This document shows positions 1 to 64,000 of a DNA stretch of 64,000 nucleotides, one piece after another. Where the stretch lies: contig NZ_AYMU01000011.1 of assembly GCF_000633395.1 (NCBI RefSeq), positions 186,001 through 250,000 of the forward strand, read 5' to 3'. This DNA is from Pseudomonas sp. PH1b. GTDB taxonomy: Bacteria; Pseudomonadota; Gammaproteobacteria; Pseudomonadales; Pseudomonadaceae. Position 1 is the stretch's first letter, and each line of letters starts with the position of its first letter. The notes beneath the pieces were generated by a model. It was not told where the DNA came from and did not search any database. It saw only the letters and a list, made by a program, of their open reading frames with translations. The position numbers and the translations under genes were made by a program.

Positions 1-9
1 TGTGCCTGG

Positions 10-41
10 AGCGGGGCGCGCCGATGCTGGCGCGCCCCGCT
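10..41 (-). terminator. GC-rich hairpin after the carboxynorspermidine operon
   Basis: Perfect 13-bp inverted repeat (arms 10-22 and 29-41, 6-base loop) just downstream of the leftward dehydrogenase stop codon. There is no clear U-tract, so it could be a terminator or an mRNA 3'-end stabiliser. Confidence 0.55.
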
Positions 42-53
42 GTTGCGGCTAGA

Positions 54-1298
54 TCAAGGCGCGACGTTCCACGGGCGGTCGCCGTGTTCGTCCTTGATGC
101 GGGTTGGCAGGCCCATGAGGTCCAGCGCCTCGAGGAACGGCTCGGCGGCCAGCTCCTCGACGTTGACCATGCGCTGCACATCCCACTGGCCACGGGCCAC
201 CAGCAAGGCCGCGGCAACGGGCGGCACACCGGCGGTGTAGGAAATGCCCTGGCTGTCGGTCTCGGCGTAGGCTTGCTCGTGGTCGGCCACGTTGTAGATG
301 AAGACTTCGCGCGGCTGGCCGTCCTTGGTGCCCTTGACCAGGTCACCGATGCAGGTCTTGCCGGTGTAGCCCGGGGCCAGGGACGCCGGGTCCGGCAGTA
401 CCGCCTTGACCAGCTTGAGCGGTACCACTTCCAGGCCTTCGGCGGTCTTCACTGGCTGCTCGGAGAGCAGGCCCAGGTTGCGCAGGACGGTGAACACGTT
501 GATGTAGTGCTCGCCGAAGCTCATCCAGAAACGCACGTTGGGCACGTCGAGGTTCTTCGACAGCGAGTGCACTTCGTCATGGCCGGTCAGGTACAGGTTC
601 TGCGAGCCGACCACAGGCAGGTCGTCGGTGCGCTTGACTTCAAACATGCTGTTGCTGGTCCACTGGCTGTTCTGCCAGCTCCAGACCTGCCCGGTGAATT
701 CGCGGAAGTTGATTTCCGGGTCGAAATTGGTGGAGAAATATTTGCCATGGGAGCCGGCATTGACGTCGAGGATGTCGATCGAATCAATGCGGTCGAAATG
801 CTGTTGCTTGGCCAGGGCTGCATAAGCGTTGACCACGCCCGGATCGAAGCCCACGCCGAGGATGGCGGTGACATTCTTCTGCTGGCATTCCTCGAGGTGC
901 TTCCACTCGTAGTTGCCGTACCAGGGCGGTGTTTCGCAGATCTTGCCCGGCTCTTCGTGGATCGCGGTGTCCAGGTAGGCGGCGCCGGTATCGATGCAGG
1001 CACGCAGCACCGACATGTTGAGGAAGGGCGAGCCGACGTTGATGACGATCTGCGACTCGCTCTCGCGGATCAGCGCCTTGGTCGCTTCGATGTCCAGTGC
1101 GTCGAGCGCATAGGCCTTGATGTCCGCGGGCTGTTTGAGGCTGCCCTTGGCCTTGACGCTATCGATGATGGCCTGGCATTTGGAGATGTTGCGCGACGCG
1201 ATAGCAATACGACCGAGTTCGTCGTTGTGCTGCGCGCACTTGTGGGCCACCACCTTGGCGACACCTCCTGCACCAATGATAAGAACATTCTTCTTCAA
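54..1298 (-). CDS. carboxynorspermidine dehydrogenase (saccharopine dehydrogenase family)
   Basis: A 414-aa cytosolic oxidoreductase of the saccharopine-dehydrogenase fold. The N-terminus carries a dinucleotide-binding Rossmann motif (IIGAGGVAKVV, residues 7-17), and motifs such as VNVGSPFL, GVGFDPGVVNAY and TAGVPPVAAALL are typical of carboxyspermidine/carboxynorspermidine synthases. The enzyme reductively condenses aspartate semialdehyde with a diamine to give carboxy(nor)spermidine. The start is a TTG (no in-frame ATG fits) preceded by GAGGAG. It follows the decarboxylase gene by only 30 bp, so the two form an operon in pathway context. The product could be spermidine, norspermidine or both; sequence alone does not decide which. 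Confidence 0.9.
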   Translation of the reverse strand: MKKNVLIIGAGGVAKVVAHKCAQHNDELGRIAIASRNISKCQAIIDSVKAKGSLKQPADIKAYALDALDIEATKALIRESESQIVINVGSPFLNMSVLRACIDTGAAYLDTAIHEEPGKICETPPWYGNYEWKHLEECQQKNVTAILGVGFDPGVVNAYAALAKQQHFDRIDSIDILDVNAGSHGKYFSTNFDPEINFREFTGQVWSWQNSQWTSNSMFEVKRTDDLPVVGSQNLYLTGHDEVHSLSKNLDVPNVRFWMSFGEHYINVFTVLRNLGLLSEQPVKTAEGLEVVPLKLVKAVLPDPASLAPGYTGKTCIGDLVKGTKDGQPREVFIYNVADHEQAYAETDSQGISYTAGVPPVAAALLVARGQWDVQRMVNVEELAAEPFLEALDLMGLPTRIKDEHGDRPWNVAP

Positions 1299-1328
1299 TT
1301 TATTTACTTCTCCTCGTGACCTGTCCGC

Positions 1329-2426
1329 TCAGGAAAGGCTGGACAGGTAGTCTTCGAAACCAAACTCGCGTACCACCTCGATGCTGCCATCGAGTTGTTT
1401 CACGACAATGGACGGCATTTTCAGACCGTTGAACCAGTTTTTCTTGACCATGGTGTAACCCGCCGCATCAATGAACGACAGTCGATCGCCGATGGCCAGC
1501 GGACGATCGAATTGGTATTCGCCGAAGATGTCTCCGGCCAGGCAGGACTTGCCGCACACCATGTAGGTATGTTCGCCCGCACTCGGTGACAGCTTGGCGT
1601 TCAGGCGATAGATCAGCAGGTCGAGCATGTGGGCTTCGATGGAGCTGTCCACCACCGCCAGGTGCTTGCCGTTGTACAGGGTGTCGAGCACGGTCACTTC
1701 CAGGGACGCGCTCTGGGTGATCGCCGCTTCGCCCGGCTCCAGGTAGACCTGTACGCCGTACTGCTCGGAGAAGGCCTTGAGGCGCGCGCAGAAGGCGTCC
1801 ACGTCGTAGTCTTCGCCGGTGAAGTGGATACCGCCGCCGAGGCTGACCCACTCGACCTGGTGCAGCAGGTGGCCGAAGCGTTCCTCGATGGTGGACAGCA
1901 TCTGGTCGAACAGGCCGAAGTCGCCGTTCTCGCAGTTGTTGTGGAACATGAAGCCCGAGATCTGGCCGATGACCTGCTCGATCTTCGCCGGGTCCCATTC
2001 GCCGAGGCGGCTGAACGGCCGTGCCGGGTCGGCCAGCAGGTAGTCCGAGCTGCTCACCTGGGGGTTGACCCGCAGGCCGCGGACCTTGTCGGCGCTGGCG
2101 TCGGCAAAGCGCTGCAGCTGGCTGATGGAGTTGAAGATGATCTTGTCGCAGTTGTCGAGCATGTCCTCGATTTCATCGTCGGCCCAGGCCACGCTGTAGG
2201 CGTGGGCCTCGCCTGCGAACTTCTGCCGGCCGAGCTTGAGCTCGTACAGCGACGACGAGGTGGTGCCGTCCATGTATTGCTGCATCAGGTCGAACACCGA
2301 CCAGGTGGCGAAGCACTTGAGGGCCAGCAGGGCCTTGGCGCCGGAATGCTCGCGCACGTAGGCGATCTTCTGCATGTTGACCAGCAGCTTCTGTTTGTCG
2401 ATGAGGTAGTACGGCGTTTTGATCAT
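1329..2426 (-). CDS. nspC: carboxynorspermidine decarboxylase NspC
   Basis: A 365-aa PLP enzyme of the alanine-racemase-fold decarboxylases. It converts carboxynorspermidine or carboxyspermidine to the free polyamine. The N-terminal IKTPYYLIDKQKL is diagnostic of NspC; ALLALKCFA near residue 43 carries the PLP lysine, and VCGKSCLAGD near the C-terminus carries the cysteine expected in this fold. The reading frame stays open 31 codons further upstream, but ATG 2426 is preferred because GGAG lies 8 bases before it and the protein then starts as the family does. It is first in a two-gene operon with the dehydrogenase. Confidence 0.93.
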   Translation of the reverse strand: MIKTPYYLIDKQKLLVNMQKIAYVREHSGAKALLALKCFATWSVFDLMQQYMDGTTSSSLYELKLGRQKFAGEAHAYSVAWADDEIEDMLDNCDKIIFNSISQLQRFADASADKVRGLRVNPQVSSSDYLLADPARPFSRLGEWDPAKIEQVIGQISGFMFHNNCENGDFGLFDQMLSTIEERFGHLLHQVEWVSLGGGIHFTGEDYDVDAFCARLKAFSEQYGVQVYLEPGEAAITQSASLEVTVLDTLYNGKHLAVVDSSIEAHMLDLLIYRLNAKLSPSAGEHTYMVCGKSCLAGDIFGEYQFDRPLAIGDRLSFIDAAGYTMVKKNWFNGLKMPSIVVKQLDGSIEVVREFGFEDYLSSLS

Positions 2427-2671
2427 TTCAAGAGCTCCGGCAGGGGCAGCCAAAAAGGTACGCATTGTGCCTTCAGTGCCTGCAGATCGAAAGCTCGGAA
2501 ATGTATTTTCGTCGGACACCGGTCCAGGTGCTTGCGTCCCCTGGCCAATGCATGCGATGAGGTGTGCTTCACAGGGTTGTGAGCGGCGCCTTGGCGGTCC
2601 GGGCGCGCCGCGGCCACTGGCTGGCGGAAGGTCGTGGGTCCATAACAGAACAATCGATAACGGAAAGCGCC

Positions 2672-4585
2672 ATGAGTGATCAGCCCGAGCCTCGCAACCC
2701 CCTGGAAGACGACCGTTTTCGCCTGCTGGTCGAAGCCGTGGTCGACTACGCGATCTACATGCTCGACCCTCAGGGCCGGGTGATCAGCTGGAACAGCGGC
2801 GCTCGGCGTTTCAAGGGCTACCAGGAGGCGGAAATCCTCGGTGCGCACTTTTCCTGCTTCTATACCCTCGAGGATCGCCAGGCGGCGATGCCCGAGCGGG
2901 CGCTGCGCATAGCGCAAAGCGAGGGGCGATTCGAGGGCGAGGGCTGGCGGCTGCGCAAGGACGGCTCGCGCTTCTGGTGCCATGTGGTGATCGACACCAT
3001 CCGTGACGCCCGGGGAACGCTGATCGGCTTTGCCAAGATCACCCGCGACATGACCGAGCAGCGCATGGCCGAGCAGACCCTGAAACAGAGCGAACAGCAG
3101 TTCCGCCTGTTGGTACAGAGTGTCACCGACTACGCGATCTACATGCTCGATGCCGGTGGTCGGGTCAGCAGTTGGAATCCGGGGGCGCAACGGATCAAGG
3201 GCTACGCGCCGGAGGAAATCATCGGCGAGCATTTCTCGCTGTTCTATACCCCCGAGGACCGGGCCAATGGCGAGCCGCAGAACACCCTGGCGATTGCCGA
3301 GCGCGAAGGGCGGTTCGAGAAGCAGGGCTGGCGCATGCGCAAGGACGGCACCCAGTTCCTCGCCCATGTGGTGGTGGACCCGATCCGCGCCGACAGCGGC
3401 GAGCTGCTGGGGTTCGCCAAGATCACCCGGGACATCAGCGAGGTGGTGGCCGCGCAGCAGCAACTGGAAATCGCCCGCGAAGCCTTGTTCCAATCGCAGA
3501 AGCTGCAAGCCATTGGTCAGCTCAGCGGCGGCATTGCCCACGACTTCAACAACCTGTTGACGGTGATCCGCGGCAACCTCGAACTGCTGCGCAAACGGGC
3601 TGGCGACGATCCCCGGCTGTCGCGGCTGGTGGACAATGCGCTGCTGGGCACCGAGCGCGGGGTCACCCTGACCCAGCGCATGCTGGCCTTCGCCCGGCGC
3701 CAGGAACTCAAGACCGAAGCCGTGGACCTGGGCCAGCTGGTGCGCGGTCTCGAGGGCCTGCTGTGCAGTTCGGTGGGGCCGCAGGTGGCGGTGCAACTGG
3801 AGGTGCCCGAGGACCTGCCGCGGGTGCAGGCCGACGTCAACCAGCTGGAGCTGGCCCTGCTCAACCTGGCCAGCAACGCCCGTGATGCGATGCCGGGCGG
3901 TGGCCGGCTGCTGATCCGCGGGCAGCTGCGCAGCGCCGCCGGCGATCTGCCCCAGCAGCAGTATGTGTGCCTGTCGGTGATCGACAGCGGCGAGGGCATG
4001 GATGAACAGACTCTGGTTTGCGCCGCCGAACCCTTCTTCACCACCAAGGGTTTGGGCAAGGGCACCGGGCTGGGGCTGTCCATGGTCCACGGTCTGGCAG
4101 AACAGCTGGGCGGCCGCCTGGTGCTCAAGAGCAGCAAGGGCCAGGGCACGGCCGCCGAACTGTGGCTGCCCCTGGCCAGTTGCGAGGAACCTGTGCAGCC
4201 CGCGGCGCCGAGCGCCGGCTTCAGCCCCTTGCTCAGGCCCATGTGCGTGCTGCTGGTGGACGACGACAGCCTGGTTCTCAACAGCACCACCTTGCTGCTG
4301 GAGGACCTGGGCCATCGAGTGATCTGCGCGACCTCCGGGGCCCAGGCCCTGGACTGTTTCCGGGAGCATCCGGAGATCGACCTGATGATCACCGATGTGG
4401 CCATGCCACAGATGGACGGTGAACAGCTGGTGGTGGCGGCACGCAGCCTGCACCCTGAACTGCCCATCGTCCTGGCGACCGGTTACGCCCAGCATCTGGG
4501 TGGCCTGGCGGCAGGCCTGCCACGGCTGTTCAAGCCCTACACCCAGGTGCAGTTGACCGCGGCCCTGGCCCAGGCCCTGGGGTAG
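2672..4585 (+). CDS. hybrid sensor histidine kinase, PAS-PAS-HisKA-HATPase-REC
   Basis: A 637-aa signalling protein without a signal peptide or membrane segment, so cytoplasmic sensing is expected. Two PAS domains (about residues 12-130 and 145-260) are near copies of one another (both contain DYAIYMLD, GRV.SWN.GA.R.KGY and EILGAHF or EIIGEHF). The phosphoacceptor H-box GGIAHDFNNLL has His290, followed by an ATPase domain with a GLGKGTGLGLSM G-box. A C-terminal receiver domain (about 520-637) has the acidic pocket LVDDD and phosphorylatable Asp575 in MITDVAMPQMDG. ATG 2672 follows GGAAAG; an upstream in-frame start at 2564 lacks family similarity. No separate response-regulator gene is adjacent, so the output partner is unknown; it may or may not control the neighbouring catabolic operons. 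Confidence 0.9.
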   Translation: MSDQPEPRNPLEDDRFRLLVEAVVDYAIYMLDPQGRVISWNSGARRFKGYQEAEILGAHFSCFYTLEDRQAAMPERALRIAQSEGRFEGEGWRLRKDGSRFWCHVVIDTIRDARGTLIGFAKITRDMTEQRMAEQTLKQSEQQFRLLVQSVTDYAIYMLDAGGRVSSWNPGAQRIKGYAPEEIIGEHFSLFYTPEDRANGEPQNTLAIAEREGRFEKQGWRMRKDGTQFLAHVVVDPIRADSGELLGFAKITRDISEVVAAQQQLEIAREALFQSQKLQAIGQLSGGIAHDFNNLLTVIRGNLELLRKRAGDDPRLSRLVDNALLGTERGVTLTQRMLAFARRQELKTEAVDLGQLVRGLEGLLCSSVGPQVAVQLEVPEDLPRVQADVNQLELALLNLASNARDAMPGGGRLLIRGQLRSAAGDLPQQQYVCLSVIDSGEGMDEQTLVCAAEPFFTTKGLGKGTGLGLSMVHGLAEQLGGRLVLKSSKGQGTAAELWLPLASCEEPVQPAAPSAGFSPLLRPMCVLLVDDDSLVLNSTTLLLEDLGHRVICATSGAQALDCFREHPEIDLMITDVAMPQMDGEQLVVAARSLHPELPIVLATGYAQHLGGLAAGLPRLFKPYTQVQLTAALAQALG

Positions 4586-4630
4586 TCGGCAATGGCCCCG
4601 GGCAGCCCCGCCTCTGGCGCGGCAGAGTGA

Positions 4631-4672
4631 GGCCCGGCTTGGCCTGCAGGCCCCGGGCTGCCTCGTTTTTTC
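4631..4672 (+). terminator. putative rho-independent terminator after the sensor kinase
   Basis: GC-rich imperfect stem (GGCCCGG...CCGGGCT, about 4631-4659) followed by CTCGTTTTTTC, shortly after the kinase stop codon. Confidence 0.5.
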
Positions 4673-4680
4673 TTAGCCAG

Positions 4681-4795
4681 CGAGCACATTTTTAATATTT
4701 TTCCTTCTTCGGCGTCTGTCGCACCATCTGCTGCATCCGACCCGCACCCGGGCTCTGAACAGGGCGACCAGCCATTGCACTGGCGCTCACCGTCT
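4681..4795 (+). promoter_or_regulatory. copy 1 of a duplicated promoter-type element
   Basis: This segment precedes the monooxygenase operon. Its first 25 bases (CGAGCA, then an AT stretch ATTTTTAATATTTTTCCT) match the sequence at 8708-8732 at 23 of 25 positions. Further shared blocks follow in the same order: CGCACCATC, then ACCAG-C-TTGCA. The flanking DNA is GC-rich and unrelated, so the conserved blocks probably bind a common regulator or polymerase. No classical sigma-70 or sigma-54 promoter could be assigned with confidence. Confidence 0.6.
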
Positions 4796-4812
4796 CGCAG
4801 AAGGACACAGAC

Positions 4813-6126
4813 ATGACCGTAGAACAGATACACGTGGATACCCTGGTGGTTGGCGCGGGCCAGGCCGGCGTGGCCATGAGCGAACACCTGAGCACCCTCG
4901 GGGTGCCGCACCTGGTACTGGAACGCAGCCGGGTGGCCGAGGCCTGGCGCACTGGCCGCTGGGATTCGCTGGTGGCCAACGGGCCGGCCTGGCACGACCG
5001 CTTCCCGGGGCTGGAGTTTTCCATCGACCCCGACGGCTTTGCCGCCAAGGACCAGGTGGCGGACTACTTCGAAGCCTATGCGCAGAAAATCAACGCGCCG
5101 ATCCGCACCGGCGTTGAAGTGCGCAAGGTGCTGCGCAACAGCGGGCGCCCGGGCTTTACCGTCGAGACGTCTGCGGGGGTGATCCAGGCCAATCGGGTGG
5201 TGGCGGCCACCGGCCCCTTCCAGCGGCCGGTGATCCCGCCGATCGCCCCCAGGGACAGCGCCCTGGAGCAGATCCACTCCGCCGATTATCGCAACCCGCA
5301 GCAACTGCCCGCAGGCGCGGTGCTGGTGGTGGGGGCGGGCTCGTCGGGGGTGCAGATCGCTGATGAGCTGCAGCGCGCAGGTCGCCAGGTCTACCTGTCG
5401 GTGGGCGCCCATGACCGGCCGCCGCGCTCCTATCGCAATCGCGATTTCTGCTGGTGGCTCGGGGTCCTGGGGGAGTGGGACGCCGAGATCGCCAAGCCGG
5501 GCCGCGAGCACGTGACCATCGCGGTCAGTGGCGCCCGTGGCGGCCAGACCATCGATTTTCGCGCGCTGGCCCATCAGGGCATCACCCTGGTGGGGCTGAC
5601 CCGCGCCTTCGATGGCCAGCGGGTCAGCTTTCAAGCGGACCTGGTGGAGAACCTGGCCCGGGGCGATGAGAACTACCTGGCCCTGCTGGATGCGGCGGAC
5701 GCCTACATTGCCCGCAATGGGCTCGACCTGCCGCTGGAGCCCGAAGCCCGGCGACGCCTCCCGGACCCGGACTGCGTCCAGCAGCCGCTCCTCGAACTCG
5801 ACCTCGCGGCGGCGGGGGTCACCTCGATCATCTGGGCCACCGGTTATGCCGTGGATTTTACCTGGCTGCAGGTCGACGCCTTCACCGAGCACGGCAAGCC
5901 CCGGCACCAGCGCGGCGTTTCCAGCGAACCCGGGATCTACTTCATCGGCCTGCCCTGGCTCTCGCGCCGCGGCTCGTCGTTCATCTGGGGCGTCTGGCAC
6001 GACGCCAAGCACATTGCCGATCACATCGCGACGCAACGCAAATACCAGGCCTACAGCGACGCGGCGCAGCAGCCGGCGCCCGCTGAAAACCAGACCAAGA
6101 CCTTCAGCCCCGTGGGAGCCCTCTGA
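4813..6126 (+). CDS. FAD-dependent monooxygenase (flavin-containing monooxygenase-like)
   Basis: A 437-aa flavoprotein of the two-dinucleotide-binding-domain monooxygenase family. An N-terminal FAD-binding motif (VVGAGQAGVAMSEHL, residues 10-24) is followed by a second Rossmann motif for NADPH (VLVVGAGSSGVQIADEL, about 172-188) and an IWATGY motif near the C-terminus. Such enzymes N-hydroxylate or oxygenate amines, sulfides or ketones. AAGGA lies before ATG 4813. It opens a tightly packed operon with RidA (TGATG overlap), DUF1028 and an M20 deacetylase, suggesting oxidation of an N-containing compound. The substrate is not predictable from sequence. Confidence 0.88.
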   Translation: MTVEQIHVDTLVVGAGQAGVAMSEHLSTLGVPHLVLERSRVAEAWRTGRWDSLVANGPAWHDRFPGLEFSIDPDGFAAKDQVADYFEAYAQKINAPIRTGVEVRKVLRNSGRPGFTVETSAGVIQANRVVAATGPFQRPVIPPIAPRDSALEQIHSADYRNPQQLPAGAVLVVGAGSSGVQIADELQRAGRQVYLSVGAHDRPPRSYRNRDFCWWLGVLGEWDAEIAKPGREHVTIAVSGARGGQTIDFRALAHQGITLVGLTRAFDGQRVSFQADLVENLARGDENYLALLDAADAYIARNGLDLPLEPEARRRLPDPDCVQQPLLELDLAAAGVTSIIWATGYAVDFTWLQVDAFTEHGKPRHQRGVSSEPGIYFIGLPWLSRRGSSFIWGVWHDAKHIADHIATQRKYQAYSDAAQQPAPAENQTKTFSPVGAL

Positions 6127-6536
6127 TGCCGACTCATACCCGTATCCGCATGTTCAACACCAAGGACACCTACCCCAACCAGTCCCTGGACAACGACCTG
6201 TGCCAGGCCGTACGCGCCGGCAACACGGTGTACGTGCGCGGCCAGGTCGGCACTGATTTCGACGGTCGGCTGGTTGGCCTTGGCGATCCTCAGGCCCAGG
6301 CCGAACAGGCCATGAAGAACGTCAAGCAACTGCTGGAGGAAGCCGGCAGCGACCTGTCCCACATCGTCAAGACCACCACCTACCTCACTGACCCGCGCTA
6401 CCGCGAGCCGGTGTACCAGGAGGTGGGCAAGTGGCTCAAGGGGGTGTTCCCGATTTCCACTGGGCTGGTGGTCTCGGCCCTCGGCCAGCCCCAGTGGCTG
6501 ATGGAGATCGACGTGATCGCGGTGATTCCCGAGTAA
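6126..6536 (+). CDS. RidA/YjgF family enamine/imine deaminase
   Basis: A 136-aa member of the Rid superfamily (length typical, about 125-135). Family members hydrolyse reactive enamines or imines to ketones and ammonia. AGNTVYVRGQVGTDFDG and the C-terminal block ending IDVIAVIPE match the fold, and an arginine-containing TDPRYREPVY segment lies where the active-site arginine region sits. ATG 6126 overlaps the upstream TGA, with GGGAG before it. In this operon it probably processes an imine formed by the monooxygenase; this is inference. Confidence 0.85.
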   Translation: MPTHTRIRMFNTKDTYPNQSLDNDLCQAVRAGNTVYVRGQVGTDFDGRLVGLGDPQAQAEQAMKNVKQLLEEAGSDLSHIVKTTTYLTDPRYREPVYQEVGKWLKGVFPISTGLVVSALGQPQWLMEIDVIAVIPE

Positions 6537-6604
6537 GGCTTCAACCTTCGATTCAACGACGCCGGGTTGGGCGTCCAGGCGGCCCTTGGGGCCAAGGAGA
6601 GTTC

Positions 6605-7282
6605 ATGACTTTTTCCATCGTTGGCCGCTGCGCCGAAACCGGCCAGCTGGGTGTGGCCATCAGTTCCTCGAGCATCGCCGTCGGCGCCCGCTGCCCCTGG
6701 CTGCGGGCCGGGGTCGGTGCGGTGGCCACCCAGAACGTGACCCTGCCGGCCCTCGGCCCGCAGATCCTCGACCTGCTGGAAAGCCACAGGCTCGAGCCCG
6801 GCGCAGCCCTGGACAAGGCGCTGGGCAGCAATGGCTGGAGCCAGTATCGCCAGGTCACGGTGATCGACGGCCAGGGGCGCACGGCGCTGTTCAGTGGCCA
6901 GGAAGCCCTGGGCCAGCACCATGCGCTGGCCGGCGAGCAGTGCGTCGCCGCCGGCAATCTGCTGGCCGCTCCCGAGGTCATCGAGGCCATGGTCCAGGCT
7001 TTCGAGCAGACGCCGGGGATGCTGGTCGAGCGCTTGCTGGCCGCCCTGCACGCAGCGATGGCCGCCGGCGGTGAAGCGGGGCCGGTGCACTCGGCGGCGC
7101 TGTCGGTGGTGGACGACCTGACCTGGCCCATCGTCGACCTGCGGGTGGACTGGGCCGATGAGGATCCGATCGGCCAACTGGAGCGTCTCTGGCAGGCCTA
7201 CCGGCCACAGATGCAGGACTACCTGACCCGGGCCCTGGATCCCACGGCGGCCCCGAGCTACGGAGTGCCCGGCAATGAATGA
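6605..7282 (+). CDS. DUF1028 family protein (putative Ntn-type hydrolase)
   Basis: A 225-aa protein that starts with the characteristic DUF1028 block TFSIVGRCAETGQLGVAISS and continues with VGAVATQN, a strong family signature. DUF1028 proteins resemble N-terminal-nucleophile hydrolases and are repeatedly found beside RidA, peptidase or transporter genes, but have no firmly assigned substrate. ATG 6605 follows AAGGAGAG at good spacing; the frame is open further upstream without family similarity. It overlaps the next gene by 8 bp, so translation is probably coupled. Confidence 0.87.
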   Translation: MTFSIVGRCAETGQLGVAISSSSIAVGARCPWLRAGVGAVATQNVTLPALGPQILDLLESHRLEPGAALDKALGSNGWSQYRQVTVIDGQGRTALFSGQEALGQHHALAGEQCVAAGNLLAAPEVIEAMVQAFEQTPGMLVERLLAALHAAMAAGGEAGPVHSAALSVVDDLTWPIVDLRVDWADEDPIGQLERLWQAYRPQMQDYLTRALDPTAAPSYGVPGNE

Positions 7283-8438
7283 GCCTTCGAGCCGCGCGTT
7301 GCTGGCGCGGCTGGTGGGGTTTGCCACGGTCAGCCGCGACTCCAACCTGGAGTTGATCGGCTTTGTCCGTGACTACCTTGCCGGGTACGGAGTCGACAGC
7401 GAGTTGATCTACAACCCGCAACGGACCAAGGCCAACCTGTTCGCCACCATCGGGCCCACGGATCGTGGCGGCGTGGTGCTGTCCGGGCACACCGACGTGG
7501 TGCCGGTGGACGGCCAGGCCTGGACCCTGGAGCCCTTTGTCCTGACCGAGCGCGAAGGGCGCCTGTACGGGCGTGGCAGCGCCGACATGAAAGGCTTCAT
7601 CGCCTCGGTGCTGGCGGCGGTGCCGAACCTGACCCGGCGCACCTTGCGGCTGCCGGTGCACCTGGCGTTCTCCTATGACGAGGAGGTGGGTTGCCTGGGG
7701 GTGCGGCCGATGCTTGAGCAACTGCAGCAGCGGCCGCACAAGCCGCTGCTGTGCCTGATCGGCGAACCCACCGAGCTGCGCCCGGTGCTCGGCCACAAGG
7801 GCAAGCTGGCCATGCGTTGCCAGGTGCGCGGCGCAGCCTGTCATTCCGCCTATGCGCCCTATGGCGTCAACGCCATCGAATATGCGGCGCGGCTGATCGG
7901 CAAACTCGGCGACATTGGCACCCGCCTGGCCCGCCCGGAGCACCACGACCGGCGTTTCGATCCGCCGTTTTCCACGGTACAGACCGGCCTGATCAAAGGC
8001 GGCCGGGCGTTGAACATCGTGCCGCAAGACTGCGAATTCGATTTCGAGGTGCGCACCTTGCCCGGAGATGACGCCCAGGCCGTGGTGGATGAACTGCAGC
8101 GCTACGCCGAGGGCGAGTTGCTGCCCGGGATGCAGGCGGTCCAGGCCGATACCGGTATCGGCCTGCAGCCGTTGAGCGCCTACCCGGGGCTGGCCACTGC
8201 ACCTGACAGTGACGCGGCCGAGCTGCTGGCGCTGCTCAGCGGCTCGCGGGAGTTCGGCACCGTGGCCTTTGGCACCGAAGGCGGGCTGTTCCATGAAGCC
8301 GGCATTGCCACCGTGGTCTGTGGCCCGGGCAGCATGGAGCAGGGGCACAAGCCCGACGAATTCATCAGCATCGAGCAGTTGCACGGCTGCGACGCCATGC
8401 TGATGCGCCTGGCCGATTGGCTGGAGGGGCCTGCCTGA
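7275..8438 (+). CDS. M20 family deacetylase, acetylornithine deacetylase (ArgE)-like
   Basis: A 387-aa zinc metallohydrolase. Metal-binding and catalytic motifs are visible: SGHTDVVPVDG (first metal His, catalytic Asp), GRGSADMKGF (bridging Asp), DEEVGCLG (catalytic Glu and metal ligand), a dimerisation-domain centre at VRGAACHSA and a C-terminal GPGSMEQGHKPDEF (last metal His). ArgE-type enzymes cleave N-acyl amino acids. Placement after a monooxygenase, RidA and DUF1028 suggests it acts on an acylated amino compound in catabolism rather than in arginine synthesis. It is the last gene of the operon. Confidence 0.88.
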   Translation: MNEPSSRALLARLVGFATVSRDSNLELIGFVRDYLAGYGVDSELIYNPQRTKANLFATIGPTDRGGVVLSGHTDVVPVDGQAWTLEPFVLTEREGRLYGRGSADMKGFIASVLAAVPNLTRRTLRLPVHLAFSYDEEVGCLGVRPMLEQLQQRPHKPLLCLIGEPTELRPVLGHKGKLAMRCQVRGAACHSAYAPYGVNAIEYAARLIGKLGDIGTRLARPEHHDRRFDPPFSTVQTGLIKGGRALNIVPQDCEFDFEVRTLPGDDAQAVVDELQRYAEGELLPGMQAVQADTGIGLQPLSAYPGLATAPDSDAAELLALLSGSREFGTVAFGTEGGLFHEAGIATVVCGPGSMEQGHKPDEFISIEQLHGCDAMLMRLADWLEGPA

Positions 8439-8707
8439 GCCTGATGCTGTTCATTCAACCTGGCGCACCCAGGGCTTGGGCGGTGAGGCGGGTTGCGGTG
8501 AAACAGCCTGTTGTGGCGAGCCAGCGTGCTTCGGCGCGAGGGCATAGCCATCGCAAAATCTGCCAAGGCAACGGGCCTTGACACCACCTTCTATGGAACG
8601 GACGGCGGTGGCAGCAGGCGCCGTCGCCACGGGGGCAAACGCTTCGCTCAAGTGGGCGTTGGGGTGGGGCGCCAGGCCGCCTGACTGCAGAGCTTTTTCA
8701 TTGGGTT
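8439..8707. other. intergenic region without a recognisable gene
   Basis: About 270 bp of ordinary GC-rich sequence between the deacetylase stop and the duplicated promoter element. Short frames on both strands show no family similarity. No strong terminator was seen. Confidence 0.5.
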
Positions 8708-8800
8708 CGAGCATATTTTTAGTATTTTTCCTCTGGCGCGCAGTGACGCACCATCGTTCCCGACTCCGATAACAACCAGGCCGTTGCAACGGTCGACGAG
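8708..8800 (+). promoter_or_regulatory. copy 2 of the duplicated promoter-type element
   Basis: The block CGAGCA-TATTTTTAGTATTTTTCCT at 8708-8732 matches the sequence upstream of the monooxygenase operon at 23 of 25 positions. CGCACCATC and ACCAGGCCGTTGCA follow in the same order and at broadly similar spacing. It lies about 100 bp before the aldehyde dehydrogenase start, against about 130 bp for copy 1. Confidence 0.6.
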
Positions 8801-8810
8801 GGTATGCAGC

Positions 8811-10301
8811 GTGTTCGATCTCGGTTATTGGCAGCAACGAGCTGCCCAACAGACATTCACTGACCAGGCGCTGATTGGCGGCCGTCACCTATCGGCGCAA
8901 AGCGGCGCCACCTTCGACGCCATCAACCCGGCGAACAACCAGCTGCTGGCGCGGGTCAGTGCCTGCGGCGAGGTCGAGGTCGACCTCGCCGTCGCCGCCG
9001 CCCGCCAGGCGTTCGAACAGGGGCCCTGGGCGCGCATGGCGCCGGTGGAGCGCAAGAGGGTGCTGCTGCGCCTGGCCGAGCTGATGCTTGCCCATCGCGA
9101 AGAGCTGGCCCTGCTCGAATCCCTGAACATGGGCAAGCCGGTGATGGATGCCTGGAACCTCGACGTGCCCGGGGCCGCCAATGTCTTTGCCTGGTATGCC
9201 GAAAGCATCGACAAGCTCTACGACCAGGTGGCCCCCTCGGGCATTGACAGCCACGCCAGTATCCGCCGCGAGGCGCTGGGGGTGATCGGCGCCGTGGTGC
9301 CCTGGAACTTCCCCCTGGACATGGCCGCCTGGAAACTGGCGCCGGCCCTGGCGGTGGGCAACTCGGTGGTGCTCAAGCCCGCCGAACAGTCGCCGTTCTC
9401 CGCACTGCGCCTGGCCGAGCTGGCCCTGGAGGCCGGGGTGCCGGAAGGCGTGCTCAACGTGGTGCCGGGCCTGGGCGCCGAGGCCGGCCGCGCCCTGGGC
9501 CTGCACCCGGACGTGGACTGCCTGGTGTTCACCGGCTCCACCGAGGTGGGCAAGTACTTCATGCAGTACTCGGCGCAGTCCAACCTCAAGCAGGTCTGGC
9601 TGGAGTGCGGCGGCAAGAGCCCGAACCTGGTGTTCGCCGATTGCCAGGACCTGGACCTGGCCGCCGAGAAGGCCGCCTTCGGCATCTTCTTCAACCAGGG
9701 CGAGGTGTGCTCGGCCAACTCGCGCCTGTTGGTCGAGCGCAGCATTCATGACGAGTTCGTCGAGCGCCTGCTGCTCAAGGCCCGGGACTGGATGCCGGGC
9801 AACCCCCTGGATCCGGCCAGCCGCGCCGGGGCCATGGTCGACGCCCGCCAGACCGCCAGCGTCATGGGCCATATCCAAGGCGCCCGGGAGCAGGGCGCGC
9901 AACTGGCCTGTGGCGGTCGCCAGCGGCACCTGGACGGCAGCGACAACTTCATCGAGCCGACCATCCTCACCGGGGTCCACAGCCAGATGGCCATCGCCCG
10001 CGAAGAGGTGTTCGGCCCGGTACTGGCGGTCACCCCCTTCGACGATGAGCAGCAGGCTATCGGCCTGGCCAACGACAGTGTCTATGGCCTGGCCGCCTCG
10101 CTGTGGAGCGACGACCTCAACCGCGCCCACCGCGTTGCCCGCCAACTGCGGGCCGGCACCGTGTCGGTGAACACCGTGGATGCCCTGGACGTCACCGTGC
10201 CTTTTGGCGGTGGCCGGCAGTCGGGATTCGGCCGCGACCTGTCGCTGCATGCCTTCGACAAATACACCCAGCTGAAGACCACCTGGTTCCAGCTGCGCTG
10301 A
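8811..10301 (+). CDS. NAD(P)-dependent aldehyde dehydrogenase (gamma-glutamyl-aminobutyraldehyde dehydrogenase-like)
   Basis: A 496-aa enzyme matching the normal length of PuuC-type aldehyde dehydrogenases. It shows VVPWNFPLDMAAWKLAPAL (cofactor region), FTGSTEVG, general-base Glu in LECGGKSPN, nucleophile Cys in NQGEVCSANSRL and a C-terminal PFGG.RQSGFGRD. The start is GTG 8811, which gives the usual MFDLGYWQ N-terminus and is preceded by GAGG; TTG 8784 is in frame but has no good ribosome site, and ATG 8804 is out of frame. With the permease and class III aminotransferase downstream, it fits oxidation of an amino-aldehyde made by transamination of a diamine. Confidence 0.9.
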   Translation: MFDLGYWQQRAAQQTFTDQALIGGRHLSAQSGATFDAINPANNQLLARVSACGEVEVDLAVAAARQAFEQGPWARMAPVERKRVLLRLAELMLAHREELALLESLNMGKPVMDAWNLDVPGAANVFAWYAESIDKLYDQVAPSGIDSHASIRREALGVIGAVVPWNFPLDMAAWKLAPALAVGNSVVLKPAEQSPFSALRLAELALEAGVPEGVLNVVPGLGAEAGRALGLHPDVDCLVFTGSTEVGKYFMQYSAQSNLKQVWLECGGKSPNLVFADCQDLDLAAEKAAFGIFFNQGEVCSANSRLLVERSIHDEFVERLLLKARDWMPGNPLDPASRAGAMVDARQTASVMGHIQGAREQGAQLACGGRQRHLDGSDNFIEPTILTGVHSQMAIAREEVFGPVLAVTPFDDEQQAIGLANDSVYGLAASLWSDDLNRAHRVARQLRAGTVSVNTVDALDVTVPFGGGRQSGFGRDLSLHAFDKYTQLKTTWFQLR

Positions 10302-10437
10302 CGCGGACTCGATGCCTTGCGACCCGCGGTACGGGTCACCCATGGCGCCGCCCGCCGCGGTTCAAGCCGCGGCACGGTGGCGCCGCACCTGCCGGATCAC
10401 CGGCAGGCCCACAACAATAAAAAATGGAGTGTGTGCC

Positions 10438-11886
10438 ATGACTGCAAGTGTCTCCAACGGGGTGGCGAGCCCCGTGCGCAATGGCGGGTTGCGCCGGGTG
10501 CTGGGCCTCGGCTCGCTGGTCTCGGTGGCCGTCGGCCTGGTGGTGTCCCAGGGGGTGATGGTGCTGATGCTGCAAGGGGCGGGGATGGCCGGGCTGGGCT
10601 TCTTCATCCCGCTGCTGCTGGCCTACCTGCTGGCCCTGACCTATGCCCTGTCGTTTTCCGAACTGGCGCTGATGGTGCCCCGGGCCGGCAGCCTGAGCAG
10701 CTACACCGAGGTGGCCATCGGGCATTTCCCGGCGATCCTCGCGACCTTCTCCGGCTACATGGTGGTGGCGATGTTTGCCCTGTCCGCCGAACTGCTGCTT
10801 CTGGATTTGATCATCGGCAAGGTCTACCCCGGCGCGCTGCCGCCGATGCTGGTGGCCTACGGAGTGCTCGGCGTGTTCACCTTGCTCAACCTGTTGGGCA
10901 TCGATGTGTTCGCCAAGCTGCAGACGGTGCTGGCGGTGGTGATGGTGGTGATCCTGCTGACCCTCGGCCTGGGCGCCGTGAGCAGTGCCCAGGCCGACCT
11001 GCAACTGCCCCTGGACCAGGGCTGGAACCCCCTGCAAGTCGGCGCCCTGGCCCTGGCGGCCATGGCCATCTGGGGGTTTGTCGGTGCCGAGTTCGTCTGC
11101 CCGCTGGTGGAGGAAACCCGCAACCCGGAGCGCAATATCCCGCGTTCGATGATCATCGGCCTGAGCGTGATCTTCCTGGTGATTACCCTCTATTGCCTGG
11201 GTGCCTTGCTCTGTGTCCCGCGGGCGCAGCTGGCCAGCGATCCGCTGCCGCATTTCCTGTTCGCCACCACGGTGTTCGGTGAGGCCGGCAAGCTGTTCCT
11301 GGTGGGGGCGGTGATCACCGCCACCTGCAGCACGGTCAACTCGTCCCTGGCGGCGCTGCCGCGGATGCTCTACGGCATGGCCCAGAACGGCCAGGCCTTT
11401 CCCCAGTTCAAGCGCCTCAGCCCCCGGGGCCGCACGCCCTGGGTGGCGGTGCTGTTCGTCGCCGCGCTGACCGGCCTGCCGATCCTGCTGCTGGGCCAGG
11501 ACCCGGACTCCATCAGCCTGCTGCTGTTGGCCGCCGCCCTGGCGTGGCTGCTGGCCTATATCGTCGTGCACATCGACGTGATCGCCCTGCGCCGGCGCTA
11601 CCCCGATGCGCCACGGCCGTTCCGCTCGCCGTTCTACCCCTGGCCCCAGGTGCTGGGGATCGTCGGCATGCTGTTTGCGATCTATCACGTTTCCCCATCC
11701 CCCGAGATGACCGCGCGGATCTTCGGCAGTGCCGGCGTGGTGCTGGGGGTGATTTCGCTGATCGCCGTGGTCTGGATCAAGCTGGTGATGCGCAAGCCGC
11801 TGTTCGTTCCCGAACCGCTGCTGCCCGGCGAACCGACCACCGCGACCCAACCTTCCCTTGAACCCGCCTACCGTGCAGGAGAATGA
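10438..11886 (+). CDS. APC-family amino acid/amine permease
   Basis: A 482-aa integral membrane protein of the amino acid-polyamine-organocation superfamily. It has successive hydrophobic segments through most of its length and the typical N-terminal LGLGSLVSVAVGLVVSQG, in the position of the substrate-binding helix 1. ATG 10438 has GGAG upstream; an in-frame start at 10312 would add a non-hydrophobic tail unlike the family. It lies between the aldehyde dehydrogenase and the aminotransferase and probably imports their substrate. Substrate unknown; a polyamine or omega-amino acid is plausible. Confidence 0.88.
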   Translation: MTASVSNGVASPVRNGGLRRVLGLGSLVSVAVGLVVSQGVMVLMLQGAGMAGLGFFIPLLLAYLLALTYALSFSELALMVPRAGSLSSYTEVAIGHFPAILATFSGYMVVAMFALSAELLLLDLIIGKVYPGALPPMLVAYGVLGVFTLLNLLGIDVFAKLQTVLAVVMVVILLTLGLGAVSSAQADLQLPLDQGWNPLQVGALALAAMAIWGFVGAEFVCPLVEETRNPERNIPRSMIIGLSVIFLVITLYCLGALLCVPRAQLASDPLPHFLFATTVFGEAGKLFLVGAVITATCSTVNSSLAALPRMLYGMAQNGQAFPQFKRLSPRGRTPWVAVLFVAALTGLPILLLGQDPDSISLLLLAAALAWLLAYIVVHIDVIALRRRYPDAPRPFRSPFYPWPQVLGIVGMLFAIYHVSPSPEMTARIFGSAGVVLGVISLIAVVWIKLVMRKPLFVPEPLLPGEPTTATQPSLEPAYRAGE

Positions 11887-11888
11887 CC

Positions 11889-13301
11889 ATGAGCACCGCC
11901 ACTCAACAGCCGCAGCCGGCCGCGCCCCGCAGCACCCAGGATTACCAGGCCGCCGACGCCGCGCACCATATCCATGCCTTTCTCGACCAGAAGGCGCTGA
12001 ACGCCGAGGGCCCGCGGGTGATCGTCCGCGGTGAGGGCCTGCACCTGTGGGACAACGACGGCCAGCGCTACCTGGACGGCATGTCCGGCCTGTGGTGCAC
12101 CAACCTGGGCTACGGCCGCAAGGACCTGGCCGCTGCCGCCAGCGCCCAGCTGGAGCAACTGCCGTACTACAACATGTTCTTCCACACCACCCACCCGGCG
12201 GTGGTGGAGCTCTCCGAGTTGTTGTTCAGCCTGCTGCCCGGGCACTACAGTCACGCCATCTACACCAACTCCGGGTCCGAGGCCAACGAGGTGCTGATCC
12301 GCAGCGTGCGCCGCTACTGGCAGATCCTCGGCCAGCCGCAGAAGAAGGTGATGATCGGCCGCTGGAACGGCTACCACGGCTCGACCCTGGCGGCCACGGC
12401 CCTGGGCGGAATGAAGTTCATGCACGACATGGGCGGGCTGATCCCGGACGTGGCGCACATCGACGAACCCTACTGGTTCGCCCACGAAGGCGACTTCACG
12501 CCCGAGGAGTTCGGCCTGCGTTGCGCTCGCCAGCTGGAGCAGAAAATCCTCGAACTGGGGGCCGAGAACGTTGCCGGTTTCATCGCCGAGCCGTTCCAGG
12601 GCGCGGGCGGCATGATCTTCCCGCCAGACAGCTACTGGCCGGAGATCCAGCGCATCTGCCGCCAGTACGACGTGCTGCTGTGCGCCGATGAAGTGATCGG
12701 TGGTTTCGGCCGCACCGGCGAATGGTTCGCCCACCAGCATTTCGGTTTCGAGCCCGACACCCTGTCCATCGCCAAGGGCCTGACCTCCGGCTACATCCCC
12801 ATGGGCGGGCTGGTGCTGAGCAAGCGCATCGCCCAGGTGCTGGTGGAGCAGGGCGGGGTGTTCGCCCACGGCCTGACCTATTCCGGGCACCCGGTGGCGG
12901 CGGCGGTGGCCATTGCCAACCTCAAGGCCCTGCGCGATGAAGGGGTGGTGAGCCAGGTCAAGAACGATACCGGCCCCTACCTGCAGCAGTGCCTGCGGGA
13001 AGTGTTCGGCAACCACCCGCTGATCGGCGAGATCCAGGGCACCGGGCTGGTGGCCGCCTTGCAGTTCGCCGAAGACAAGGCCAGCCGCAAGCGCTTCGCC
13101 AACGAGAACGACATCGCCTGGCGCTGCCGCACCCTGGGCTTTGAGGAGGGGGTGATCATTCGCTCGACCTTCGGGCGGATGATCATGGCCCCGGCCCTGG
13201 TGGCCAGCCGTGGCGATATCGATGAGCTGGTGGACAAGACTCGGCGTGCGGTGGAACGCACCGCGCAGGAGCTAGCGGCGGGCACCTTGCCTGCGGCCTA
13301 G
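11889..13301 (+). CDS. class III (omega-amino acid/diamine:pyruvate) aminotransferase
   Basis: A 470-aa PLP-dependent fold-type I aminotransferase. Motifs include GMSGLWCTNLGYGR, YTNSGSEANE (phosphate binding), WNGYHGSTLAATALGG, CADEVIGGFGRTGEWFA (Asp contacting the PLP ring) and SIAKGLTSGYIPMGG (Schiff-base Lys). It resembles SpuC/beta-alanine:pyruvate-type enzymes. ATG 11889 is preferred to ATG 11883 because AGGAG is then about 7 bases upstream. The gene follows the permease directly (ATG 11883 overlaps its stop). Terminal amines would be converted to aldehydes for the aldehyde dehydrogenase of the same operon. Confidence 0.9.
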   Translation: MSTATQQPQPAAPRSTQDYQAADAAHHIHAFLDQKALNAEGPRVIVRGEGLHLWDNDGQRYLDGMSGLWCTNLGYGRKDLAAAASAQLEQLPYYNMFFHTTHPAVVELSELLFSLLPGHYSHAIYTNSGSEANEVLIRSVRRYWQILGQPQKKVMIGRWNGYHGSTLAATALGGMKFMHDMGGLIPDVAHIDEPYWFAHEGDFTPEEFGLRCARQLEQKILELGAENVAGFIAEPFQGAGGMIFPPDSYWPEIQRICRQYDVLLCADEVIGGFGRTGEWFAHQHFGFEPDTLSIAKGLTSGYIPMGGLVLSKRIAQVLVEQGGVFAHGLTYSGHPVAAAVAIANLKALRDEGVVSQVKNDTGPYLQQCLREVFGNHPLIGEIQGTGLVAALQFAEDKASRKRFANENDIAWRCRTLGFEEGVIIRSTFGRMIMAPALVASRGDIDELVDKTRRAVERTAQELAAGTLPAA

Positions 13302-13320
13302 GGCATTGCCCCCTGGCTGA

Positions 13321-13367
13321 AAAAAAACACCCCGCGAAGCTTGGCGCCTTGCGGGGTGTTTTTTTTG
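13321..13367. terminator. bidirectional rho-independent terminator
   Basis: Stem AACACCCCGC (13326-13335) and GCGGGGTGTT (13351-13360), flanked by an A-run on the left and a T-run on the right. It can therefore end both the rightward aminotransferase operon and the leftward giant autotransporter gene. Confidence 0.9.
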
Positions 13368-13438
13368 CCTTGGCGCTGGCAGGGAAGTCTTTCCTGCTGC
13401 AACGCCCAGGGCGCGGGCGGTTAGCCTGTGGCCAGGAA

Positions 13439-16400
13439 CTAGAACTTGCCGTTCAGGCCGATGCGGAACATATCGCTGCGTTCATCGGAGCCCAGGGCCG
13501 TCTTGTAGGAGACACCCAACTGCCAGGCGCGTCCGAGGTTGAAGTCCAGGCCCAGGTCGAGGTCGGCGAAATCGCTGTCCTGGGAGTCGGGCTTGAGCCG
13601 GTACAGCAGGCCTTCGTCGCCCTGGTCGGTGTAGCGCATCTTGTAGTCGCTGGTGGTGCTGAAGTTATGACCCCAGGCCAGGCCGACCTTGGGCGTCACC
13701 ACGCCGACCCGGGTCATGAAGTCGTAGCCCGAGCGCAGGCCCAGGTACGAGGTGAAGTTTTGCTGGCGCTGCTCGTCATAGGACAGCCCATAGATACCGC
13801 CGCCGTTTTCACGGAAGGCATCCAGGCGCGTGCTGCTGGCATTCAGGCGGCTATAGGGCGTCAGCGACAACGGACCCTGGCGATACTCGTAGCTGGCGGT
13901 CAAGGAGGCGAACAGTTGGTCGGCATCCCGGGAACCGCGGGCATAGTCGTCATTGCTGCCGGTGATGTAGCGGCGCGAGTCGAAGCTGATGCGGTTATAG
14001 CCCAACAGGCCATCGACAAATACCTGAGGCGCCAGGTTCAGGCTCAGGTAGGTGGCGATGCCAATGGCATCGGCATCGCTGCGGGTCTTGTTGCTGCCGA
14101 TCTCGCTGCGGTCATTGCCGTAGCCGATCCCGACACCGGCCACCGCCGATGGCGACAGGCGATAGTCGACACCGGCGCTCAGGCCCAGGGTGGTGAAGCT
14201 GTTGTTCCGGGCGCCGCGGGCGTGGGTCGAGCCGACGTTGACGAAACCGTCGCTCCAGAAGGCCAGGGCATCCTGCTTGCACGAGTCCTGCTCGGCGGCT
14301 GCGGCTGCGCGTTGTTCCTGCTCGGTCTGGTGCGCCGAATCCCCCAGCTGGTTCTGCACCGCCTTGGCAATTTCTCCCAGAGGCACGTCGCGGCCGTCCT
14401 TCCTCAGGCTGGCATTGAACGAATTACGGTCGCACTTCATCTGGTGCAACTGCTCCATGCGACGGTTGAAGTTGTCCATCTGGGTGCTGGCAAAGCGTTC
14501 CGCCGCGCGGCTCTGGGCGTTGAGCAGGCCGATCACTTCGGCGTCCTTGCTCGGGTCGGGGCGAGCCTGAACGACAAAGCTCATGGTCCCGGCGGCACTG
14601 GAGCCACTGCCGTTGCGCAGGCTGAAGCGGACCACCGCGGTGCCGGCGAAGGCGGCCGAGGGCACGAAGCGCATCGAGAACGGGCCCATCATCATCGCCC
14701 GCCCGGCCGAGGCCGGAGTCACGCTGCCCAGGTCGGCCTGAGTGAACGGCCCGCCAGTGGCGCCCTGGGTCAGGTCGACGGTGACCGACTGCCCGGAGCT
14801 GAGCACCTGGCTGGAGGACGGCACGGTGATCGGCACCACCGCGATGGTGATCGAATAGGCGTGGGTGCCGGTGGCGCCATTGGCGTCGGTGGCGGTGATG
14901 GTCAGGTTGCTGGTGCCACTGCTGCTGGGGGTGCCGCTGATCAGTCCGCTGGCCGGGTCGAGACTCAGGTTGGCCGGCAGGCTGCCAGCGCTGACGCTGA
15001 AGCTGTAAGGCGCCGTGCCACCGGTGGCGCTGAGGGTGGCGCTGTAGGGGCTGCCCGCGGTGCCGGCGCCCAGGGTGCCGGGGGCCACCACCAGGGTTGG
15101 CGCGGTCACGGTCAGGGTCACGGTGGCCGGGCTCGAGGTGCCGCCGGCGTTGCTGGCGGTGTAGGTGAAGCTGTCCGTCCCGGAGTAACCCGCGGTCGGG
15201 GTATAGCGGATGCTGGTGCCACTGGCGCTGGCGGTACCGTGGCTGGCAGCAGTGGCCACCGCGACGCTGCTGGCGCTGCCGCCGCTGAGGTTGAGGGTGA
15301 TGGCGTTGGCGCTGCTGTTGGCGCTGACCGTGGCGTTGACCGCGCTGGCGATCGGCGCATTGATGCCGATGCTGGTGCTGTAGGCGGTGCTGCCGGTGGC
15401 GCCGTTGGCGTCGGTGACCCGTACCGTGAAGCTGTAGGTGCCGGCGCTGCTCGGGGTGCCGCTGAACACCCCGCTGCTGCTCAGGGTCACGCCGCTGGGC
15501 AGCGAGCCGCTGAGCAGGCTGTAGCTATAGGGCGCAGTGCCGCCGCTGGTGCTCAGGCTGGCATTGAAGGCGCTGCCCACGGTGCCGTTGCCCAGGGCTG
15601 TGGCAGTCATCACCAGGGTTGGCGGGCTCACGGTCAGGGTCACGGTGGCCGGGCTCGAGGTGCCGCCGGCGTTGCTGGCGGTGTAGGTGAAGCTGTCGGA
15701 ACCGGAGAAGCCGGCGCTCGGGGTGTAAGTGATGCTGGTGCCACTGGCGCTGGCGGTACCGTGGCTGGCGGCACTGGCCACCGCGACGCTGCTGGCGCTG
15801 CCGCCGCTGAGGTTGAGGCTGATGGCGTTGGCGTTGCTGTTGGCGCTGACCGTGCGTTGACCGCGCTGGCGATCGGCGCATTGATGCCGATGGCAGTGCT
15901 GTAGGCGGTGCTGCCGATGGCGCCGTAGGTGTCGGTGACCCGCACCGTGAAGTTGTAGCTGCCGACGCTGCTCGGCGTACCGCTGAGCCCTCCGCTGCTG
16001 TTCAGGGTCACGCCGTTGGGCAGGGTGCCGCTGAGCAGGCTGTAGGTGTAGGGCGCGGTGCCACCGCTGGCGCTGAAGGTGGCATTGAACGGGCTGCCCA
16101 CGGTGCCGTTGCCCAGGGTCGCCGGGGTCATGTTCAAGGTCGGCGGGCTCACCGTCAGGGTCACGGTGGCCGGGGCCGAGGTGCCGCTGGCGTTGGTGGC
16201 GGTGTAGGTGAAACTGTCGGAGCCGGAGAAACCGGCGGTCGGGGTGTAGCTGATGCTGGTGCCGCTGGCGGTGGCGCTGCCATGGCTGGCCGCGCTGGCC
16301 ACGGCCACGCTGCTGGCGCCGCCGCCGCTGAGGTTGAGGGTGATCGGATTGGCGCTGCTGTTGGCCGCCACCGTGGCGCTGACGGCGCCGGCCACAGGTG

Positions 16401-18657
16401 CCTGGACGACGATCACCAGGGTATAGGCCTGGGATCCGGTGGCGCTGTTGGCATCGGTGGCGGTGACGGTCAGGTTGGCCGTGCCACTGCCGCTCGGCGT
16501 GCCGCTGATGACCCCGCTACTGGTGTTCAGGCTCAGGCCGCCCGGCAGGGCCCCGGAGGTGATGGCAAAACTGTAGGGCGCGTTGCCGCCCGAGGCGCTG
16601 AGGCTGACGCTGTAGGCAACGCCGAGGGTGCCGTTGCTCAGGGACCCGGGGCTCAGGCTGATGCTTGGGGCGCTGACGGTGATGCTCACCGTGGCCGGGC
16701 TCGATGTGCCGCTGGCATTGGTCGCGGTGTAGGTGAAGCTGTCCACCCCGGAGTAGCCCGCGGTGGGGGTGTAGCTGATGCTGGTGCCGCTGGCGGTGGC
16801 GCTGCCATGGCTGGCCGCGCTGGCCACGGCCACGCTGCTGGCGGCGCCGCCGCTGAGGTTCAGGGTGATCGGGTTGGCGCTGCTGTTGGCGGCTACCGTG
16901 GCGCTGACGGCGCTGGCCACCGGCGGTACACCGCTGATGTTGATGCTGTAGGCGCGAAAGCCCGTGAAGCTGCTGGCGTCGGTGGCACGCAGGGTGAAGT
17001 TGAATGGCCCTGACGCGGTCGGGGTGCCACTGATGACCCCCGCCGGACTGATGGACAAGCCGCTGGGCAGGGTGCCGCTGCTGACTGCATAGGTATAGGG
17101 CGCGGTACCGCCAGAGGCGCTGATGGTGGCGCTGTACGGCGTGCCCTGGGTGCCGTTGCTCAGGGTCGTCGGGGTGATGCTGATGGTGGGCGCAGTGACG
17201 GTGATGCTCACGGTGCCCGGGCTGGAGGTGCCACTGGCGTTGGTCGCGGTGTAGGTGAAGCTGTCGGAACCGGAGTAGCCGACGCTCGGGGTGTAAGTGA
17301 TGGTGGTGCCGCTGGCGGTGGCGGTACCGTTGCCGGCCGCACTGGCCACGGCCACGCTGCTGGCGGCGCCGCCGCTGAGATTCAGGGTGATCGGGTTGGC
17401 GCTGCTGTTGGCGACCACCGTGGCGCTGACGGCACCGGCAATCGGGGGCAGGCCGTTGATCAGCAGGCTGTAGGCGCGCGAGCCGGTGGCGCCGTTGGCG
17501 TCGGTGGCGGTGATGGTCAGGTTGGCCGTGCCACTGGCACTGGGCGTGCCGCTGATCAGGCCGCTGCCGGTGTTCAGGGTCATGCCGGCCGGCAGGGCGC
17601 CGGCGGTGATGGCGTAGCTGTAGGGTGCGGTGCCACCCGAGGCACTGAGGTTCTGGCTATAGGCCGTGCCCTGGGTGCCGTTGCTCAGGGTACTCGGGGT
17701 CACGGACAGGACGGGCGGGCTGACGGTAATGGTCACGGTGGCCGGGCTGGAGGTGCCGCTGGCGTTGGTGGCGGTATAGGCGAAGGTGTCGCTGCCGGAG
17801 TAGCCGGGGGTTGGCGTGTAGGTGATGGTGGTGCCGCTGGCCGTAGCAGTGCCGTGCGCCGCGGCGGTGGATACGGCCACGCTGGTGGCCGCGCCACCGC
17901 TCAGGCTCAGGGTAATGGAGTTGTTGCTGCTGTTCGCCGCTACCGTGGTGCTTACCGGGCCAACCGTCGGAGCCGGCACGCTATAGGTATAGCCATTGGT
18001 CAGGGTGGCGGTGCCGCCCGGGGTAGTGACCGACACGTTTACCGCGCCAGCGGCATGGGCCGGGGTGGTGGCGGTGATGCTGGTGGCGTTGGTGACGCTG
18101 TAGCTGGTGGCCGCCACCCCACCGAAAGTGACGGCAGTGGCGCCGGTCAGGTTGGTCCCGCTCAGTACCACCGAGGTGGCGCCGGCGGTGCTGCCGTTGT
18201 TGGGCGCCACCGAGGTCAGGGTCGGCGGGCCGCTGGCACCGACCACCAGGGTGTAGGTGGCGACACCGGCCTGGTTCAGGCCGTCATTCAGGGAAATGGC
18301 GAAGGTGTAGCTGCCGGCCGTGGTCGGTGAGCCGGACAGGGTCGTGGTGTGGCTGTTGGGCGAAGGGTTGAGGGTCAGCCCCGGCGGCAGGCAGATCTGC
18401 GTGCCGTCATAGCTTGGGTCGTCGATGTCGCATTCGTACCAGCCGTCCAGCGGAGTCGCGCCGCCGGTGGCGGTGATGGTGACGCTCATGGATTGGTTCA
18501 CCGCCACCGGTGCCAGGGTGGTGCCCGTGGCCGGAGAGACAATGACTGGGCGTGCTGCCATCGCCTGGCTGGCCATGGTCATCGCACAGAACAGCAGGAA
18601 CAGCGCGACCAGTCTTTTTGCCAGCCTGCTACCGGAGGTGGTGAGGGGTGTTCTCAT
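13439..18657 (-). pseudogene. giant repeat-rich Ig-like autotransporter, broken by a single-base frameshift
   Basis: Restoring one base would give a protein of about 1,739 aa. ATG 18657 follows AGGAAG and starts a signal peptide (hydrophobic core LVALFLLFCAMTMA, cut after AMA). Then come a putative Ig-type segment, an IPT/TIG-like domain and six tandem modules of about 180 aa, each a cadherin-like half (ANSSANPITLNLSGG..., YTATNASGTSSPATV) plus a He_PIG-like half (GTAPYSYAI..., GLISGTPSASG). The C-terminal part (about 300 aa, ending RIGLNGKF with terminal Phe) is an autotransporter beta-barrel. Module five lacks one G near 15850-15852 compared with the same position in module six (about 15330), shifting the frame: the 5' part ends out of frame and the 3' part is open from about 15850 to 13439. 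A real null or phase-variable allele and a sequencing error in repeats are both possible. It is probably the last gene of an operon with the GNAT and tail-collar genes. Confidence 0.8.
14820..17960. repeat. six tandem about-540-bp coding repeats in the giant autotransporter gene
   Basis: Six consecutive modules of about 180 codons share long near-identical stretches, for example the complements of the segments encoding TLNLSGG-ASSVAV and SFTYTA-NA-GTSSPATV. Such DNA repeats favour unequal recombination, changes in copy number and slippage, and make assembly error-prone. Confidence 0.85.
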
Positions 18658-18831
18658 TGGGGCTTCCTGCCATACGGCTATTGTTGCGGGCGTGTCCTGC
18701 TCCGTTGCAGGGCTGCGCACCGATGGAACCAAAAGGCCGACGCCCGTGGCGCCTGCGCTTGAATGTCATCTCGGGCTGAGAGGTGGCGCAGCGTCAGGGG
18801 TCCGCTGGCGTGCCGCCCAGGTGCTTGGGTT

Positions 18832-19380
18832 TCATGCGTCCAGGGCTTCCTTGGGCGGCTGCGGCCGGCCCACCGGCCGTTGCATCGGGGTATAGGGGCC
18901 GGCCTCGCCACAGACCTGAAAGCCCAGGCGCTCATACAGGCGACGGGCCGGGCTGCTGTGTTCGACGCTCAGGTGGCAGGCCAGGCCCTGACGATCGGCC
19001 AGCTGCAGGACCGCGTGCAGCAAGCGGCTGCCGATTCCCCGGCCTTGCCAGTGCGGCAGCAGGGCGATGTCGACGATGCGCATGGCGCACGCGTCCTGGT
19101 CCACGCACAGGCGGCCAATGGCGGTCCCGGCGCAGTCGACGATGAGAAAGGCCGCCTCGGGGTAATGCTGGTGGTAATGGCTGCGCTGCAACTGTTCCTG
19201 GGACAGCAGGAACGCCCGGCGCTGCGCGTCGCTCCAGCCGGGCACGGCACTGACTTCGGCCCAGCGCCGCGACAGGTAAAGGTCGCCGAGCAGGGCCTGG
19301 TCGTTGCCGGTCTGCATGCGCAGACCGGGTTCGCCGCCCAGTGGCAGCAGGGATAAAAGACCGCTGGAGGCGTGCGTCAT
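18832..19380 (-). CDS. GNAT family N-acetyltransferase
   Basis: A 182-aa protein whose C-terminal half is a GNAT fold. IVDIALLPHWQGRGIGSRLL (acetyl-CoA pyrophosphate loop Q-x-x-G-x-G) is followed by SPARRLYERLGF, a classical motif B. The N-terminal part (LSRRWAEVSAVPGWSDAQRRAFL...) is a common lead segment in this subgroup. ATG 19380 overlaps the last base of the upstream tail-collar stop codon (TGATG), indicating coupled translation. The substrate is unknown; the constant neighbours here are the tail-collar proteins and the giant autotransporter, so a modification role in that system is an inference worth testing. Confidence 0.87.
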   Translation of the reverse strand: MTHASSGLLSLLPLGGEPGLRMQTGNDQALLGDLYLSRRWAEVSAVPGWSDAQRRAFLLSQEQLQRSHYHQHYPEAAFLIVDCAGTAIGRLCVDQDACAMRIVDIALLPHWQGRGIGSRLLHAVLQLADRQGLACHLSVEHSSPARRLYERLGFQVCGEAGPYTPMQRPVGRPQPPKEALDA

Positions 19381-19931
19381 CAATTTTTCAACGGGTACTC
19401 GCCATCGAGGCAGATGCAGTAGGCCAGGGTCAGGAACGGCTGCATGGTGTTGCGTAGCGTGCCGCCCGCTGCGCTGGGGGTACCTGCCGAAACCAGGGTG
19501 TCGGGGGCCAGCGACGGGTTGCTGGCAGTCGGAGCAATGGCGCTGTACAGGTGCACGTTGCGCGGCTGCGCCAGGTAGGTTGCAGTGGTGGGCTGGTCCA
19601 CCGCCGCGGTGTTGTCGGTGCCGTCCCTGGCCTGCATGGCGTGGGTGTGTCCGGCGAAGTTGGCCGGCAGCATTTTCACCGCGTCGGCACCTTTGGCATC
19701 GCCTACCGGCCTGTACGTCAGGTTCACGCCGCTCCCGGCGCCCATGGCCACCCGGCCATTGAGGTTGGGCAACTTGAAGTCCTTTCCCGGGTTGCCGCCA
19801 TAGAGGTTGCCAATGATCGAGTAGAGGGTGGGGAACTGTTGCGTCAGCAGCACCGAGCCATCGCAATAGGCCCAGTTCTGTGGTGCGTAATTGTAGGGGA
19901 ACAGCCTGATCTCGCCGGTGAATGCATCCAT
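19380..19931 (-). CDS. phage tail collar domain protein 3 (MdpB-like)
   Basis: A 183-aa protein of the tail-collar/microcystin-dependent-protein family. It has the N-terminal block FTGEIRLFPYNYAPQNWAYCDGSVL, then YSIIGNLYGGNPGKDFKLPNLNGRVAMGAGSG (tail-collar core) and a C-terminal block ending YCICLDGEYPLKN. There is no signal peptide or membrane segment. It is third of three paralogues in a row and is coupled to the GNAT gene. No other phage genes are nearby, so this is a stand-alone bacterial use of a phage fibre-tip fold. Molecular role unknown. Confidence 0.88.
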   Translation of the reverse strand: MDAFTGEIRLFPYNYAPQNWAYCDGSVLLTQQFPTLYSIIGNLYGGNPGKDFKLPNLNGRVAMGAGSGVNLTYRPVGDAKGADAVKMLPANFAGHTHAMQARDGTDNTAAVDQPTTATYLAQPRNVHLYSAIAPTASNPSLAPDTLVSAGTPSAAGGTLRNTMQPFLTLAYCICLDGEYPLKN

Positions 19932-19966
19932 GATCGCTCAGTCCAGAATGAAGTAATGGGGAAAGA

Positions 19967-20533
19967 CTAAGGCCGTGTCGGGAAGATGCCCGACAGGCAG
20001 ATGATGTAGTTGATGGCCAGCGATCCCATCATGTTGTCGTGGGGCAGGGGGGCTTTCTGCGCCGGTACCAGGGCTTCGGAGAGAAACAGCGGGCTCAGGC
20101 TGATCGGGCTGGCCGCCTGGGTGCTGTACAGCCCCTTGATCACGCCGGCGCTGGCGAATGCACCGAAGGTCTGGCTCTTGGGCGCGGCGGGCGGATTGGG
20201 GGTGGCCGAGGTCGCCGGGTTCCTGCTGACCATGAATGCATGGGTATGCGCGGGGGTGTTGGCGGTGGTCATGGTCACGGTTTCGCTGCCCATGGTCGTC
20301 CCCAGGGTCCTGAGCCTGAGCCCGACGCCTTGTCCTTGGCCGACGGGGACCCGCCCGCGATAGTCCGGCAGGCCGAAAGTGGTGACACCGTTGCCACCGT
20401 AGGTGGTGCCCAGCACCACGAACAAGGCCTCGTAGCTTTGAACTGGCAGCAAGCTGCCGTCACAGATGGCCCAGCCTCGCGGCGGATAATCACCTGCGAA
20501 CATACGGATCTCGCCGAGGAATGCTTCAGACAT
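19967..20533 (-). CDS. phage tail collar domain protein 2 (MdpB-like)
   Basis: A 188-aa paralogue with the same plan: AFLGEIRMFAGDYPPRGWAICDG at the start, TTYGGNGVTTFGLPDYRGRVPVGQG as the collar core, then NTPAHTHAFMV and a C-terminal INYIICLSGIFPTRP. ATG 20533 is chosen because it starts at the conserved N-terminal block; the frame is open upstream to 20614 without similarity. It is separated from collar gene 3 by about 35 bp and collar gene 1 by about 35 bp, on the same strand. No secretion signal. Function unknown. Confidence 0.88.
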   Translation of the reverse strand: MSEAFLGEIRMFAGDYPPRGWAICDGSLLPVQSYEALFVVLGTTYGGNGVTTFGLPDYRGRVPVGQGQGVGLRLRTLGTTMGSETVTMTTANTPAHTHAFMVSRNPATSATPNPPAAPKSQTFGAFASAGVIKGLYSTQAASPISLSPLFLSEALVPAQKAPLPHDNMMGSLAINYIICLSGIFPTRP

Positions 20534-20568
20534 ATCAGTTTCCTTGCTTGAGGGTCTGTAGGGGATGG

Positions 20569-21126
20569 CTACGGGCGTGGCGGATAGAGGCCGCTGGTGG
20601 CAATGCAGAAACAACCGACAATCGAAGGCTGCATGTTTTCCATGGGCAGGCCCTGAGTCGGCACCACCGAGCTGCCATTCAGGTTAACGAGGTCGGTGGG
20701 TGGGGTTGTGGTATTGGCGGTCACATAGGTGGGCTTGAACACCGCTCCGGTGGAGTTCGAGCTGATCGCCGGAATGCCGCCAGCCGGGCCCATGGTGCCG
20801 GCGGCGTCCGCGACATAGGCGGTATGGGTATGGGCTGGCAGCGCGTCGGTGCCCAGCGTCACCGTCTCGGTGCCGGCGCTGCTGCCCATGGCATGCACGT
20901 TGAGGAGCGGGTTGGTGGAGGCCACTGGGTTCATCCCCAGGGCGACTCGTCCGCGCAGGTCGGGCAGGCCGAAGGTGGTGCTGCCATTACCGCCAAAGCG
21001 GGTGCCCAGCAGGGAGGCCAGGGCGACGTATTGTTGGAAGGGTAGAATCTGGCCCTCGCAAACCAGCCATCCTTGCGGAGCCCAGCCCCAGGGGAACAGA
21101 CGAATTTCACCGACAAAGGGATCCAT
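20569..21126 (-). CDS. phage tail collar domain protein 1 (MdpB-like)
   Basis: A 185-aa paralogue: FVGEIRLFPWGWAPQGWLVCEG at the start, GTRFGGNGSTTFGLPDLRGRVALGMN as the collar core, LPAHTHTAYV and a C-terminal GCFCIATSGLYPPRP. ATG 21126 follows GGAGG at good spacing and is the first gene of the leftward cluster. The three collar proteins keep the same length and block order but differ strongly elsewhere, suggesting specialised subunits (perhaps of a hetero-oligomer) rather than recent duplicates. Confidence 0.88.
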   Translation of the reverse strand: MDPFVGEIRLFPWGWAPQGWLVCEGQILPFQQYVALASLLGTRFGGNGSTTFGLPDLRGRVALGMNPVASTNPLLNVHAMGSSAGTETVTLGTDALPAHTHTAYVADAAGTMGPAGGIPAISSNSTGAVFKPTYVTANTTTPPTDLVNLNGSSVVPTQGLPMENMQPSIVGCFCIATSGLYPPRP

Positions 21127-21990
21127 ATTCTTTCCTCCATGAAAAAAAACGTTGGCGCCAGAAAGTTGTTTTCCCAAGGTCGGGAGCGGCGCGGATCGCA
21201 CAATAAACAAAAGTTAATTTAGTGCGCAAATACTATTTTTTTTGTAATTCGCTTCACAACTACCAAAGCCTCTTGACGGTTCTCTAGTGCGCAGCTTTGG
21301 CGTTTCTTTGGCGGTAACAAAAAGTCCATGTTTATCGGTAACACTCGACTAACTAAAGCGCTTGGGCAGGCTGTGTGAAGCGCCGTGCCTGAACTTTTTC
21401 TTGAGGCCCGGTAGCGTTTTTCTTCATTGCTCAACAGGATAGATCTATAGCCTAGACCAGATTTTTCTGTTGATCGATTTTCCCGCTGAATCGCCCCGGT
21501 GGCGCCCCTGCAGGGGCCGCGGTGGTCGGCACCGATTTGGTGCAGGGCCTTTGCCTGCGGGATTTTCTGGCGTAGCTGAAGGGCCCTTGGGATTGCCGGC
21601 GGCAGACCCCGGGTAGCGCTGTCGACCGCTCTGGCCAAGGCTATGGGCGTGTGTATCGGGGTGAATACAAAGTTGCTTGGCGGATCTGGAGCAGGTTCTT
21701 AGGGTTTTTTTTGCAACGGCCCCGGCTGGCACAGGCGGACTGACAAGGAAGTAGTTCCTGGCGCTCTTAAGTTGCCCTGGGAAAAAACAAAGCACACTAA
21801 CGAGTTGCCCGCCTAGTGGCTTTTAGTGCTTCTAAAGTATGACCTTCGTGGGTGTTTCTAGAGCCGCCGAACGGGTGTTACCTGAGCGCCTTCCGGGTTG
21901 TTACCGGGGCATAAGTTATTCCCAACTAAGGCGATAGGGTATTGCCTGGAAGTGGGAAGTTGTGCGCTGCGGCGTCGGCTCGAAAAGTGC
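21127..21990. promoter_or_regulatory. long AT-rich region upstream of the tail-collar cluster, no convincing gene
   Basis: About 860 bp with base composition clearly more AT-rich than the surroundings, especially 21180-21470 and 21700-21950. The frames present have no family similarity and odd composition. A direct repeat TAGTGCGCA occurs at 21220-21228 and 21285-21293, 65 bp apart, which could be regulatory. It is probably the control region and leader of the tail-collar operon, a degenerate gene, or acquired DNA. Confidence 0.4.
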
Positions 21991-21997
21991 GATGGGG

Positions 21998-22050
21998 GCC
22001 GTGCCGGCAAGGCACGGCCAGGGAGTTGCAGCGGGGCGCTGCAGCTCCCG
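21998..22050 (-). terminator. double hairpin after the amino acid-binding protein gene
   Basis: Two adjacent inverted repeats: GGCCGTGCC...GGCACGGCC at about 21998-22020, and GGGAGTTGCAGC...GCTGCAGCTCCC at about 22021-22049 with one mismatch. They lie just past the leftward stop codon. Only a weak T-run follows, so termination is likely but not certain. Confidence 0.55.
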
Positions 22051-22059
22051 GGGGATGGC

Positions 22060-23193
22060 TCAGAGCCCGGCGTTTTCGCCCGCCACGCTCTTGGGCTTGC
22101 CGTAGTGCCATTCGTAGACCACGAACTGGAAGTCCTTCAGGTCGCCTTTTTCATCGAAGCTCAGGTCGCCAGTCGGGGTCTTGAAGGTGCCCTTGTGGAT
22201 CGCCTCGGCGACTTTCTCCGGGTCTTCGCTCTTGGCCGCGGCGATGCCCCCGGCAATCACTTCCACCGCCGAGTAGGACGGCAGCACGAACGGGCCGCTG
22301 GGGTTTTCCTTCTTGGCTTCGAAGGCTTCCACCAGGGCCTTGTTGGCCGGGTCCTGGTCGAAGGATTTGGGCAGGGTCACCAGCATGCCTTCGGAAGCAT
22401 CCTTGGCGATCTGCGAGATCGAGTCGTTGCCCACGCCTTCAGGCCCCATGAAGCGGGCGGTCAGGCCCTTTTCCTTGGCCTGGCGCAGCAGCAGGCCCAT
22501 CTCCGGGTGGTAGCCGCCGAAGTAGACGAAGTCGACGTTGGCCTGCTTGAGCTTGGCCAGGATCGACGAGTAGTCGCGTTCGCCGACATTGATGCCTTCG
22601 AACATCGCCACCTTGATGCCTTCCTTGCCGAGAATCTCCTTGACCGAGCTGGCGATGCCTTCGCCGTACTGCTGCTTGTCGTGCAGCACTGCGACGTTGG
22701 TCGGCTTGAGCTTGGCGATGTAGCGCGCTGCCGCCGGGCCCTGGGCGTTGTCCAGGCCGATGGTGCGGAACACCATCTTGTAGCCACGGGCGGTCAGCTC
22801 GGGGCTGGTGGCGGCCGGGGTGATCATCACGATGCCTTCGTCTTCGTAGATGTCCGATGCCGGCTGGGTGGAGCTGGAGCACAGGTGCCCGACCACGAAC
22901 TTGACGCCGTCGTTGACCACCTTGTTGGCCACGGCGACGGCTTGCTTGGGATCGCAGGCATCGTCGTATTCCACGGCCACCAGTTGCTTGCCGTCGACGC
23001 CACCCTTGGCGTTGATCTGCTCGATGGCCATGCGCGCGCCGCTGAACTGCATGTCACCGTATTGCGCCACCGGGCCGGTCTTGGCCCCGGCAATGCCGAT
23101 GCGGATGCTGTCGGCTGCCAGGGAATGGCAGGCGAGGCCGGCAAGGATCATGGCGCTGAGCAGTTGGGTGGCTTTGTTATTGATACGACTCAT
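22060..23193 (-). CDS. branched-chain amino acid ABC transporter substrate-binding protein (LivK/BraC-like)
   Basis: A 377-aa periplasmic type I binding protein. The signal peptide (LLSAMILAGLACHSLAAD) precedes a mature region that opens IRIGIAGAKTGPVAQYGDMQFSGARMAIEQIN, typical of LivJ/LivK. Two conserved cysteines (DACDPK and GHLCSSST) match the disulfide of this family. ATG 23193 (MSRINNKATQ) is preferred to 23205. No permease or ATPase genes are adjacent, so it is an orphan that presumably uses a Liv/Bra system encoded elsewhere. It is co-directional with methionine gamma-lyase upstream, which hints at a hydrophobic or sulfur amino acid. Confidence 0.9.
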   Translation of the reverse strand: MSRINNKATQLLSAMILAGLACHSLAADSIRIGIAGAKTGPVAQYGDMQFSGARMAIEQINAKGGVDGKQLVAVEYDDACDPKQAVAVANKVVNDGVKFVVGHLCSSSTQPASDIYEDEGIVMITPAATSPELTARGYKMVFRTIGLDNAQGPAAARYIAKLKPTNVAVLHDKQQYGEGIASSVKEILGKEGIKVAMFEGINVGERDYSSILAKLKQANVDFVYFGGYHPEMGLLLRQAKEKGLTARFMGPEGVGNDSISQIAKDASEGMLVTLPKSFDQDPANKALVEAFEAKKENPSGPFVLPSYSAVEVIAGGIAAAKSEDPEKVAEAIHKGTFKTPTGDLSFDEKGDLKDFQFVVYEWHYGKPKSVAGENAGL

Positions 23194-23315
23194 TGGGTGT
23201 TCCACTCCTGTGGGTTACGGTTCTAAGGGTGTTGCGGGTGTTGCACTGAGTGCCGGCGCAGGGCAGCGGCACTGACGGTTGTAGACGGCTTGCCTGGCGG
23301 CCGTACTGATGCGGC

Positions 23316-24566
23316 TCAAGGCCGGGCCTTGCCGACGGCCTCCAGCAGGGGGCGGGTGGCGACGGGTTCGGCGCTGGCGTCCAGGGCCTGGGCGATATCG
23401 GCCAGCAGGTCGGCCAGGTCCTCCAGGCCCACCGACAGGCGCACCAGCCCCTCGGCAATCCCGTGTTCGGCCCGTTCCTCCGGGGTGTAGGTGGAATGGG
23501 TCATGCTCGCCGGGTGCTGGGCCAGGGACTCGGCGTCCCCCAGGCTCACTGCACGGCTGAACAGCCCCAGGGCGTTCATGAAGCGTCGGCCGCTGTCCAG
23601 GCCGTCCTTGAGTTCGAAGGCGATCATGCCGCCGGGCAGCTTCATCTGCTGCTTGGCCAGCGCATGCTGGGCAAAGGATGCCAGCCCCGGGTAGGCCACC
23701 CAGGCCACCGCGGGGTGATCCTGGAGGAACTGGGCAATGGCCTGGGCGTTGGCGCAATGGCGATCCATGCGCAGGGCCAGGGTCTTGATCCCGCGCATCA
23801 ACAGGAAGGCGTCCTGGGGCGAGAGCACCGCGCCGGTCAGGTCCTTCAGGCCTTGCAGGCGGATGCGCTCGGCCAGCGCCTGGCGCGTGACCACGATGCC
23901 GGCGGTGATGTCGCCGTGGCCGCTGAGGTACTTGGTGGCAGAATGCACTACCAGGTCCGCACCCAATTCCAGCGGGCGCTGCAGGTAGGGCGTGCAGTAG
24001 GTGTTGTCCACTGCGAACGTGATCTTGGGGTGCTGGCGGGCGATCTCGGCCACCGCGGCAATGTCCACCAATTGCATGGTGGGGTTGGCCGGGGACTCGC
24101 AGTAGATCATCCGGGTGGCGGGGCCGATGGCTGCTCGCAGGTTGCCCAGGTCGGCGAGGTCGACGTGGCGCACCTTGACCCCGAATTCGGCGAGGCCGTG
24201 GTGCAGCAGGGCAAAGGTGCAGCCATACAGGGTGCGGCTGACGATGACTTCGTCGCCGGGACGCAGCAGGGTCCAGAAGGTGGCGGCAATCGCCCCCATG
24301 CCGGAGCCGAAGGCCACCGCCGCCTCGCCGTTTTCCAGGGCCGCCATGCGCGCTTCCAGCAGGGCCAGGGTCGGGTTGCCGATGCGGGTGTAGAAGTAGC
24401 CGGGCTCTTCGCCGGCGAAGCAGCCGGCACCGTATTGCACCGTAGCGAAAGTGAAGGTCGAGGTCAGGTAGATCGGTGGGATCAGCGCACCCTGGTGCTC
24501 CTGGGGGTTATAGCCGTGATGGATGGCGCGAGTGGAAAAACCAAGGTCACTGTTTTTATTGTTCAT
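23316..24566 (-). CDS. megL: L-methionine gamma-lyase
   Basis: A 416-aa PLP enzyme of the Cys/Met metabolism family, which cleaves methionine to methanethiol, 2-oxobutyrate and ammonia. The catalytic pair expected for methionine gamma-lyase is present at Tyr114 and Cys116 (SRTLYGCTF); the cysteine separates it from cystathionine enzymes. The PLP lysine is Lys213 in SATKYLSGHGD, and FYTRIGNPT supplies the partner-subunit tyrosine and arginine. It is slightly longer than the usual 398 aa because of a C-terminal extension. An Lrp-type gene is divergently transcribed across an AT-rich gap, the usual arrangement for an inducible methionine-catabolic gene. Confidence 0.92.
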   Translation of the reverse strand: MNNKNSDLGFSTRAIHHGYNPQEHQGALIPPIYLTSTFTFATVQYGAGCFAGEEPGYFYTRIGNPTLALLEARMAALENGEAAVAFGSGMGAIAATFWTLLRPGDEVIVSRTLYGCTFALLHHGLAEFGVKVRHVDLADLGNLRAAIGPATRMIYCESPANPTMQLVDIAAVAEIARQHPKITFAVDNTYCTPYLQRPLELGADLVVHSATKYLSGHGDITAGIVVTRQALAERIRLQGLKDLTGAVLSPQDAFLLMRGIKTLALRMDRHCANAQAIAQFLQDHPAVAWVAYPGLASFAQHALAKQQMKLPGGMIAFELKDGLDSGRRFMNALGLFSRAVSLGDAESLAQHPASMTHSTYTPEERAEHGIAEGLVRLSVGLEDLADLLADIAQALDASAEPVATRPLLEAVGKARP

Positions 24567-24690
24567 GGTGAACGCTCCCGGATTTGCTCTAATGCTATGC
24601 TCAAACCCGGCGCATTAATTTCTAATATGACCCTTAAAAATGGTTCAAATTGGAATAAAACATCATAAAAATAAAATAAAGAGGCAAAAT
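24567..24690. promoter_or_regulatory. divergent promoter region, methionine gamma-lyase / Lrp regulator
   Basis: A 124-bp intergenic region, strongly AT-rich (for example ATTAATTTCTAATATGA and the A-rich stretch 24655-24690), between divergent genes. It is the expected binding region for the Lrp-type protein encoded on the right. Confidence 0.6.
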
Positions 24691-25170
24691 ATGCCCGCAG
24701 GTCTGGATCGTATCGACAAATCCCTGCTCACCGCCCTGCAAGACAATGCCCGGCTGACCACCGCCGAGCTGGCCGACAGCGTGGCCCTGACCACGTCCCC
24801 TTGCTGGCGCCGGGTCAAACTGCTGGAGGACAGCGGGGTGATCACTGGCTACCAGGCCATTCTTTCGCCCAAGGCCCTGGGCTACGGCGTCACTGCTTTT
24901 GTCAGCGTGATGATGGAATCCCACTCCCGAGACACCGCGCGGGCCTTCGAGCAGCGGCTGCTGGAAATCCCGGAAATCATTGCCTGCCACAATGTCTCCG
25001 GGCGCTATGACTTTCTTCTCGAAGTGCTGGCCAGGGACCTGGAGTCCTTTGGCGAATTTGCCCGGGAGGTGCTGCAGACCCTGCCGGCGGTGAAGGAGAT
25101 CTATTCGAGTTTTTCCTTCAAGTCGGTGAAGCCGGCGCGGCTGATTCCGGTGCTGCACGCCGGCGCCTGA
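24691..25170 (+). CDS. Lrp/AsnC family transcriptional regulator
   Basis: A 159-aa regulator with an N-terminal winged helix-turn-helix (LDRIDKSLLTALQDNARLTTAELADSV.LTTSPCWRRVKLLEDSGVI, residues 4-50) and a C-terminal RAM ligand-binding domain ending with YSSFSFKSVKPA. GAGG precedes ATG 24691. It resembles the regulator that activates methionine gamma-lyase in P. putida (MdeR-type), and the divergent arrangement supports that role. Confidence 0.9.
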   Translation: MPAGLDRIDKSLLTALQDNARLTTAELADSVALTTSPCWRRVKLLEDSGVITGYQAILSPKALGYGVTAFVSVMMESHSRDTARAFEQRLLEIPEIIACHNVSGRYDFLLEVLARDLESFGEFAREVLQTLPAVKEIYSSFSFKSVKPARLIPVLHAGA

Positions 25171-25182
25171 GTCGCGCTCGAC

Positions 25183-26097
25183 TCAGTGCAACTGCTGCTC
25201 CTCCAGGTACTGCTTCAGGCATTCGATGAATGCCTGGTGCTTGCGTGTCTGGCGCCGGTGGGCCGGGTAGATGACATGGATCTGCGGGCCGAACTGTTCC
25301 GGGTCCAGCAGCGCTTCGGGCAGCAGTTGCACCAGCTCGCCACGCCGCAGGTAGGGCGCAGCGCTCCACTGTGGGCACAGCTGCAGGCCCAGGCCCGCCA
25401 GCAGGGCGCCGAACAGGAAATCATAGTTGCCGCTGGCCAGCCGAGGCACCGGCTGGGCCACTCGCTGGCGTTCGCCATCCAGGGTGAAGTGCCAGAAGTG
25501 CGGGTTCAGCGCCGGGTGGCGGAAGATCAGCCAATCGTGTTCGCTGAAGGTCTCGGGGGTGACCGCCAGCGGCTTGCGCTGCAGGTAGCGGGGGCTGGCG
25601 CAGAGCAGGATGCGATTGGCGATCAGCGGGCGCGCGATCAGGTCCGGCAGCGCCACCGGGCCGTCCCGCACGGCCAGGTCGTAGCCACCGCCTTGCAGGT
25701 CGACGAACTCGTCGGTGAGTTCCACTTCCAGGCGCATCTGCGGGTACAGCTCGAGAAAGCGATAGCAGGCGCCGTTGAGAAAGGCCGGGGCGAAGGAGGG
25801 CGGTGCCACCAGGCGCAGGGAACCGCACATTGCCTGCTGTAACTGGTCGATGTCCTCCTGGGCCTGCTGCAGGTGGATCAGCACCTGGCGGGCGCTGGCC
25901 AGGTAGATGTGCCCGGCCTCGGTGAGGGCCAGGCGTCGGGTCGAGCGCTCCAGCAGGCGGGTGCCCAGTTGGTTTTCCAGGTGGCTGACCGCCTTGGTCA
26001 GGGCCGAGGTGGTCTTGCCCAGGCAGGCCGCGGCGCGGGTAAAGCTGCCCTGGTCGGCAGTGGTCACGAACATGGTGATGGCGCCGAGCTGGTCCAT
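25183..26097 (-). CDS. LysR family transcriptional regulator
   Basis: A 304-aa LysR-type regulator: N-terminal winged HTH (FVTTADQGSFTRAAACLGKTTSALTKAVSHLENQLGTRLLERSTR, residues 9-54) followed by a periplasmic-binding-like effector domain. It belongs to the subgroup with the signature YDLAVRDGPVALPDLIARPL. It is divergent from the secreted amidohydrolase gene across 105 bp and is the obvious candidate regulator of that gene. Effector unknown. Confidence 0.9.
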   Translation of the reverse strand: MDQLGAITMFVTTADQGSFTRAAACLGKTTSALTKAVSHLENQLGTRLLERSTRRLALTEAGHIYLASARQVLIHLQQAQEDIDQLQQAMCGSLRLVAPPSFAPAFLNGACYRFLELYPQMRLEVELTDEFVDLQGGGYDLAVRDGPVALPDLIARPLIANRILLCASPRYLQRKPLAVTPETFSEHDWLIFRHPALNPHFWHFTLDGERQRVAQPVPRLASGNYDFLFGALLAGLGLQLCPQWSAAPYLRRGELVQLLPEALLDPEQFGPQIHVIYPAHRRQTRKHQAFIECLKQYLEEQQLH

Positions 26098-26202
26098 GGG
26101 AATCTTGCCTCTTTGGAAAGGATGCCTTGCGCGAAGCAGTATTCTTAAGCGCCGGCAGGTTGGCTAGTCTCTGCGCATTCAGACCCAGGGATGCACCTAA
26201 CA

Positions 26203-27942
26203 ATGAAAAATGCTCTGACGATCACGCTGGCCTCGGCGCTGGCTTTTGCATCGATGGAAAGTCCGGCGGCAGTGGACCTGCTGCTGCACAACGGCAAGGT
26301 GTTCACCGCTGAGCCAGGCCAGCCCCTGCAGCAGGCGGTGGCGGTGGAGCAGGGGCGGATCGTCCGGGTCGGCAGCGATGCCGAGGTTCTGGCGCTCAAG
26401 GCGCCCGGCACCCGGGTCGTCGACCTGCAAGGCAAGGTGCTGATGCCGGGGTTCATCGACAGCCACAGCCATGCGATCTTCGGCGGCCTCAAGCTCAAGG
26501 CGGCGGACCTGGACAGCCAGCAGTTGCCCCTGGACTCGCTGGAGCAGCGCCTGCGGGGTTGGCGCGACGACGGCAAGGCGCGCCATGGCGACGTCCTGAG
26601 CGTGAGCGGCTTGCCCTCAACCTACTGGAGCCAGGTGGACGCACTGGAGCAGCGGTTCAACCAGGGAGAATGGGCCGATACGCCGATCCTCTTCGTGGGT
26701 TGGGACTACCACACCGGCTGGGCCAACCGCGCCATGCTCAAGCGTGCGGGCATCGATGCTGCACGGGTCAAGGCGCTGCAGGGCGAGGCCGTGGCCACTA
26801 TCGGTCATCACCCCGACGGCAGCCCCAACGGCTTTGTCGCCGATGCCGGCCTGTCGGCACTGACCTCGCAACTGCCGGCGCCGAGCTTCGCGCAGCTTCT
26901 GGACGCTGGTCGCGCCGCCCGGGATCTCAATCACCGCCTGGGCATCACCGCATTGATGGACCCTGCGGCCAATGCCGTGCCCGGTGAGGCGCTGTTTGCC
27001 ATGAAACCCACGGCGCAAACCGTCGGCGTGCTGCCGGTGTACCAGGCGCTGGCGGAACAAGGCGAACTGCAACTGCGGGTCGCGGCGCTGATGGTGGCCA
27101 ATCCCAAGAGCCGGCCGGCGGACCTTGAGGTGCTGGACCAGGTGCGCCAGCAGTTCCTCGGCATCGAGAACCTGAGCCTGCCGGGGATCAAAATCTTCGC
27201 CGACGGCGTGGCCGAGTTTCCGGCGCAGACCGCCTCCCTGCTGACCCCCTACAAGAACTCGAAGAAGGGCGGCGAGCTGCTGATCGACCCGGCGCATTTC
27301 GGCGAACTGGTGAGCGCCGCCGACGCCCGCGGCTGGCTGGTGCACGTGCATGCCATCGGTGACCGCGCGGTGCGCGAGTCCCTCAACGGCATCGAGCAGG
27401 CGCGGCGTGAGCGGCACAGTGGGGTGGCGCATTCGATCACCCACCTGCAGCTGGTCAACCCCAAGGAATTCGCGCGCTTCAAGCCCCTCGACGTGATCGC
27501 CTCCATGCAGTTGTACTGGGCCTCCGCCGATGAGCTGAGCATCGACTTGCTCCAGCCCTACATCAGCGCCATGCAGTTCCAGTTCATGTACCCGGCGCGC
27601 TCGCTGCTGAAGAACGGCGCCACCATCGCCGGGGCCAGCGACTGGCCGGTGAGCACCCCCGAGCCGTGGAAGGCGATTGCCCAGGCCATCAGCCGCAAGG
27701 GCCCCAAGGGCGTGCTCAATCAGGCTGAGGGCATCGACCGCGAAACCCTGTTCTACGCCTACACCCGCAACGCTGCGCGGGCCATTGGCCTGGAGCAGCA
27801 GATAGGTTCGCTGGCGCCGGGCAAGCAGGCCGACCTGATCGTCCTCGATCGCGATGTGTTCCAGGTGCCCCAGGAGCAGTTGGCCGATACCCAGGTGCTC
27901 AAGACCTATTTTGCCGGGCGCGAGGTGTATAGCCGGCCGTGA
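26203..27942 (+). CDS. exported amidohydrolase (YtcJ-like, amidohydrolase family 3)
   Basis: A 579-aa metal-dependent hydrolase. The N-terminal signal peptide (LTITLASALAFASMESPAAVD) indicates a periplasmic or exported enzyme. The amidohydrolase core begins LLLHNGKVFT and has the metal motif MPGFIDSHSHAIFGG, a later VHVHAIGDRAVRESL and the distal Asp motif AGASDWPVSTPEPWKAI. It is longer than typical cyclic amidohydrolases, as YtcJ-type proteins are. It is divergent from a LysR gene and ends at a strong terminator, so it is monocistronic. Substrate unknown. Confidence 0.87.
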   Translation: MKNALTITLASALAFASMESPAAVDLLLHNGKVFTAEPGQPLQQAVAVEQGRIVRVGSDAEVLALKAPGTRVVDLQGKVLMPGFIDSHSHAIFGGLKLKAADLDSQQLPLDSLEQRLRGWRDDGKARHGDVLSVSGLPSTYWSQVDALEQRFNQGEWADTPILFVGWDYHTGWANRAMLKRAGIDAARVKALQGEAVATIGHHPDGSPNGFVADAGLSALTSQLPAPSFAQLLDAGRAARDLNHRLGITALMDPAANAVPGEALFAMKPTAQTVGVLPVYQALAEQGELQLRVAALMVANPKSRPADLEVLDQVRQQFLGIENLSLPGIKIFADGVAEFPAQTASLLTPYKNSKKGGELLIDPAHFGELVSAADARGWLVHVHAIGDRAVRESLNGIEQARRERHSGVAHSITHLQLVNPKEFARFKPLDVIASMQLYWASADELSIDLLQPYISAMQFQFMYPARSLLKNGATIAGASDWPVSTPEPWKAIAQAISRKGPKGVLNQAEGIDRETLFYAYTRNAARAIGLEQQIGSLAPGKQADLIVLDRDVFQVPQEQLADTQVLKTYFAGREVYSRP

Positions 27943-27962
27943 TGCTGTGTTGATGCAAGCCA

Positions 27963-27994
27963 GGCCCGCGATCTTGATCGCGGGTTTTTTTTGC
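27963..27994 (+). terminator. rho-independent terminator after the amidohydrolase
   Basis: Stem CCCGCGATC / GATCGCGGG with a 2-base loop followed by eight Ts, 20 bp past the stop codon. Confidence 0.92.
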
Positions 27995-28114
27995 CCTGTC
28001 GGCCCTGGGCATGTCCAGCCGACGCCTGGGCTGGCAAGCCAGCTTCTGCAGGCGAGCAGCTGCGCCAGAAAAGATTTTCTGCACGCCGGTGATTGACGTA
28101 GCAGCAGCGTCTCC

Positions 28115-28142
28115 CTATTCGTTGTCGATCGACAAAGAATAG
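28115..28142. promoter_or_regulatory. 28-bp near-perfect palindrome upstream of the TIM-barrel gene
   Basis: CTATTCGTTGTCGA and its partner TCGACAAAGAATAG pair at 13 of 14 positions. The palindrome abuts the ribosome-binding site (AGGAAC) of the gene starting at 28153. The core TTGTCGATCGACAA looks like the operator of a dimeric HTH repressor (GntR- or LacI-type spacing). As RNA it would form a hairpin next to the start. Confidence 0.65.
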
Positions 28143-28152
28143 GAACAATTCG

Positions 28153-29208
28153 ATGAAAACCCTTAAGGGCCCCAGCCTGCACCTGGCACAATTCAGTGCC
28201 GATACTGCACCTTTCAACAGCCTGCCGAGCATTGCCCAATGGGCTGCCGACCTGGGTTTCAAGGCGCTGCAGATCCCTGCCTGGGATGCGCGGCTGTTCG
28301 ACGTTGCCACAGCGGCCGAGAGCCAGGACTACTGCGATGAGCTCAAGGGCCAACTGGCGCAAAAGGGCCTGGTGATCAGTGAGCTGACCAGCCATATCTT
28401 CGGCCAGTTGGTGGCGGTGCACCCGGCCTACGACGCGATGTGCGACAACTTCGCCCCGGCGGCGCTGCGGGGCAAACCGCAAGCCAGAACAGCCTGGGCC
28501 ATCGAGCAGATGAAGCTGGCGGCCAAGGCCTCGCGGCGCCTGGGGCTCGACGACCTGGGGACCTTTTCCGGGTCCCTGGCCTGGCCCTATCTGTTTCCCT
28601 TTCCGCAACGTCCGGAAGGCTTGATCGAGGCCGCTTTCGAAGAGCTGGCGCGGCGCTGGCGGCCGATCCTCGATGTGTGCGACGAGCAGGGGGTCAACCT
28701 GTGCTACGAGATCCACCCCAGCGAGGACCTGCACGACGGCACCAGCTTCGAACGCTTCTATGAACTGGTGGACCATCACCCGCGCTGCAACATCCTCTTC
28801 GACCCCAGCCACTTCGTGCTGCAGCAGCTCGATTACCTGAGCTACCTGGACATCTACCACGAGCGCATCCGCATGTTTCACGTCAAGGATGCCGAGTTCA
28901 ATCCCAGCGGCCGCCAGGGCATCTACGGTGGCTACAGCTCCTGGGTCGAGCGCGCCGGGCGCTTCCGTTCCCTGGGCGATGGCCAGGTGGATTTCAAGGG
29001 GATCTTTTCCAAGCTGGCGCAATACGACTACCCGGGCTGGGCGACCCTGGAATGGGAGTGCTGCCTCAAGGACCAGGAAGACGGCGCGCGGGAAGGCGTC
29101 GAGTTCATCAACCGCCACATGATCCAGGTCACCGAACGGATCTTCGACGACTTCGCCGGGGCCGGCATCGACCGCCAACAGATCAACACCATGCTCGGCA
29201 TTGCCTGA
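28153..29208 (+). CDS. sugar phosphate isomerase/epimerase-like TIM-barrel protein
   Basis: A 351-aa protein of the xylose-isomerase-like TIM-barrel superfamily (AP endonuclease 2 family). Metal ligands are visible in order: Glu in LCYEIHPSED, Asp/His in LFDPSHFVL, His in MFHVKDAEF and Glu in ATLEWECCLKD. Related enzymes isomerise sugars or dehydrate inositol derivatives. It is followed after 22 bp by an alpha/beta hydrolase in the same direction and preceded by a strong palindromic operator-like site, suggesting an inducible catabolic operon. Substrate not predictable. Confidence 0.85.
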   Translation: MKTLKGPSLHLAQFSADTAPFNSLPSIAQWAADLGFKALQIPAWDARLFDVATAAESQDYCDELKGQLAQKGLVISELTSHIFGQLVAVHPAYDAMCDNFAPAALRGKPQARTAWAIEQMKLAAKASRRLGLDDLGTFSGSLAWPYLFPFPQRPEGLIEAAFEELARRWRPILDVCDEQGVNLCYEIHPSEDLHDGTSFERFYELVDHHPRCNILFDPSHFVLQQLDYLSYLDIYHERIRMFHVKDAEFNPSGRQGIYGGYSSWVERAGRFRSLGDGQVDFKGIFSKLAQYDYPGWATLEWECCLKDQEDGAREGVEFINRHMIQVTERIFDDFAGAGIDRQQINTMLGIA

Positions 29209-29230
29209 AACCCTTCATCGAGAAAAAACC

Positions 29231-30118
29231 ATGAATGCTTTGACTGATACCCCCCAGGCCGACAGCCTCGACCTGGTTCACCGTTACGTGCGCGTCGATG
29301 GCCAGCGCATCCACTGTGTCACCGCCGGCACCGGCCGCCCGGTGCTGCTGATTCCCGGCTGGCCGCAAACCTGGTACGCCTGGCGCGAAGTGATCCAGGC
29401 CCTGGCCGCCCAGGGCTTCCAGGCGATCGCCGTGGACCCGCCGGGCAGCGGCCAGTCCGACCGCCCGGAGCACGGCTACGACACCGGCCATGTGGCCGGG
29501 GTGCTGCACCAGGTCATGGGGCAGTTGGGTTTCGAGCGCTACAGCGTGGTCGGCCACGACGTCGGCATGTGGATCGCCTACGCCCTGGCCAGCGACCATC
29601 CGCAAGCGGTGGAGCGCCTGGCGCTGACCGAAGCGGTGATCCCGGGGCTGGCGGACGCACCGCCGATCTTTGTCGCACCAGAACAGAACATCTTTCTCTG
29701 GCACTTCATGTTCAACCAGCTGCGGGATTTGCCGGAGGCCTTGATCGCCGGGCGCGAGCGGGCCTATCTGAACTACATCTTCGACCACTGGTCCCATCGC
29801 CGCGAAGCGGTGGCCGCCGAGGTCTACATCGAGGCCTACGCCGCCCCGGGCGGGTTGCGCGCAGGCTTCGCCTACTACCGGGCGATCCCCGAGACCGTGC
29901 GCCAGAACCAGCTGCGGGCCCAGCGGCCGCTGACCATGCCGGTGCTGGCCATCGGCGCCGAGCACGCCACCAACGATGCGCCGCTGCTGACCCTGCAAGG
30001 CCATGCCAGTGACCTGCGCGGGGCCATTGTCGAGGACTGCGGGCACTTCATCATGGAAGAGGCACCGGAGGAATTTCTCGCGCTGCTGCTGCCGTTTCTG
30101 CAGGAGGGCCGTGACTGA
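29231..30118 (+). CDS. alpha/beta hydrolase (epoxide hydrolase/haloalkane dehalogenase-like)
   Basis: A 295-aa alpha/beta-hydrolase. The oxyanion segment IPGWPQTWYAWR corresponds to HGxP of epoxide hydrolases. The nucleophile elbow VGHDVGMWIAYALA carries Asp rather than Ser, and the catalytic His lies in VEDCGHFIMEEAPEEF. An Asp nucleophile points to epoxide hydrolase or dehalogenase chemistry, not esterase. ATG 29231 is chosen because the frame upstream overlaps the previous gene without similarity. It is cotranscribed with the TIM-barrel gene. Confidence 0.87.
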   Translation: MNALTDTPQADSLDLVHRYVRVDGQRIHCVTAGTGRPVLLIPGWPQTWYAWREVIQALAAQGFQAIAVDPPGSGQSDRPEHGYDTGHVAGVLHQVMGQLGFERYSVVGHDVGMWIAYALASDHPQAVERLALTEAVIPGLADAPPIFVAPEQNIFLWHFMFNQLRDLPEALIAGRERAYLNYIFDHWSHRREAVAAEVYIEAYAAPGGLRAGFAYYRAIPETVRQNQLRAQRPLTMPVLAIGAEHATNDAPLLTLQGHASDLRGAIVEDCGHFIMEEAPEEFLALLLPFLQEGRD

Positions 30119-30262
30119 GGCACGGCGCAGGCAAGGCCGCGGCCACGGAAAATGGCCGCGGCCGGCTGAAATCTAATATCATTTCGTCCCGGCGCCCTGC
30201 GCCAACCGGCTGTTCGGGTGCAACCGAACACCTTCCCTGTCCCGACGAGATACCCGACCCCC

Positions 30263-30862
30263 ATGGCTGGAAGACCCCGCGAATTCGACCGTCACCAGGC
30301 ACTGCGCCAGGCGCTCGAACTGTTCTGGCGCCGTGGTTTCGAAACCACCTCCATGGCCGACCTGGTGGCGGCCCTGGGCATCGCCTCGGCGCGCATCTAT
30401 GCCGCCTTCGGTTCCAAGGAGGCACTGTTTCGCGAAGCCATCGAACTCTATGAAAGCCAGGAAGGCGGCTTCGCCGACCTGGCCCTGCAGGAGCCTCGCG
30501 CCTATGTCGCCATCGAACGCATGCTGCAGCAGGCGGTGGCGCTCTACACTCGGCCCGACGGCCCTCAGGGCTGCATGGTGGTGGCCTCGGCGGTGAACTG
30601 CTCAAGCGACAACGACAGCGTGCGCGAGTGGCTGGCCGAACATCGCCGGGCGCGTACCGCGAGCATCATCCAACGCCTGGAAGCGGCGGTGCAGGCGGGT
30701 GAACTGCCCAGCCACAGCGATGCAACTTCCCTGGGGGATTATTACTCTACGGTGCTCCACGGGCTCTCGGTGCAGGCCCGCGACGGTGTCAGCGCGGCGC
30801 GTCTGCTGCAAGGCGTGGCGCTGGCCATGCAAGTCTTTCCGGGCGCCGCCCAAGGGCATTGA
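30263..30862 (+). CDS. TetR/AcrR family transcriptional regulator
   Basis: A 199-aa regulator: N-terminal TetR HTH (REFDRHQALRQALELFWRRGFETTSMADLVAALGIASARIYAAFGSKEALFREA, residues 6-59) and a C-terminal helical ligand domain of the type with GCMVVASAVNCS. It lies between the hydrolase operon and the SotB-like exporter, all in one direction. It may control either; a TCGATCATCGA palindrome at 30965-30975 ahead of the exporter is a possible target. Confidence 0.9.
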   Translation: MAGRPREFDRHQALRQALELFWRRGFETTSMADLVAALGIASARIYAAFGSKEALFREAIELYESQEGGFADLALQEPRAYVAIERMLQQAVALYTRPDGPQGCMVVASAVNCSSDNDSVREWLAEHRRARTASIIQRLEAAVQAGELPSHSDATSLGDYYSTVLHGLSVQARDGVSAARLLQGVALAMQVFPGAAQGH

Positions 30863-30964
30863 GCCGGCGCCAGGCCGTGGCCCGGGCAACGGGCCCTGGT
30901 CGGCAATCCGGGGGCAAGGGAGGCTGGCCCGGGTTGTGCATTTTTCATCGGGTCCTGGACCTGT

Positions 30965-30975
30965 TCGATCATCGA
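30965..30975. promoter_or_regulatory. short palindrome upstream of the SotB-like exporter
   Basis: Perfect 5-1-5 palindrome TCGAT-C-ATCGA located 18 bp before the exporter start codon, a possible operator for the adjacent TetR protein. It is short, so chance occurrence is possible. Confidence 0.35.
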
Positions 30976-30993
30976 TAGAGTACGACGCCCCCC

Positions 30994-32178
30994 ATGAGTG
31001 ATTCTGCGGCGACACCCCAAGGTAACTGGCAGCCGGTCATCGCGCTGGCGCTGGCGGCCTTTGTTTTCAACACCACCGAGTTCGTGCCGGTGGGGCTGCT
31101 CAGTGCCATCGGCGCGAGCTTCGACCTGCCCACCGAACGGGTCGGGCTGATGCTCACCATCTACGCCTGGATCGTGTCCCTGACCTCGCTGCCGGTGATG
31201 CTGCTGACCCGCAACGTCGAGCGGCGCAAGCTGCTCACGGTGCTGTTCGGGCTGTTCATCGTCAGCCATGTGTTCTCCAGCCTGGCCAGCAACTTCGGCC
31301 TGCTGATGCTCAGCCGCATCGGCGTGGCCCTGGCCCATGCCCTGTTCTGGTCCATCACCGCGTCCCTGGCGGTGCGCCTGGCGCCGCCGGGCAAGCAAGT
31401 GCAGGCCCTGGGCCTGCTGGCCACCGGCACTTCCCTGGCCATGGTCCTGGGCATTCCCCTGGGCCGGCTGCTGGGCGAAGCCCTGGGCTGGCGCACCACC
31501 TTCGGCGTGATCGCGGCCATGGCTGGCCTGCTGGTGCTGTGGCTGATCCGCACCTTGCCGCTGCTGCCGAGCCAGAACTCCGGTTCCCTGCGCAGCCTGC
31601 CGCTGCTGTTCAAGCGCCCGGCGCTGGTGGCGATCTATGTGCTGACGGCGCTGGTGGTCACCGCGCAGTTCACCGCCTACAGCTACATCGAGCCCTTTAT
31701 CAAGGTGGCGGCGGGCCTGGGCGGCGAGGTGGTGACCCTGGTGCTGCTGGTGTTCGGCGGCGCCGGGATCATCGGCTCGCTGCTGTTCAGCTGGCTGCAC
31801 CGCCACAGCCCCCAGGGTTTTCTGCTGACCGCGGTGACCCTGCTGGCGCTGTGCCTGAGCCTGCTGTTGCCGCTCAATGGCCACGTCTGGTCCCTGGTGG
31901 CCCTGAGCGTGGTCTGGGGCATGGCGATCATGGGCTTCGGCCTGGCATTGCAGTCCCGGGTGCTGAGCCTGGCGCCGGACGCCACTGACGTGGCCATGGC
32001 GATGTTCTCCGGGATCTACAACATCGGCATCGGTGGCGGTGCGTTGCTCGGCAGTTGGGTCGGCGGCCAGCTGGGGTTTGCCTATGTCGGCCTGGCGGGC
32101 GGGGCCCTGGCGACGTTTGCCCTGCTGCTGTTTGGCCTGTCGATGCGGCGTATTGCGCTGTCCGTCCGGGCCGACTGA
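30994..32178 (+). CDS. MFS exporter, SotB-like (sugar/multidrug efflux)
   Basis: A 394-aa inner-membrane protein of the major facilitator superfamily with hydrophobic segments throughout. The N-terminal [37 protein letters not shown] is typical of SotB/YdeA drug:H+ antiporters, and the loop motif [13 protein letters not shown] stands at the motif A position. It follows a TetR gene. The convergent next gene is fetF; a shared terminator separates them. Confidence 0.88.
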
Positions 32179-32184
32179 TGCCCA

Positions 32185-32220
32185 GGCGCCGGCCACGCAA
32201 CGGGGCCGGCGCCGTGGTTT
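32185..32220. terminator. bidirectional terminator between the SotB-like gene and fetF
   Basis: Perfect 10-bp stem GGCGCCGGCC (32185-32194) / GGCCGGCGCC (32204-32213), followed by GTGGTTTTC, between two convergent MFS genes. Confidence 0.75.
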
Positions 32221-32221
32221 T

Positions 32222-33448
32222 CTATTGAGCCTGCGTCGGCTTGCGGCTAGTTGGCCAGCATGCCACCAGCAGCAACAGCAGCGCCGCCAGCAGGTAGGGC
32301 AGGCGCGGTTCGACTGCATAGATCAGGGTGCCCGCCAAGGGCCCGACCACCACTCCCAGGCCCTGGGCGGCGCCGACGGAGCCGGCAGTGGCGCCTTGCT
32401 CGGCAGCGTCCACCGCATTGCTGGCCAGGGCGGCGAAGGAGGGGAAGATCCAGCCCATGCCGGCGGCCGAGACAAAAAAGCCCAGCCACAGCACCCAGGC
32501 GTGGGCGGCGACGATACTCGCGACAAAGCCCAGCGCCGCCACCAGGGCACCGATGCGGATCATCCGCAGCGGCGGCCACTCCAGCTTGCGCACCAGCAGT
32601 TGCGAGGCGATCAGCGCCACCCCCACCAGGGTCAGGGAGACGCCGGCGGTCTGCGCTGCGTCGGCCGGGCTCATGCCCAGGCGATCGAGGGCGAAGAAGC
32701 CCACGGTGATCTGCGCCATGGCCACGCACAGCATGGAGATGAACGCCACCACCAGCGGCCGGCGCAGGCGCGGGTCACCCAGGCTCACCGACTTGGGCGG
32801 CTGCTTGAGGTGCAACTCCTGGCGCGGCAGCCGCGCCTTGAGAAAGGCGAAGCCCAGTAGCGGCAGCACCGCCAGCGCATAGAACGGCAGGCTCAGGCTG
32901 TGGCGCGCCAGCAGCGCGGCAATCGCCGGGCCCAGGACCAGCCCGCAGGCGTTGGCCGCCCCCAGGGACGCCATGGCTCGGGCCCGGTGCTCGGGCTCGA
33001 TGTTGTCGGCGATCAGGGCATAGCCGCCCACCGGGATCGCGGCGTAGAACACCCCGATCAGCCCTCGCCCCAGCAGCAGCCCGGCAAAGGCCAGCAGCGC
33101 CGAGGGCAGGGCATGCAGCGCTACGTCGATGAACACACTGAGGGCGAGAAAGGCCAGGGTGAAGCCGCCGGTGCCCAGCAGCAGGATGCGCCGCCGGCCG
33201 AGGCGATCGCTGGCCCGGCCCCAGGGCCGGGCCAGGAGCATCCAGATCACCCCGGAGACGGTCACTGCCATCCCCGCCTGCCAGGTGGCCAGGCCGAGAA
33301 TTCGCGCAATGGGGCCGATCAGCGAAACGAACGCCATCATCGCCATGGTGCAGGCCAGGTTGGCCACCAGCAGCGGGCGCAGGTCGAAGGCCGGCGCGGC
33401 CTGGGGCGTGTCCAGGGTATCGAGGGGCAACTGTTGAGCGTGGGTCAT
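32222..33448 (-). CDS. fetF: FetF, MFS transporter of the enantio-pyochelin uptake operon
   Basis: A 408-aa major facilitator protein. Motif A is visible as GRASDRLGRRRILLLG after the second hydrophobic segment, and the N-terminal half opens FVSLIGPIARILGLATWQAGM, resembling siderophore/multidrug MFS proteins. It starts 3 bp after the fetE stop and is the last gene of fetABCDEF. In P. protegens the FetCDE ABC system is the demonstrated inner-membrane importer for ferri-enantio-pyochelin; the exact role of FetF is less clear and could be export or auxiliary. Confidence 0.87.
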   Translation of the reverse strand: MTHAQQLPLDTLDTPQAAPAFDLRPLLVANLACTMAMMAFVSLIGPIARILGLATWQAGMAVTVSGVIWMLLARPWGRASDRLGRRRILLLGTGGFTLAFLALSVFIDVALHALPSALLAFAGLLLGRGLIGVFYAAIPVGGYALIADNIEPEHRARAMASLGAANACGLVLGPAIAALLARHSLSLPFYALAVLPLLGFAFLKARLPRQELHLKQPPKSVSLGDPRLRRPLVVAFISMLCVAMAQITVGFFALDRLGMSPADAAQTAGVSLTLVGVALIASQLLVRKLEWPPLRMIRIGALVAALGFVASIVAAHAWVLWLGFFVSAAGMGWIFPSFAALASNAVDAAEQGATAGSVGAAQGLGVVVGPLAGTLIYAVEPRLPYLLAALLLLLVACWPTSRKPTQAQ

Positions 33449-33451
33449 GGT

Positions 33452-34297
33452 TTATCCCAGGGCTGAGTGAAAGGGCAGGCGGCCGTCGACCATCACCAGC
33501 GGTCGACCGCGCACCTGTTGCAGGCTGCCGTCGACGCCATAGACGTCGCGCAGCAGTTGTTGGTTGACCACTTCCAGGGCCGGCCCCGCGGCGGCCAGAC
33601 GGCCGTTGTGCAGGACCACCACCTGCTGGCTGAAACCCAGGGCCAGGTTGATGTCGTGGACCACCACCAGGGTGATCAACTGGCGCTCCTGGGTGGCCCG
33701 GGTGATGGCCTCCACCACCTGGCACTGGTGGTACAGGTCCAGGGCACTGGTGGGTTCATCCAGCAGCAGCACCTTGGGCTGGCGCACCAGGGCCTGGGCC
33801 AGCCCCACCAGCTGCCGCTGGCCACCGGAGAGGGCGTCGATCGGGCGGTCGGCCAGGGCGGTGAGGTCCAGGTCCAGCAGCACCTGCTCGACCTGGGCCA
33901 GCACCGCCGGGCTCGGGCGACCGGGCGCGAACCCGGCGCCGCGATGCCCGGCCATGGCGGCACTGAGCACCGCTTCGAAGGCGCACAGGCGGGTGCGTTC
34001 CGGCAGGCTCTGGGGCAGGTAGACGATGTGCTGCGCCCGTTCCACCTGGGGCAGGCGATTGAGCTCGACGCCGTCCAGCAGTACCTGGCCCGAGGTCTGC
34101 TGCAGGCCGGCGATGCCCCGCAGCAGGGTCGATTTGCCGGCGGCGTTGGGGCCGATCAGCGCGGTCAGGCTGCCGGCACGCAACGGCGGCAGGTCGATCC
34201 GCTCGAGCACCTGGCGGCTGCCGTACTGCATGCTCAAGCCTGAAGTGGACAGCCCTGAAGCGGACTGCAGCGCAACAGGTGATGTTGAACGGCTCAC
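33452..34297 (-). CDS. fetE: FetE, ATP-binding protein of the ferri-enantio-pyochelin ABC importer
   Basis: A 281-aa FecE-type ATPase: Walker A GPNAAGKSTLL, Q-loop YLPQSLPE, signature LSGGQRQLVGLAQAL, Walker B VLLLDEPTSALD, H-loop VVHDINLAL. The start is a GTG at 34297 that overlaps the fetD stop codon (GTGA). The reading frame stays open far upstream within fetD, but that is a shadow of the permease gene. It energises FetD. Confidence 0.92.
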   Translation of the reverse strand: MSRSTSPVALQSASGLSTSGLSMQYGSRQVLERIDLPPLRAGSLTALIGPNAAGKSTLLRGIAGLQQTSGQVLLDGVELNRLPQVERAQHIVYLPQSLPERTRLCAFEAVLSAAMAGHRGAGFAPGRPSPAVLAQVEQVLLDLDLTALADRPIDALSGGQRQLVGLAQALVRQPKVLLLDEPTSALDLYHQCQVVEAITRATQERQLITLVVVHDINLALGFSQQVVVLHNGRLAAAGPALEVVNQQLLRDVYGVDGSLQQVRGRPLVMVDGRLPFHSALG

Positions 34298-35361
34298 AGG
34301 GCACCTCGGCGGTTGCGCATGACAATGGCCATGAAGAACGGAATGCCCACCAGGGCGGTGACGATGCCCACCGGAATCAGCACCCCGGGCATCAGTGCCT
34401 TGCTGGCGATGGAGGCCATGGACAGGATCAGCCCGCCGCTGAGCACGCTGGCCGGCAGGAACAGCCGGTGGTCCTCGCCCACCAGCAGGCGGGCGATGTG
34501 CGGGGCGATCAGGCCGATGAAGCCGATGGTGCCGACAAACGACACCGCCAGCGCCGACAGCAGGCTGATGCGCAGCAGCGACCACAGGCGCAGGCGGCCG
34601 ACATCGATGCCGAAGCTGCGGGCCCGCTCCTCGCCCAGGGTCAGGGCGGTCAGGGCCCAGCTCTGGCGCAGGGAAAACGGCAGGCACAGCAACAGCGCCA
34701 GGGCCAGGATCGCCAGTTTTTCCCAGGAGGCCCGGGCCAGGCTGCCCAGGGTCCAGAACACCAGTTGCTGCAGGCTGTCCTGGGTGGCGACGAATTGCAG
34801 CAGCGCCACCAGGGCATTGAAGGCGAACACCAGGGCGATGCCGAACAGCACCAGGCTCTCGACCCCGAAGCCGCGCCAGCGGGCCAGCAGGTACAGCAGG
34901 GCCACCGAGGCCAGGGCGAAGAGGAAGGCGTTGGCCGAGATCAGGTACTGCGCCGGCACCCCGGGTAGGCCCAGGCCGAGGACGATGGCCAGGGCCGCGC
35001 CAAAGGCTGCGGCAGCGGACACGCCGAGGGTGAAGGGGCTGGCCAGGGGGTTGTCGAGCACGGTCTGCATCTCGGCCCCGGCCAGGGCCAGGGCGGCGCC
35101 CACCAGCACCGCCATCAGGGCGTAGGGCAGGCGCACGTTCCATACGATCACCGCTTCCACCCGGGGCATCGAGCCCGGGTCCCAGAGCACCTGCAGCAGG
35201 CGCGACAGGCTCATCCCCGAGGGCCCGGTGGTGACATCCACCGCCAGCGACAGCAGCAGGGCCAGGGCCAGCCCAGACAACAGCAGCACCCGCCGGCCAT
35301 GGCGCCGGTGGTAGTCGCGGGAGGCAACGCTGGCGTGCACTTCGGTTGCCGCCTGGGTCAT
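34294..35361 (-). CDS. fetD: FetD, FecCD-type permease of the ferri-enantio-pyochelin importer
   Basis: A 355-aa inner-membrane permease of the FecCD/BtuC family. It has the usual N-terminal cytoplasmic stretch, the block WNVRLPYALMAVLVGAALALAGAEMQTVLDNPLASPFTLGVSAAAAFGAAL, and near the C-terminus GFIGLIAPHIARLLVGEDHR, which couples to the ATPase. ATG 35361 overlaps the fetC stop (ATGA). A single permease gene implies a homodimer. Confidence 0.92.
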   Translation of the reverse strand: MTQAATEVHASVASRDYHRRHGRRVLLLSGLALALLLSLAVDVTTGPSGMSLSRLLQVLWDPGSMPRVEAVIVWNVRLPYALMAVLVGAALALAGAEMQTVLDNPLASPFTLGVSAAAAFGAALAIVLGLGLPGVPAQYLISANAFLFALASVALLYLLARWRGFGVESLVLFGIALVFAFNALVALLQFVATQDSLQQLVFWTLGSLARASWEKLAILALALLLCLPFSLRQSWALTALTLGEERARSFGIDVGRLRLWSLLRISLLSALAVSFVGTIGFIGLIAPHIARLLVGEDHRLFLPASVLSGGLILSMASIASKALMPGVLIPVGIVTALVGIPFFMAIVMRNRRGAL

Positions 35362-36491
35362 GGCGCCAGGCTCGTGGTGAACACGCCGGTGGCCGGGATC
35401 GGCATGAAGCGCCGGTACAGCTCGCTGCGGGTCTGGTCCGGGTCCAGGTCCTTGAACAGCTCGGGATGCAGCCACTTGGCCAGGGCCTGGACTGCAATCA
35501 GGTGCTCGGGCGAGTCATAGAAAATGTGCCAGAGGCCGTGCACGTTGTGCTCTTTCACCGCTCGCAGTTCGTTCAGCGGCGGGCGATTGGCGGCCTGCCG
35601 CAGGCTGTCCCGGGCCTGTTGCAAGGTTGCCGAATAGCCCAGGGTCACACCGCCCTGGCCGGCAGCGAAGACCCCGGTGGCGACGTACAGGTCCGGGTCG
35701 CTGGAGAGGATGTATTCCACGTTCAGGGTGCCGATGGGGCCCGGAATGCGCCCGTCGGCGATGTTGTGGCCGCCGGCCAGCTTGATCATCTCGCCGAAGT
35801 TGCCGGTGCCCGGCGAGCCGCAGCAGTCCTGCAGCCCGGCGAGCATGTCGATGAAGATCTTCGGCTGCTTGACCGTGCCGGCCTTGGCCAGGGTGTCGCG
35901 GACCCGGGCCAGGGACTGCTGGTAGAAGGCGATGAATTCCTCGGCCCGCTGTTCACGGCCCAGGGCCTGGCCCAGCAGGCGCATGCTGGGCACGGTGTTG
36001 CGCAGGGGATGGTCGCTGAAGTCGACGAAAATCACCGCCACACCGGCAGCCTCCAGTTGCTTGACCGCCTCGCTGTCGGGGCTGGGGCCGTGGCCGCCGC
36101 TCAGGGCCATGATCGCCAGGTCCGGGTGTACCGCCAGGGCCTTCTCGACGCTGAAGGTCTCGGCCGAGGTGCCGCCCACCAGCGGCACCTTGTCGGCCTC
36201 CGGGAAGACCTTGTGGTAGGCCTCGTAACCCTGCACGTCGAGGCCGCGGAAATCCCCCTGCCAGCCGGCCAGGCGAGTGAAGGGGTTCTTGCCTTCGAGC
36301 AGCGACAGGGAATAGATCATCCGGCCTTCGCCGAGCAGGATGTGCTCGACCTTGTCCGGCACCTGGACCTGGCGCCCGGCCAGGTCGGTGAGGGTTGCGG
36401 CGCTGGCCGTGGCCGCCCACAACAGGCCCAGGGGCAGCAGGCCGAGCAGCAGCCCGTGGCGGGCCCGGCGCAAGAAATCACGGTGTGTCAT
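35358..36491 (-). CDS. fetC: FetC, periplasmic binding protein for ferri-enantio-pyochelin
   Basis: A 377-aa type III (FhuD/BtuF-like) binding protein. It starts with a twin-arginine-like or Sec signal (FLRRARHGLLLGLLPLGLLWAATASAA) followed by TLTDLAGRQVQVPDKVEHILLG, a standard lead. FSVEKALAVHPDLAIMALSG and the FVDFSDHPLRNT helix region fit the family. It overlaps fetB by 14 bp and fetD by 4 bp, so the fet genes are translationally coupled. It delivers ligand from FetA to FetDE. Confidence 0.9.
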   Translation of the reverse strand: MTHRDFLRRARHGLLLGLLPLGLLWAATASAATLTDLAGRQVQVPDKVEHILLGEGRMIYSLSLLEGKNPFTRLAGWQGDFRGLDVQGYEAYHKVFPEADKVPLVGGTSAETFSVEKALAVHPDLAIMALSGGHGPSPDSEAVKQLEAAGVAVIFVDFSDHPLRNTVPSMRLLGQALGREQRAEEFIAFYQQSLARVRDTLAKAGTVKQPKIFIDMLAGLQDCCGSPGTGNFGEMIKLAGGHNIADGRIPGPIGTLNVEYILSSDPDLYVATGVFAAGQGGVTLGYSATLQQARDSLRQAANRPPLNELRAVKEHNVHGLWHIFYDSPEHLIAVQALAKWLHPELFKDLDPDQTRSELYRRFMPIPATGVFTTSLAP

Positions 36492-37359
36492 GGCTAGTTT
36501 CCTTGAACGATTGAACGGCCCGGCGGGCAGCGCGCTTGCGCCACCACAACAGCAGGCCGGTGAGGTACAGCAGGGGTAACGAAATGCCGCAGAGAAAAGC
36601 CAGCCAGGCGCCAGGCGTGCCCAGCAGCAAATGCCCGTGGGCGGCGGAAAACAGCGGCTTGACGGCCATCGGCGTGGCCGTCAGCCAGGTGAACAGCTCG
36701 GGGCGCGCGAGCCAGGCACCGCTGCCGGCGATCAGCAGCAGCGGCAGGCACAACCAGGCCGCCGCCACGTTGTGCCATTCCCGCAGGCGCCGGTTGCCCT
36801 GGCTGCCGGGGCGCAGGCTGGCGGCCTTCCACCAGCTGCGCCGGCCCGGCCACCACAGGTACAGGCCGCTGCCCAGGGAGCCCAGCAGCACCAGGCCACA
36901 CAGCAGCACCAGGTTCGAACCCCAGGCTGGCGGCAGCAGCAGGCTGCGGTGCAGCGCCACCAGCTTGGCCAGCCACAGCTCTTCGAAGACGAAGAAGCCC
37001 CGGGGTTCGGCGCTGTAGGGGTCGATCATGGCGATGCCGGTGCCGGGGCGGTCCTTGAGGGCACCGAACACGATCACGTTGTCCGATTCGAGAAAGCCCT
37101 GGCGTGGCGGCGCCGCGCCGAAGACTTTCTGCAACTGCGGGTAGGCGCTGGTGGCGGCGCCGGTCCAGGCACTTTGCTCCAGGGCCGCGCCGTGTTCGCC
37201 GGGGGCCAGTTGCAGCATCGCCGCACCCACTTCCCAGCGCAGGATCGGCCCCTTGAGTTCCAGCAGCGCACCGCTCAGGCCCAGCAGCGCGAGGAACAGC
37301 CCCAGGCCCAGGGCCAGCCAGCGGTGGACCCGGAGCCAGATGTCGCGCAGGCGCAGCAT
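36478..37359 (-). CDS. fetB: FetB, PepSY-associated membrane protein
   Basis: A 293-aa inner-membrane protein of the PepSY_TM family, common in iron-siderophore operons and sometimes associated with ferric-siderophore reduction. The start DIWLRVHRWLALGLGLFLALLGLSGALLEL is the family's first helix with conserved HRW. Further hydrophobic segments lie at VLLCGLVLLGSLGSGLYLWWPG and at the C-terminus (LLYLTGLLLWWRKRAARRA). ATG 37359 lies 7 bp after the fetA stop; the longer frame up to 37416 would run inside fetA. Confidence 0.85.
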   Translation of the reverse strand: MLRLRDIWLRVHRWLALGLGLFLALLGLSGALLELKGPILRWEVGAAMLQLAPGEHGAALEQSAWTGAATSAYPQLQKVFGAAPPRQGFLESDNVIVFGALKDRPGTGIAMIDPYSAEPRGFFVFEELWLAKLVALHRSLLLPPAWGSNLVLLCGLVLLGSLGSGLYLWWPGRRSWWKAASLRPGSQGNRRLREWHNVAAAWLCLPLLLIAGSGAWLARPELFTWLTATPMAVKPLFSAAHGHLLLGTPGAWLAFLCGISLPLLYLTGLLLWWRKRAARRAVQSFKETSHDTP

Positions 37360-37366
37360 CGGCGGC

Positions 37367-39598
37367 CTACCAGCGGTAGCGCAGGCTGGCGATGACACTG
37401 CGGTCATAGCCGGCACTGCAGTTGGTCAGCGAGCAGCCCTCGTAATAGTGCTTGTCGGTGAGGTTGGTGGCGTTCACCGCCAGGCGCAGGCCCTTGGCCG
37501 CCGGGATCAGCTTGTCGAAGTCGTAGTGCACCGCCGCGTCCAGCAAGGTGTAGGAGGGCACGCTCTGGGTGTTGGCGGCATCGGCCTCGGTGGTGCCGAT
37601 GTAGCGCACCCCGGCGCCAAAGCCCAGGCCGCTCAACGGGCCTTCGGGCAGGGTGTAGTCGGCCCACAGCGAGGCCATTTTTTCCGGGGTGTCGGTGGGG
37701 CGGTTGCCTTTCTCCAACGGGTTGTTGCTCTTGCTCACCTCGGCGTCGTTGTAGGTCAGGGTCGCCAGCAGGTCCAGGCCCCGGGCCAGGCTGGCCTTGC
37801 CTTCGAGCTCGATGCCGCGCACGTTGATCTCGCCGGTCTGGATCTTGTTCAGGCGTTCGGCCGGGTCGGTGGTCTGCACGTTTTCCTGGGTCAGGTCGAA
37901 CAGCGACAGGGTGATGTAGCTGTCGATGCCCGGCGGCTGGTACTTGATCCCCACTTCCGACTGCTTGGCGCTGGTGGGCTTGTACGGCGTGCCGTAGAAG
38001 TTGGTGCCCAGCACCGGATCGAACGAGGTGGCGTAGCTGATGTAGGGCGCCAGGCCGTTGTCCGCCAGGTACACCAGGCCGGCGCGGTAGGTGAACTTCT
38101 CGTCGTCCTGCTTGCTGCCCTTATCGTTGATGCGGTCCTGGGTCCGGGCGCTGGAGCGATCCTGGCGTCCGCCGACGGTGAGCACCCAGTGCTCGTCGAA
38201 GGTGAACTGCTGCTGGGCGTAGACCCCGACCTGATCGGCGCGTTGCACGGTGTTGGTGAAGGGGGTGCTGGGGTTGAACGTGCCGCCGTGCACCGGGTTG
38301 TAGATGTCGATGGGCGAGGCGGTGCCGCCGCGCAGGTAGTAGTCCTCGCGGGTGCGCCGGTAGTCCACCCCCAGCAGCGACACCATCTGCGTGCTGCCCA
38401 GGTTCCAGCGGGCCTGGGCGTTGTTGTCCAGGGAGTAGGTGTCGCCGACGATGCGAAAGCGATAGGCCGCGCGGTTCAGCGTGCGCAGGTCCGAGGCCAG
38501 GGACATGCCGCTGGCGGTGTTGGTCAGCAGGTTGACGTGGCCGTAGCGGGCGCTGGAATTGAGGCTCCAGACATCGTTGAGGCGGTGTTCCAGCAGGTAG
38601 CCCAGGGAGTACTGGGTGCGGTGGTTGTCCAGCCCCGGTTCATCGAGGAAGACGTTGCGCTTGACCTTGCCGTTGGGGTTGCCGAGCAGGGTGCCGCGGG
38701 CCGGCAGCGACACCCGTGGCGCACCGAACTGGTCCTGGGTGTAGTCGGCCAGCACGGTCAGGCTGGTGTCGTCGTTGGGCTTCCAGGTGAAGGAGGGGGC
38801 GAAGTACTGCTTGTCGTCCTTGATGTGATCGAACTGGGTGCCGCTGTCGCGCTCCAGGCCCACCAGGCGGTAGAGGAACTGGCCCTCATCGTCCAGGGGG
38901 CCGCTGAAGTCGAACTGGCCCTGGGCACGGTCGAAACTGCCGCCCTGGATCTCTACTTCATGGAAGGCCTTGTCCAGCGGGCGCTTGCTGATCTGGTTGA
39001 CCACGCCCCCCGGGGAGTTCTGGCCGAACAGCACCGAGGCCGGGCCCTTGAGCACGTCGATGCGCTCCAGGCCATAGGCTTCGACCTTGGGCCAGGCCTG
39101 GGCGGTGTTGCCCTTGAGGCCGTCACGAAGCATGCCGGTGGTGACGTCGAAACCGCGGATCGAGATCGTGTCGAAGCGCTGGCTGGCGGCGGTGGTATTG
39201 GCCTGGACCCCGGCGGTGTAGCGCAGCGCCTCGCTCACCGATTGCACCTGCTGGGCATCCATCTGGTCGCGGGTGATCACGGAAATCGACTGGGGAATTT
39301 CGCTCAAGGTGGCGTCGGTCTTGGTGCCGCTGAGGCTGCGCTTGGCCACGTAGCCGCTTTGCTGGCCGGTGGGCGAATCGACGGCCGTGGTGCTGATCAC
39401 GCTGGTGTCCAGCACCAGCGGTTGCTCCGGGTCGCGCTCGGCCTCGGCGGCCAGCACTGCGCCCACCTGGGTCAACGACAGGCCCAGGGCCAGGCCGTGG
39501 ATCAGGCAGGACAGCGCACTGCGGCGCAACGCCGGGCGCGAGCAAGCGGGATCGACAGGCCAACCTGAGGTGTTTCGGTGCGCAACGCTGGTGCCCAT
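37367..39598 (-). CDS. fetA: FetA, TonB-dependent outer-membrane receptor for ferri-enantio-pyochelin
   Basis: A 743-aa TonB-dependent siderophore receptor. The signal peptide (CLIHGLALGLSLTQVGAVLAAE) is followed by a TonB-box-like region, a plug domain (EIPQSISVITRDQMDAQQVQSVSEALRYTAGVQ..., IDVLKGPASVLFGQNSPGGVVNQISKRPL) and a 22-strand barrel ending SVIASLRYRW with terminal aromatic. There is no N-terminal signalling (STN) domain, so control is through cytoplasmic PchR, not surface signalling. GGAG precedes ATG 39598. It is first in fetABCDEF, and a Fur-like box and candidate PchR site lie upstream. Confidence 0.93.
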   Translation of the reverse strand: MGTSVAHRNTSGWPVDPACSRPALRRSALSCLIHGLALGLSLTQVGAVLAAEAERDPEQPLVLDTSVISTTAVDSPTGQQSGYVAKRSLSGTKTDATLSEIPQSISVITRDQMDAQQVQSVSEALRYTAGVQANTTAASQRFDTISIRGFDVTTGMLRDGLKGNTAQAWPKVEAYGLERIDVLKGPASVLFGQNSPGGVVNQISKRPLDKAFHEVEIQGGSFDRAQGQFDFSGPLDDEGQFLYRLVGLERDSGTQFDHIKDDKQYFAPSFTWKPNDDTSLTVLADYTQDQFGAPRVSLPARGTLLGNPNGKVKRNVFLDEPGLDNHRTQYSLGYLLEHRLNDVWSLNSSARYGHVNLLTNTASGMSLASDLRTLNRAAYRFRIVGDTYSLDNNAQARWNLGSTQMVSLLGVDYRRTREDYYLRGGTASPIDIYNPVHGGTFNPSTPFTNTVQRADQVGVYAQQQFTFDEHWVLTVGGRQDRSSARTQDRINDKGSKQDDEKFTYRAGLVYLADNGLAPYISYATSFDPVLGTNFYGTPYKPTSAKQSEVGIKYQPPGIDSYITLSLFDLTQENVQTTDPAERLNKIQTGEINVRGIELEGKASLARGLDLLATLTYNDAEVSKSNNPLEKGNRPTDTPEKMASLWADYTLPEGPLSGLGFGAGVRYIGTTEADAANTQSVPSYTLLDAAVHYDFDKLIPAAKGLRLAVNATNLTDKHYYEGCSLTNCSAGYDRSVIASLRYRW

Positions 39599-39620
39599 GC
39601 TTCACTCCGTGATGGGGATT

Positions 39621-39647
39621 AAATGAGAATGCAAACGTATCTCATTT
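39621..39647 (-). promoter_or_regulatory. Fur-like box upstream of fetA
   Basis: AAATGAGA (39621-39628) and TCTCATTT (39640-39647) form a perfect 8-bp inverted repeat with an 11-base spacer. The 19-bp core GAGAATGCAAACGTATCTC resembles Fur sites. It sits about 25 bp before fetA and would give iron repression. Confidence 0.75.
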
Positions 39648-39694
39648 GTGAGCTTGGGCTGCGGGCTAAAACTTTGGCTCCAGCGACCATTTCT

Positions 39695-39704
39695 TTCGTT
39701 TGCG
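39695..39704 (-). promoter_or_regulatory. candidate PchR binding site upstream of fetA
   Basis: Read toward fetA this is CGCAAACGAA. The identical 10-mer occurs in the same orientation relative to the gene upstream of pchD (40794-40803), with partial similarity continuing downstream (TG and TG at equal offsets). In both cases it lies upstream of the Fur-like box, where an AraC-type activator would bind. Confidence 0.55.
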
Positions 39705-39745
39705 GTACGGCGGGGGAAGGGCGCCCGGTTCAGCGGGCGCAAGGC

Positions 39746-40648
39746 TCAACGCAAGGACTTGGGCGAGACCCCGAAGCGCTTGCGAAAGGCCGTGGAGAAG
39801 TGCGCCGGGCTGTAGCCGACCCGATAGGCCGCGCTGGAGACATTGGTCTCGCCGCTGGCCAGCAGCCGATAGGCTTCGCCCAGGCGCTGTTCCTGCAGGT
39901 AGGCATAGACGCTGGTGCCGAACACCTGGCGAAAGCCGGCGGTGAGCTTGCGCGGATTGAGGCCCACCTGGCGCGACAGCTCGGACAGCGACGGTGAGGC
40001 CTGCAGTGAACTGAGCAGCAGGTCGCGGGCGGCATGGATGCGCTCGATGTCCGCCGAGCTGCAGGGGCTGTCCTGCAGCGGCCGGGATTCGGCCTGGGCC
40101 AGAATGCCCTCGACCCCCAGGGCGGTGAGCTCCAGGGCCTTGCCCCCCAGGTAGAAGGAGCGGGTAGGGCCTTGCAGGGGGCAGGTGAAAATCTGCTGGG
40201 CCAGGGCCAGCAGCGGCTTGCTCGCCGGTTGGCAGAACAACATTGGCCCGCCGCCAAGTGGGTCCAGCAGGCGCTCGGGTTCCAGGCCGACATTGCGGAT
40301 CGACGGGAAGTCCAGCTGCACCGTGGTGTAGCGCACCGGCACGCCGCTGGCGAACAGGTGGTCGCCGCAGTGCTCGCCCTGGTTGGCCACGGCGCACAGG
40401 GTCGGCCCGCGAATCTCCACTTCGGGCTGGCCTTCGACCCGGCAATTGAGCTGACCGCTGAGCACCAGGATGATTTTCAGGCCTTGCCAGAGGGGCTCCT
40501 GCATCCACATCTGGCTGTCCATCAGCACGGTGCCGGTGGACAAGGTGATTTCCGGCACTACCGCCGCCGTACCGGCGCTCTGCGGGTTGGGAAATTGCAG
40601 GGTGAAATCTCTATTGACAGGCTGCGGCGCAGCGTTGGGGCTGAGCAT
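39746..40648 (-). CDS. pchR: PchR, AraC-family activator of enantio-pyochelin genes
   Basis: A 300-aa AraC-type regulator. The C-terminal DNA-binding domain has two HTH segments (LSELSRQVGLNPRKLTAGFRQVFGTSVYAYLQEQRL and NVSSAAYRVGYSPAHFSTAFRKRFGVSPKSLR); the N-terminal part senses the ferric siderophore in the cytoplasm. ATG 40648 is preferred to 40681 because AGGGAG lies 6 bases before it. It is transcribed with the fet genes' polarity and divergent from pchD, the standard arrangement. Known biology: PchR with its cognate ferric enantiomer activates fetA and pchD promoters. Confidence 0.92.
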   Translation of the reverse strand: MLSPNAAPQPVNRDFTLQFPNPQSAGTAAVVPEITLSTGTVLMDSQMWMQEPLWQGLKIILVLSGQLNCRVEGQPEVEIRGPTLCAVANQGEHCGDHLFASGVPVRYTTVQLDFPSIRNVGLEPERLLDPLGGGPMLFCQPASKPLLALAQQIFTCPLQGPTRSFYLGGKALELTALGVEGILAQAESRPLQDSPCSSADIERIHAARDLLLSSLQASPSLSELSRQVGLNPRKLTAGFRQVFGTSVYAYLQEQRLGEAYRLLASGETNVSSAAYRVGYSPAHFSTAFRKRFGVSPKSLR

Positions 40649-40708
40649 GGCGAACTCCCTGTGAACCTGAAACGAGGCCATACGCTAGCAGGAAATTGCA
40701 TTTCTGTA

Positions 40709-40728
40709 ATTAAGAATGATTATCCTTT
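40709..40728 (-). promoter_or_regulatory. Fur-like box upstream of pchR
   Basis: AATTAAGAATGATTATCC matches one full Fur half (GAATGATTATC) and part of the other. It is about 60 bp upstream of the pchR start, so pchR itself should be iron-repressed. Confidence 0.65.
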
Positions 40729-40793
40729 AGCTTGCGCGGCCCGCCTTTCGGGGGCTTGTCGGCGGTGCGCCGCGCAATCAAAAGAAAAAGCCG

Positions 40794-40803
40794 CGCAAAC
40801 GAA
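40794..40803 (+). promoter_or_regulatory. candidate PchR binding site upstream of pchD
   Basis: CGCAAACGAA, identical to the block found in mirror position upstream of fetA. It lies about 35 bp before the pchD Fur-like box. Confidence 0.55.
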
Positions 40804-40838
40804 TGTCCTGCCGATTGCCGGGTCCTGGAAATTGCCTA

Positions 40839-40858
40839 TTAATAATCACTCTCATTTC
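40839..40858 (+). promoter_or_regulatory. Fur-like box in the pchD promoter
   Basis: TTAATAATCACTCTCATT; its complement TGAGAGTGATTATTA matches the 15-bp Fur consensus TGATAATGATTATCA at 12 positions. About 165 bp upstream of pchD, implying a leader of that order. No gene was seen in the 374-bp pchR-pchD interval. Confidence 0.7.
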
Positions 40859-41022
40859 CAGGCATGGCAGCCCTCCATGGATGAACCCGCCCGCAACACC
40901 CGCGCCGGACCCTCGGCGACCCTTCGTACCCGCCGCCGCTAACGGCGTTTCCCAGCACTTTCCAGGGGCCTGATGGTTCAGGCCCGCGGCCGCTTTTTGC
41001 TTAAAGAAATTCAGGAGACAGC

Positions 41023-42690
41023 ATGTCCACTTTCGATGATCAGCAGGATTGCCCCGCTTGGCCCGAGGCGTTCGCCGAGCGCTATCGCCAGGCCGGCTAC
41101 TGGCGCGACGAGACCTTTGGTGACTTGTTGCGCGACGCCGCCCAGGCCTTTGCCGAGCGCGAAGCGCTGACCGATGGCGAGCTGCGCCTGAGCTACCGGC
41201 AGCTGGACCAGGGGGTCGATCGGCTGGCGGCCGGCCTCTACCGCCTGGGGCTGCGGGCCGGTGACAACGTGGTGCTGCAACTGCCCAACCGCGCGGCTTT
41301 CGTCGAGGCCTGCTTTGCCCTGTACCGCCTCGGGGTGCGGCCGATCTTCGCCTTGCCGGCCCATCGGCACCTGGAGATCGGCCGCTTCTGCGAGTTCGCC
41401 CAGGCCCGCGCCTACCTGTGCGCCGATCAGGAAGGCGGTTTCGATTTCCGCTCCCTGGCCCGCCAGATCCAGGCCGGCCAGCCGCACCTGGAGTGGGTGA
41501 TAGTGGCCGGCGAGGCCGAGGAGTTCACTGCCCTGGAGGACCTTTACATTGAGCCCGCCGCGCAGCCGTTGCCAGCCCCCAGCGCCGATGCCGTGGCCTG
41601 CTTCCAGCTCTCCGGAGGCTCCACCGGGATTCCCAAGCTGATCCCGCGGCGGCACCAGGAATACCTCTACAACCTGCGGGCCAGTGTCGAGCGCTGCGGC
41701 CTCTCCGACAGCAGCGTGTACCTCGCAGTGCTGCCGATGGCCCACAACTTTCCCATGTGCTGCCCGGGTTTCATCGGCACCTTGTCGGTGGGCGGCCGGG
41801 TGGTGCTGAGCGGCTCGCCAAACCCGCAGGTGTGCTTCGATCTGATCGAGCGCGAGGCGGTGACCCATACCGCCCTGGTGCCGCCCCTGGCCCTGGTCTG
41901 GATGGAAGCGGCCCAGGCCCGTGGCCGCGGCCTGCCCCAGTTGCAACTGCTGCAGGTGGGCGGCGCCAAGCTCAGCTTCGAGGCGGCGCGGCGCATCGAG
42001 CCGGTGCTTGGCTGCCGGTTGCAGCAGGTGTTTGGCATGGCCGAAGGGCTGATCTGCTACACCGACCCGCAGGACCTGCCCGAGCGGGTGCTGCAGACCC
42101 AGGGGCGGCCGTTGTCGCCGGCCGATGAAATCCTCGTGGTGGACGAGCAGGAGCGGCCGGTGGCGCCGGGGCAGGTGGGGCAATTGCTGACCCGTGGTCC
42201 CTACACCATCCGCGGTTACTACCGTTACCCCGAGCACAATGCCCAGGCCTTCACCGCCGACGGTTTCTACCGCACCGGCGACCGGGTACTGCTCACCGCC
42301 GATGGCTACCTGATGGTCGAGGGGCGGGACAAGGACCTGATCAATCGCGGGGGGGAAAAGATCGCCGCCGAAGAAGTGGAGAACCTGCTGCTCAGCCACC
42401 CGGCGGTGGCCGACGTGGCGTTGGTGGCGATGCCCGATGCCTTCCTGGGCGAGCGTACCTGTGCCTTTGTCATTGCCCGCGGCACCGCGCCCCGCGCCCC
42501 GGAACTGTTGCGCCACTTGCGGACCCAGGGCCTGGCCGCGTTCAAGCTGCCGGACCGCTTCGAGTTCATCCCGGCGTTTCCCCAGACCGGGGTCGGCAAG
42601 GTCAGCCGCAAGCACCTGCGTGAAGCGATCCAGGCCCGCTACTTCGGGGCCCAGGCCGACTCGCTGGAGGGGAATGCTGCCCGTGGCTGA
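41023..42690 (+). CDS. pchD: PchD, salicylate adenylating enzyme (salicylyl-AMP ligase)
   Basis: A 555-aa stand-alone aryl-acid adenylation enzyme of the EntE/DhbE family. It activates salicylate with ATP and loads it on the aryl carrier domain of PchE. ATP-binding core [15 protein letters not shown], then [65 protein letters not shown] and a C-terminal lysine motif [18 protein letters not shown] precedes ATG 41023. It is first gene of the pchDHIEFKCBA operon. Confidence 0.94.
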
Positions 42691-44428
42691 ACGACAAGGA
42701 CTCTCCAGCCTCTTGCACCCGGTGCGCGGGCGCCTGCTGGCGGCGATGCTGCTCCAGGCCCTGGCGGCCCTGGTGGGCTTGCTGCCGTTCATTGCCGTGG
42801 CGGAACTGGCGCCGCTGCTGCTGGCCGGCGAGCTGGATTCAAGGGGCGCGCGGTTCTGGCTGCTGGCCGGCGCCGCGGCCTTGCTCCTGCGCCTGCTGGG
42901 GCTGGCGGCGGCGTTGCAGATCACCCACCTGGCGGACAGCGACCTGCAGCGCCAACTGCGCCAGCGCATTGCCGAGCACCTGGCGCGGGTGCCCCTGGCC
43001 TGGTTCGGCCAGCAGCGGGAAACCGCCGAGCGGGTACTGCTCGACGATGTCGCTGCCTTGCACCAACTGGTGGCCCACTTGCCCAACAACCTGGTGGCCG
43101 CGCTGGTGGTGCCCCTGGCCAGCCTGGTCTACCTGCTGACGGTGAATGTGCCCATGACCCTGGTGGTGCTGGTGCCGCCGCTGGTGGCCCTGTGGCGCTT
43201 GCGGGTCATGCGCACGGCGGCCTACCGTGGCGAACGCCAGCGCCTGGGCGCTGCCCTGGGCGAGCTGTCCACGGCCACCCTGAACTTTGTCCAGAGCATC
43301 GCCATGGTCAAGTCCTTCGGCCGGGTGGAGCGGGTGCAGAACGATTTTTTCGGCGCGGTGCAAGGCTTCGGGCGGTTCTTCTCGCAGTGGGTCGAGCGCT
43401 GGGCCGGCCTGGGCGCCAGCGTCGAGGTGCTGCTGTCGCCCCTGCTGGTGCTGGCCCTGGTGCTGGTGGCCGGAGTGCCGTTGCTGGCCTGGGGCGGGCT
43501 GCAGCCGGCGCAGCTGCTGCCATTCGCCTTGCTGGGCCCGGCCCTGGCGGCGCCGGTGGCGGCCCTGGGGCACGGCGCCGACTCCCTGGTGCAGGGGCGG
43601 ATGGCGGCGCAGCGGATCCGCCAGGTGCTGGACACCGAGCTGCTGGCGCAGCCGTCCTTTTCCCGGCAGCCCGAAGGCCATCAAGTGACCTTCGATGCCG
43701 TGGATTTCAGTTACCCCGATGGCACCCAGGTGCTGCGGGGCATCGACCTGCAGTTGCAACCCGGCACCCTGACCGCCCTGGTGGGGGATTCGGGGGCCGG
43801 CAAATCGACCCTGGCCACCCTGCTGGCGCGCTTTGCCGATGTCAGCGGCGGGGCCATCCGTATCGGCGGCGTCGACCTGCGGGACATGGACAGCGCGACC
43901 CTGTATCGCCAGGTGGCCTTTGTCTTCCAGGAGGTGCGCCTGCTGCGCAGCAGCGTCCTCGACAACCTGCGCCTGGGTCGGCCTGAGGCCAGCCTTGCCG
44001 AGGTCGAGGAGGCGGCCCGGGCGGCGCAGATCCATGAGCGCATCAGCGCCTTGCCCGAGGGTTATCACAGCCTGTTGGGCGCCGGGCTGCAGCTGTCCGG
44101 TGGGGAAGTGCAGCGCCTGGGCATTGCCCGGGCGATGCTCAGTCAGGCGCCGATCCTGGTGCTCGATGAAGCCACGGCCGCCAGCGATCCCCATTCTGAA
44201 GCGGCGATCCAGCAGGCGCTGTCGCGCCTGGCGGCAGGGCGCACGGTGCTGGTGATCGCCCACCGCTTGAGCAGTATCCAGGACGCCGAACAGATTGCCG
44301 TGTTGCAGGGCGGGCAACTGGTGGAGTGCGGCCGGCACCAGGCCCTGCTGGCACAGAAGGGGGTGTATGCCGGGCTATGGGCGGCGGAGCAGTTCAGCGC
44401 CACCGGGCTGACGAGGGCTGACTCATGA
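42674..44428 (+). CDS. pchH: PchH, ABC exporter-type half transporter
   Basis: A 584-aa protein fusing a six-helix transmembrane domain (about residues 15-310) to an ATPase (Walker [12 protein letters not shown], signature [15 protein letters not shown], Walker [14 protein letters not shown]-loop AHRLSSI). It pairs with PchI, encoded immediately downstream with an ATGA overlap. ATG 42674 overlaps the end of pchD; GTG 42683 is an alternative with more comfortable distance to GGAGG. In P. aeruginosa the equivalent proteins lie in the pyochelin operon but their transported substrate is not established. Confidence 0.9.
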
Positions 44429-46218
44429 TCCGCGCCCTGTTGAGCAGCCTGCAGCCGCGGGAAGCCGGCCTGCTGCGCCGAGCCCTGGCGGCCACGGCCT
44501 TGAGCGCCCTGGTCCAGGGCGCCGCGCTGGCGCTGTTGCCCATGGCCTTTGCCGCGCTATTCGAGGCGGCCTCGGGCAGTGCCTCCTGGCGTTGGGCCGC
44601 GACCTTTGCCGCCCTGGCGGCGCTGTGCCTGGGGCTGCGTCGCTACGCCCAACTGGCCGGCTACCGGGCCGGCGCCGCCGCTGCGCAATCACTCAACCTG
44701 CGCATCGGCCAGCAGTTGGTGCGCCTGCCACTGGAGTGGTTTGTCGAGCGGCGCAGTGCCGAACTCAACCGTCTGGTGACCCACACCGTGCTGCAGATCA
44801 TGAGCGCCCCGGCGCACCTGCTGCAGCCCATGGCCAATGCCTTGCTGACGCCCCTGGCGTTGCTGCTGGCACTGTTTTTCTATGACCGTTCCATGGCCCT
44901 GGCGGCATTGGCCAGCGTGCCGTTGCTGTGGCTGTTGTATCACTGGGGCGTGCGCTGGGGCGGCCAGGCCGAGCGCTTGAGCGAGGCTGCGGCCAACGAG
45001 GCGGCGGCGCGGGTTCTGGAGTTCCTGCGCCAGCAGCCACTGCTGCGTGCCAGCGGCCGCAACGGTGAAGGTTTCAGCCTGCTCACCGAGGCCTTGCAGC
45101 AACAGCGCCAGGCTCAGCGTCGGGCCCACTGGCGGACCTTTCCGGCGGCCCTGGGGCTGGCGGTGGTGCTCCAGGCCAGCTACACCGCCGTGCTCCTGTG
45201 CGGCCTGTACGCGGTGCTTGGCGGCAGTCTCGGCGCCGTGCAGTACCTGGCCCTGGCGGTACTTGCCACCTGCCTGGTGGAACCCATGGGCGCGCTGGTC
45301 AACCTGGGCACCACCTTGCGCCAGACCCACCACGGCCTCAACCGCCTGCGCCAGTTGCTGCAACTGCCAGCACTGGCAGAGCCGAACCAGCCCCAGGAGC
45401 CTGAAGGGCATCGACTTGAAGTCCGCGACCTGGGCCTGGTCCGCCAGGGCCAGGCGGTTCTGCAGGGCATCAACTTCACCCTGGAGCCGGGCTCGCTGAA
45501 CCTGCTGGTGGGGCCCTCGGGCTCCGGCAAGTCGAGCCTGCTGCGCTTGCTTGCGCGCTTCAGCGATCCCGACTGCGGCGCCATCCTGTTGGGCGGTGTC
45601 GACCTGCGCCAGTTGTCTGGCGAATGCCGGGATGCCGCCATTGCCCTGATGTTCCAGGACTGCCCGCCACTGGCCGCCAGCCTGCTGGACAACCTGCGGC
45701 TGGGGCTTCCTGAAGCCAGCGACGCGCAGTTGATGGAGGCCGCTCGCGCCACCGGCCTCGACCGTCTGGCCGAGCGCCTGCCCCAGGGCTGGCAAACCCG
45801 GGTGGGCGAGGGCGGTGTCAGCCTGTCCGGTGGTGAGCGCCAGTGCCTGGCCCTGGCCCGAGTGCTGCTCAAGGACGCCACGCTGGTGCTGCTGGACGAA
45901 CCCACCGCGGCCCTCGATGCCATCAGCGAGGCCCGGGTCAACCGCAGCCTGCTGGCCCTGGCGCGCAAGCACACGGTGCTGCTGGTGACCCACAAGCCGA
46001 CCCTGGCCCCGAGCGCCGGGCAGATCCTCCTGCTGGACCAGGGGCGCCTGGCCCAATGCGGCAACCATGCACAACTGATGGCGACCCCGGGCCGCTACCG
46101 CGAGCTGTTCCACGAGCGTGAGGCGATCAATCGCTGGCGCTTGCGCCAACCCTCAGCCGTTGCTCCTTCTTCTGTACCTCCCTATTCCCTATCCGAAAGG
46201 ACCGTCCACCATGACTGA
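44425..46218 (+). CDS. pchI: PchI, ABC exporter-type half transporter
   Basis: A 597-aa partner of PchH with the same membrane-ATPase layout: Walker A GPSGSGKSSLL, signature LSGGERQCLALARVLL, Walker B LVLLDEPTAALD, H-loop THKPTLAP. It resembles YbtP/YbtQ-type siderophore transporters. It overlaps pchH by 4 bp and pchE by 8 bp. The ATPase of each half has intact catalytic motifs, so a functional heterodimer is expected in the inner membrane. Confidence 0.9.
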   Translation: MIRALLSSLQPREAGLLRRALAATALSALVQGAALALLPMAFAALFEAASGSASWRWAATFAALAALCLGLRRYAQLAGYRAGAAAAQSLNLRIGQQLVRLPLEWFVERRSAELNRLVTHTVLQIMSAPAHLLQPMANALLTPLALLLALFFYDRSMALAALASVPLLWLLYHWGVRWGGQAERLSEAAANEAAARVLEFLRQQPLLRASGRNGEGFSLLTEALQQQRQAQRRAHWRTFPAALGLAVVLQASYTAVLLCGLYAVLGGSLGAVQYLALAVLATCLVEPMGALVNLGTTLRQTHHGLNRLRQLLQLPALAEPNQPQEPEGHRLEVRDLGLVRQGQAVLQGINFTLEPGSLNLLVGPSGSGKSSLLRLLARFSDPDCGAILLGGVDLRQLSGECRDAAIALMFQDCPPLAASLLDNLRLGLPEASDAQLMEAARATGLDRLAERLPQGWQTRVGEGGVSLSGGERQCLALARVLLKDATLVLLDEPTAALDAISEARVNRSLLALARKHTVLLVTHKPTLAPSAGQILLLDQGRLAQCGNHAQLMATPGRYRELFHEREAINRWRLRQPSAVAPSSVPPYSLSERTVHHD

Positions 46219-49200
46219 TCACCCAGCACTGGCACGCGCTCATCCCGCGCACGCCGGCCTGAGTCATTCCCCCCAAGGACTTTGCGAAGGCATTGCACGC
46301 CTGCTCGGCTATGCCGCCGAGGACCTGGAAGCCGAGACCTCGCTGATCGAGCAGGGCCTCGATTCGGTGAGCATCATGCGCCTGCCGGCCCTGCTCGCCG
46401 CCGAAGGCGTGACCCTGGGTTTTGCCGAACTGATCCGACAGCCAACCCTGCAGGCCTGGTGGGCGCTGATAGAGGCCCGGCGCGCCAGCTCGGCCCCGCG
46501 CCTGCAGGCCGTGGCCGGCCCCGCCCCGAGCGCCGACTTCGGCCTGACGCCGCTGCAGCAGGCCTACTGGTTCGGCCGTGACCCGGGCATGCCCCTGGGC
46601 GGTGTCGGCTGCCACCTGTACCAGGAACTGGACGGCCAGGATCTGGATCCCCTGCACCTGGAACAGGCCCTGCGTCGCCTGTGCCAGCGCCACCCGATGC
46701 TGCGGGCCTGCTTCATCAGCGACACCTGCCAGCGCATCCTGCCCCAGAGCCCGTGGCCCGGGCTGACCGTGCATGACCTGCGCCAGGCCTCCTGCGTGGC
46801 CACCGCCGAGGCCCTGGACGTGATCCGCGAGCGGCTGTCCCAGCGCTGCCTGGAGGTGACCCGCGGGGAAGTCTTCGATGTGCAATTGAGCCTGCTGCCC
46901 GAAGGTCGCACGCGTCTGCACTTGAACATCGACCTGCTGGTGGCCGACGTCCTCAGCATCGGCATCCTGCTGCGCGACCTGGCGCTGATCCACGCCGGCC
47001 AGGAGCAGCAGTTGCCCGCTCTGGACTGGGATTTCGCCCATTACCTGCAGGCCGAGCAAGCGCTGCGTGCACCGCAGCTGGCGGCGGCCAAGGACTACTG
47101 GCTGCCACGCCTGGAGGCCTTGCCGGACGGCCCGCAACTGCCTCTTGCTGAGGACCCGCAAAGCCTTGGCACCCCGCGGTTCCGGCGCCTGGCCATGCGC
47201 CTTGACCGGGGCCAGCTGCAGGCCCTGGAAGACCGCGCCCGGGGCCACGGCCTGACCCTGGCCAGCGTGCTGGCTTGCGCCTATGCCCAGGTGCTTGGGC
47301 GCTGGAGCGCCAGTCAGCATTTCCTGCTCAACGTGCCGTTGTTCAATCGTCAGGAACTGCACCCCTGCGTGCCCCACCTGCTGGCGGATTTTTCCAACCT
47401 GGTGCTGCTGGAAGTGGACCTGCGCCAGCCGGCGGACTTCTGCCAGCAAGCCCTGGCCCTGCAGGCCCGCCTGCACCAGGACATCGCCCACAGTGCCTGG
47501 CCCGGGGTCGAGGTGCTGCGCGAGCGGGCGCGCCTGCATCAGGGCACGGGCCAGGGCGCGCCGGTGGTGTTCGCCTGCAACCTGGGCCCGGCGTTCGTCG
47601 ACGAGACCTGCCGCCAGCAGTTGGGCGAACCGGGCTGGGCCCTGTCGCAAACCCCCCAGGTGTGGCTGGATCACCAGAGCTATCCAATGGCCGATGGCCT
47701 GCTGTTGAACTGGGATGCAGTGGATGCACTGTTCCCCGCGGGCCTGCTGGAGTCGATGTTCGACGCCTATCGCCAACTGCTGCTGTGGCTGTGCGCCAAC
47801 GACTGGCAGCAGCCGGCGCCACTGCCCTTGCCCGCGAGCCAGCAGCAGGTGCGCCAGGCGGTCAACCACACCGCCCATGCCTCAAGCGCGGCGCTGTTGC
47901 ACCAGGGCTTTTTCCAGCAGGCCCGGCAGCAGCCCGAGCGGCTGGCGCTGATCTGCGACCAGGGCAACCTGAGTTACGCCGAGCTGGCCCGCGAAGCCCT
48001 GCAACTGGCCGGGGCCCTGCTGGACTGGGGCGTGCAAGCCGGTGACGCCGTGGCGATCACCCTGCCCAAGGGCCGCGAGCAGGTGATCGCGGTGCTGGGG
48101 ATTCTCGCCGCCGGTGCGGTCTATGTGCCGGTCGGGGTGGAACAGCCGCCTGCGCGTCGCGACCTGATCTATCAACGAGCCGGCGCCCGGCTGGTGATCA
48201 CCGACGCGGCCCGCCGTGACGGCGGGGTGTGGCTCGCCGAACTGCAGGTGGTGACCCTGGCCCATGCCCGGGCCGCGACTGCCCTGAGCCAGCCGCTGGC
48301 GGTGGCGCCGAGCGCCCTGGCCTATGTGATCTTCACCTCTGGCACCACCGGCGAGCCCAAGGGCGTGGAACTCTGCCACGGCGCCGCGATGAACACCGTC
48401 GAGGCGATCAACCGGCGCTATCGGGTCGGCGCCGAGGACCGGGTACTGGCCGTCTCGGCCCTGGATTTCGACCTTTCGGTGTATGACCTGTTCGGCCTCT
48501 TGAGCGTCGGCGGCGCCCTGGTGCTGCCCGCCGATGAATGCCGCAAGGAGCCCCAGGAATGGCTGCGGCTGATCCGCGAACAGCAGGTGACCCTGTGGAA
48601 TTCGGTGCCGGCGCTGCTGGACATGCTGACCCTGCAAGTACGCGATGACGCCGGGCTCGGGGCATTGCGCCTGGCCATGGTTTCCGGCGACTGGGTCGGG
48701 CTCGATCTGCCGCGGCGCCTGCGCCAGGCCGGTGGCCGCTCGCTGACATTCGTGGCCCTGGGTGGGGCCACCGAGGCGGCCATCTGGTCGAACCTCCAGG
48801 AGGTCGAGGAGGTGCCCGGGCACTGGCGTTCGGTGCCCTATGGCCGGCCTCTGGAGAACCAGTGCTTCCGGGTGGTGGACAGCCAGGGCCGCGACTGCCC
48901 GGACTGGGTGCCCGGTGAATTGTGGATCGGCGGCGCCGGAGTGGCCGCCGGCTATCGCGGCCTGCCGGTCCTCAGCGCCCAGCGCTTTGTCCAGCACGAC
49001 GGCGGGCGCTGGTACCGCACCGGCGACCAGGGCCGCTACTGGGCCGATGGCACCCTGGAGTTTCTCGGGCGCCTGGACCATCAGGTCAAGGTCCGCGGCT
49101 TTCGCATCGAGCTGGCGGAAATCGACCTGGCCCTGGAGCGCCACCCAGCGGTGAGCCGCGCCGTGAGCCTGATCCTGCCGGGCTCTGAAAGCCAGCTGGC

Positions 49201-49681
49201 AGTGGCGCTGGTGGGCCACGAGACCCTGCCCGACGCCAGCAGCCTGCGCCAATGGCTGGCCCAGCAACTGCCCGAACACATGCTGCCGGACAGTTGGCTG
49301 GCCCTGCCGGAGCTGCCCCTGAGCGCCAACGGCAAGGTCGACCGCGCGGCGCTGGTGTGGCTGCTGCAGGAACAGCGCCGGGGCATCCAGCCCCACAGCG
49401 AACAACCCCCGCAAGGCCCCTGGGAAGAGGCCGTGGCCGCGCTCTGGGAAGAACTGCTGGAGGTACCCCGGGTAGGGCGTCACCAGGGCTTCTTCGCCCT
49501 GGGCGGCAACAGCCTGCTGGCGGCCCGGCTGATCGAACGCATCGCCCGGCAGTTCCAGCTGGAACTGTCACTCAAGGATTTTTTCAACGCGGCCACCGTG
49601 GCCCTGCAGGGGCAGTTGCTTGCCTCGCGCCGGGAGCAGCGGCCCGTCAATCAGAACGCAATGGTGGAGGGCGTGCTATGA
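46211..49681 (+). CDS. pchE: PchE, NRPS of enantio-pyochelin (ArCP-Cy-A-PCP), without the inserted tailoring domain
   Basis: A 1,156-aa synthetase. The aryl carrier has Ser52 in GLDSVS; the cyclisation domain (about 105-530) shows DLLVADVLS with Asp241 and Asp246; a cysteine adenylation domain (about 560-1065) has FTSGTTGEPKG near 707 and NGKVDRAAL; the peptidyl carrier has Ser1101 in LGGNSLL. It condenses salicylate with cysteine and cyclises to the thiazoline. The A8 region (KVRGFRIELAEIDLAL) runs straight on to LSANGKVDR, with no insert. P. aeruginosa PchE is about 1,440 aa because an epimerase/methyltransferase-like domain sits there. Its absence is the known reason why the first ring has the opposite configuration. 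ATG 46211 follows AGGAC; the frame is open further upstream inside pchI. Confidence 0.94.
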   Translation: MTDHPALARAHPAHAGLSHSPQGLCEGIARLLGYAAEDLEAETSLIEQGLDSVSIMRLPALLAAEGVTLGFAELIRQPTLQAWWALIEARRASSAPRLQAVAGPAPSADFGLTPLQQAYWFGRDPGMPLGGVGCHLYQELDGQDLDPLHLEQALRRLCQRHPMLRACFISDTCQRILPQSPWPGLTVHDLRQASCVATAEALDVIRERLSQRCLEVTRGEVFDVQLSLLPEGRTRLHLNIDLLVADVLSIGILLRDLALIHAGQEQQLPALDWDFAHYLQAEQALRAPQLAAAKDYWLPRLEALPDGPQLPLAEDPQSLGTPRFRRLAMRLDRGQLQALEDRARGHGLTLASVLACAYAQVLGRWSASQHFLLNVPLFNRQELHPCVPHLLADFSNLVLLEVDLRQPADFCQQALALQARLHQDIAHSAWPGVEVLRERARLHQGTGQGAPVVFACNLGPAFVDETCRQQLGEPGWALSQTPQVWLDHQSYPMADGLLLNWDAVDALFPAGLLESMFDAYRQLLLWLCANDWQQPAPLPLPASQQQVRQAVNHTAHASSAALLHQGFFQQARQQPERLALICDQGNLSYAELAREALQLAGALLDWGVQAGDAVAITLPKGREQVIAVLGILAAGAVYVPVGVEQPPARRDLIYQRAGARLVITDAARRDGGVWLAELQVVTLAHARAATALSQPLAVAPSALAYVIFTSGTTGEPKGVELCHGAAMNTVEAINRRYRVGAEDRVLAVSALDFDLSVYDLFGLLSVGGALVLPADECRKEPQEWLRLIREQQVTLWNSVPALLDMLTLQVRDDAGLGALRLAMVSGDWVGLDLPRRLRQAGGRSLTFVALGGATEAAIWSNLQEVEEVPGHWRSVPYGRPLENQCFRVVDSQGRDCPDWVPGELWIGGAGVAAGYRGLPVLSAQRFVQHDGGRWYRTGDQGRYWADGTLEFLGRLDHQVKVRGFRIELAEIDLALERHPAVSRAVSLILPGSESQLAVALVGHETLPDASSLRQWLAQQLPEHMLPDSWLALPELPLSANGKVDRAALVWLLQEQRRGIQPHSEQPPQGPWEEAVAALWEELLEVPRVGRHQGFFALGGNSLLAARLIERIARQFQLELSLKDFFNAATVALQGQLLASRREQRPVNQNAMVEGVL

Positions 49682-52600
49682 CGCTGCAACAACTGCAACA
49701 GGACCTGCAACAACAGGGCGTGGAACTCTGGGAAGAACAGGGCCGCCTGCGCTATCGGGCCCCGGCCGGGGTCATGGACGAGGCGCGCCTGGCGCGATTG
49801 CGCGAACACAAGGACGCATTGCTGCAGGCCCTGCAGGTGGTGCAGATGCCGACCCTGGAAGCCGACCTGTCGGCCCTGGAAGAACCCTTCCCGCTGACCG
49901 ATGTGCAGGCCGCCTACCTGCTGGGGCGTACCACCGCTTTCAGCTACGGTGGCGTGGCCTGCCACGGCTACCTCGAGTTCGCCCAGCAGGACCTCGACCC
50001 GGCGCGCCTGGAGCGCGCCTGGAACCAGTTGATCGCGCGCCACGAAATGCTGCGCGCGGTGGTGCTGGAGGAGGGCTACCAGCGCATCCTGCCCCAGGTC
50101 CCGCACTATGCGATCCCTTGCCATGACCTGCGCGACGATGACGGCAGCGCCTTGCAGGCCCTGCGCGAGCGCATGGAACTGCGCCGTGCCACGCCGCAGC
50201 AATGGCCGTTGATCGAACTGCGGGTCAGCCAGGGACGCGAGCAGTCGCGCCTGCACCTGTCGGTGGACCTGCTGGTGTGCGACTACCAGAGCGTGCGCAT
50301 GTTGCTGGCCGAGTTGCAGCAGCTGTACCGCGGCGAAGCGCTGGCGGCGCCGGCGCAGATCAGCTTCCGCGATTACGTGCTGGGGGAGCGCCGCCTGCGC
50401 GAGCAACCGCGCTACCAGCGTGACCGGCAGTATTGGTGGGAGCGGGTCGATAGCCTGCCGGGGGCGCCGGAACTGCCGCTGCTGGGGGCGCCCAGCGGGC
50501 CGCGCTTCCAGCGCCGGGCCATGAGCCTGGAAGCTCGGGATTGCAACGCCCTGCGCCTGAACGCGGCGGCGGCCGGGGTCGGAGTGTCGGCGGCGATCCT
50601 TTCGGCTTATGCCGAGACCCTGGGGCGCTGGAGCCGGCGCGGGCATTTCTGCCTGAGCCTGACCCTGCTCAATCGCCTGTCCCTGCACCCCCAGGTGGAC
50701 CGCCTGGTGGGCGACTTCAGCTCGGTGGAACTGCTGGAAGTGCAGACCCTGCAAGGTGGCAGTTTCGGCCAGCGCAGCCAGCAGCTGCAGGAGCAACTGT
50801 GGCAGGACATGGACCACCGGCTGTGCTCGGGCATCGAAGTGCTGCGCGAACTGGCGCGGCGCAAGGGCCAGGACGCGGCGCTGATGCCCTATGCCTTCAC
50901 CAGCACCCTGGGGGCCGGTGGCGAAAGCGGCGGCGGGGCCTTCATGCCCGGCGCCGAGCTGGTGTTCGGCATCAGCCAGACGCCCCAGGTACTGATCGAC
51001 TGCCAGGTCAGCGAACGGGACAACGGCCTGGCGATCAACTGGGACATTCGCGAAGGGGTGTTCAGCGAGGCGTTGCTCGACGACCTGTTCGACACCTTCG
51101 AGCGCCTGCTCAAGCGCCTGTCCCGCGAGCCCTCGGCCTGGACCCTGGACGACTGCCTGGAGTTGCCGGCGGCCCAGCGCCTGCAGCGCGAACTGGTGAA
51201 CCAGACCGCACAACCCCTGCCCAGCGGATTGCTGCACCAGCCGTTCTGGCAGCAGGCCGCCGCCACGCCAGAGCGCGTGGCGTTGATCCAGGGCGCCGGG
51301 CAACTGAGCTACGGCGAGTTGGCCGCGCGTGCCGAAGCCGTGGCCGAAGCCCTGCTGGACGCCGGCTGCCAGCCCGGTGAACGGGTCGCGGTGTGCATGG
51401 ACAAAGGCCTGGAACAGGTGATTGCGGTGCTCGGCATCCTGCGGGCCGGCGCCGCCTACCTGCCCCTGGACACCAACCAGCCCGAGGCCCGGCGCGCGCT
51501 GATCCTCGACAACGCCGAGGTCGGCCGGGTACTCAGCCAGTCCTGGCTCAGCGACCGCCTGAGCTGGCCGGCGCGGGTCACGCAAGTGATTGCCCTCGAC
51601 CAGGGGCCAGCTGCGCCCCAGCGTCGATTGCCAGAGCTGGACATCGACCCGCAGCAACTGGCCTACGTGATCTACACCTCGGGTTCCACCGGCATTCCCA
51701 AGGGCGTGATGATCAGCCACCAGGCGGCGCTCAACACCATCGTCGACATCAACCAGCGTTTTGCCATCGGGGCCGATGACCGAGTGCTGGCCCTGGCGAG
51801 CCTGGGCTTCGACCTGTCGGTGTACGACATTTTCGGCCTGCTGGCGGTGGGCGGTGCCCTGGTGCTGCCGGACCCGCAACGCCGCGCCGACCCGTCGCAC
51901 TGGGCCGAGTGCGCCCGCGAACACGGGGTGACCCTGTGGAACTCGGTGCCGGCGCAGTTGCAGATGCTCACCCACTACCTGCAGGCGGTGCCCGCGGCGG
52001 CCCCGACCTCGTTGCGCCTGGCGCTGCTGTCGGGGGACTGGATTGCCCTGAACCTGCCGGCCGAAGCCGCGCGCTGCCTGCCGGGCCTGTGCCTGGTCAG
52101 CTTGGGCGGTGCCACCGAAGCGGCGATCTGGTCGATCTACTACCCGATCCAGCAGGTCAACCCCACGTGGCGCAGCATTCCCTACGGCAGGCCCTTGGCC
52201 AACCAGCGCTTCATGGTCCTCGACGAGCAGGGCCGCGACCGCCCGCAAGGGGTGGCCGGCGAGCTGTACATCGCCGGGGATGGCCTGGCCCTGGGGTACC
52301 TGGGGGATGAGGAAAAAACCGCCGAGCGTTTCGTCGATCACCCACGCAGTGGCGAGCGCCTGTACCGCACCGGTGACCTGGGTCGCTACCTGGAGGACGG
52401 TCTGATCGAGTTCCTCGGTCGCGAGGATTTCCAGGTCAAGGTGCGCGGTCACCGGATTGAACTGGCGGAAGTGGAAAGCGCGCTGCTCAGCCACCCCCTG
52501 GTGGAATCCGCGGTGGTGGTGGCGGCAGGCGAGGGCGCCTTCGACCGGCGTCTGCAAGCCTGCCTGCGGGCCAGCCTGCGGGAGCTGCCGCTGCCTTGGC

Positions 52601-55101
52601 CGGCGCAGTTGGAGAGCCTGACCCAAGCCGCGGCGCAGGCGGTACGCGGGGATTTGAGCGACGCGCAGGTGAGCGAGATGTCGGCCTGCGTCGAGCGTGC
52701 TGCCTTGCTGTCCATGGGCCTGGCCCTGCAGCGTCCGGGGCTGTTCGAACAGCCGGGGCAGGCCCATGGGCTGGAGCAGATCCTGGAGCTGTGTGCAGTT
52801 GCCCCGCGCAACCAACGGCTGATTCGCCGCTGGCTGCAGGCTCTGGCCCGGGAGGGGCTGGTGCACCACGATCGGGACAGCGGCGGCTATTCGGACCTGC
52901 GGGTCGAGCGCGAGCAATACCAGCAGTTGTGGCAGCGCATCGACACCCTGGAAGCCAGCGTCGGCTGGGGCGCCGAGGTGCTGCGTTACCTGCGCGAAAG
53001 CCAGGAGCAACTGCCGGCGCTGATGAGCGATCAACTCGATCCGCTGCACCTGCTGTTCCCCCAGGGGCGCACAGACACGGCCGAGGGCGCGTACCGCAAG
53101 AACCTCATCAGCCAGTACCTGAACCAGGCGGTGTGCGCCGCGGTGCAGGAGATCATCCGCCAGCGTCCGGCCGGCCAGCGCCTGCGCTTGCTGGAAATCG
53201 GCGCCGGGGTCGGCGGCACCAGTGCCGACCTGATCCCGGCCCTGGACGGGCTGGCGGTGGACTACCAGTTCACCGACCTGTCGCAGTTCTTCCTCAATGA
53301 AGCCCGGGAGCATTTCGCCGCTTATCCCTGGGTCAGCTACGGCCTGTTCGACCTCAACCAGGACCATTGGGCCCAGGGCGTGGCCGCCAACTCCCTGGAC
53401 GTGATCCTCTGCGCCAACGTGCTGCACAACTCGCGGCATGCCAGCCGGGTGCTGGCGCGGCTGCGGGAAATGCTCGCCCCGGGAGGCTGGTTGATCTTCA
53501 TCGAGGCCACCCGCGACACCTACCAGATCATGGCCTCCATGGAGTTCAAGGAAGGCCTGAACACCTTCGAGGACTTTCGCGCCGAGCTGGACACCACCTT
53601 CATCCGCCGCGAGCAGTGGCAGCAGTTGCTGCTGGAAGCCGGGGGCGAGACGCCGCTGTGCCTGCCCAAGGCCGACGATGCGATGTCGGAGATCGGCCAG
53701 CACCTGTTCATCACTCGCTTCAAGAGCGAGCGCCAGACCCTGGCGCCCGATGCCCTGCGCGCACACCTGGGGCAGCGCCTGCCGGACTACATGATCCCGG
53801 CGGACTGGCAGATCCTCGACGAAATGCCCCTGACCGCCAACGGCAAGGTCGATCGCCAGGCCCTGGCGCGCATCGGCAGTGCCGGGCCCGAGCAGCAGGT
53901 GAACAGCGGCGCCGCGCCGCGGGATGATCTGGAGCGCAGCATCGCCCAGGTCTGGCAGAGCCTGTTGCGGGTGCCGACGGTAGGCCGCGAGCAGAGCTTC
54001 TTCGAGCTGGGTGGCGACTCGCTGCTGGTGGCGCAAGTGGTGGGCCGCCTGCGCGAGGCCTTGCCCCAGGCCCGTGATTTGCCCTGGAGCGACCTGCTGC
54101 GCCAGTTGATCAACCAGCCGACCGTGGCGGCCCTGGCCGACTACCTGCGGGGCCAAGGGGTGCAAGCCGATTCGCCGCTGGTGCGGATCAGCGACAAGGC
54201 CCAGGGGCCGACGCGGATCTTCGTCCATGACGGCAGTGGCACCCTGGCGCCGTACCGGGCGCTGTTCGCCGCCCTGGGCGAAGAGGCGCCCCTGGAAGGC
54301 CTGGTGCTCAATGATGTCTCGGGCTACCTGGCCCTGGAACCGGCCACCGCGATTCGCCAATTGGCCGAGCGTTATGCCGACACCCTGCAGGCCGAAGGCC
54401 GGCGCCAGGTGAGCATCGTCGGCTACTGCCTGGGCGGGCTGCTGGCCACCGAACTGGCGGCGTGCCTGGCGGCGCGGTGCATCGAGGTGCTGCAGTTGAG
54501 CGTGATCAGCAGCTACCGGGTGCCGTTCATGATCGAGGACGACCTGCTGGCCGAGTACGTGTTCGCCCGGGTGATGCAGGCCGACCCGCTGGCCCTGGGT
54601 TACCCCGCGGACGAGCAGGCCATGGAACGCTGCATTGCCCGGGTATTGGCCCAGACGCCGGGGCGGGTGCCCCAGGGTTCCTTGCTGGCCTTGAGCGACG
54701 ACCCGCAGTGCGCGCCGGCCCTGGCCAGCCTGCGGCGCCTGGCGGCCAAGACCCCGGAGCAGCGTCTGCAGGCGGTGGCCGAGGCCATGCGGCACGCGGG
54801 CTCGCAGCTCAGCGACCCGGCCTGGCTGCAGGAACAGTTGCAGGTATTGCGCCATAGCCTGGCGGCGGTGGCGCTGCATGAGGCTACCCCCTACCAGGGC
54901 GACATGCTGTTCATCCGCCAGAGCGGCGAGGTCCAGGTGCTGCCGGGCATGCACCGCGACATGAGTGCCTATTGGCAGGCCCTGTGCCTGGGCGAGCTGC
55001 GGGTGGTGGACGTGCCGGGGGACCACTTCAGTTGCATGCAGAGTCCCCAGGTGGAAGCCGTGGCCCGGGCCTTCGATGCCCCCACCGAGGTGGCGGCATG
55101 A
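49678..55101 (+). CDS. pchF: PchF, NRPS of enantio-pyochelin (Cy-A-MT-PCP-TE)
   Basis: A 1,807-aa synthetase. A docking-like N-terminus (TLQQLQQDLQQQG) precedes a cyclisation domain (about 70-490, LSVDLLVCDYQS), a cysteine adenylation domain with YTSGSTGIPKGVM, an N-methyltransferase inserted between A8 and A10 (about 1020-1330; SAM motif LEIGAGVGGTSADL near 1172), a carrier with Ser1448 in LGGDSLL and a thioesterase (about 1500-1800). The thioesterase elbow reads GYCLGG, so Cys1584 replaces the usual Ser. It adds and cyclises the second cysteine, N-methylates after PchK reduction and releases the product. ATG 49678 overlaps the pchE stop (ATGA). Confidence 0.94.
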   Translation: MTLQQLQQDLQQQGVELWEEQGRLRYRAPAGVMDEARLARLREHKDALLQALQVVQMPTLEADLSALEEPFPLTDVQAAYLLGRTTAFSYGGVACHGYLEFAQQDLDPARLERAWNQLIARHEMLRAVVLEEGYQRILPQVPHYAIPCHDLRDDDGSALQALRERMELRRATPQQWPLIELRVSQGREQSRLHLSVDLLVCDYQSVRMLLAELQQLYRGEALAAPAQISFRDYVLGERRLREQPRYQRDRQYWWERVDSLPGAPELPLLGAPSGPRFQRRAMSLEARDCNALRLNAAAAGVGVSAAILSAYAETLGRWSRRGHFCLSLTLLNRLSLHPQVDRLVGDFSSVELLEVQTLQGGSFGQRSQQLQEQLWQDMDHRLCSGIEVLRELARRKGQDAALMPYAFTSTLGAGGESGGGAFMPGAELVFGISQTPQVLIDCQVSERDNGLAINWDIREGVFSEALLDDLFDTFERLLKRLSREPSAWTLDDCLELPAAQRLQRELVNQTAQPLPSGLLHQPFWQQAAATPERVALIQGAGQLSYGELAARAEAVAEALLDAGCQPGERVAVCMDKGLEQVIAVLGILRAGAAYLPLDTNQPEARRALILDNAEVGRVLSQSWLSDRLSWPARVTQVIALDQGPAAPQRRLPELDIDPQQLAYVIYTSGSTGIPKGVMISHQAALNTIVDINQRFAIGADDRVLALASLGFDLSVYDIFGLLAVGGALVLPDPQRRADPSHWAECAREHGVTLWNSVPAQLQMLTHYLQAVPAAAPTSLRLALLSGDWIALNLPAEAARCLPGLCLVSLGGATEAAIWSIYYPIQQVNPTWRSIPYGRPLANQRFMVLDEQGRDRPQGVAGELYIAGDGLALGYLGDEEKTAERFVDHPRSGERLYRTGDLGRYLEDGLIEFLGREDFQVKVRGHRIELAEVESALLSHPLVESAVVVAAGEGAFDRRLQACLRASLRELPLPWPAQLESLTQAAAQAVRGDLSDAQVSEMSACVERAALLSMGLALQRPGLFEQPGQAHGLEQILELCAVAPRNQRLIRRWLQALAREGLVHHDRDSGGYSDLRVEREQYQQLWQRIDTLEASVGWGAEVLRYLRESQEQLPALMSDQLDPLHLLFPQGRTDTAEGAYRKNLISQYLNQAVCAAVQEIIRQRPAGQRLRLLEIGAGVGGTSADLIPALDGLAVDYQFTDLSQFFLNEAREHFAAYPWVSYGLFDLNQDHWAQGVAANSLDVILCANVLHNSRHASRVLARLREMLAPGGWLIFIEATRDTYQIMASMEFKEGLNTFEDFRAELDTTFIRREQWQQLLLEAGGETPLCLPKADDAMSEIGQHLFITRFKSERQTLAPDALRAHLGQRLPDYMIPADWQILDEMPLTANGKVDRQALARIGSAGPEQQVNSGAAPRDDLERSIAQVWQSLLRVPTVGREQSFFELGGDSLLVAQVVGRLREALPQARDLPWSDLLRQLINQPTVAALADYLRGQGVQADSPLVRISDKAQGPTRIFVHDGSGTLAPYRALFAALGEEAPLEGLVLNDVSGYLALEPATAIRQLAERYADTLQAEGRRQVSIVGYCLGGLLATELAACLAARCIEVLQLSVISSYRVPFMIEDDLLAEYVFARVMQADPLALGYPADEQAMERCIARVLAQTPGRVPQGSLLALSDDPQCAPALASLRRLAAKTPEQRLQAVAEAMRHAGSQLSDPAWLQEQLQVLRHSLAAVALHEATPYQGDMLFIRQSGEVQVLPGMHRDMSAYWQALCLGELRVVDVPGDHFSCMQSPQVEAVARAFDAPTEVAA

Positions 55102-56213
55102 AGGGCGCGATGATCGGCTTGCTCGGAGCCTACGGCAGTGTCGGCCGGCAGGTGGCCTTGCTGCTGGCCGACAGCGGCCGCCTGCGCCTGGGGGGGCGCG
55201 ATGCCCGGCAGGCCGAGCAGCTCAATCAGCAGCTTCAGGGCCGGGCGCAGGTGCGCGCCGTGGACCTGTGGGACGAGCAGAGCCTCGCGGCGTTCTGCGA
55301 CGGTTGCCAGTTGGTCATCAATTGCGCCGGGCCCAGCTATCGGATTCTCGACCGGGTGGCCCAGGCCGCGCTGGCGGCTGGCGCCGACTACCTGGATGTG
55401 GGGGGCGACGATCCGCTGCATGAGCGCTTGCAGGGCAAGCTCCCGGCCGGGCGCCGGGTGCTGCTGTCGGCGGGCATGCTGCCGGGGCTGTCGGGGCTGT
55501 TTCCCCAGGTGCTGGCGAGCGGCTTCCAGGAAGTGCGGCGGATGCATTGCTACGCCGGCGGCCTGGGACGGCTGTCGGCGACCGCGGCCGAGGATTTTCT
55601 GCTGAGCCTGGACAACGGCTTTGGCCAGGCCCAGTTCGGTTGGTCCGCGGGGCGTCCGCAGCGGTTGGCCAGCAGTGCCGCGCAACCTCTGCAGCGTGAC
55701 TGGCTGCCCGGCGCCGCGGTGCAGGCGGTGCCCTACCTGAGCACCGAGCAGCAGCGGCTGTTCGCGGGCCTTCAGGTCGCCAGCGGGCAGGGCTTCAACC
55801 TGTTCGAAGGCGGCCAGCTGGCGGCGGCCCTGCAACGCATCCAGGGCTCCGATCCGCAGACCCGGCACAGCCCGCAGAACATTGCCGCGCTAGTCCAGGC
55901 CAGTGCCCTGGATGTGGCCGGGCGCACCCCGTACCAGGTGCTGGCGGTGGACATCGAAGGCCTGCGCGATGGGCGCGAACAGCACGCCAGCGCCTGGCTG
56001 CGGGCCAGCGACGGCTCGCGCCTGACCGGCAGCGTCGCGGCCTACTGCGCCTTGCACTGGGCGCACCTGCCCGAGGGCCTGCATTACGCCGCCCAGGTGC
56101 TGGATGCCGCGGCCTGCCTTGCGCAACTGCGTCGCTGGTTGCCGGACACCCGGATCAGCCTGCCCCTGGCAGCGCCTGCGTACCCGGCCGATGTTGAGGA
56201 GGGAGTGTTGTGA
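55098..56213 (+). CDS. pchK: PchK, thiazoline reductase (saccharopine dehydrogenase-like)
   Basis: A 371-aa NADPH-dependent reductase with an N-terminal Rossmann motif IGLLGAYGSVGRQVALLL and DYLDVGGDDPLHERL, the layout of saccharopine-dehydrogenase-like proteins. P. aeruginosa uses an unrelated-looking reductase, PchG, at this step; PchK is the enzyme of enantio-pyochelin producers and reduces the second thiazoline to thiazolidine. It overlaps pchF by 4 bp and pchC by 4 bp. Weak resemblance to the carboxynorspermidine dehydrogenase fold at the other end of the window is due to the shared superfamily. Confidence 0.92.
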   Translation: MKGAMIGLLGAYGSVGRQVALLLADSGRLRLGGRDARQAEQLNQQLQGRAQVRAVDLWDEQSLAAFCDGCQLVINCAGPSYRILDRVAQAALAAGADYLDVGGDDPLHERLQGKLPAGRRVLLSAGMLPGLSGLFPQVLASGFQEVRRMHCYAGGLGRLSATAAEDFLLSLDNGFGQAQFGWSAGRPQRLASSAAQPLQRDWLPGAAVQAVPYLSTEQQRLFAGLQVASGQGFNLFEGGQLAAALQRIQGSDPQTRHSPQNIAALVQASALDVAGRTPYQVLAVDIEGLRDGREQHASAWLRASDGSRLTGSVAAYCALHWAHLPEGLHYAAQVLDAAACLAQLRRWLPDTRISLPLAAPAYPADVEEGVL

Positions 56214-56989
56214 GAAAGGCTCCCAGTGCCTGGTTGCGCCGATACCTGCAACCGCAACCGCCCCGTTGCCGGCTGGTGTGTTTTCCCCATGCCGGGGGCA
56301 GCGCCGGCTTCTTCAATGACTGGCGCGGCCTGTTACCGGCGGACATCGAGCTGATCAGCGTGCAGTACCCGGGGCGTGAAGAACGCCTCGACGAAACCTG
56401 GCCCGGCAGCCTGGAGTGGATGGCCGGCACCATCACCCGGGCCCTGTCCGACCTGGTGGACCGGCCGCTGGTGCTGTTCGGCCACAGCCTGGGTGCGGCC
56501 CTGGCCTTCGAGGTGGCCGCGCGCCTGCAGCAGCAGGGCTCGGCGCCCCAGCGGCTGATCGTGTCGGCGCACCCGGCGCCCCATCGCCAGCGTCACAGCG
56601 CGCTGCACCTGGGGCCGGATGCCGGGCTGCTGGAGGACGTGCGGCGCTTGTCCGACGGTGCGCCGTCACCCCTGGACGACCCCGCCTTGCGCGAGCTGTA
56701 CCTGCCGGCGCTGCGTAACGACTATCGGCTGATCGAGTCCTACCGCGGTGATATCAGCCGTGCCCTGGACCTGCCCCTGAGCGTGTGCCTGGGGGCGCGT
56801 GACCCTGAGGTCGACCCGGACGAAGCCTATGCCTGGGCCGAGACCAGCGCCCAGGTCACGGATTTCCAGTCCTTTCCCGGTGGCCACTTCTACCTGCGCG
56901 ACCAGCAGGCCGAACTGCTCAGGCACCTGACCCGCCTGCTGGCCGGCCACGGCGAGCCGGCGTGGCAGGCCTGGCCTTCGACTCCCTGA
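56210..56989 (+). CDS. pchC: PchC, type II editing thioesterase
   Basis: A 259-aa alpha/beta-hydrolase of the external NRPS thioesterases. LVCFPHAGGSAGFFNDW (oxyanion region), GHSLGAALAFEVAARL (nucleophile Ser) and FPGGHFYLRD (catalytic His) are visible. It removes wrong groups from carrier domains of PchE and PchF. The GTG start at 56210 overlaps the pchK stop (GTGA) after GGAGGGAG. Confidence 0.93.
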   Translation: MRKAPSAWLRRYLQPQPPRCRLVCFPHAGGSAGFFNDWRGLLPADIELISVQYPGREERLDETWPGSLEWMAGTITRALSDLVDRPLVLFGHSLGAALAFEVAARLQQQGSAPQRLIVSAHPAPHRQRHSALHLGPDAGLLEDVRRLSDGAPSPLDDPALRELYLPALRNDYRLIESYRGDISRALDLPLSVCLGARDPEVDPDEAYAWAETSAQVTDFQSFPGGHFYLRDQQAELLRHLTRLLAGHGEPAWQAWPSTP

Positions 56990-57013
56990 ATTTCCACTTT
57001 GGCAGACATCGAC

Positions 57014-57337
57014 ATGAAAACACCCGAGCAATGCAGCGACCTGCACGACATCCGCTGCGGTATCGACGCCATGGATGAGCAGATCATCCAGGCCCTGGGC
57101 CGGCGCCTGGCCTACGTCAAGGCCGCGGCGCAGTTCAAACCCACAGAGCAGAGCATCGCCGCCCCGGAACGGGTCGCCGCCATGCTGCCACTGCGTCAGC
57201 AATGGGCCGAACAGGCGGGGCTGGACCCGCTGTTCGTGGTGCCGCTGTTCGCCCAGATCATCCACTGGAACATTGCCCAGCAAGTGCGCCACTGGCGGCG
57301 CCAGCACGGGCTGGAGCAAGGAGCTCAAGATGAGTGA
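57014..57337 (+). CDS. pchB: PchB, isochorismate-pyruvate lyase
   Basis: A 107-aa AroQ-fold enzyme that splits isochorismate to salicylate and pyruvate. The blocks MKTPEQCSDLHDIRCGIDAMD, ALGRRLAYVKAA, APERVAAMLPLRQQWAE and FAQIIHWNIAQQ line up with P. aeruginosa PchB, whose length is nearly identical. ATG 57014 matches that start; TTG 56999 would add five residues. It overlaps pchA by 8 bp. Confidence 0.94.
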   Translation: MKTPEQCSDLHDIRCGIDAMDEQIIQALGRRLAYVKAAAQFKPTEQSIAAPERVAAMLPLRQQWAEQAGLDPLFVVPLFAQIIHWNIAQQVRHWRRQHGLEQGAQDE

Positions 57338-58763
57338 ATCCTGCCTGTCCGGGCTGACCCGGGCCCTGCGCAAGGGCGAATCCCTGGCCCGGCGCCGGGG
57401 CCGGGCGGTGCTGGTGGTGTACAGCCTGGCCGCCGAGCGCCTGGACCCGTTGCGGTTGTTTGCCGCCAACCGCCAGGTGCTAGGCCAGAGCCTGTTCTGG
57501 TCCAGTGACCAGGGCGCCCTGGCCCTGGCCGGGTTCGGCTGCACCGAAGAAATCAGCCCGCCGGCCGCCGAGCGTTTCGCCGCCTGCACCCAGGCCTGGC
57601 GCCAGTTGCTGGAACAGGCCCACCAGGTGGGGCCGAAGCGGGCGTACCTGTGTGGCGGTTTTGCCTTCGACCCCCAGGGCCCCGGCAGTGCCCAGTGGCA
57701 GTCGTTTGCCGCCACTTCCCTGGTGCTGCCACGGATCCTGTTGCTGCGCGAAGGTGAGCAGCAGCATTGGCTGTTCAGCCTGTGGGTCGAGCCTGGCGCC
57801 GATGTAGCCCAGAGTGCCGGCACCCTGGAAGCGGAATGGACGCTGTTGCACGCGCGCTACAGCCACGCCCCGGCGGCGCAGCTGCCCGCCGAGGCCAGGG
57901 CCGAGGACGATCCGCAGGCCGCCGGGCGCTGGCAGGACTGTGTTGCCCAAGCGATTGCACGGATCCAGGGTGGCGAGTTGAGCAAAGTGGTGCTGGCCCG
58001 GGAAGTCTGCCTGCGGGCGAGTCGCAGCATTCCCTGCGGGCCCTTGCTGGAGAATCTCCAGGTGGCCTATCCCCAGGCGTTCCTGTTCGCCTTCAGCCGC
58101 GGCGACAGCTGCTTCCTCGGCGCCACGCCGGAGCGCTTGGTCCGGGTGGCCCGGGGCACTCTCAACACCGTGGCCCTGGCCGGCACCTGCGCCCGCGGCC
58201 TGCATGAACAGCAGGACGTGGAACTGGGCCAGGCCCTGATGGACAGCGCCAAGGACCGCCACGAACACGCCCTGGTGGTGCAGACCCTGCGCGAGGCCCT
58301 GCAGCCGTACTGCGCCATGCTGGAGATTCCCCCGCAGCCGCAGCTGCACCGCCTGGCCCACGTCCAGCACCTGCTGACCCCGGTGCTCGGGCGCCTGCGG
58401 CCCCAGGTCGACCTGCTGCAAGTGGTCGATGCCCTGCACCCGACCCCGGCGGTGGGCGGCCTGCCACGAGCCAAGGCCCTGGACTACATCCGCGAGCACG
58501 AGCAACTGGATCGCGGTTGGTACGCCGCCCCGGTGGGCTGGCTGAATGCCGAGGGCGACGGCGAGTTCGCCGTGGCCCTGCGTTCGGCGCTGATTCGTGG
58601 CAACCAGGCGCACCTGTTCGCCGGCTGCGGCATCGTTGGCGAGTCGGACCCGCAGAGCGAATACCAGGAAACCTGCCTGAAATTACGCACCATTGGCGAA
58701 GCTTTGCGCCCGCCAGCAGCCGCGCCGAGCGTGGCCGCGAGCGGCGGACAGGGCGCCTTGTAG
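57330..58763 (+). CDS. pchA: PchA, isochorismate synthase
   Basis: A 477-aa chorismate-utilising enzyme (MenF/TrpE-like fold). Its catalytic C-terminal half contains GELSKVVLAREVCLRA, FSRGDSCFLGATPERLVRV, LAGTCARG, DRHEHALVVQTLREAL, HPTPAVGGLPRAKAL and FAVALRSALIRGNQAHLFAGCGIVGESDPQSEYQET. It converts chorismate to isochorismate for PchB. ATG 57330 follows GGAG. Last gene of the operon; its stop codon lies inside a long hairpin. Confidence 0.94.
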   Translation: MSESCLSGLTRALRKGESLARRRGRAVLVVYSLAAERLDPLRLFAANRQVLGQSLFWSSDQGALALAGFGCTEEISPPAAERFAACTQAWRQLLEQAHQVGPKRAYLCGGFAFDPQGPGSAQWQSFAATSLVLPRILLLREGEQQHWLFSLWVEPGADVAQSAGTLEAEWTLLHARYSHAPAAQLPAEARAEDDPQAAGRWQDCVAQAIARIQGGELSKVVLAREVCLRASRSIPCGPLLENLQVAYPQAFLFAFSRGDSCFLGATPERLVRVARGTLNTVALAGTCARGLHEQQDVELGQALMDSAKDRHEHALVVQTLREALQPYCAMLEIPPQPQLHRLAHVQHLLTPVLGRLRPQVDLLQVVDALHPTPAVGGLPRAKALDYIREHEQLDRGWYAAPVGWLNAEGDGEFAVALRSALIRGNQAHLFAGCGIVGESDPQSEYQETCLKLRTIGEALRPPAAAPSVAASGGQGAL

Positions 58764-58842
58764 CCGCTGCCGCAGGCTCGCGGCGATGTTGAAGGCACCG
58801 AGGCCCCTTCGGTGCCTTGCGCAGCCTGCGGCAACGGCTACA
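58759..58842. terminator. nested long hairpin at the end of the pch operon
   Basis: Outer arms 58759-58778 and 58823-58842 pair at 19 of 20 bases (TGTAGCCG-TGCCGCAGGCT); inner arms AAGGCACCGA (58792-58801) and TCGGTGCCTT (58809-58818) pair perfectly around a 7-base loop. The pchA stop codon is in the first arm. There is no T-run, so it may be a REP-type intergenic element that ends or protects the mRNA. Confidence 0.7.
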
Positions 58843-58938
58843 GGGGGCGGTTTCGGGCGCGGCCCATGGCATTGGAAAAAACGCCGGTGTGGTCGTATCT
58901 TTGCGCCTCCCTTGATTCGACCACTCTGGCGAGCAGCG

Positions 58939-59382
58939 ATGAAATCCGACGTGTTGATCAACACCCTGCTAAGGCTCGAAAACGCCTTCAACGATCCTGG
59001 CGAGAATCCTCTGCGGCGCATCGACGCCTGCATCGCCGAGGTGGCCCGGTTGGCCGACCCGGCCAGCATTGGCCCGCTGTTGTCGTTGCTCGACGATGAG
59101 GCGGAATATGACGAGGTGATGTTTTCGCTGATTCACGCCGCTGAGCATTTCGATCTTCCGGTGTATGTGCCGGCGTTGCTGGCGGCGCTGCCCGGCTTGC
59201 AGGAAAACAGCCCGAGGTGGGCGCAGATCCTTTTCACCCGGGTGCTCAACAGCGAGCCCGCGCGCCTGGAGATGGTCCGTGCCTTGCGCGAAGCGGTGCC
59301 AGCGGTCAAGGCGGCGGCCCTGGAATTGGCCGATTCGATTTGTAGGAGCCGGCTTGCCGGCGAACCGCGCAGCGGCCGGTGA
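58939..59382 (+). CDS. Imm30-like immunity protein, orphan, 3' end within a REP element
   Basis: A 147-aa cytosolic helical protein. LLSLLDDEAEYDEVMFSLIHAAEHF and SPRWAQILFTRVLNSEPARLEMVRALRE resemble the Imm30 family, which neutralises polymorphic toxins. No toxin or secretion gene is adjacent. The last 13 codons (from CRSRLAGEP) are encoded by the first REP arm of the downstream repeat array, so the original C-terminus has probably been replaced by repeat insertion. A ribosome site is weak (AGCAGCG before ATG 58939). The Imm30 assignment is by motif resemblance and is not certain. Confidence 0.6.
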   Translation: MKSDVLINTLLRLENAFNDPGENPLRRIDACIAEVARLADPASIGPLLSLLDDEAEYDEVMFSLIHAAEHFDLPVYVPALLAALPGLQENSPRWAQILFTRVLNSEPARLEMVRALREAVPAVKAAALELADSICRSRLAGEPRSGR

Positions 59383-59935
59383 GTGCGGTTCATGGCGAGG
59401 GAATGCGGTGTTCTTGCGGGCCCCTTCGCTGGCAAGCCAGCTCCTACGGCTGGCGCGATAGCGGCGTCGTCCTTGCCGGCGAACCGCGCAGCGGCCGGTG
59501 GGTGCGGTTCAAGGCGAAGGAATGCGGTGTTCTTGCGGGCCCCTTCGCTGGCAAGCCAGCTCCTACGGCTGAGCAAATGTGCACCCTGTAGGAGCCGGCT
59601 TGCCGGCGAACCGCGCAGCGGCCAGTGAGTGCGGTTCAAGGCGAAGGAATGCGGTGCTCTTGCGGGCCTCTTCGCTGGCAAGCCAGCTCCTACGGCTGGC
59701 GCGATATCGGCGTCGTCTTTGCCGGCGAATCGCGCAGCGGCCGGTGGGTGCGGTTCATGGCGAGGGAATGGGGTGTTCTTGCGGGCCTCTTCGCTGGCAA
59801 GCCAGCTCCTACGGCTGGCGCGATAGCGGCGTCGTCCTTGCCGGCGAACCGCGCAGCGGCCGGTGAGTGCGGTTCATGGCGAGGGAATGCGGTGTTCTTG
59901 CGGGCCCCTTCGCTGGCAAGCCAGCGCCTACACAG
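59340..59935. repeat. tandem REPIN-type array, five units
   Basis: Five copies of an about 120-bp unit start with TTGCCGGCGAACCGCGCAGC at 59354, 59473, 59600, 59719 and 59838 (spacings 119, 127, 119 and 119). Each unit ends with TTCGCTGGCAAGCCAGC-CCTAC, the inverted counterpart of TGTAGGAGCCGGCTTGCCGG, the familiar Pseudomonas REP sequence. Units 1 and 3 carry the full left arm; the others have a shortened one. Many overlapping open frames here are artefacts. The array fills the gap between two convergent genes. Confidence 0.9.
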
Positions 59936-59942
59936 GTCCGCT

Positions 59943-60896
59943 TCAGCTGGTGGGGATGGCGCTGGGTGGCGGGCCGGCGAGGGTATGGCCGGGCTTGGCC
60001 CGCAGCAGGGCGTTGATGGCCTGGCCGTAGCCCTTGCCCGCCAGGCTCATGCTGTTGTTATGGGTGCCGCCGGGCACCAGCAGCAGTTTCTTCGGCTCTT
60101 GCGCCACCTTGAACAACTCCTTGCTCAGGCGCGCCGGTACGTAGTCGTCCTTCAGGCCATGGACCACCAGCAACGGCATGCCGATCTCGCCGATCTTGTC
60201 GATGGAATCGAACTTCTGCGACATCAGCCAGCGCACCGGCAGGGAGGTCTTGGTCACCGCCGCAGCGGCATCGGCCAGGGTGGTGAAGGTGGATTCGACG
60301 ATCAGCCCGCGGGCGGCAATCGGTGTGTGCTCGCTGGCGGCCTGGCGACCCAGTTCGGCCGCCAGGTCGATGGCCACCGCGCCGCCCAGGGAGTGGCCGT
60401 AGATCAGGCGCTTGCTGGCGTCGGGTTGCAGTTCCTTGAACCGTTCCCAGGCGATGCGCGCGTCTGCGTACACGCTGCTTTCCGAGGGCAGGTCGCCGTG
60501 GCTCTGGCCAAAGCCGCGGTAGTCGATGGCCAGCACCGAGTAACCCAGGGCGTGCAGTTGCTCGATGCGAAACAGCTGGCCGGTAAGGTTCCAGCGCACT
60601 CCGTGCAGGTAGAGGATCGCCGGGGCATCGGCGCGTTGCGCCGGCCACCACCAGGCGTGGATGTTCTGCCCGGCCTTGAAGCTTTTCGGCTTGAGTTCGA
60701 ACTCCTGCACCGTGCTCGGCAGGCCGCGGTACCAGCCGGCGGTGCCGGGCTCGATGCGAAACACCAGTTGGCGTTCCTGGTGTTCGAGTACCGCGCAGCT
60801 CACCGGCAGGCCGACCACTAGCGCGGCCATGCACAGCAGGGAAAACCAGCGACGGCGCAGGCGCTGGGACAGGGTTGGGGACATGGAAGGTTTCAC
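59943..60896 (-). CDS. alpha/beta hydrolase (BEM46/YfhR-like), membrane-anchored or exported
   Basis: A 317-aa serine hydrolase. An N-terminal hydrophobic segment (WFSLLCMAALVVGLPVSC) suggests a signal anchor or, less certainly, a lipoprotein. ILYLHGVRWNLTGQLFRIEQL, IDYRGFGQSHGDLPSE, YGHSLGGAVAIDLAAEL (nucleophile Ser), VVHGLKDDYVPARLS (Asp) and PGGTHNNS (His) form a complete triad. Physiological substrate unknown. ATG 60896 or ATG 60884 could start the protein. It lies next to the second siderophore receptor but is not obviously cotranscribed. Confidence 0.85.
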   Translation of the reverse strand: MKPSMSPTLSQRLRRRWFSLLCMAALVVGLPVSCAVLEHQERQLVFRIEPGTAGWYRGLPSTVQEFELKPKSFKAGQNIHAWWWPAQRADAPAILYLHGVRWNLTGQLFRIEQLHALGYSVLAIDYRGFGQSHGDLPSESSVYADARIAWERFKELQPDASKRLIYGHSLGGAVAIDLAAELGRQAASEHTPIAARGLIVESTFTTLADAAAAVTKTSLPVRWLMSQKFDSIDKIGEIGMPLLVVHGLKDDYVPARLSKELFKVAQEPKKLLLVPGGTHNNSMSLAGKGYGQAINALLRAKPGHTLAGPPPSAIPTS

Positions 60897-61051
60897 CGCA
60901 GAACGATCAACAAGGAGTTTTATCAGAAGTGTACAGATGGCTGTAGTGATTTTGCTGCGATGGTCGCTGCAATGGGTTGTCCGATACCAGGTGGTGTCGG
61001 CGGTTCGACCCTGCCCGGGTGGGCAGGGTGCACGGATTGGGGGACTACGGC

Positions 61052-63457
61052 TTAGAAGTCCCAGCGAGTGGTCACCATCACATTACGTGGGTCACCGTAG
61101 TAGGCCGAGTCATAGAAACCGATGTTGGTGTAATACGACTTGTCGAACAGGTTGTTGACGTTCAGCGTCGCCGAGAGGTTGTCGGTGATCTGGTAGCGCG
61201 CCATCAGGTCCACCAGCCAGAACGGATCCTGGGAGAATTTTTCGTAACGGTCCTTGCCACGGTTGTACAGCGTTTGCCAGCCCTCGCCCTGCCAGCGGGC
61301 GCCACCGCCCAGGGTAAGTTTGTCGAGGCTGCCGCCGAGTTTGTAGCTGGTGTAGAAACTGAGCTGATCTTGCGGTTCCCAGGTGGCCACCTTCACCCCG
61401 TCGGCATCACGGCTGACCTTGTGGGTATAGCCGGCCTGCAATTGCCAGCCAGGACGCAGCTCACCGGAAATCTCCGCTTCGTAGCCCTTGGTCTTGGTCT
61501 TGGTGGCGATATAGGAGAAGTCGACCCCAGGATTGGAGTTGTAGATGGTGTCGGCGATTGGACGGTTTTCCTCGTGTACCTCGAAGTAGGCGAAGCTGGA
61601 GTTCAGGCGACCATCGAAGAACTCGCCTTTGAGCCCGATCTCGTAGTTTTTCCCTTCATTGGGTTCGAGCATCTTGCGCGTGCGGTCACGGTACTGGGTT
61701 TGCGGTTGGAAAATCTCGGTGTAGCTGGCGTAGGCGGAGAAATTGTCGTTGAGGTCGTAGACCAGGCCGGCATAGGGCACTACCTTGCCGCTCTCCTTGG
61801 TGTCGCTGGTACCGGTGACCTGGAAATTGGCGACGCGGGTGCCGAGCAGCAGCGACAGGTCGTCCATCAGGCTGAAGCGGCCGGTGATGTAGGTGCCGGT
61901 CTGGCGTGTGGTTTCATCGTTGATCTTGGTCGGCTGGTTCCACAGGGGCTCGATGGCTTCGCCGTGCCATTTGTAGAAGTCATAAGAGTTGTCGAAATAG
62001 GTGGCATCGGAATAGTCCTTGCCCTTCCATTCGGAGATCGACAGGGACTGGCCCACTACCAACTGGTGCTCTCGACCGAAGAGCTCGAAAGGTCCGGATG
62101 CATAGACGTCGAGGCTGTCACTGGTGGTTTCGCCAGTGTATTTGCGAGCGTAGATCGAACTGGTGGTAGCGGTGTCCTGGGAGATATAGCCCAAGGGCGC
62201 GTTATAGCCGTTGATCTGGTGGTTGTACTGGGCCTTGGCGACCCAGCCATTGTCGAAGTTGTGCTCCAGGCTAGCGAACACTGTACGGGTGTACTGTTCC
62301 CAACTGCTCCACTTCGGACCATTGTTGAACGAGCGAGACAGGTTCAGATAATTGCCGTCCGGGTCATAGACGGTACGTGTGCCGGTCCAGCTCGAGCCCT
62401 TCGGGTCGCTGTCCTGATAGTCGGCACCGAGGGTCAGCAGGGTGTCCGGTGACAGGTCGAATTCAAGGATGCCGTAGTAGACATCGGTCTTGCGCTGATA
62501 GTGATCAAGAAACGATTTCTTGTCTTGGTAGGCGGCCACCGCCCGGCCGCGGACGTTGCCGGAGTCGGTCAGCGGTCCGCTGACATCGATCTGGGTGCGG
62601 TAGTTGTCCCAGGAGCCGGCGCCGAGCTCGATGCTGCTCTTGAACTCGGATGTGGGCTTCTTGCGGATCAGGTTGATGGTGCCGCCAGGACCGCCGGCGC
62701 CGGTCAGCAGGCCGGTCGCGCCCTTGAGCACTTCGACACGGTCGTACAGGGCCATGTCGGTCATGGTCTGGCCGGCCGAATACTGGGCGTCGCGCAGGGT
62801 CGGGATGCCGTCGTACTGGAAGTTGACGATGGAGAAACCGCGGGAATAGTAGTTGGTGCGTTCGCTGTCGTAGGTGGATACGGTGATACCCGGCGTGTGG
62901 CGCATTACGTCGTCTATTGCAGTGAGGCCAAAGTCATCCATTACCTGGCGGGTCACCACCGAGATCGACTGCGGGGTTTCCCGCGGTGTCAGCACCAACC
63001 GGGTGGCGGTGGCGATGGTGCCCGGAGTGTAGGAGCCGCTGCCTTCGGTGACGGTGCCCAGCTGGTTGGTGGTGACCGTGGTTGCCCCCAACTCGACCCG
63101 TTCGCCGCCGCTGGCCTGGACCACCCGATACCCCGCGCCTTCGGCCACCGCTTGCAGGCCCAGGGGCGCCAGCAGGCGGCGCAGGCCTTCGCCAACGGCA
63201 AAGCGGCCGTTCAGGCCAGTGCTGCGCTTGCCGGCGCTGAGGCTGGCGTCGACCACGACCATGGCCCCGGATTGCTGGCCGAAGGCCCCCAGCACCTGGT
63301 CCAGGTTGCCTGGGGCGATGGTGTAGTCGTGCGGCTGGCTGTCAGTGGCTGCGGCGCCGGGTTCGGCGGCCAGCAGCGGCAGGCTGGCGCTGGCGATGGA
63401 CAGGCCGATGATGACCGGGCGCAAGGCCGCGGCAAGGGGCGTAAGGCGAATGTGCAT
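61052..63457 (-). CDS. TonB-dependent siderophore receptor with signalling domain (FpvA/FoxA-like)
   Basis: An 801-aa outer-membrane receptor. Signal peptide (ALRPVIIGLSIASASLPLLAAE), then an STN domain (about 45-125; YTIAPGNLDQVLGAFGQQSGAMVVVD), a plug (TPRETPQSISVVTRQVMDDFGLTAIDDVMRHTPGITV, VEVLKGATGLLTGAGGPGGTINLIRKKP) and a barrel ending NVMVTTRWDF. The STN domain means uptake is coupled to an extracytoplasmic sigma factor through FecR. It follows the FecR-type gene on the same strand. It is most like ferripyoverdine-type receptors; whether it takes a foreign pyoverdine or another hydroxamate cannot be decided here. Confidence 0.9.
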   Translation of the reverse strand: MHIRLTPLAAALRPVIIGLSIASASLPLLAAEPGAAATDSQPHDYTIAPGNLDQVLGAFGQQSGAMVVVDASLSAGKRSTGLNGRFAVGEGLRRLLAPLGLQAVAEGAGYRVVQASGGERVELGATTVTTNQLGTVTEGSGSYTPGTIATATRLVLTPRETPQSISVVTRQVMDDFGLTAIDDVMRHTPGITVSTYDSERTNYYSRGFSIVNFQYDGIPTLRDAQYSAGQTMTDMALYDRVEVLKGATGLLTGAGGPGGTINLIRKKPTSEFKSSIELGAGSWDNYRTQIDVSGPLTDSGNVRGRAVAAYQDKKSFLDHYQRKTDVYYGILEFDLSPDTLLTLGADYQDSDPKGSSWTGTRTVYDPDGNYLNLSRSFNNGPKWSSWEQYTRTVFASLEHNFDNGWVAKAQYNHQINGYNAPLGYISQDTATTSSIYARKYTGETTSDSLDVYASGPFELFGREHQLVVGQSLSISEWKGKDYSDATYFDNSYDFYKWHGEAIEPLWNQPTKINDETTRQTGTYITGRFSLMDDLSLLLGTRVANFQVTGTSDTKESGKVVPYAGLVYDLNDNFSAYASYTEIFQPQTQYRDRTRKMLEPNEGKNYEIGLKGEFFDGRLNSSFAYFEVHEENRPIADTIYNSNPGVDFSYIATKTKTKGYEAEISGELRPGWQLQAGYTHKVSRDADGVKVATWEPQDQLSFYTSYKLGGSLDKLTLGGGARWQGEGWQTLYNRGKDRYEKFSQDPFWLVDLMARYQITDNLSATLNVNNLFDKSYYTNIGFYDSAYYGDPRNVMVTTRWDF

Positions 63458-63565
63458 AAGGAAAATCCGTGGGTTGAGAAGGGTTGGCGCTGAGCTGTTT
63501 TCCAGCTTCTTCCCTGGTCTTGATGCACGAGATTGAAAAAACTGCCGCCGGTTTGAAAAAAAGAT

Positions 63566-64000
63566 TCAGGCGGCTTCCACAGAGACCCAGTACCCCATCA
63601 CCCGCCGGATACGAATCGGCAAGGCCTTGGCCAGCAGGTCGAGGCTGGCCTCCGGTTGATCCAGGGAAAACGAGCCGGAAACCCGCCACCCGGCGACTTC
63701 GGCGGCGCAGCGCAGCAGGCCTGGGCGATAGCGGTCGAGCTCGGCGAGCACTTCGCCCAAGGGCTTGCGGTCGGCAATCAGCAGGCCTTGGGTCCAGGCG
63801 CTGGCCGAGGCGGGCACGGGGGCCAGGGCGCCGATCCGTTGGTGAACGATATCCACTTGCTGGCCCGGGCCCAGGTCGCGCAGGGGAGCATGGGCGGTGC
63901 TGAGCGAACTGTTGCCGGCCAGCAGTTGCACCCGGGTGCCGTTGATGCCCGGCAAGCCGACGCTGAGGATCAGTTGCGAGCCTGGGGCCAGGTGGATGCG
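63566..64000 (-). CDS. FecR-type anti-sigma/signal-transducing protein, C-terminal part
   Basis: At least 144 residues of a FecR-like protein; the frame stays open to the window edge and the start lies beyond it. The periplasmic C-terminal part is recognisable by WTQGLLIADRKPLGEVLAELDRYRPGLLRCAAEVAGWRVSGSFSLDQPE and LPIRIRRVMGYWVSVE, the typical domain that contacts the receptor STN domain. It is 108 bp upstream of the receptor gene. A FecI-type sigma gene is expected just outside the window. Confidence 0.88.
   Translation of the reverse strand, partial: RIHLAPGSQLILSVGLPGINGTRVQLLAGNSSLSTAHAPLRDLGPGQQVDIVHQRIGALAPVPASASAWTQGLLIADRKPLGEVLAELDRYRPGLLRCAAEVAGWRVSGSFSLDQPEASLDLLAKALPIRIRRVMGYWVSVEAA

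Follow-up and report, generated by a model that had tools for sequence, protein, structure and literature searches.

A BIME-like tandem array of REPINs in Pseudomonas sp. PH1b and its probable mosaic make-up

Tandem clusters of REPINs are already known, and were in print between 2010 and 2013. Sixteen of them are described in Pseudomonas fluorescens SBW25, the largest comprising four REPINs and one REP, and these clusters come with flanks (Bertels and Rainey 2011, PMC3116915). The GTAG-1 family of REPs, subtype ST2, is expanded in P. fluorescens Pf-5, where many of its members lie in tandem and the large clusters consist mostly of reiterated units together with flanking DNA (Di Nocera 2013, PMC3733652). 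Class PF3 REPs of P. protegens Pf-5 number 457 copies (Nunvar 2013, PMC3686654); counts for REP classes, and a model of their decay, are found in the same paper. The BIME-2 elements of Escherichia coli and the BIMEs of Stenotrophomonas are tandem modules of opposed REPs, and in Stenotrophomonas the inter-REP segments have no mutual homology (PMC2817692). One third of the RAYTs detected in that study were directly associated with a BIME, and a rolling-circle model linking the two was put forward there. Cleavage by TnpAREP has been described (PMC8266576), and in this group REPs have been taken to mark older regions (PMC3390384). Two of these papers present the formation and spread of REPIN and BIME arrays as an open question (PMC8266576, PMC2817692).

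The array considered here lies in a stretch of 64,000 nucleotides (‘the window’) from Pseudomonas sp. PH1b, the genome of which (G000) is a draft of 7.43 Mb in 89 contigs. Between two genes, at 59341-59931, stand five REPIN units in tandem (Table 1), essentially as proposed in the initial annotation, which had placed five units at 59340-59935 with a period of 119-127 bp. The distances from one unit start to the next are 119, 127, 119 and 119 bases. Tandem Repeats Finder returned five rows for the window, two of which describe the array: 4.8 copies of period 119 (59353-59931, score 916) and 2.5 copies of period 246 (59341-59931, score 952). The remaining three rows score 50, 56 and 64. Units 1 and 3 are complete REPINs, that is, two inverted REPs lying close together with their GTAG ends outward, and the opposed REP arms of the earlier description are thus real. 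Units 2, 4 and 5, the left arms of which had also been recognized as shortened, are degenerate REPINs without the GTAG of that arm. They begin with CTTGCCGG (units 2 and 5) or TTTGCCGG (unit 4), and by reference to a sister array, where a full arm comes after the same linker, they lack 14 bases. To judge by the sequence, a deletion between two CTTG words is probably responsible. Units 1 and 5 differ at 1 of the 91 bases compared. Modules of REPIN plus linker follow one another head-to-tail, as in a BIME-like tandem array; the arrangement of opposed REPs is that of E. coli BIME-2 and of the Stenotrophomonas BIMEs, although the REP sequences differ.

Table 1. The array and its two neighbouring genes (positions in the window)
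Feature	Position	Strand	Remarks
Imm30-family gene	58939..59382	+	Pfam PF15565, E 1.8e-16; last codons and stop inside unit 1
REPIN unit 1	59341..59447	+	full left arm 59342-59364, loop, right arm 59425-59447; DNA hairpin z -3.86
Linker A (GGCTGGCGCGATAGCGGCGTCGTC)	59448..59471	+	also at eight further loci of G000
Unit 2	59472..59566	+	left arm 14 bases short; right arm 59544-59566; no hairpin excess
Linker B (GGCTGAGCAAATGTGCACCCT)	59567..59587	+	resembles linker of the G397 array at the same locus
Unit 3	59588..59693	+	full left arm 59588-59610; right arm 59671-59693; DNA hairpin z -4.42
Linker A, copy 2	59694..59717	+	
Unit 4	59718..59812	+	short left arm; right arm 59790-59812
Linker A, copy 3	59813..59836	+	
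Unit 5	59837..59931	+	short left arm; right arm 59909-59931, one change; no hairpin excess
Alpha/beta hydrolase gene, convergent	59943..60896	-	stop codon 11 bases past array

Our reading, which we hold with reasonable confidence, is that the five units form a BIME-like tandem array, of a REPIN family with one matching RAYT gene in the genome, and that the array is a mosaic, put together by the exchange or copying of blocks. The family is abundant. The 22-mer of the left arm has 292 exact copies in the genome and its reversed control none; a degenerate REP pattern has 967 matches, again against none for the reversed control. With its GTAG, an imperfect palindrome after it and many copies, the repeat belongs to the GTAG superfamily of REPs. 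The variable pair is complementary in 337 of the 341 arms of the loci retrieved (C-G in 176, T-A in 159 and G-C in 2). Strict junctions—a REPIN, a linker and the next REP—number 208. Class PF3 of Pf-5 is a tentative candidate for the class of this REP.

Tandem arrays are ordinary in this genome. Among 54 sampled clusters, 18 are single and 36 contain from two to seven copies of an arm, the size of a cluster being the larger of its left-arm and right-arm counts with up to six mismatches. The sample is no census: it derives from the first 100 of the 292 exact hits (contigs C1 to part of C5) and from other clusters inside the stretches retrieved, and it includes the window array, the RAYT locus, and the loci L061 and L063, which were chosen by similarity. 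The premise of the initial annotation that REPINs are usually single or in small clusters nevertheless fails here, two-thirds of the sampled clusters having at least two copies of an arm. Tandem clusters are commoner than in SBW25, even in this partial sample, although the two counts were made by different methods. The tandem reiteration recalls the GTAG-1 ST2 elements of Pf-5.

Loops and linkers are alike within arrays and unlike between them. For linkers, mean identity is 0.878 within arrays (132 pairs from 30 arrays) and 0.516 between (4719 pairs); for loops, the corresponding means are 0.877 (179 pairs from 33 arrays) and 0.541 (6842 pairs). This points to amplification in place rather than to separate insertions. 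Spacing is nearly constant inside most arrays and ranges overall from 90 to 158, but since the main spacing is 109 or 110 in 18 of 36 arrays, spacing alone is no marker of an array. If a REPIN had been duplicated together with its present flank, the flank should resemble the linker. At a threshold of 10 or more of 14 positions, the 5' flank resembles the array’s own linker in 5 of 28 arrays (controls, 10 of 756) and the 3' flank does so in 1 of 24 (controls, 3 of 552), the clearest case being L071. Such matches are rare, and so duplication of this kind is visible in few arrays.

The closest counterpart of the window array is found 142 kb away on the opposite strand (G000:C11:102452-102929). 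This sister array has four units and is 88% identical to the window array over query bases 532-989. The two have the same loop and the same linker A, and both contain short-arm units. When all nine units are aligned over 91 columns, 19 columns vary, of which 5 are polymorphic at both loci, 1 is fixed and 13 are private. At the corresponding place in related species, G397 has a single REPIN with another loop, and G374 has, besides a degenerate arm, a REPIN with a loop of G397’s kind. In G082 and G345, REPs of this class are absent there, apart from one weak match to the right arm, 6 mismatches off, elsewhere in the stretch; these two genomes have an inverted pair of another GTAG repeat. The sequences concerned (L169, L170, L168, L171) are a pair of the GTAGCCGC type in G082 and G345, and a REPIN of the GTAGGAGC type in G397 and G374. 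Because relatives have a resident REPIN at this place, a block of several units seems to have replaced it.

The content of the window locus also differs between species: related species have another array there, part of one, or no array of the same class. In G397, a complete and a broken unit, with the same loop and a linker like B, lie beside the upstream gene; these are followed by hydrolase-like fragments, then by the Imm30-type gene and, next to the hydrolase gene, a solitary right arm. G374 has four right arms in a different unit of 86 bases, the left arms being 4-5 mismatches off. In G082 and G345, the 19 kb around the locus are free of REPs of this class. In seven pairs of matched arrays, with flanks 86-96% identical (one pair rests on one flank only), the counts of arms are 5/2, 4/2, 5/4, 5/3, 4/2, 4/3 and 4/4, unequal between genomes in all pairs but one. 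Linkers of matched arrays are 0.52-0.81 identical between genomes against 0.72-1.00 within, and loops 0.62-0.90 against 0.85-0.94. For two of the seven pairs (L063/L211 and L196/L173), units are about equally alike between genomes and within one. These matches come from 21 stretches of G397 and 19 of G374, selected from the listed junctions and from hits of linker A and of a second linker, ‘linker 1’. Each species is represented by one genome, and all of these comparisons are between species.

The linkers provide a further kind of evidence. Linker A has 25 matches in the PH1b genome with up to 3 mismatches, 23 of them at nine loci, and one match each in G374, G397, G082 and G345 (reversed control: 1, 1, 1, 2 and 2 in G000, G374, G397, G082 and G345). 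At all nine loci, each of which was read, it forms a REP-linker-REP junction. The window locus and L061 were compared with relatives in detail, and L063, on contig C8, was matched to G397. The single match in G397, at L211, is also a REP-linker-REP junction, and L063 and L211 share both flanks (93-94%), loop (0.90) and linker (0.81), which makes the C8 locus the best candidate for the source of linker A. Linker A is also paired with unlike loops, as expected of a mosaic: the best identity of the L061 loop with those of L063, L064, L068 and L074 is 0.47-0.52. Linker 1 has 55 matches at 20 loci of the PH1b genome, at one of which (L219) it sits after the last right arm, outside any junction. There are 3 matches in G374, 6 in G397, 2 in G082 and 0 in G345 (reversed control, in the order above: 1, 1, 0, 0 and 0). 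More generally, 17 of 35 PH1b arrays have a linker in common with another locus at an identity of at least 0.75, against 4 of 105 for shuffled linkers. The window array is left out of this count, since its arms after linker A are shortened and the parser missed the linker. Sharing is weak or moderate in G397 (6 of 21; shuffled, 6 of 63) and G374 (6 of 18; shuffled, 2 of 54). In recurring at 9 and 20 loci, these two linkers differ from what is described for GTAG-1 in Pf-5, and multi-locus linkers do not figure in the portions of the SBW25 paper drawn on here (PMC3116915). We found no report of linker families common to several loci in the parts of the REP and REPIN literature searched, which is no proof of absence.

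The initial annotation suggested looking in the genome for a RAYT with a matching REP, and one exists. A single gene, at locus L081, matches the REP-associated tyrosine transposase model NF047646 (152.2 bits; cut-off 80). REP arms of this family lie on both sides of it, with exact matches on the gene’s strand, and inverted copies of the same REP flanking the gene are what is expected of a cognate RAYT. On one side the flanking sequence includes linker 1, within a REP-linker-REPIN piece. Among nine genomes searched with the model, six have a match: G000, G345, G313, G094, G092 and G381. Neither protein nor model search found a RAYT in G374, G397 (96% complete) or G082. Any simple link between RAYT presence and richness in arrays can be rejected: those three genomes have 122, 97 and 70 strict junctions, respectively, and the five relatives with a RAYT match have 1 (G345), 0 (G313), 0 (G094), 6 (G092) and 0 (G381). 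The strict pattern misses other arrangements—G092 has alternating runs of REPs but 6 junctions—and hence junction counts are unfit for close comparison across species. G345 has 141 matches to the REP pattern and one strict junction, and G082 has 461 and 70; the two are very similar at the window locus despite these unequal counts.

How, then, did the array arise? Five separate insertions of a REPIN at one spot are hardly credible. REPINs inserted in or beside existing ones occur in SBW25 (PMC3116915), but such insertions would not be expected to yield five near-copies of one 60-base loop, along with a linker and a short arm that each recur three times; the common linkers and the arm deletion lead us to reject them. 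The initial annotation was in this respect correct to prefer slippage or recombination to separate insertions. Its account is incomplete if growth is taken to be local alone, a REPIN and its flank being duplicated by slippage or unequal crossing-over until there were five. The near-identity of the units, the repetition of units 1-2 and 3-4 at a spacing of 246, and the homogeneity of loops and linkers inside arrays all favour this. We consider it unlikely, however, because the linkers are not seen in the flanks (linker A was found by eye in neither, and linker B matches each at 3 of 14 positions by count) and because the linker, loop, short-arm variant and five polymorphisms recur at the sister locus. 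Linker A at nine loci, together with the likeness of the sister array, suggests that units travel as linker-bearing blocks, and local slippage at one site seems, on these shared sequences, not to be the whole story. An artefact of assembly, with repeats collapsed or chimeric, is a poorer explanation still. The array, at 591 bases, is longer than most short reads, which is what favours such an error, and in a draft of 89 contigs the unit counts could be wrong. The units differ from each other at several positions, however, and arrays with at least two arm copies also occur in G374 (4 contigs) and G082 (1 contig).

A fourth possibility is that the arrays were made by the RAYT: the transposase cuts a REP, and rolling-circle copying of a module (REPIN plus linker) gives a ready-made array that is then inserted (Nunvar 2010, PMC2817692). 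A preformed array would account for the linkers and polymorphisms common to two loci, the REP pair adjoining the RAYT carries linker 1, and among the four array-rich genomes PH1b has the only RAYT match and also the most strict junctions. We nonetheless regard this mode of origin as doubtful, if somewhat less so than purely local growth. Three relatives without a RAYT match have 70-122 strict junctions, and we saw no empty site that a ready-made array had entered; the sister locus already had a resident REPIN in G397 and G374.

Our preferred account is that of a mosaic array. The RAYT or its ancestors would have seeded the REPs, and arrays would then have lengthened where they stood as near-identical units underwent unequal exchange or replication slippage. 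Identical arms of 23 bases would allow blocks of loop and linker to be exchanged or copied between arrays, and arrays would in this way become mosaics. Such exchange is inferred from shared sequence. The window array would most likely combine an old local unit (the loop and linker B, present at this locus in G397 too) with linker A, the oldest detectable locus of which is on contig C8. The short arms would probably go back to a loss of 14 bases between CTTG words and have been passed on when units were copied later. We go further only tentatively, at slightly less than an even chance, in suggesting that what spreads is a linker-bearing block of several REPINs, moving from array to array by RAYT rolling circles or by exchange at the arms and replacing resident REPINs, with deletions and polymorphisms carried along, and that the content of arrays turns over much faster than the adjacent DNA.

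Might the array be retained because it has a role, for instance in terminating transcription, in shielding the 3' ends of messages or as a binding site of gyrase? It occupies the gap between two convergent genes, and RNA of 59300-59960 has a better fold than any of 20 shuffles (z -6.39). Elements of E. coli are reported to bind gyrase and IHF and to affect messages (PMC3686654, PMC2817692). Against this, an array of this class is absent from the locus in G082 and G345, the number of units varies, and terminator-like sites are no commoner in the array than in shuffles (2 against a mean of 2.1); we judge a retained function improbable, to about the same degree as purely local growth. A simple terminator can be rejected by the last of these figures. 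As single-stranded DNA, units 1 and 3 form hairpins better than all 200 shuffles. Units 2 and 5, the two of the three short units that were folded, each with part of the preceding linker, show no excess (z +0.90 and +0.38). An Rfam RNA is likewise rejected: of 8 matches with E of at most 1, none comes near its gathering score, and 6 are to microRNA models, which hairpins in general can match. So is a plasmid origin, the array being without a match in the plasmid collection (‘distant’ mode). The array probably has modest immediate effects: it takes the place of the end of the Imm30-type gene, and its strong hairpins lie between convergent transcripts. That gene was found in one of ten compared neighbourhoods, in G397, where its end is different and longer.

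Two further observations concern the surroundings. In G397, two hydrolase-like fragments precede the Imm30-type gene (L108 5423-5548), and their sequence suggests a duplication upon the arrival of that gene. In the window, a second and different GTAG repeat (GTAGCCGCTGCCG...) lies at 58760-58841; as DNA it folds into a strong hairpin (z -5.09). Its GTAG includes the TAG stop of the upstream gene, presumably ‘PchA’ in an (enantio-)pyochelin setting. A similar pair is kept there in G082 and G345. At the stop of the upstream gene the other REP class begins, as an array in G397 and as a remnant in G374.

The evidence added here is modest, and concerns how arrays spread. Linkers are natural tags of that spread. 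Two linkers that recur at 9 and 20 loci, of which one also adjoins the RAYT, and array-bearing relatives in which no RAYT match was found make a workable system for telling RAYT-driven copying from plain recombination, and it is these tags and these array-rich relatives that deserve a second look.
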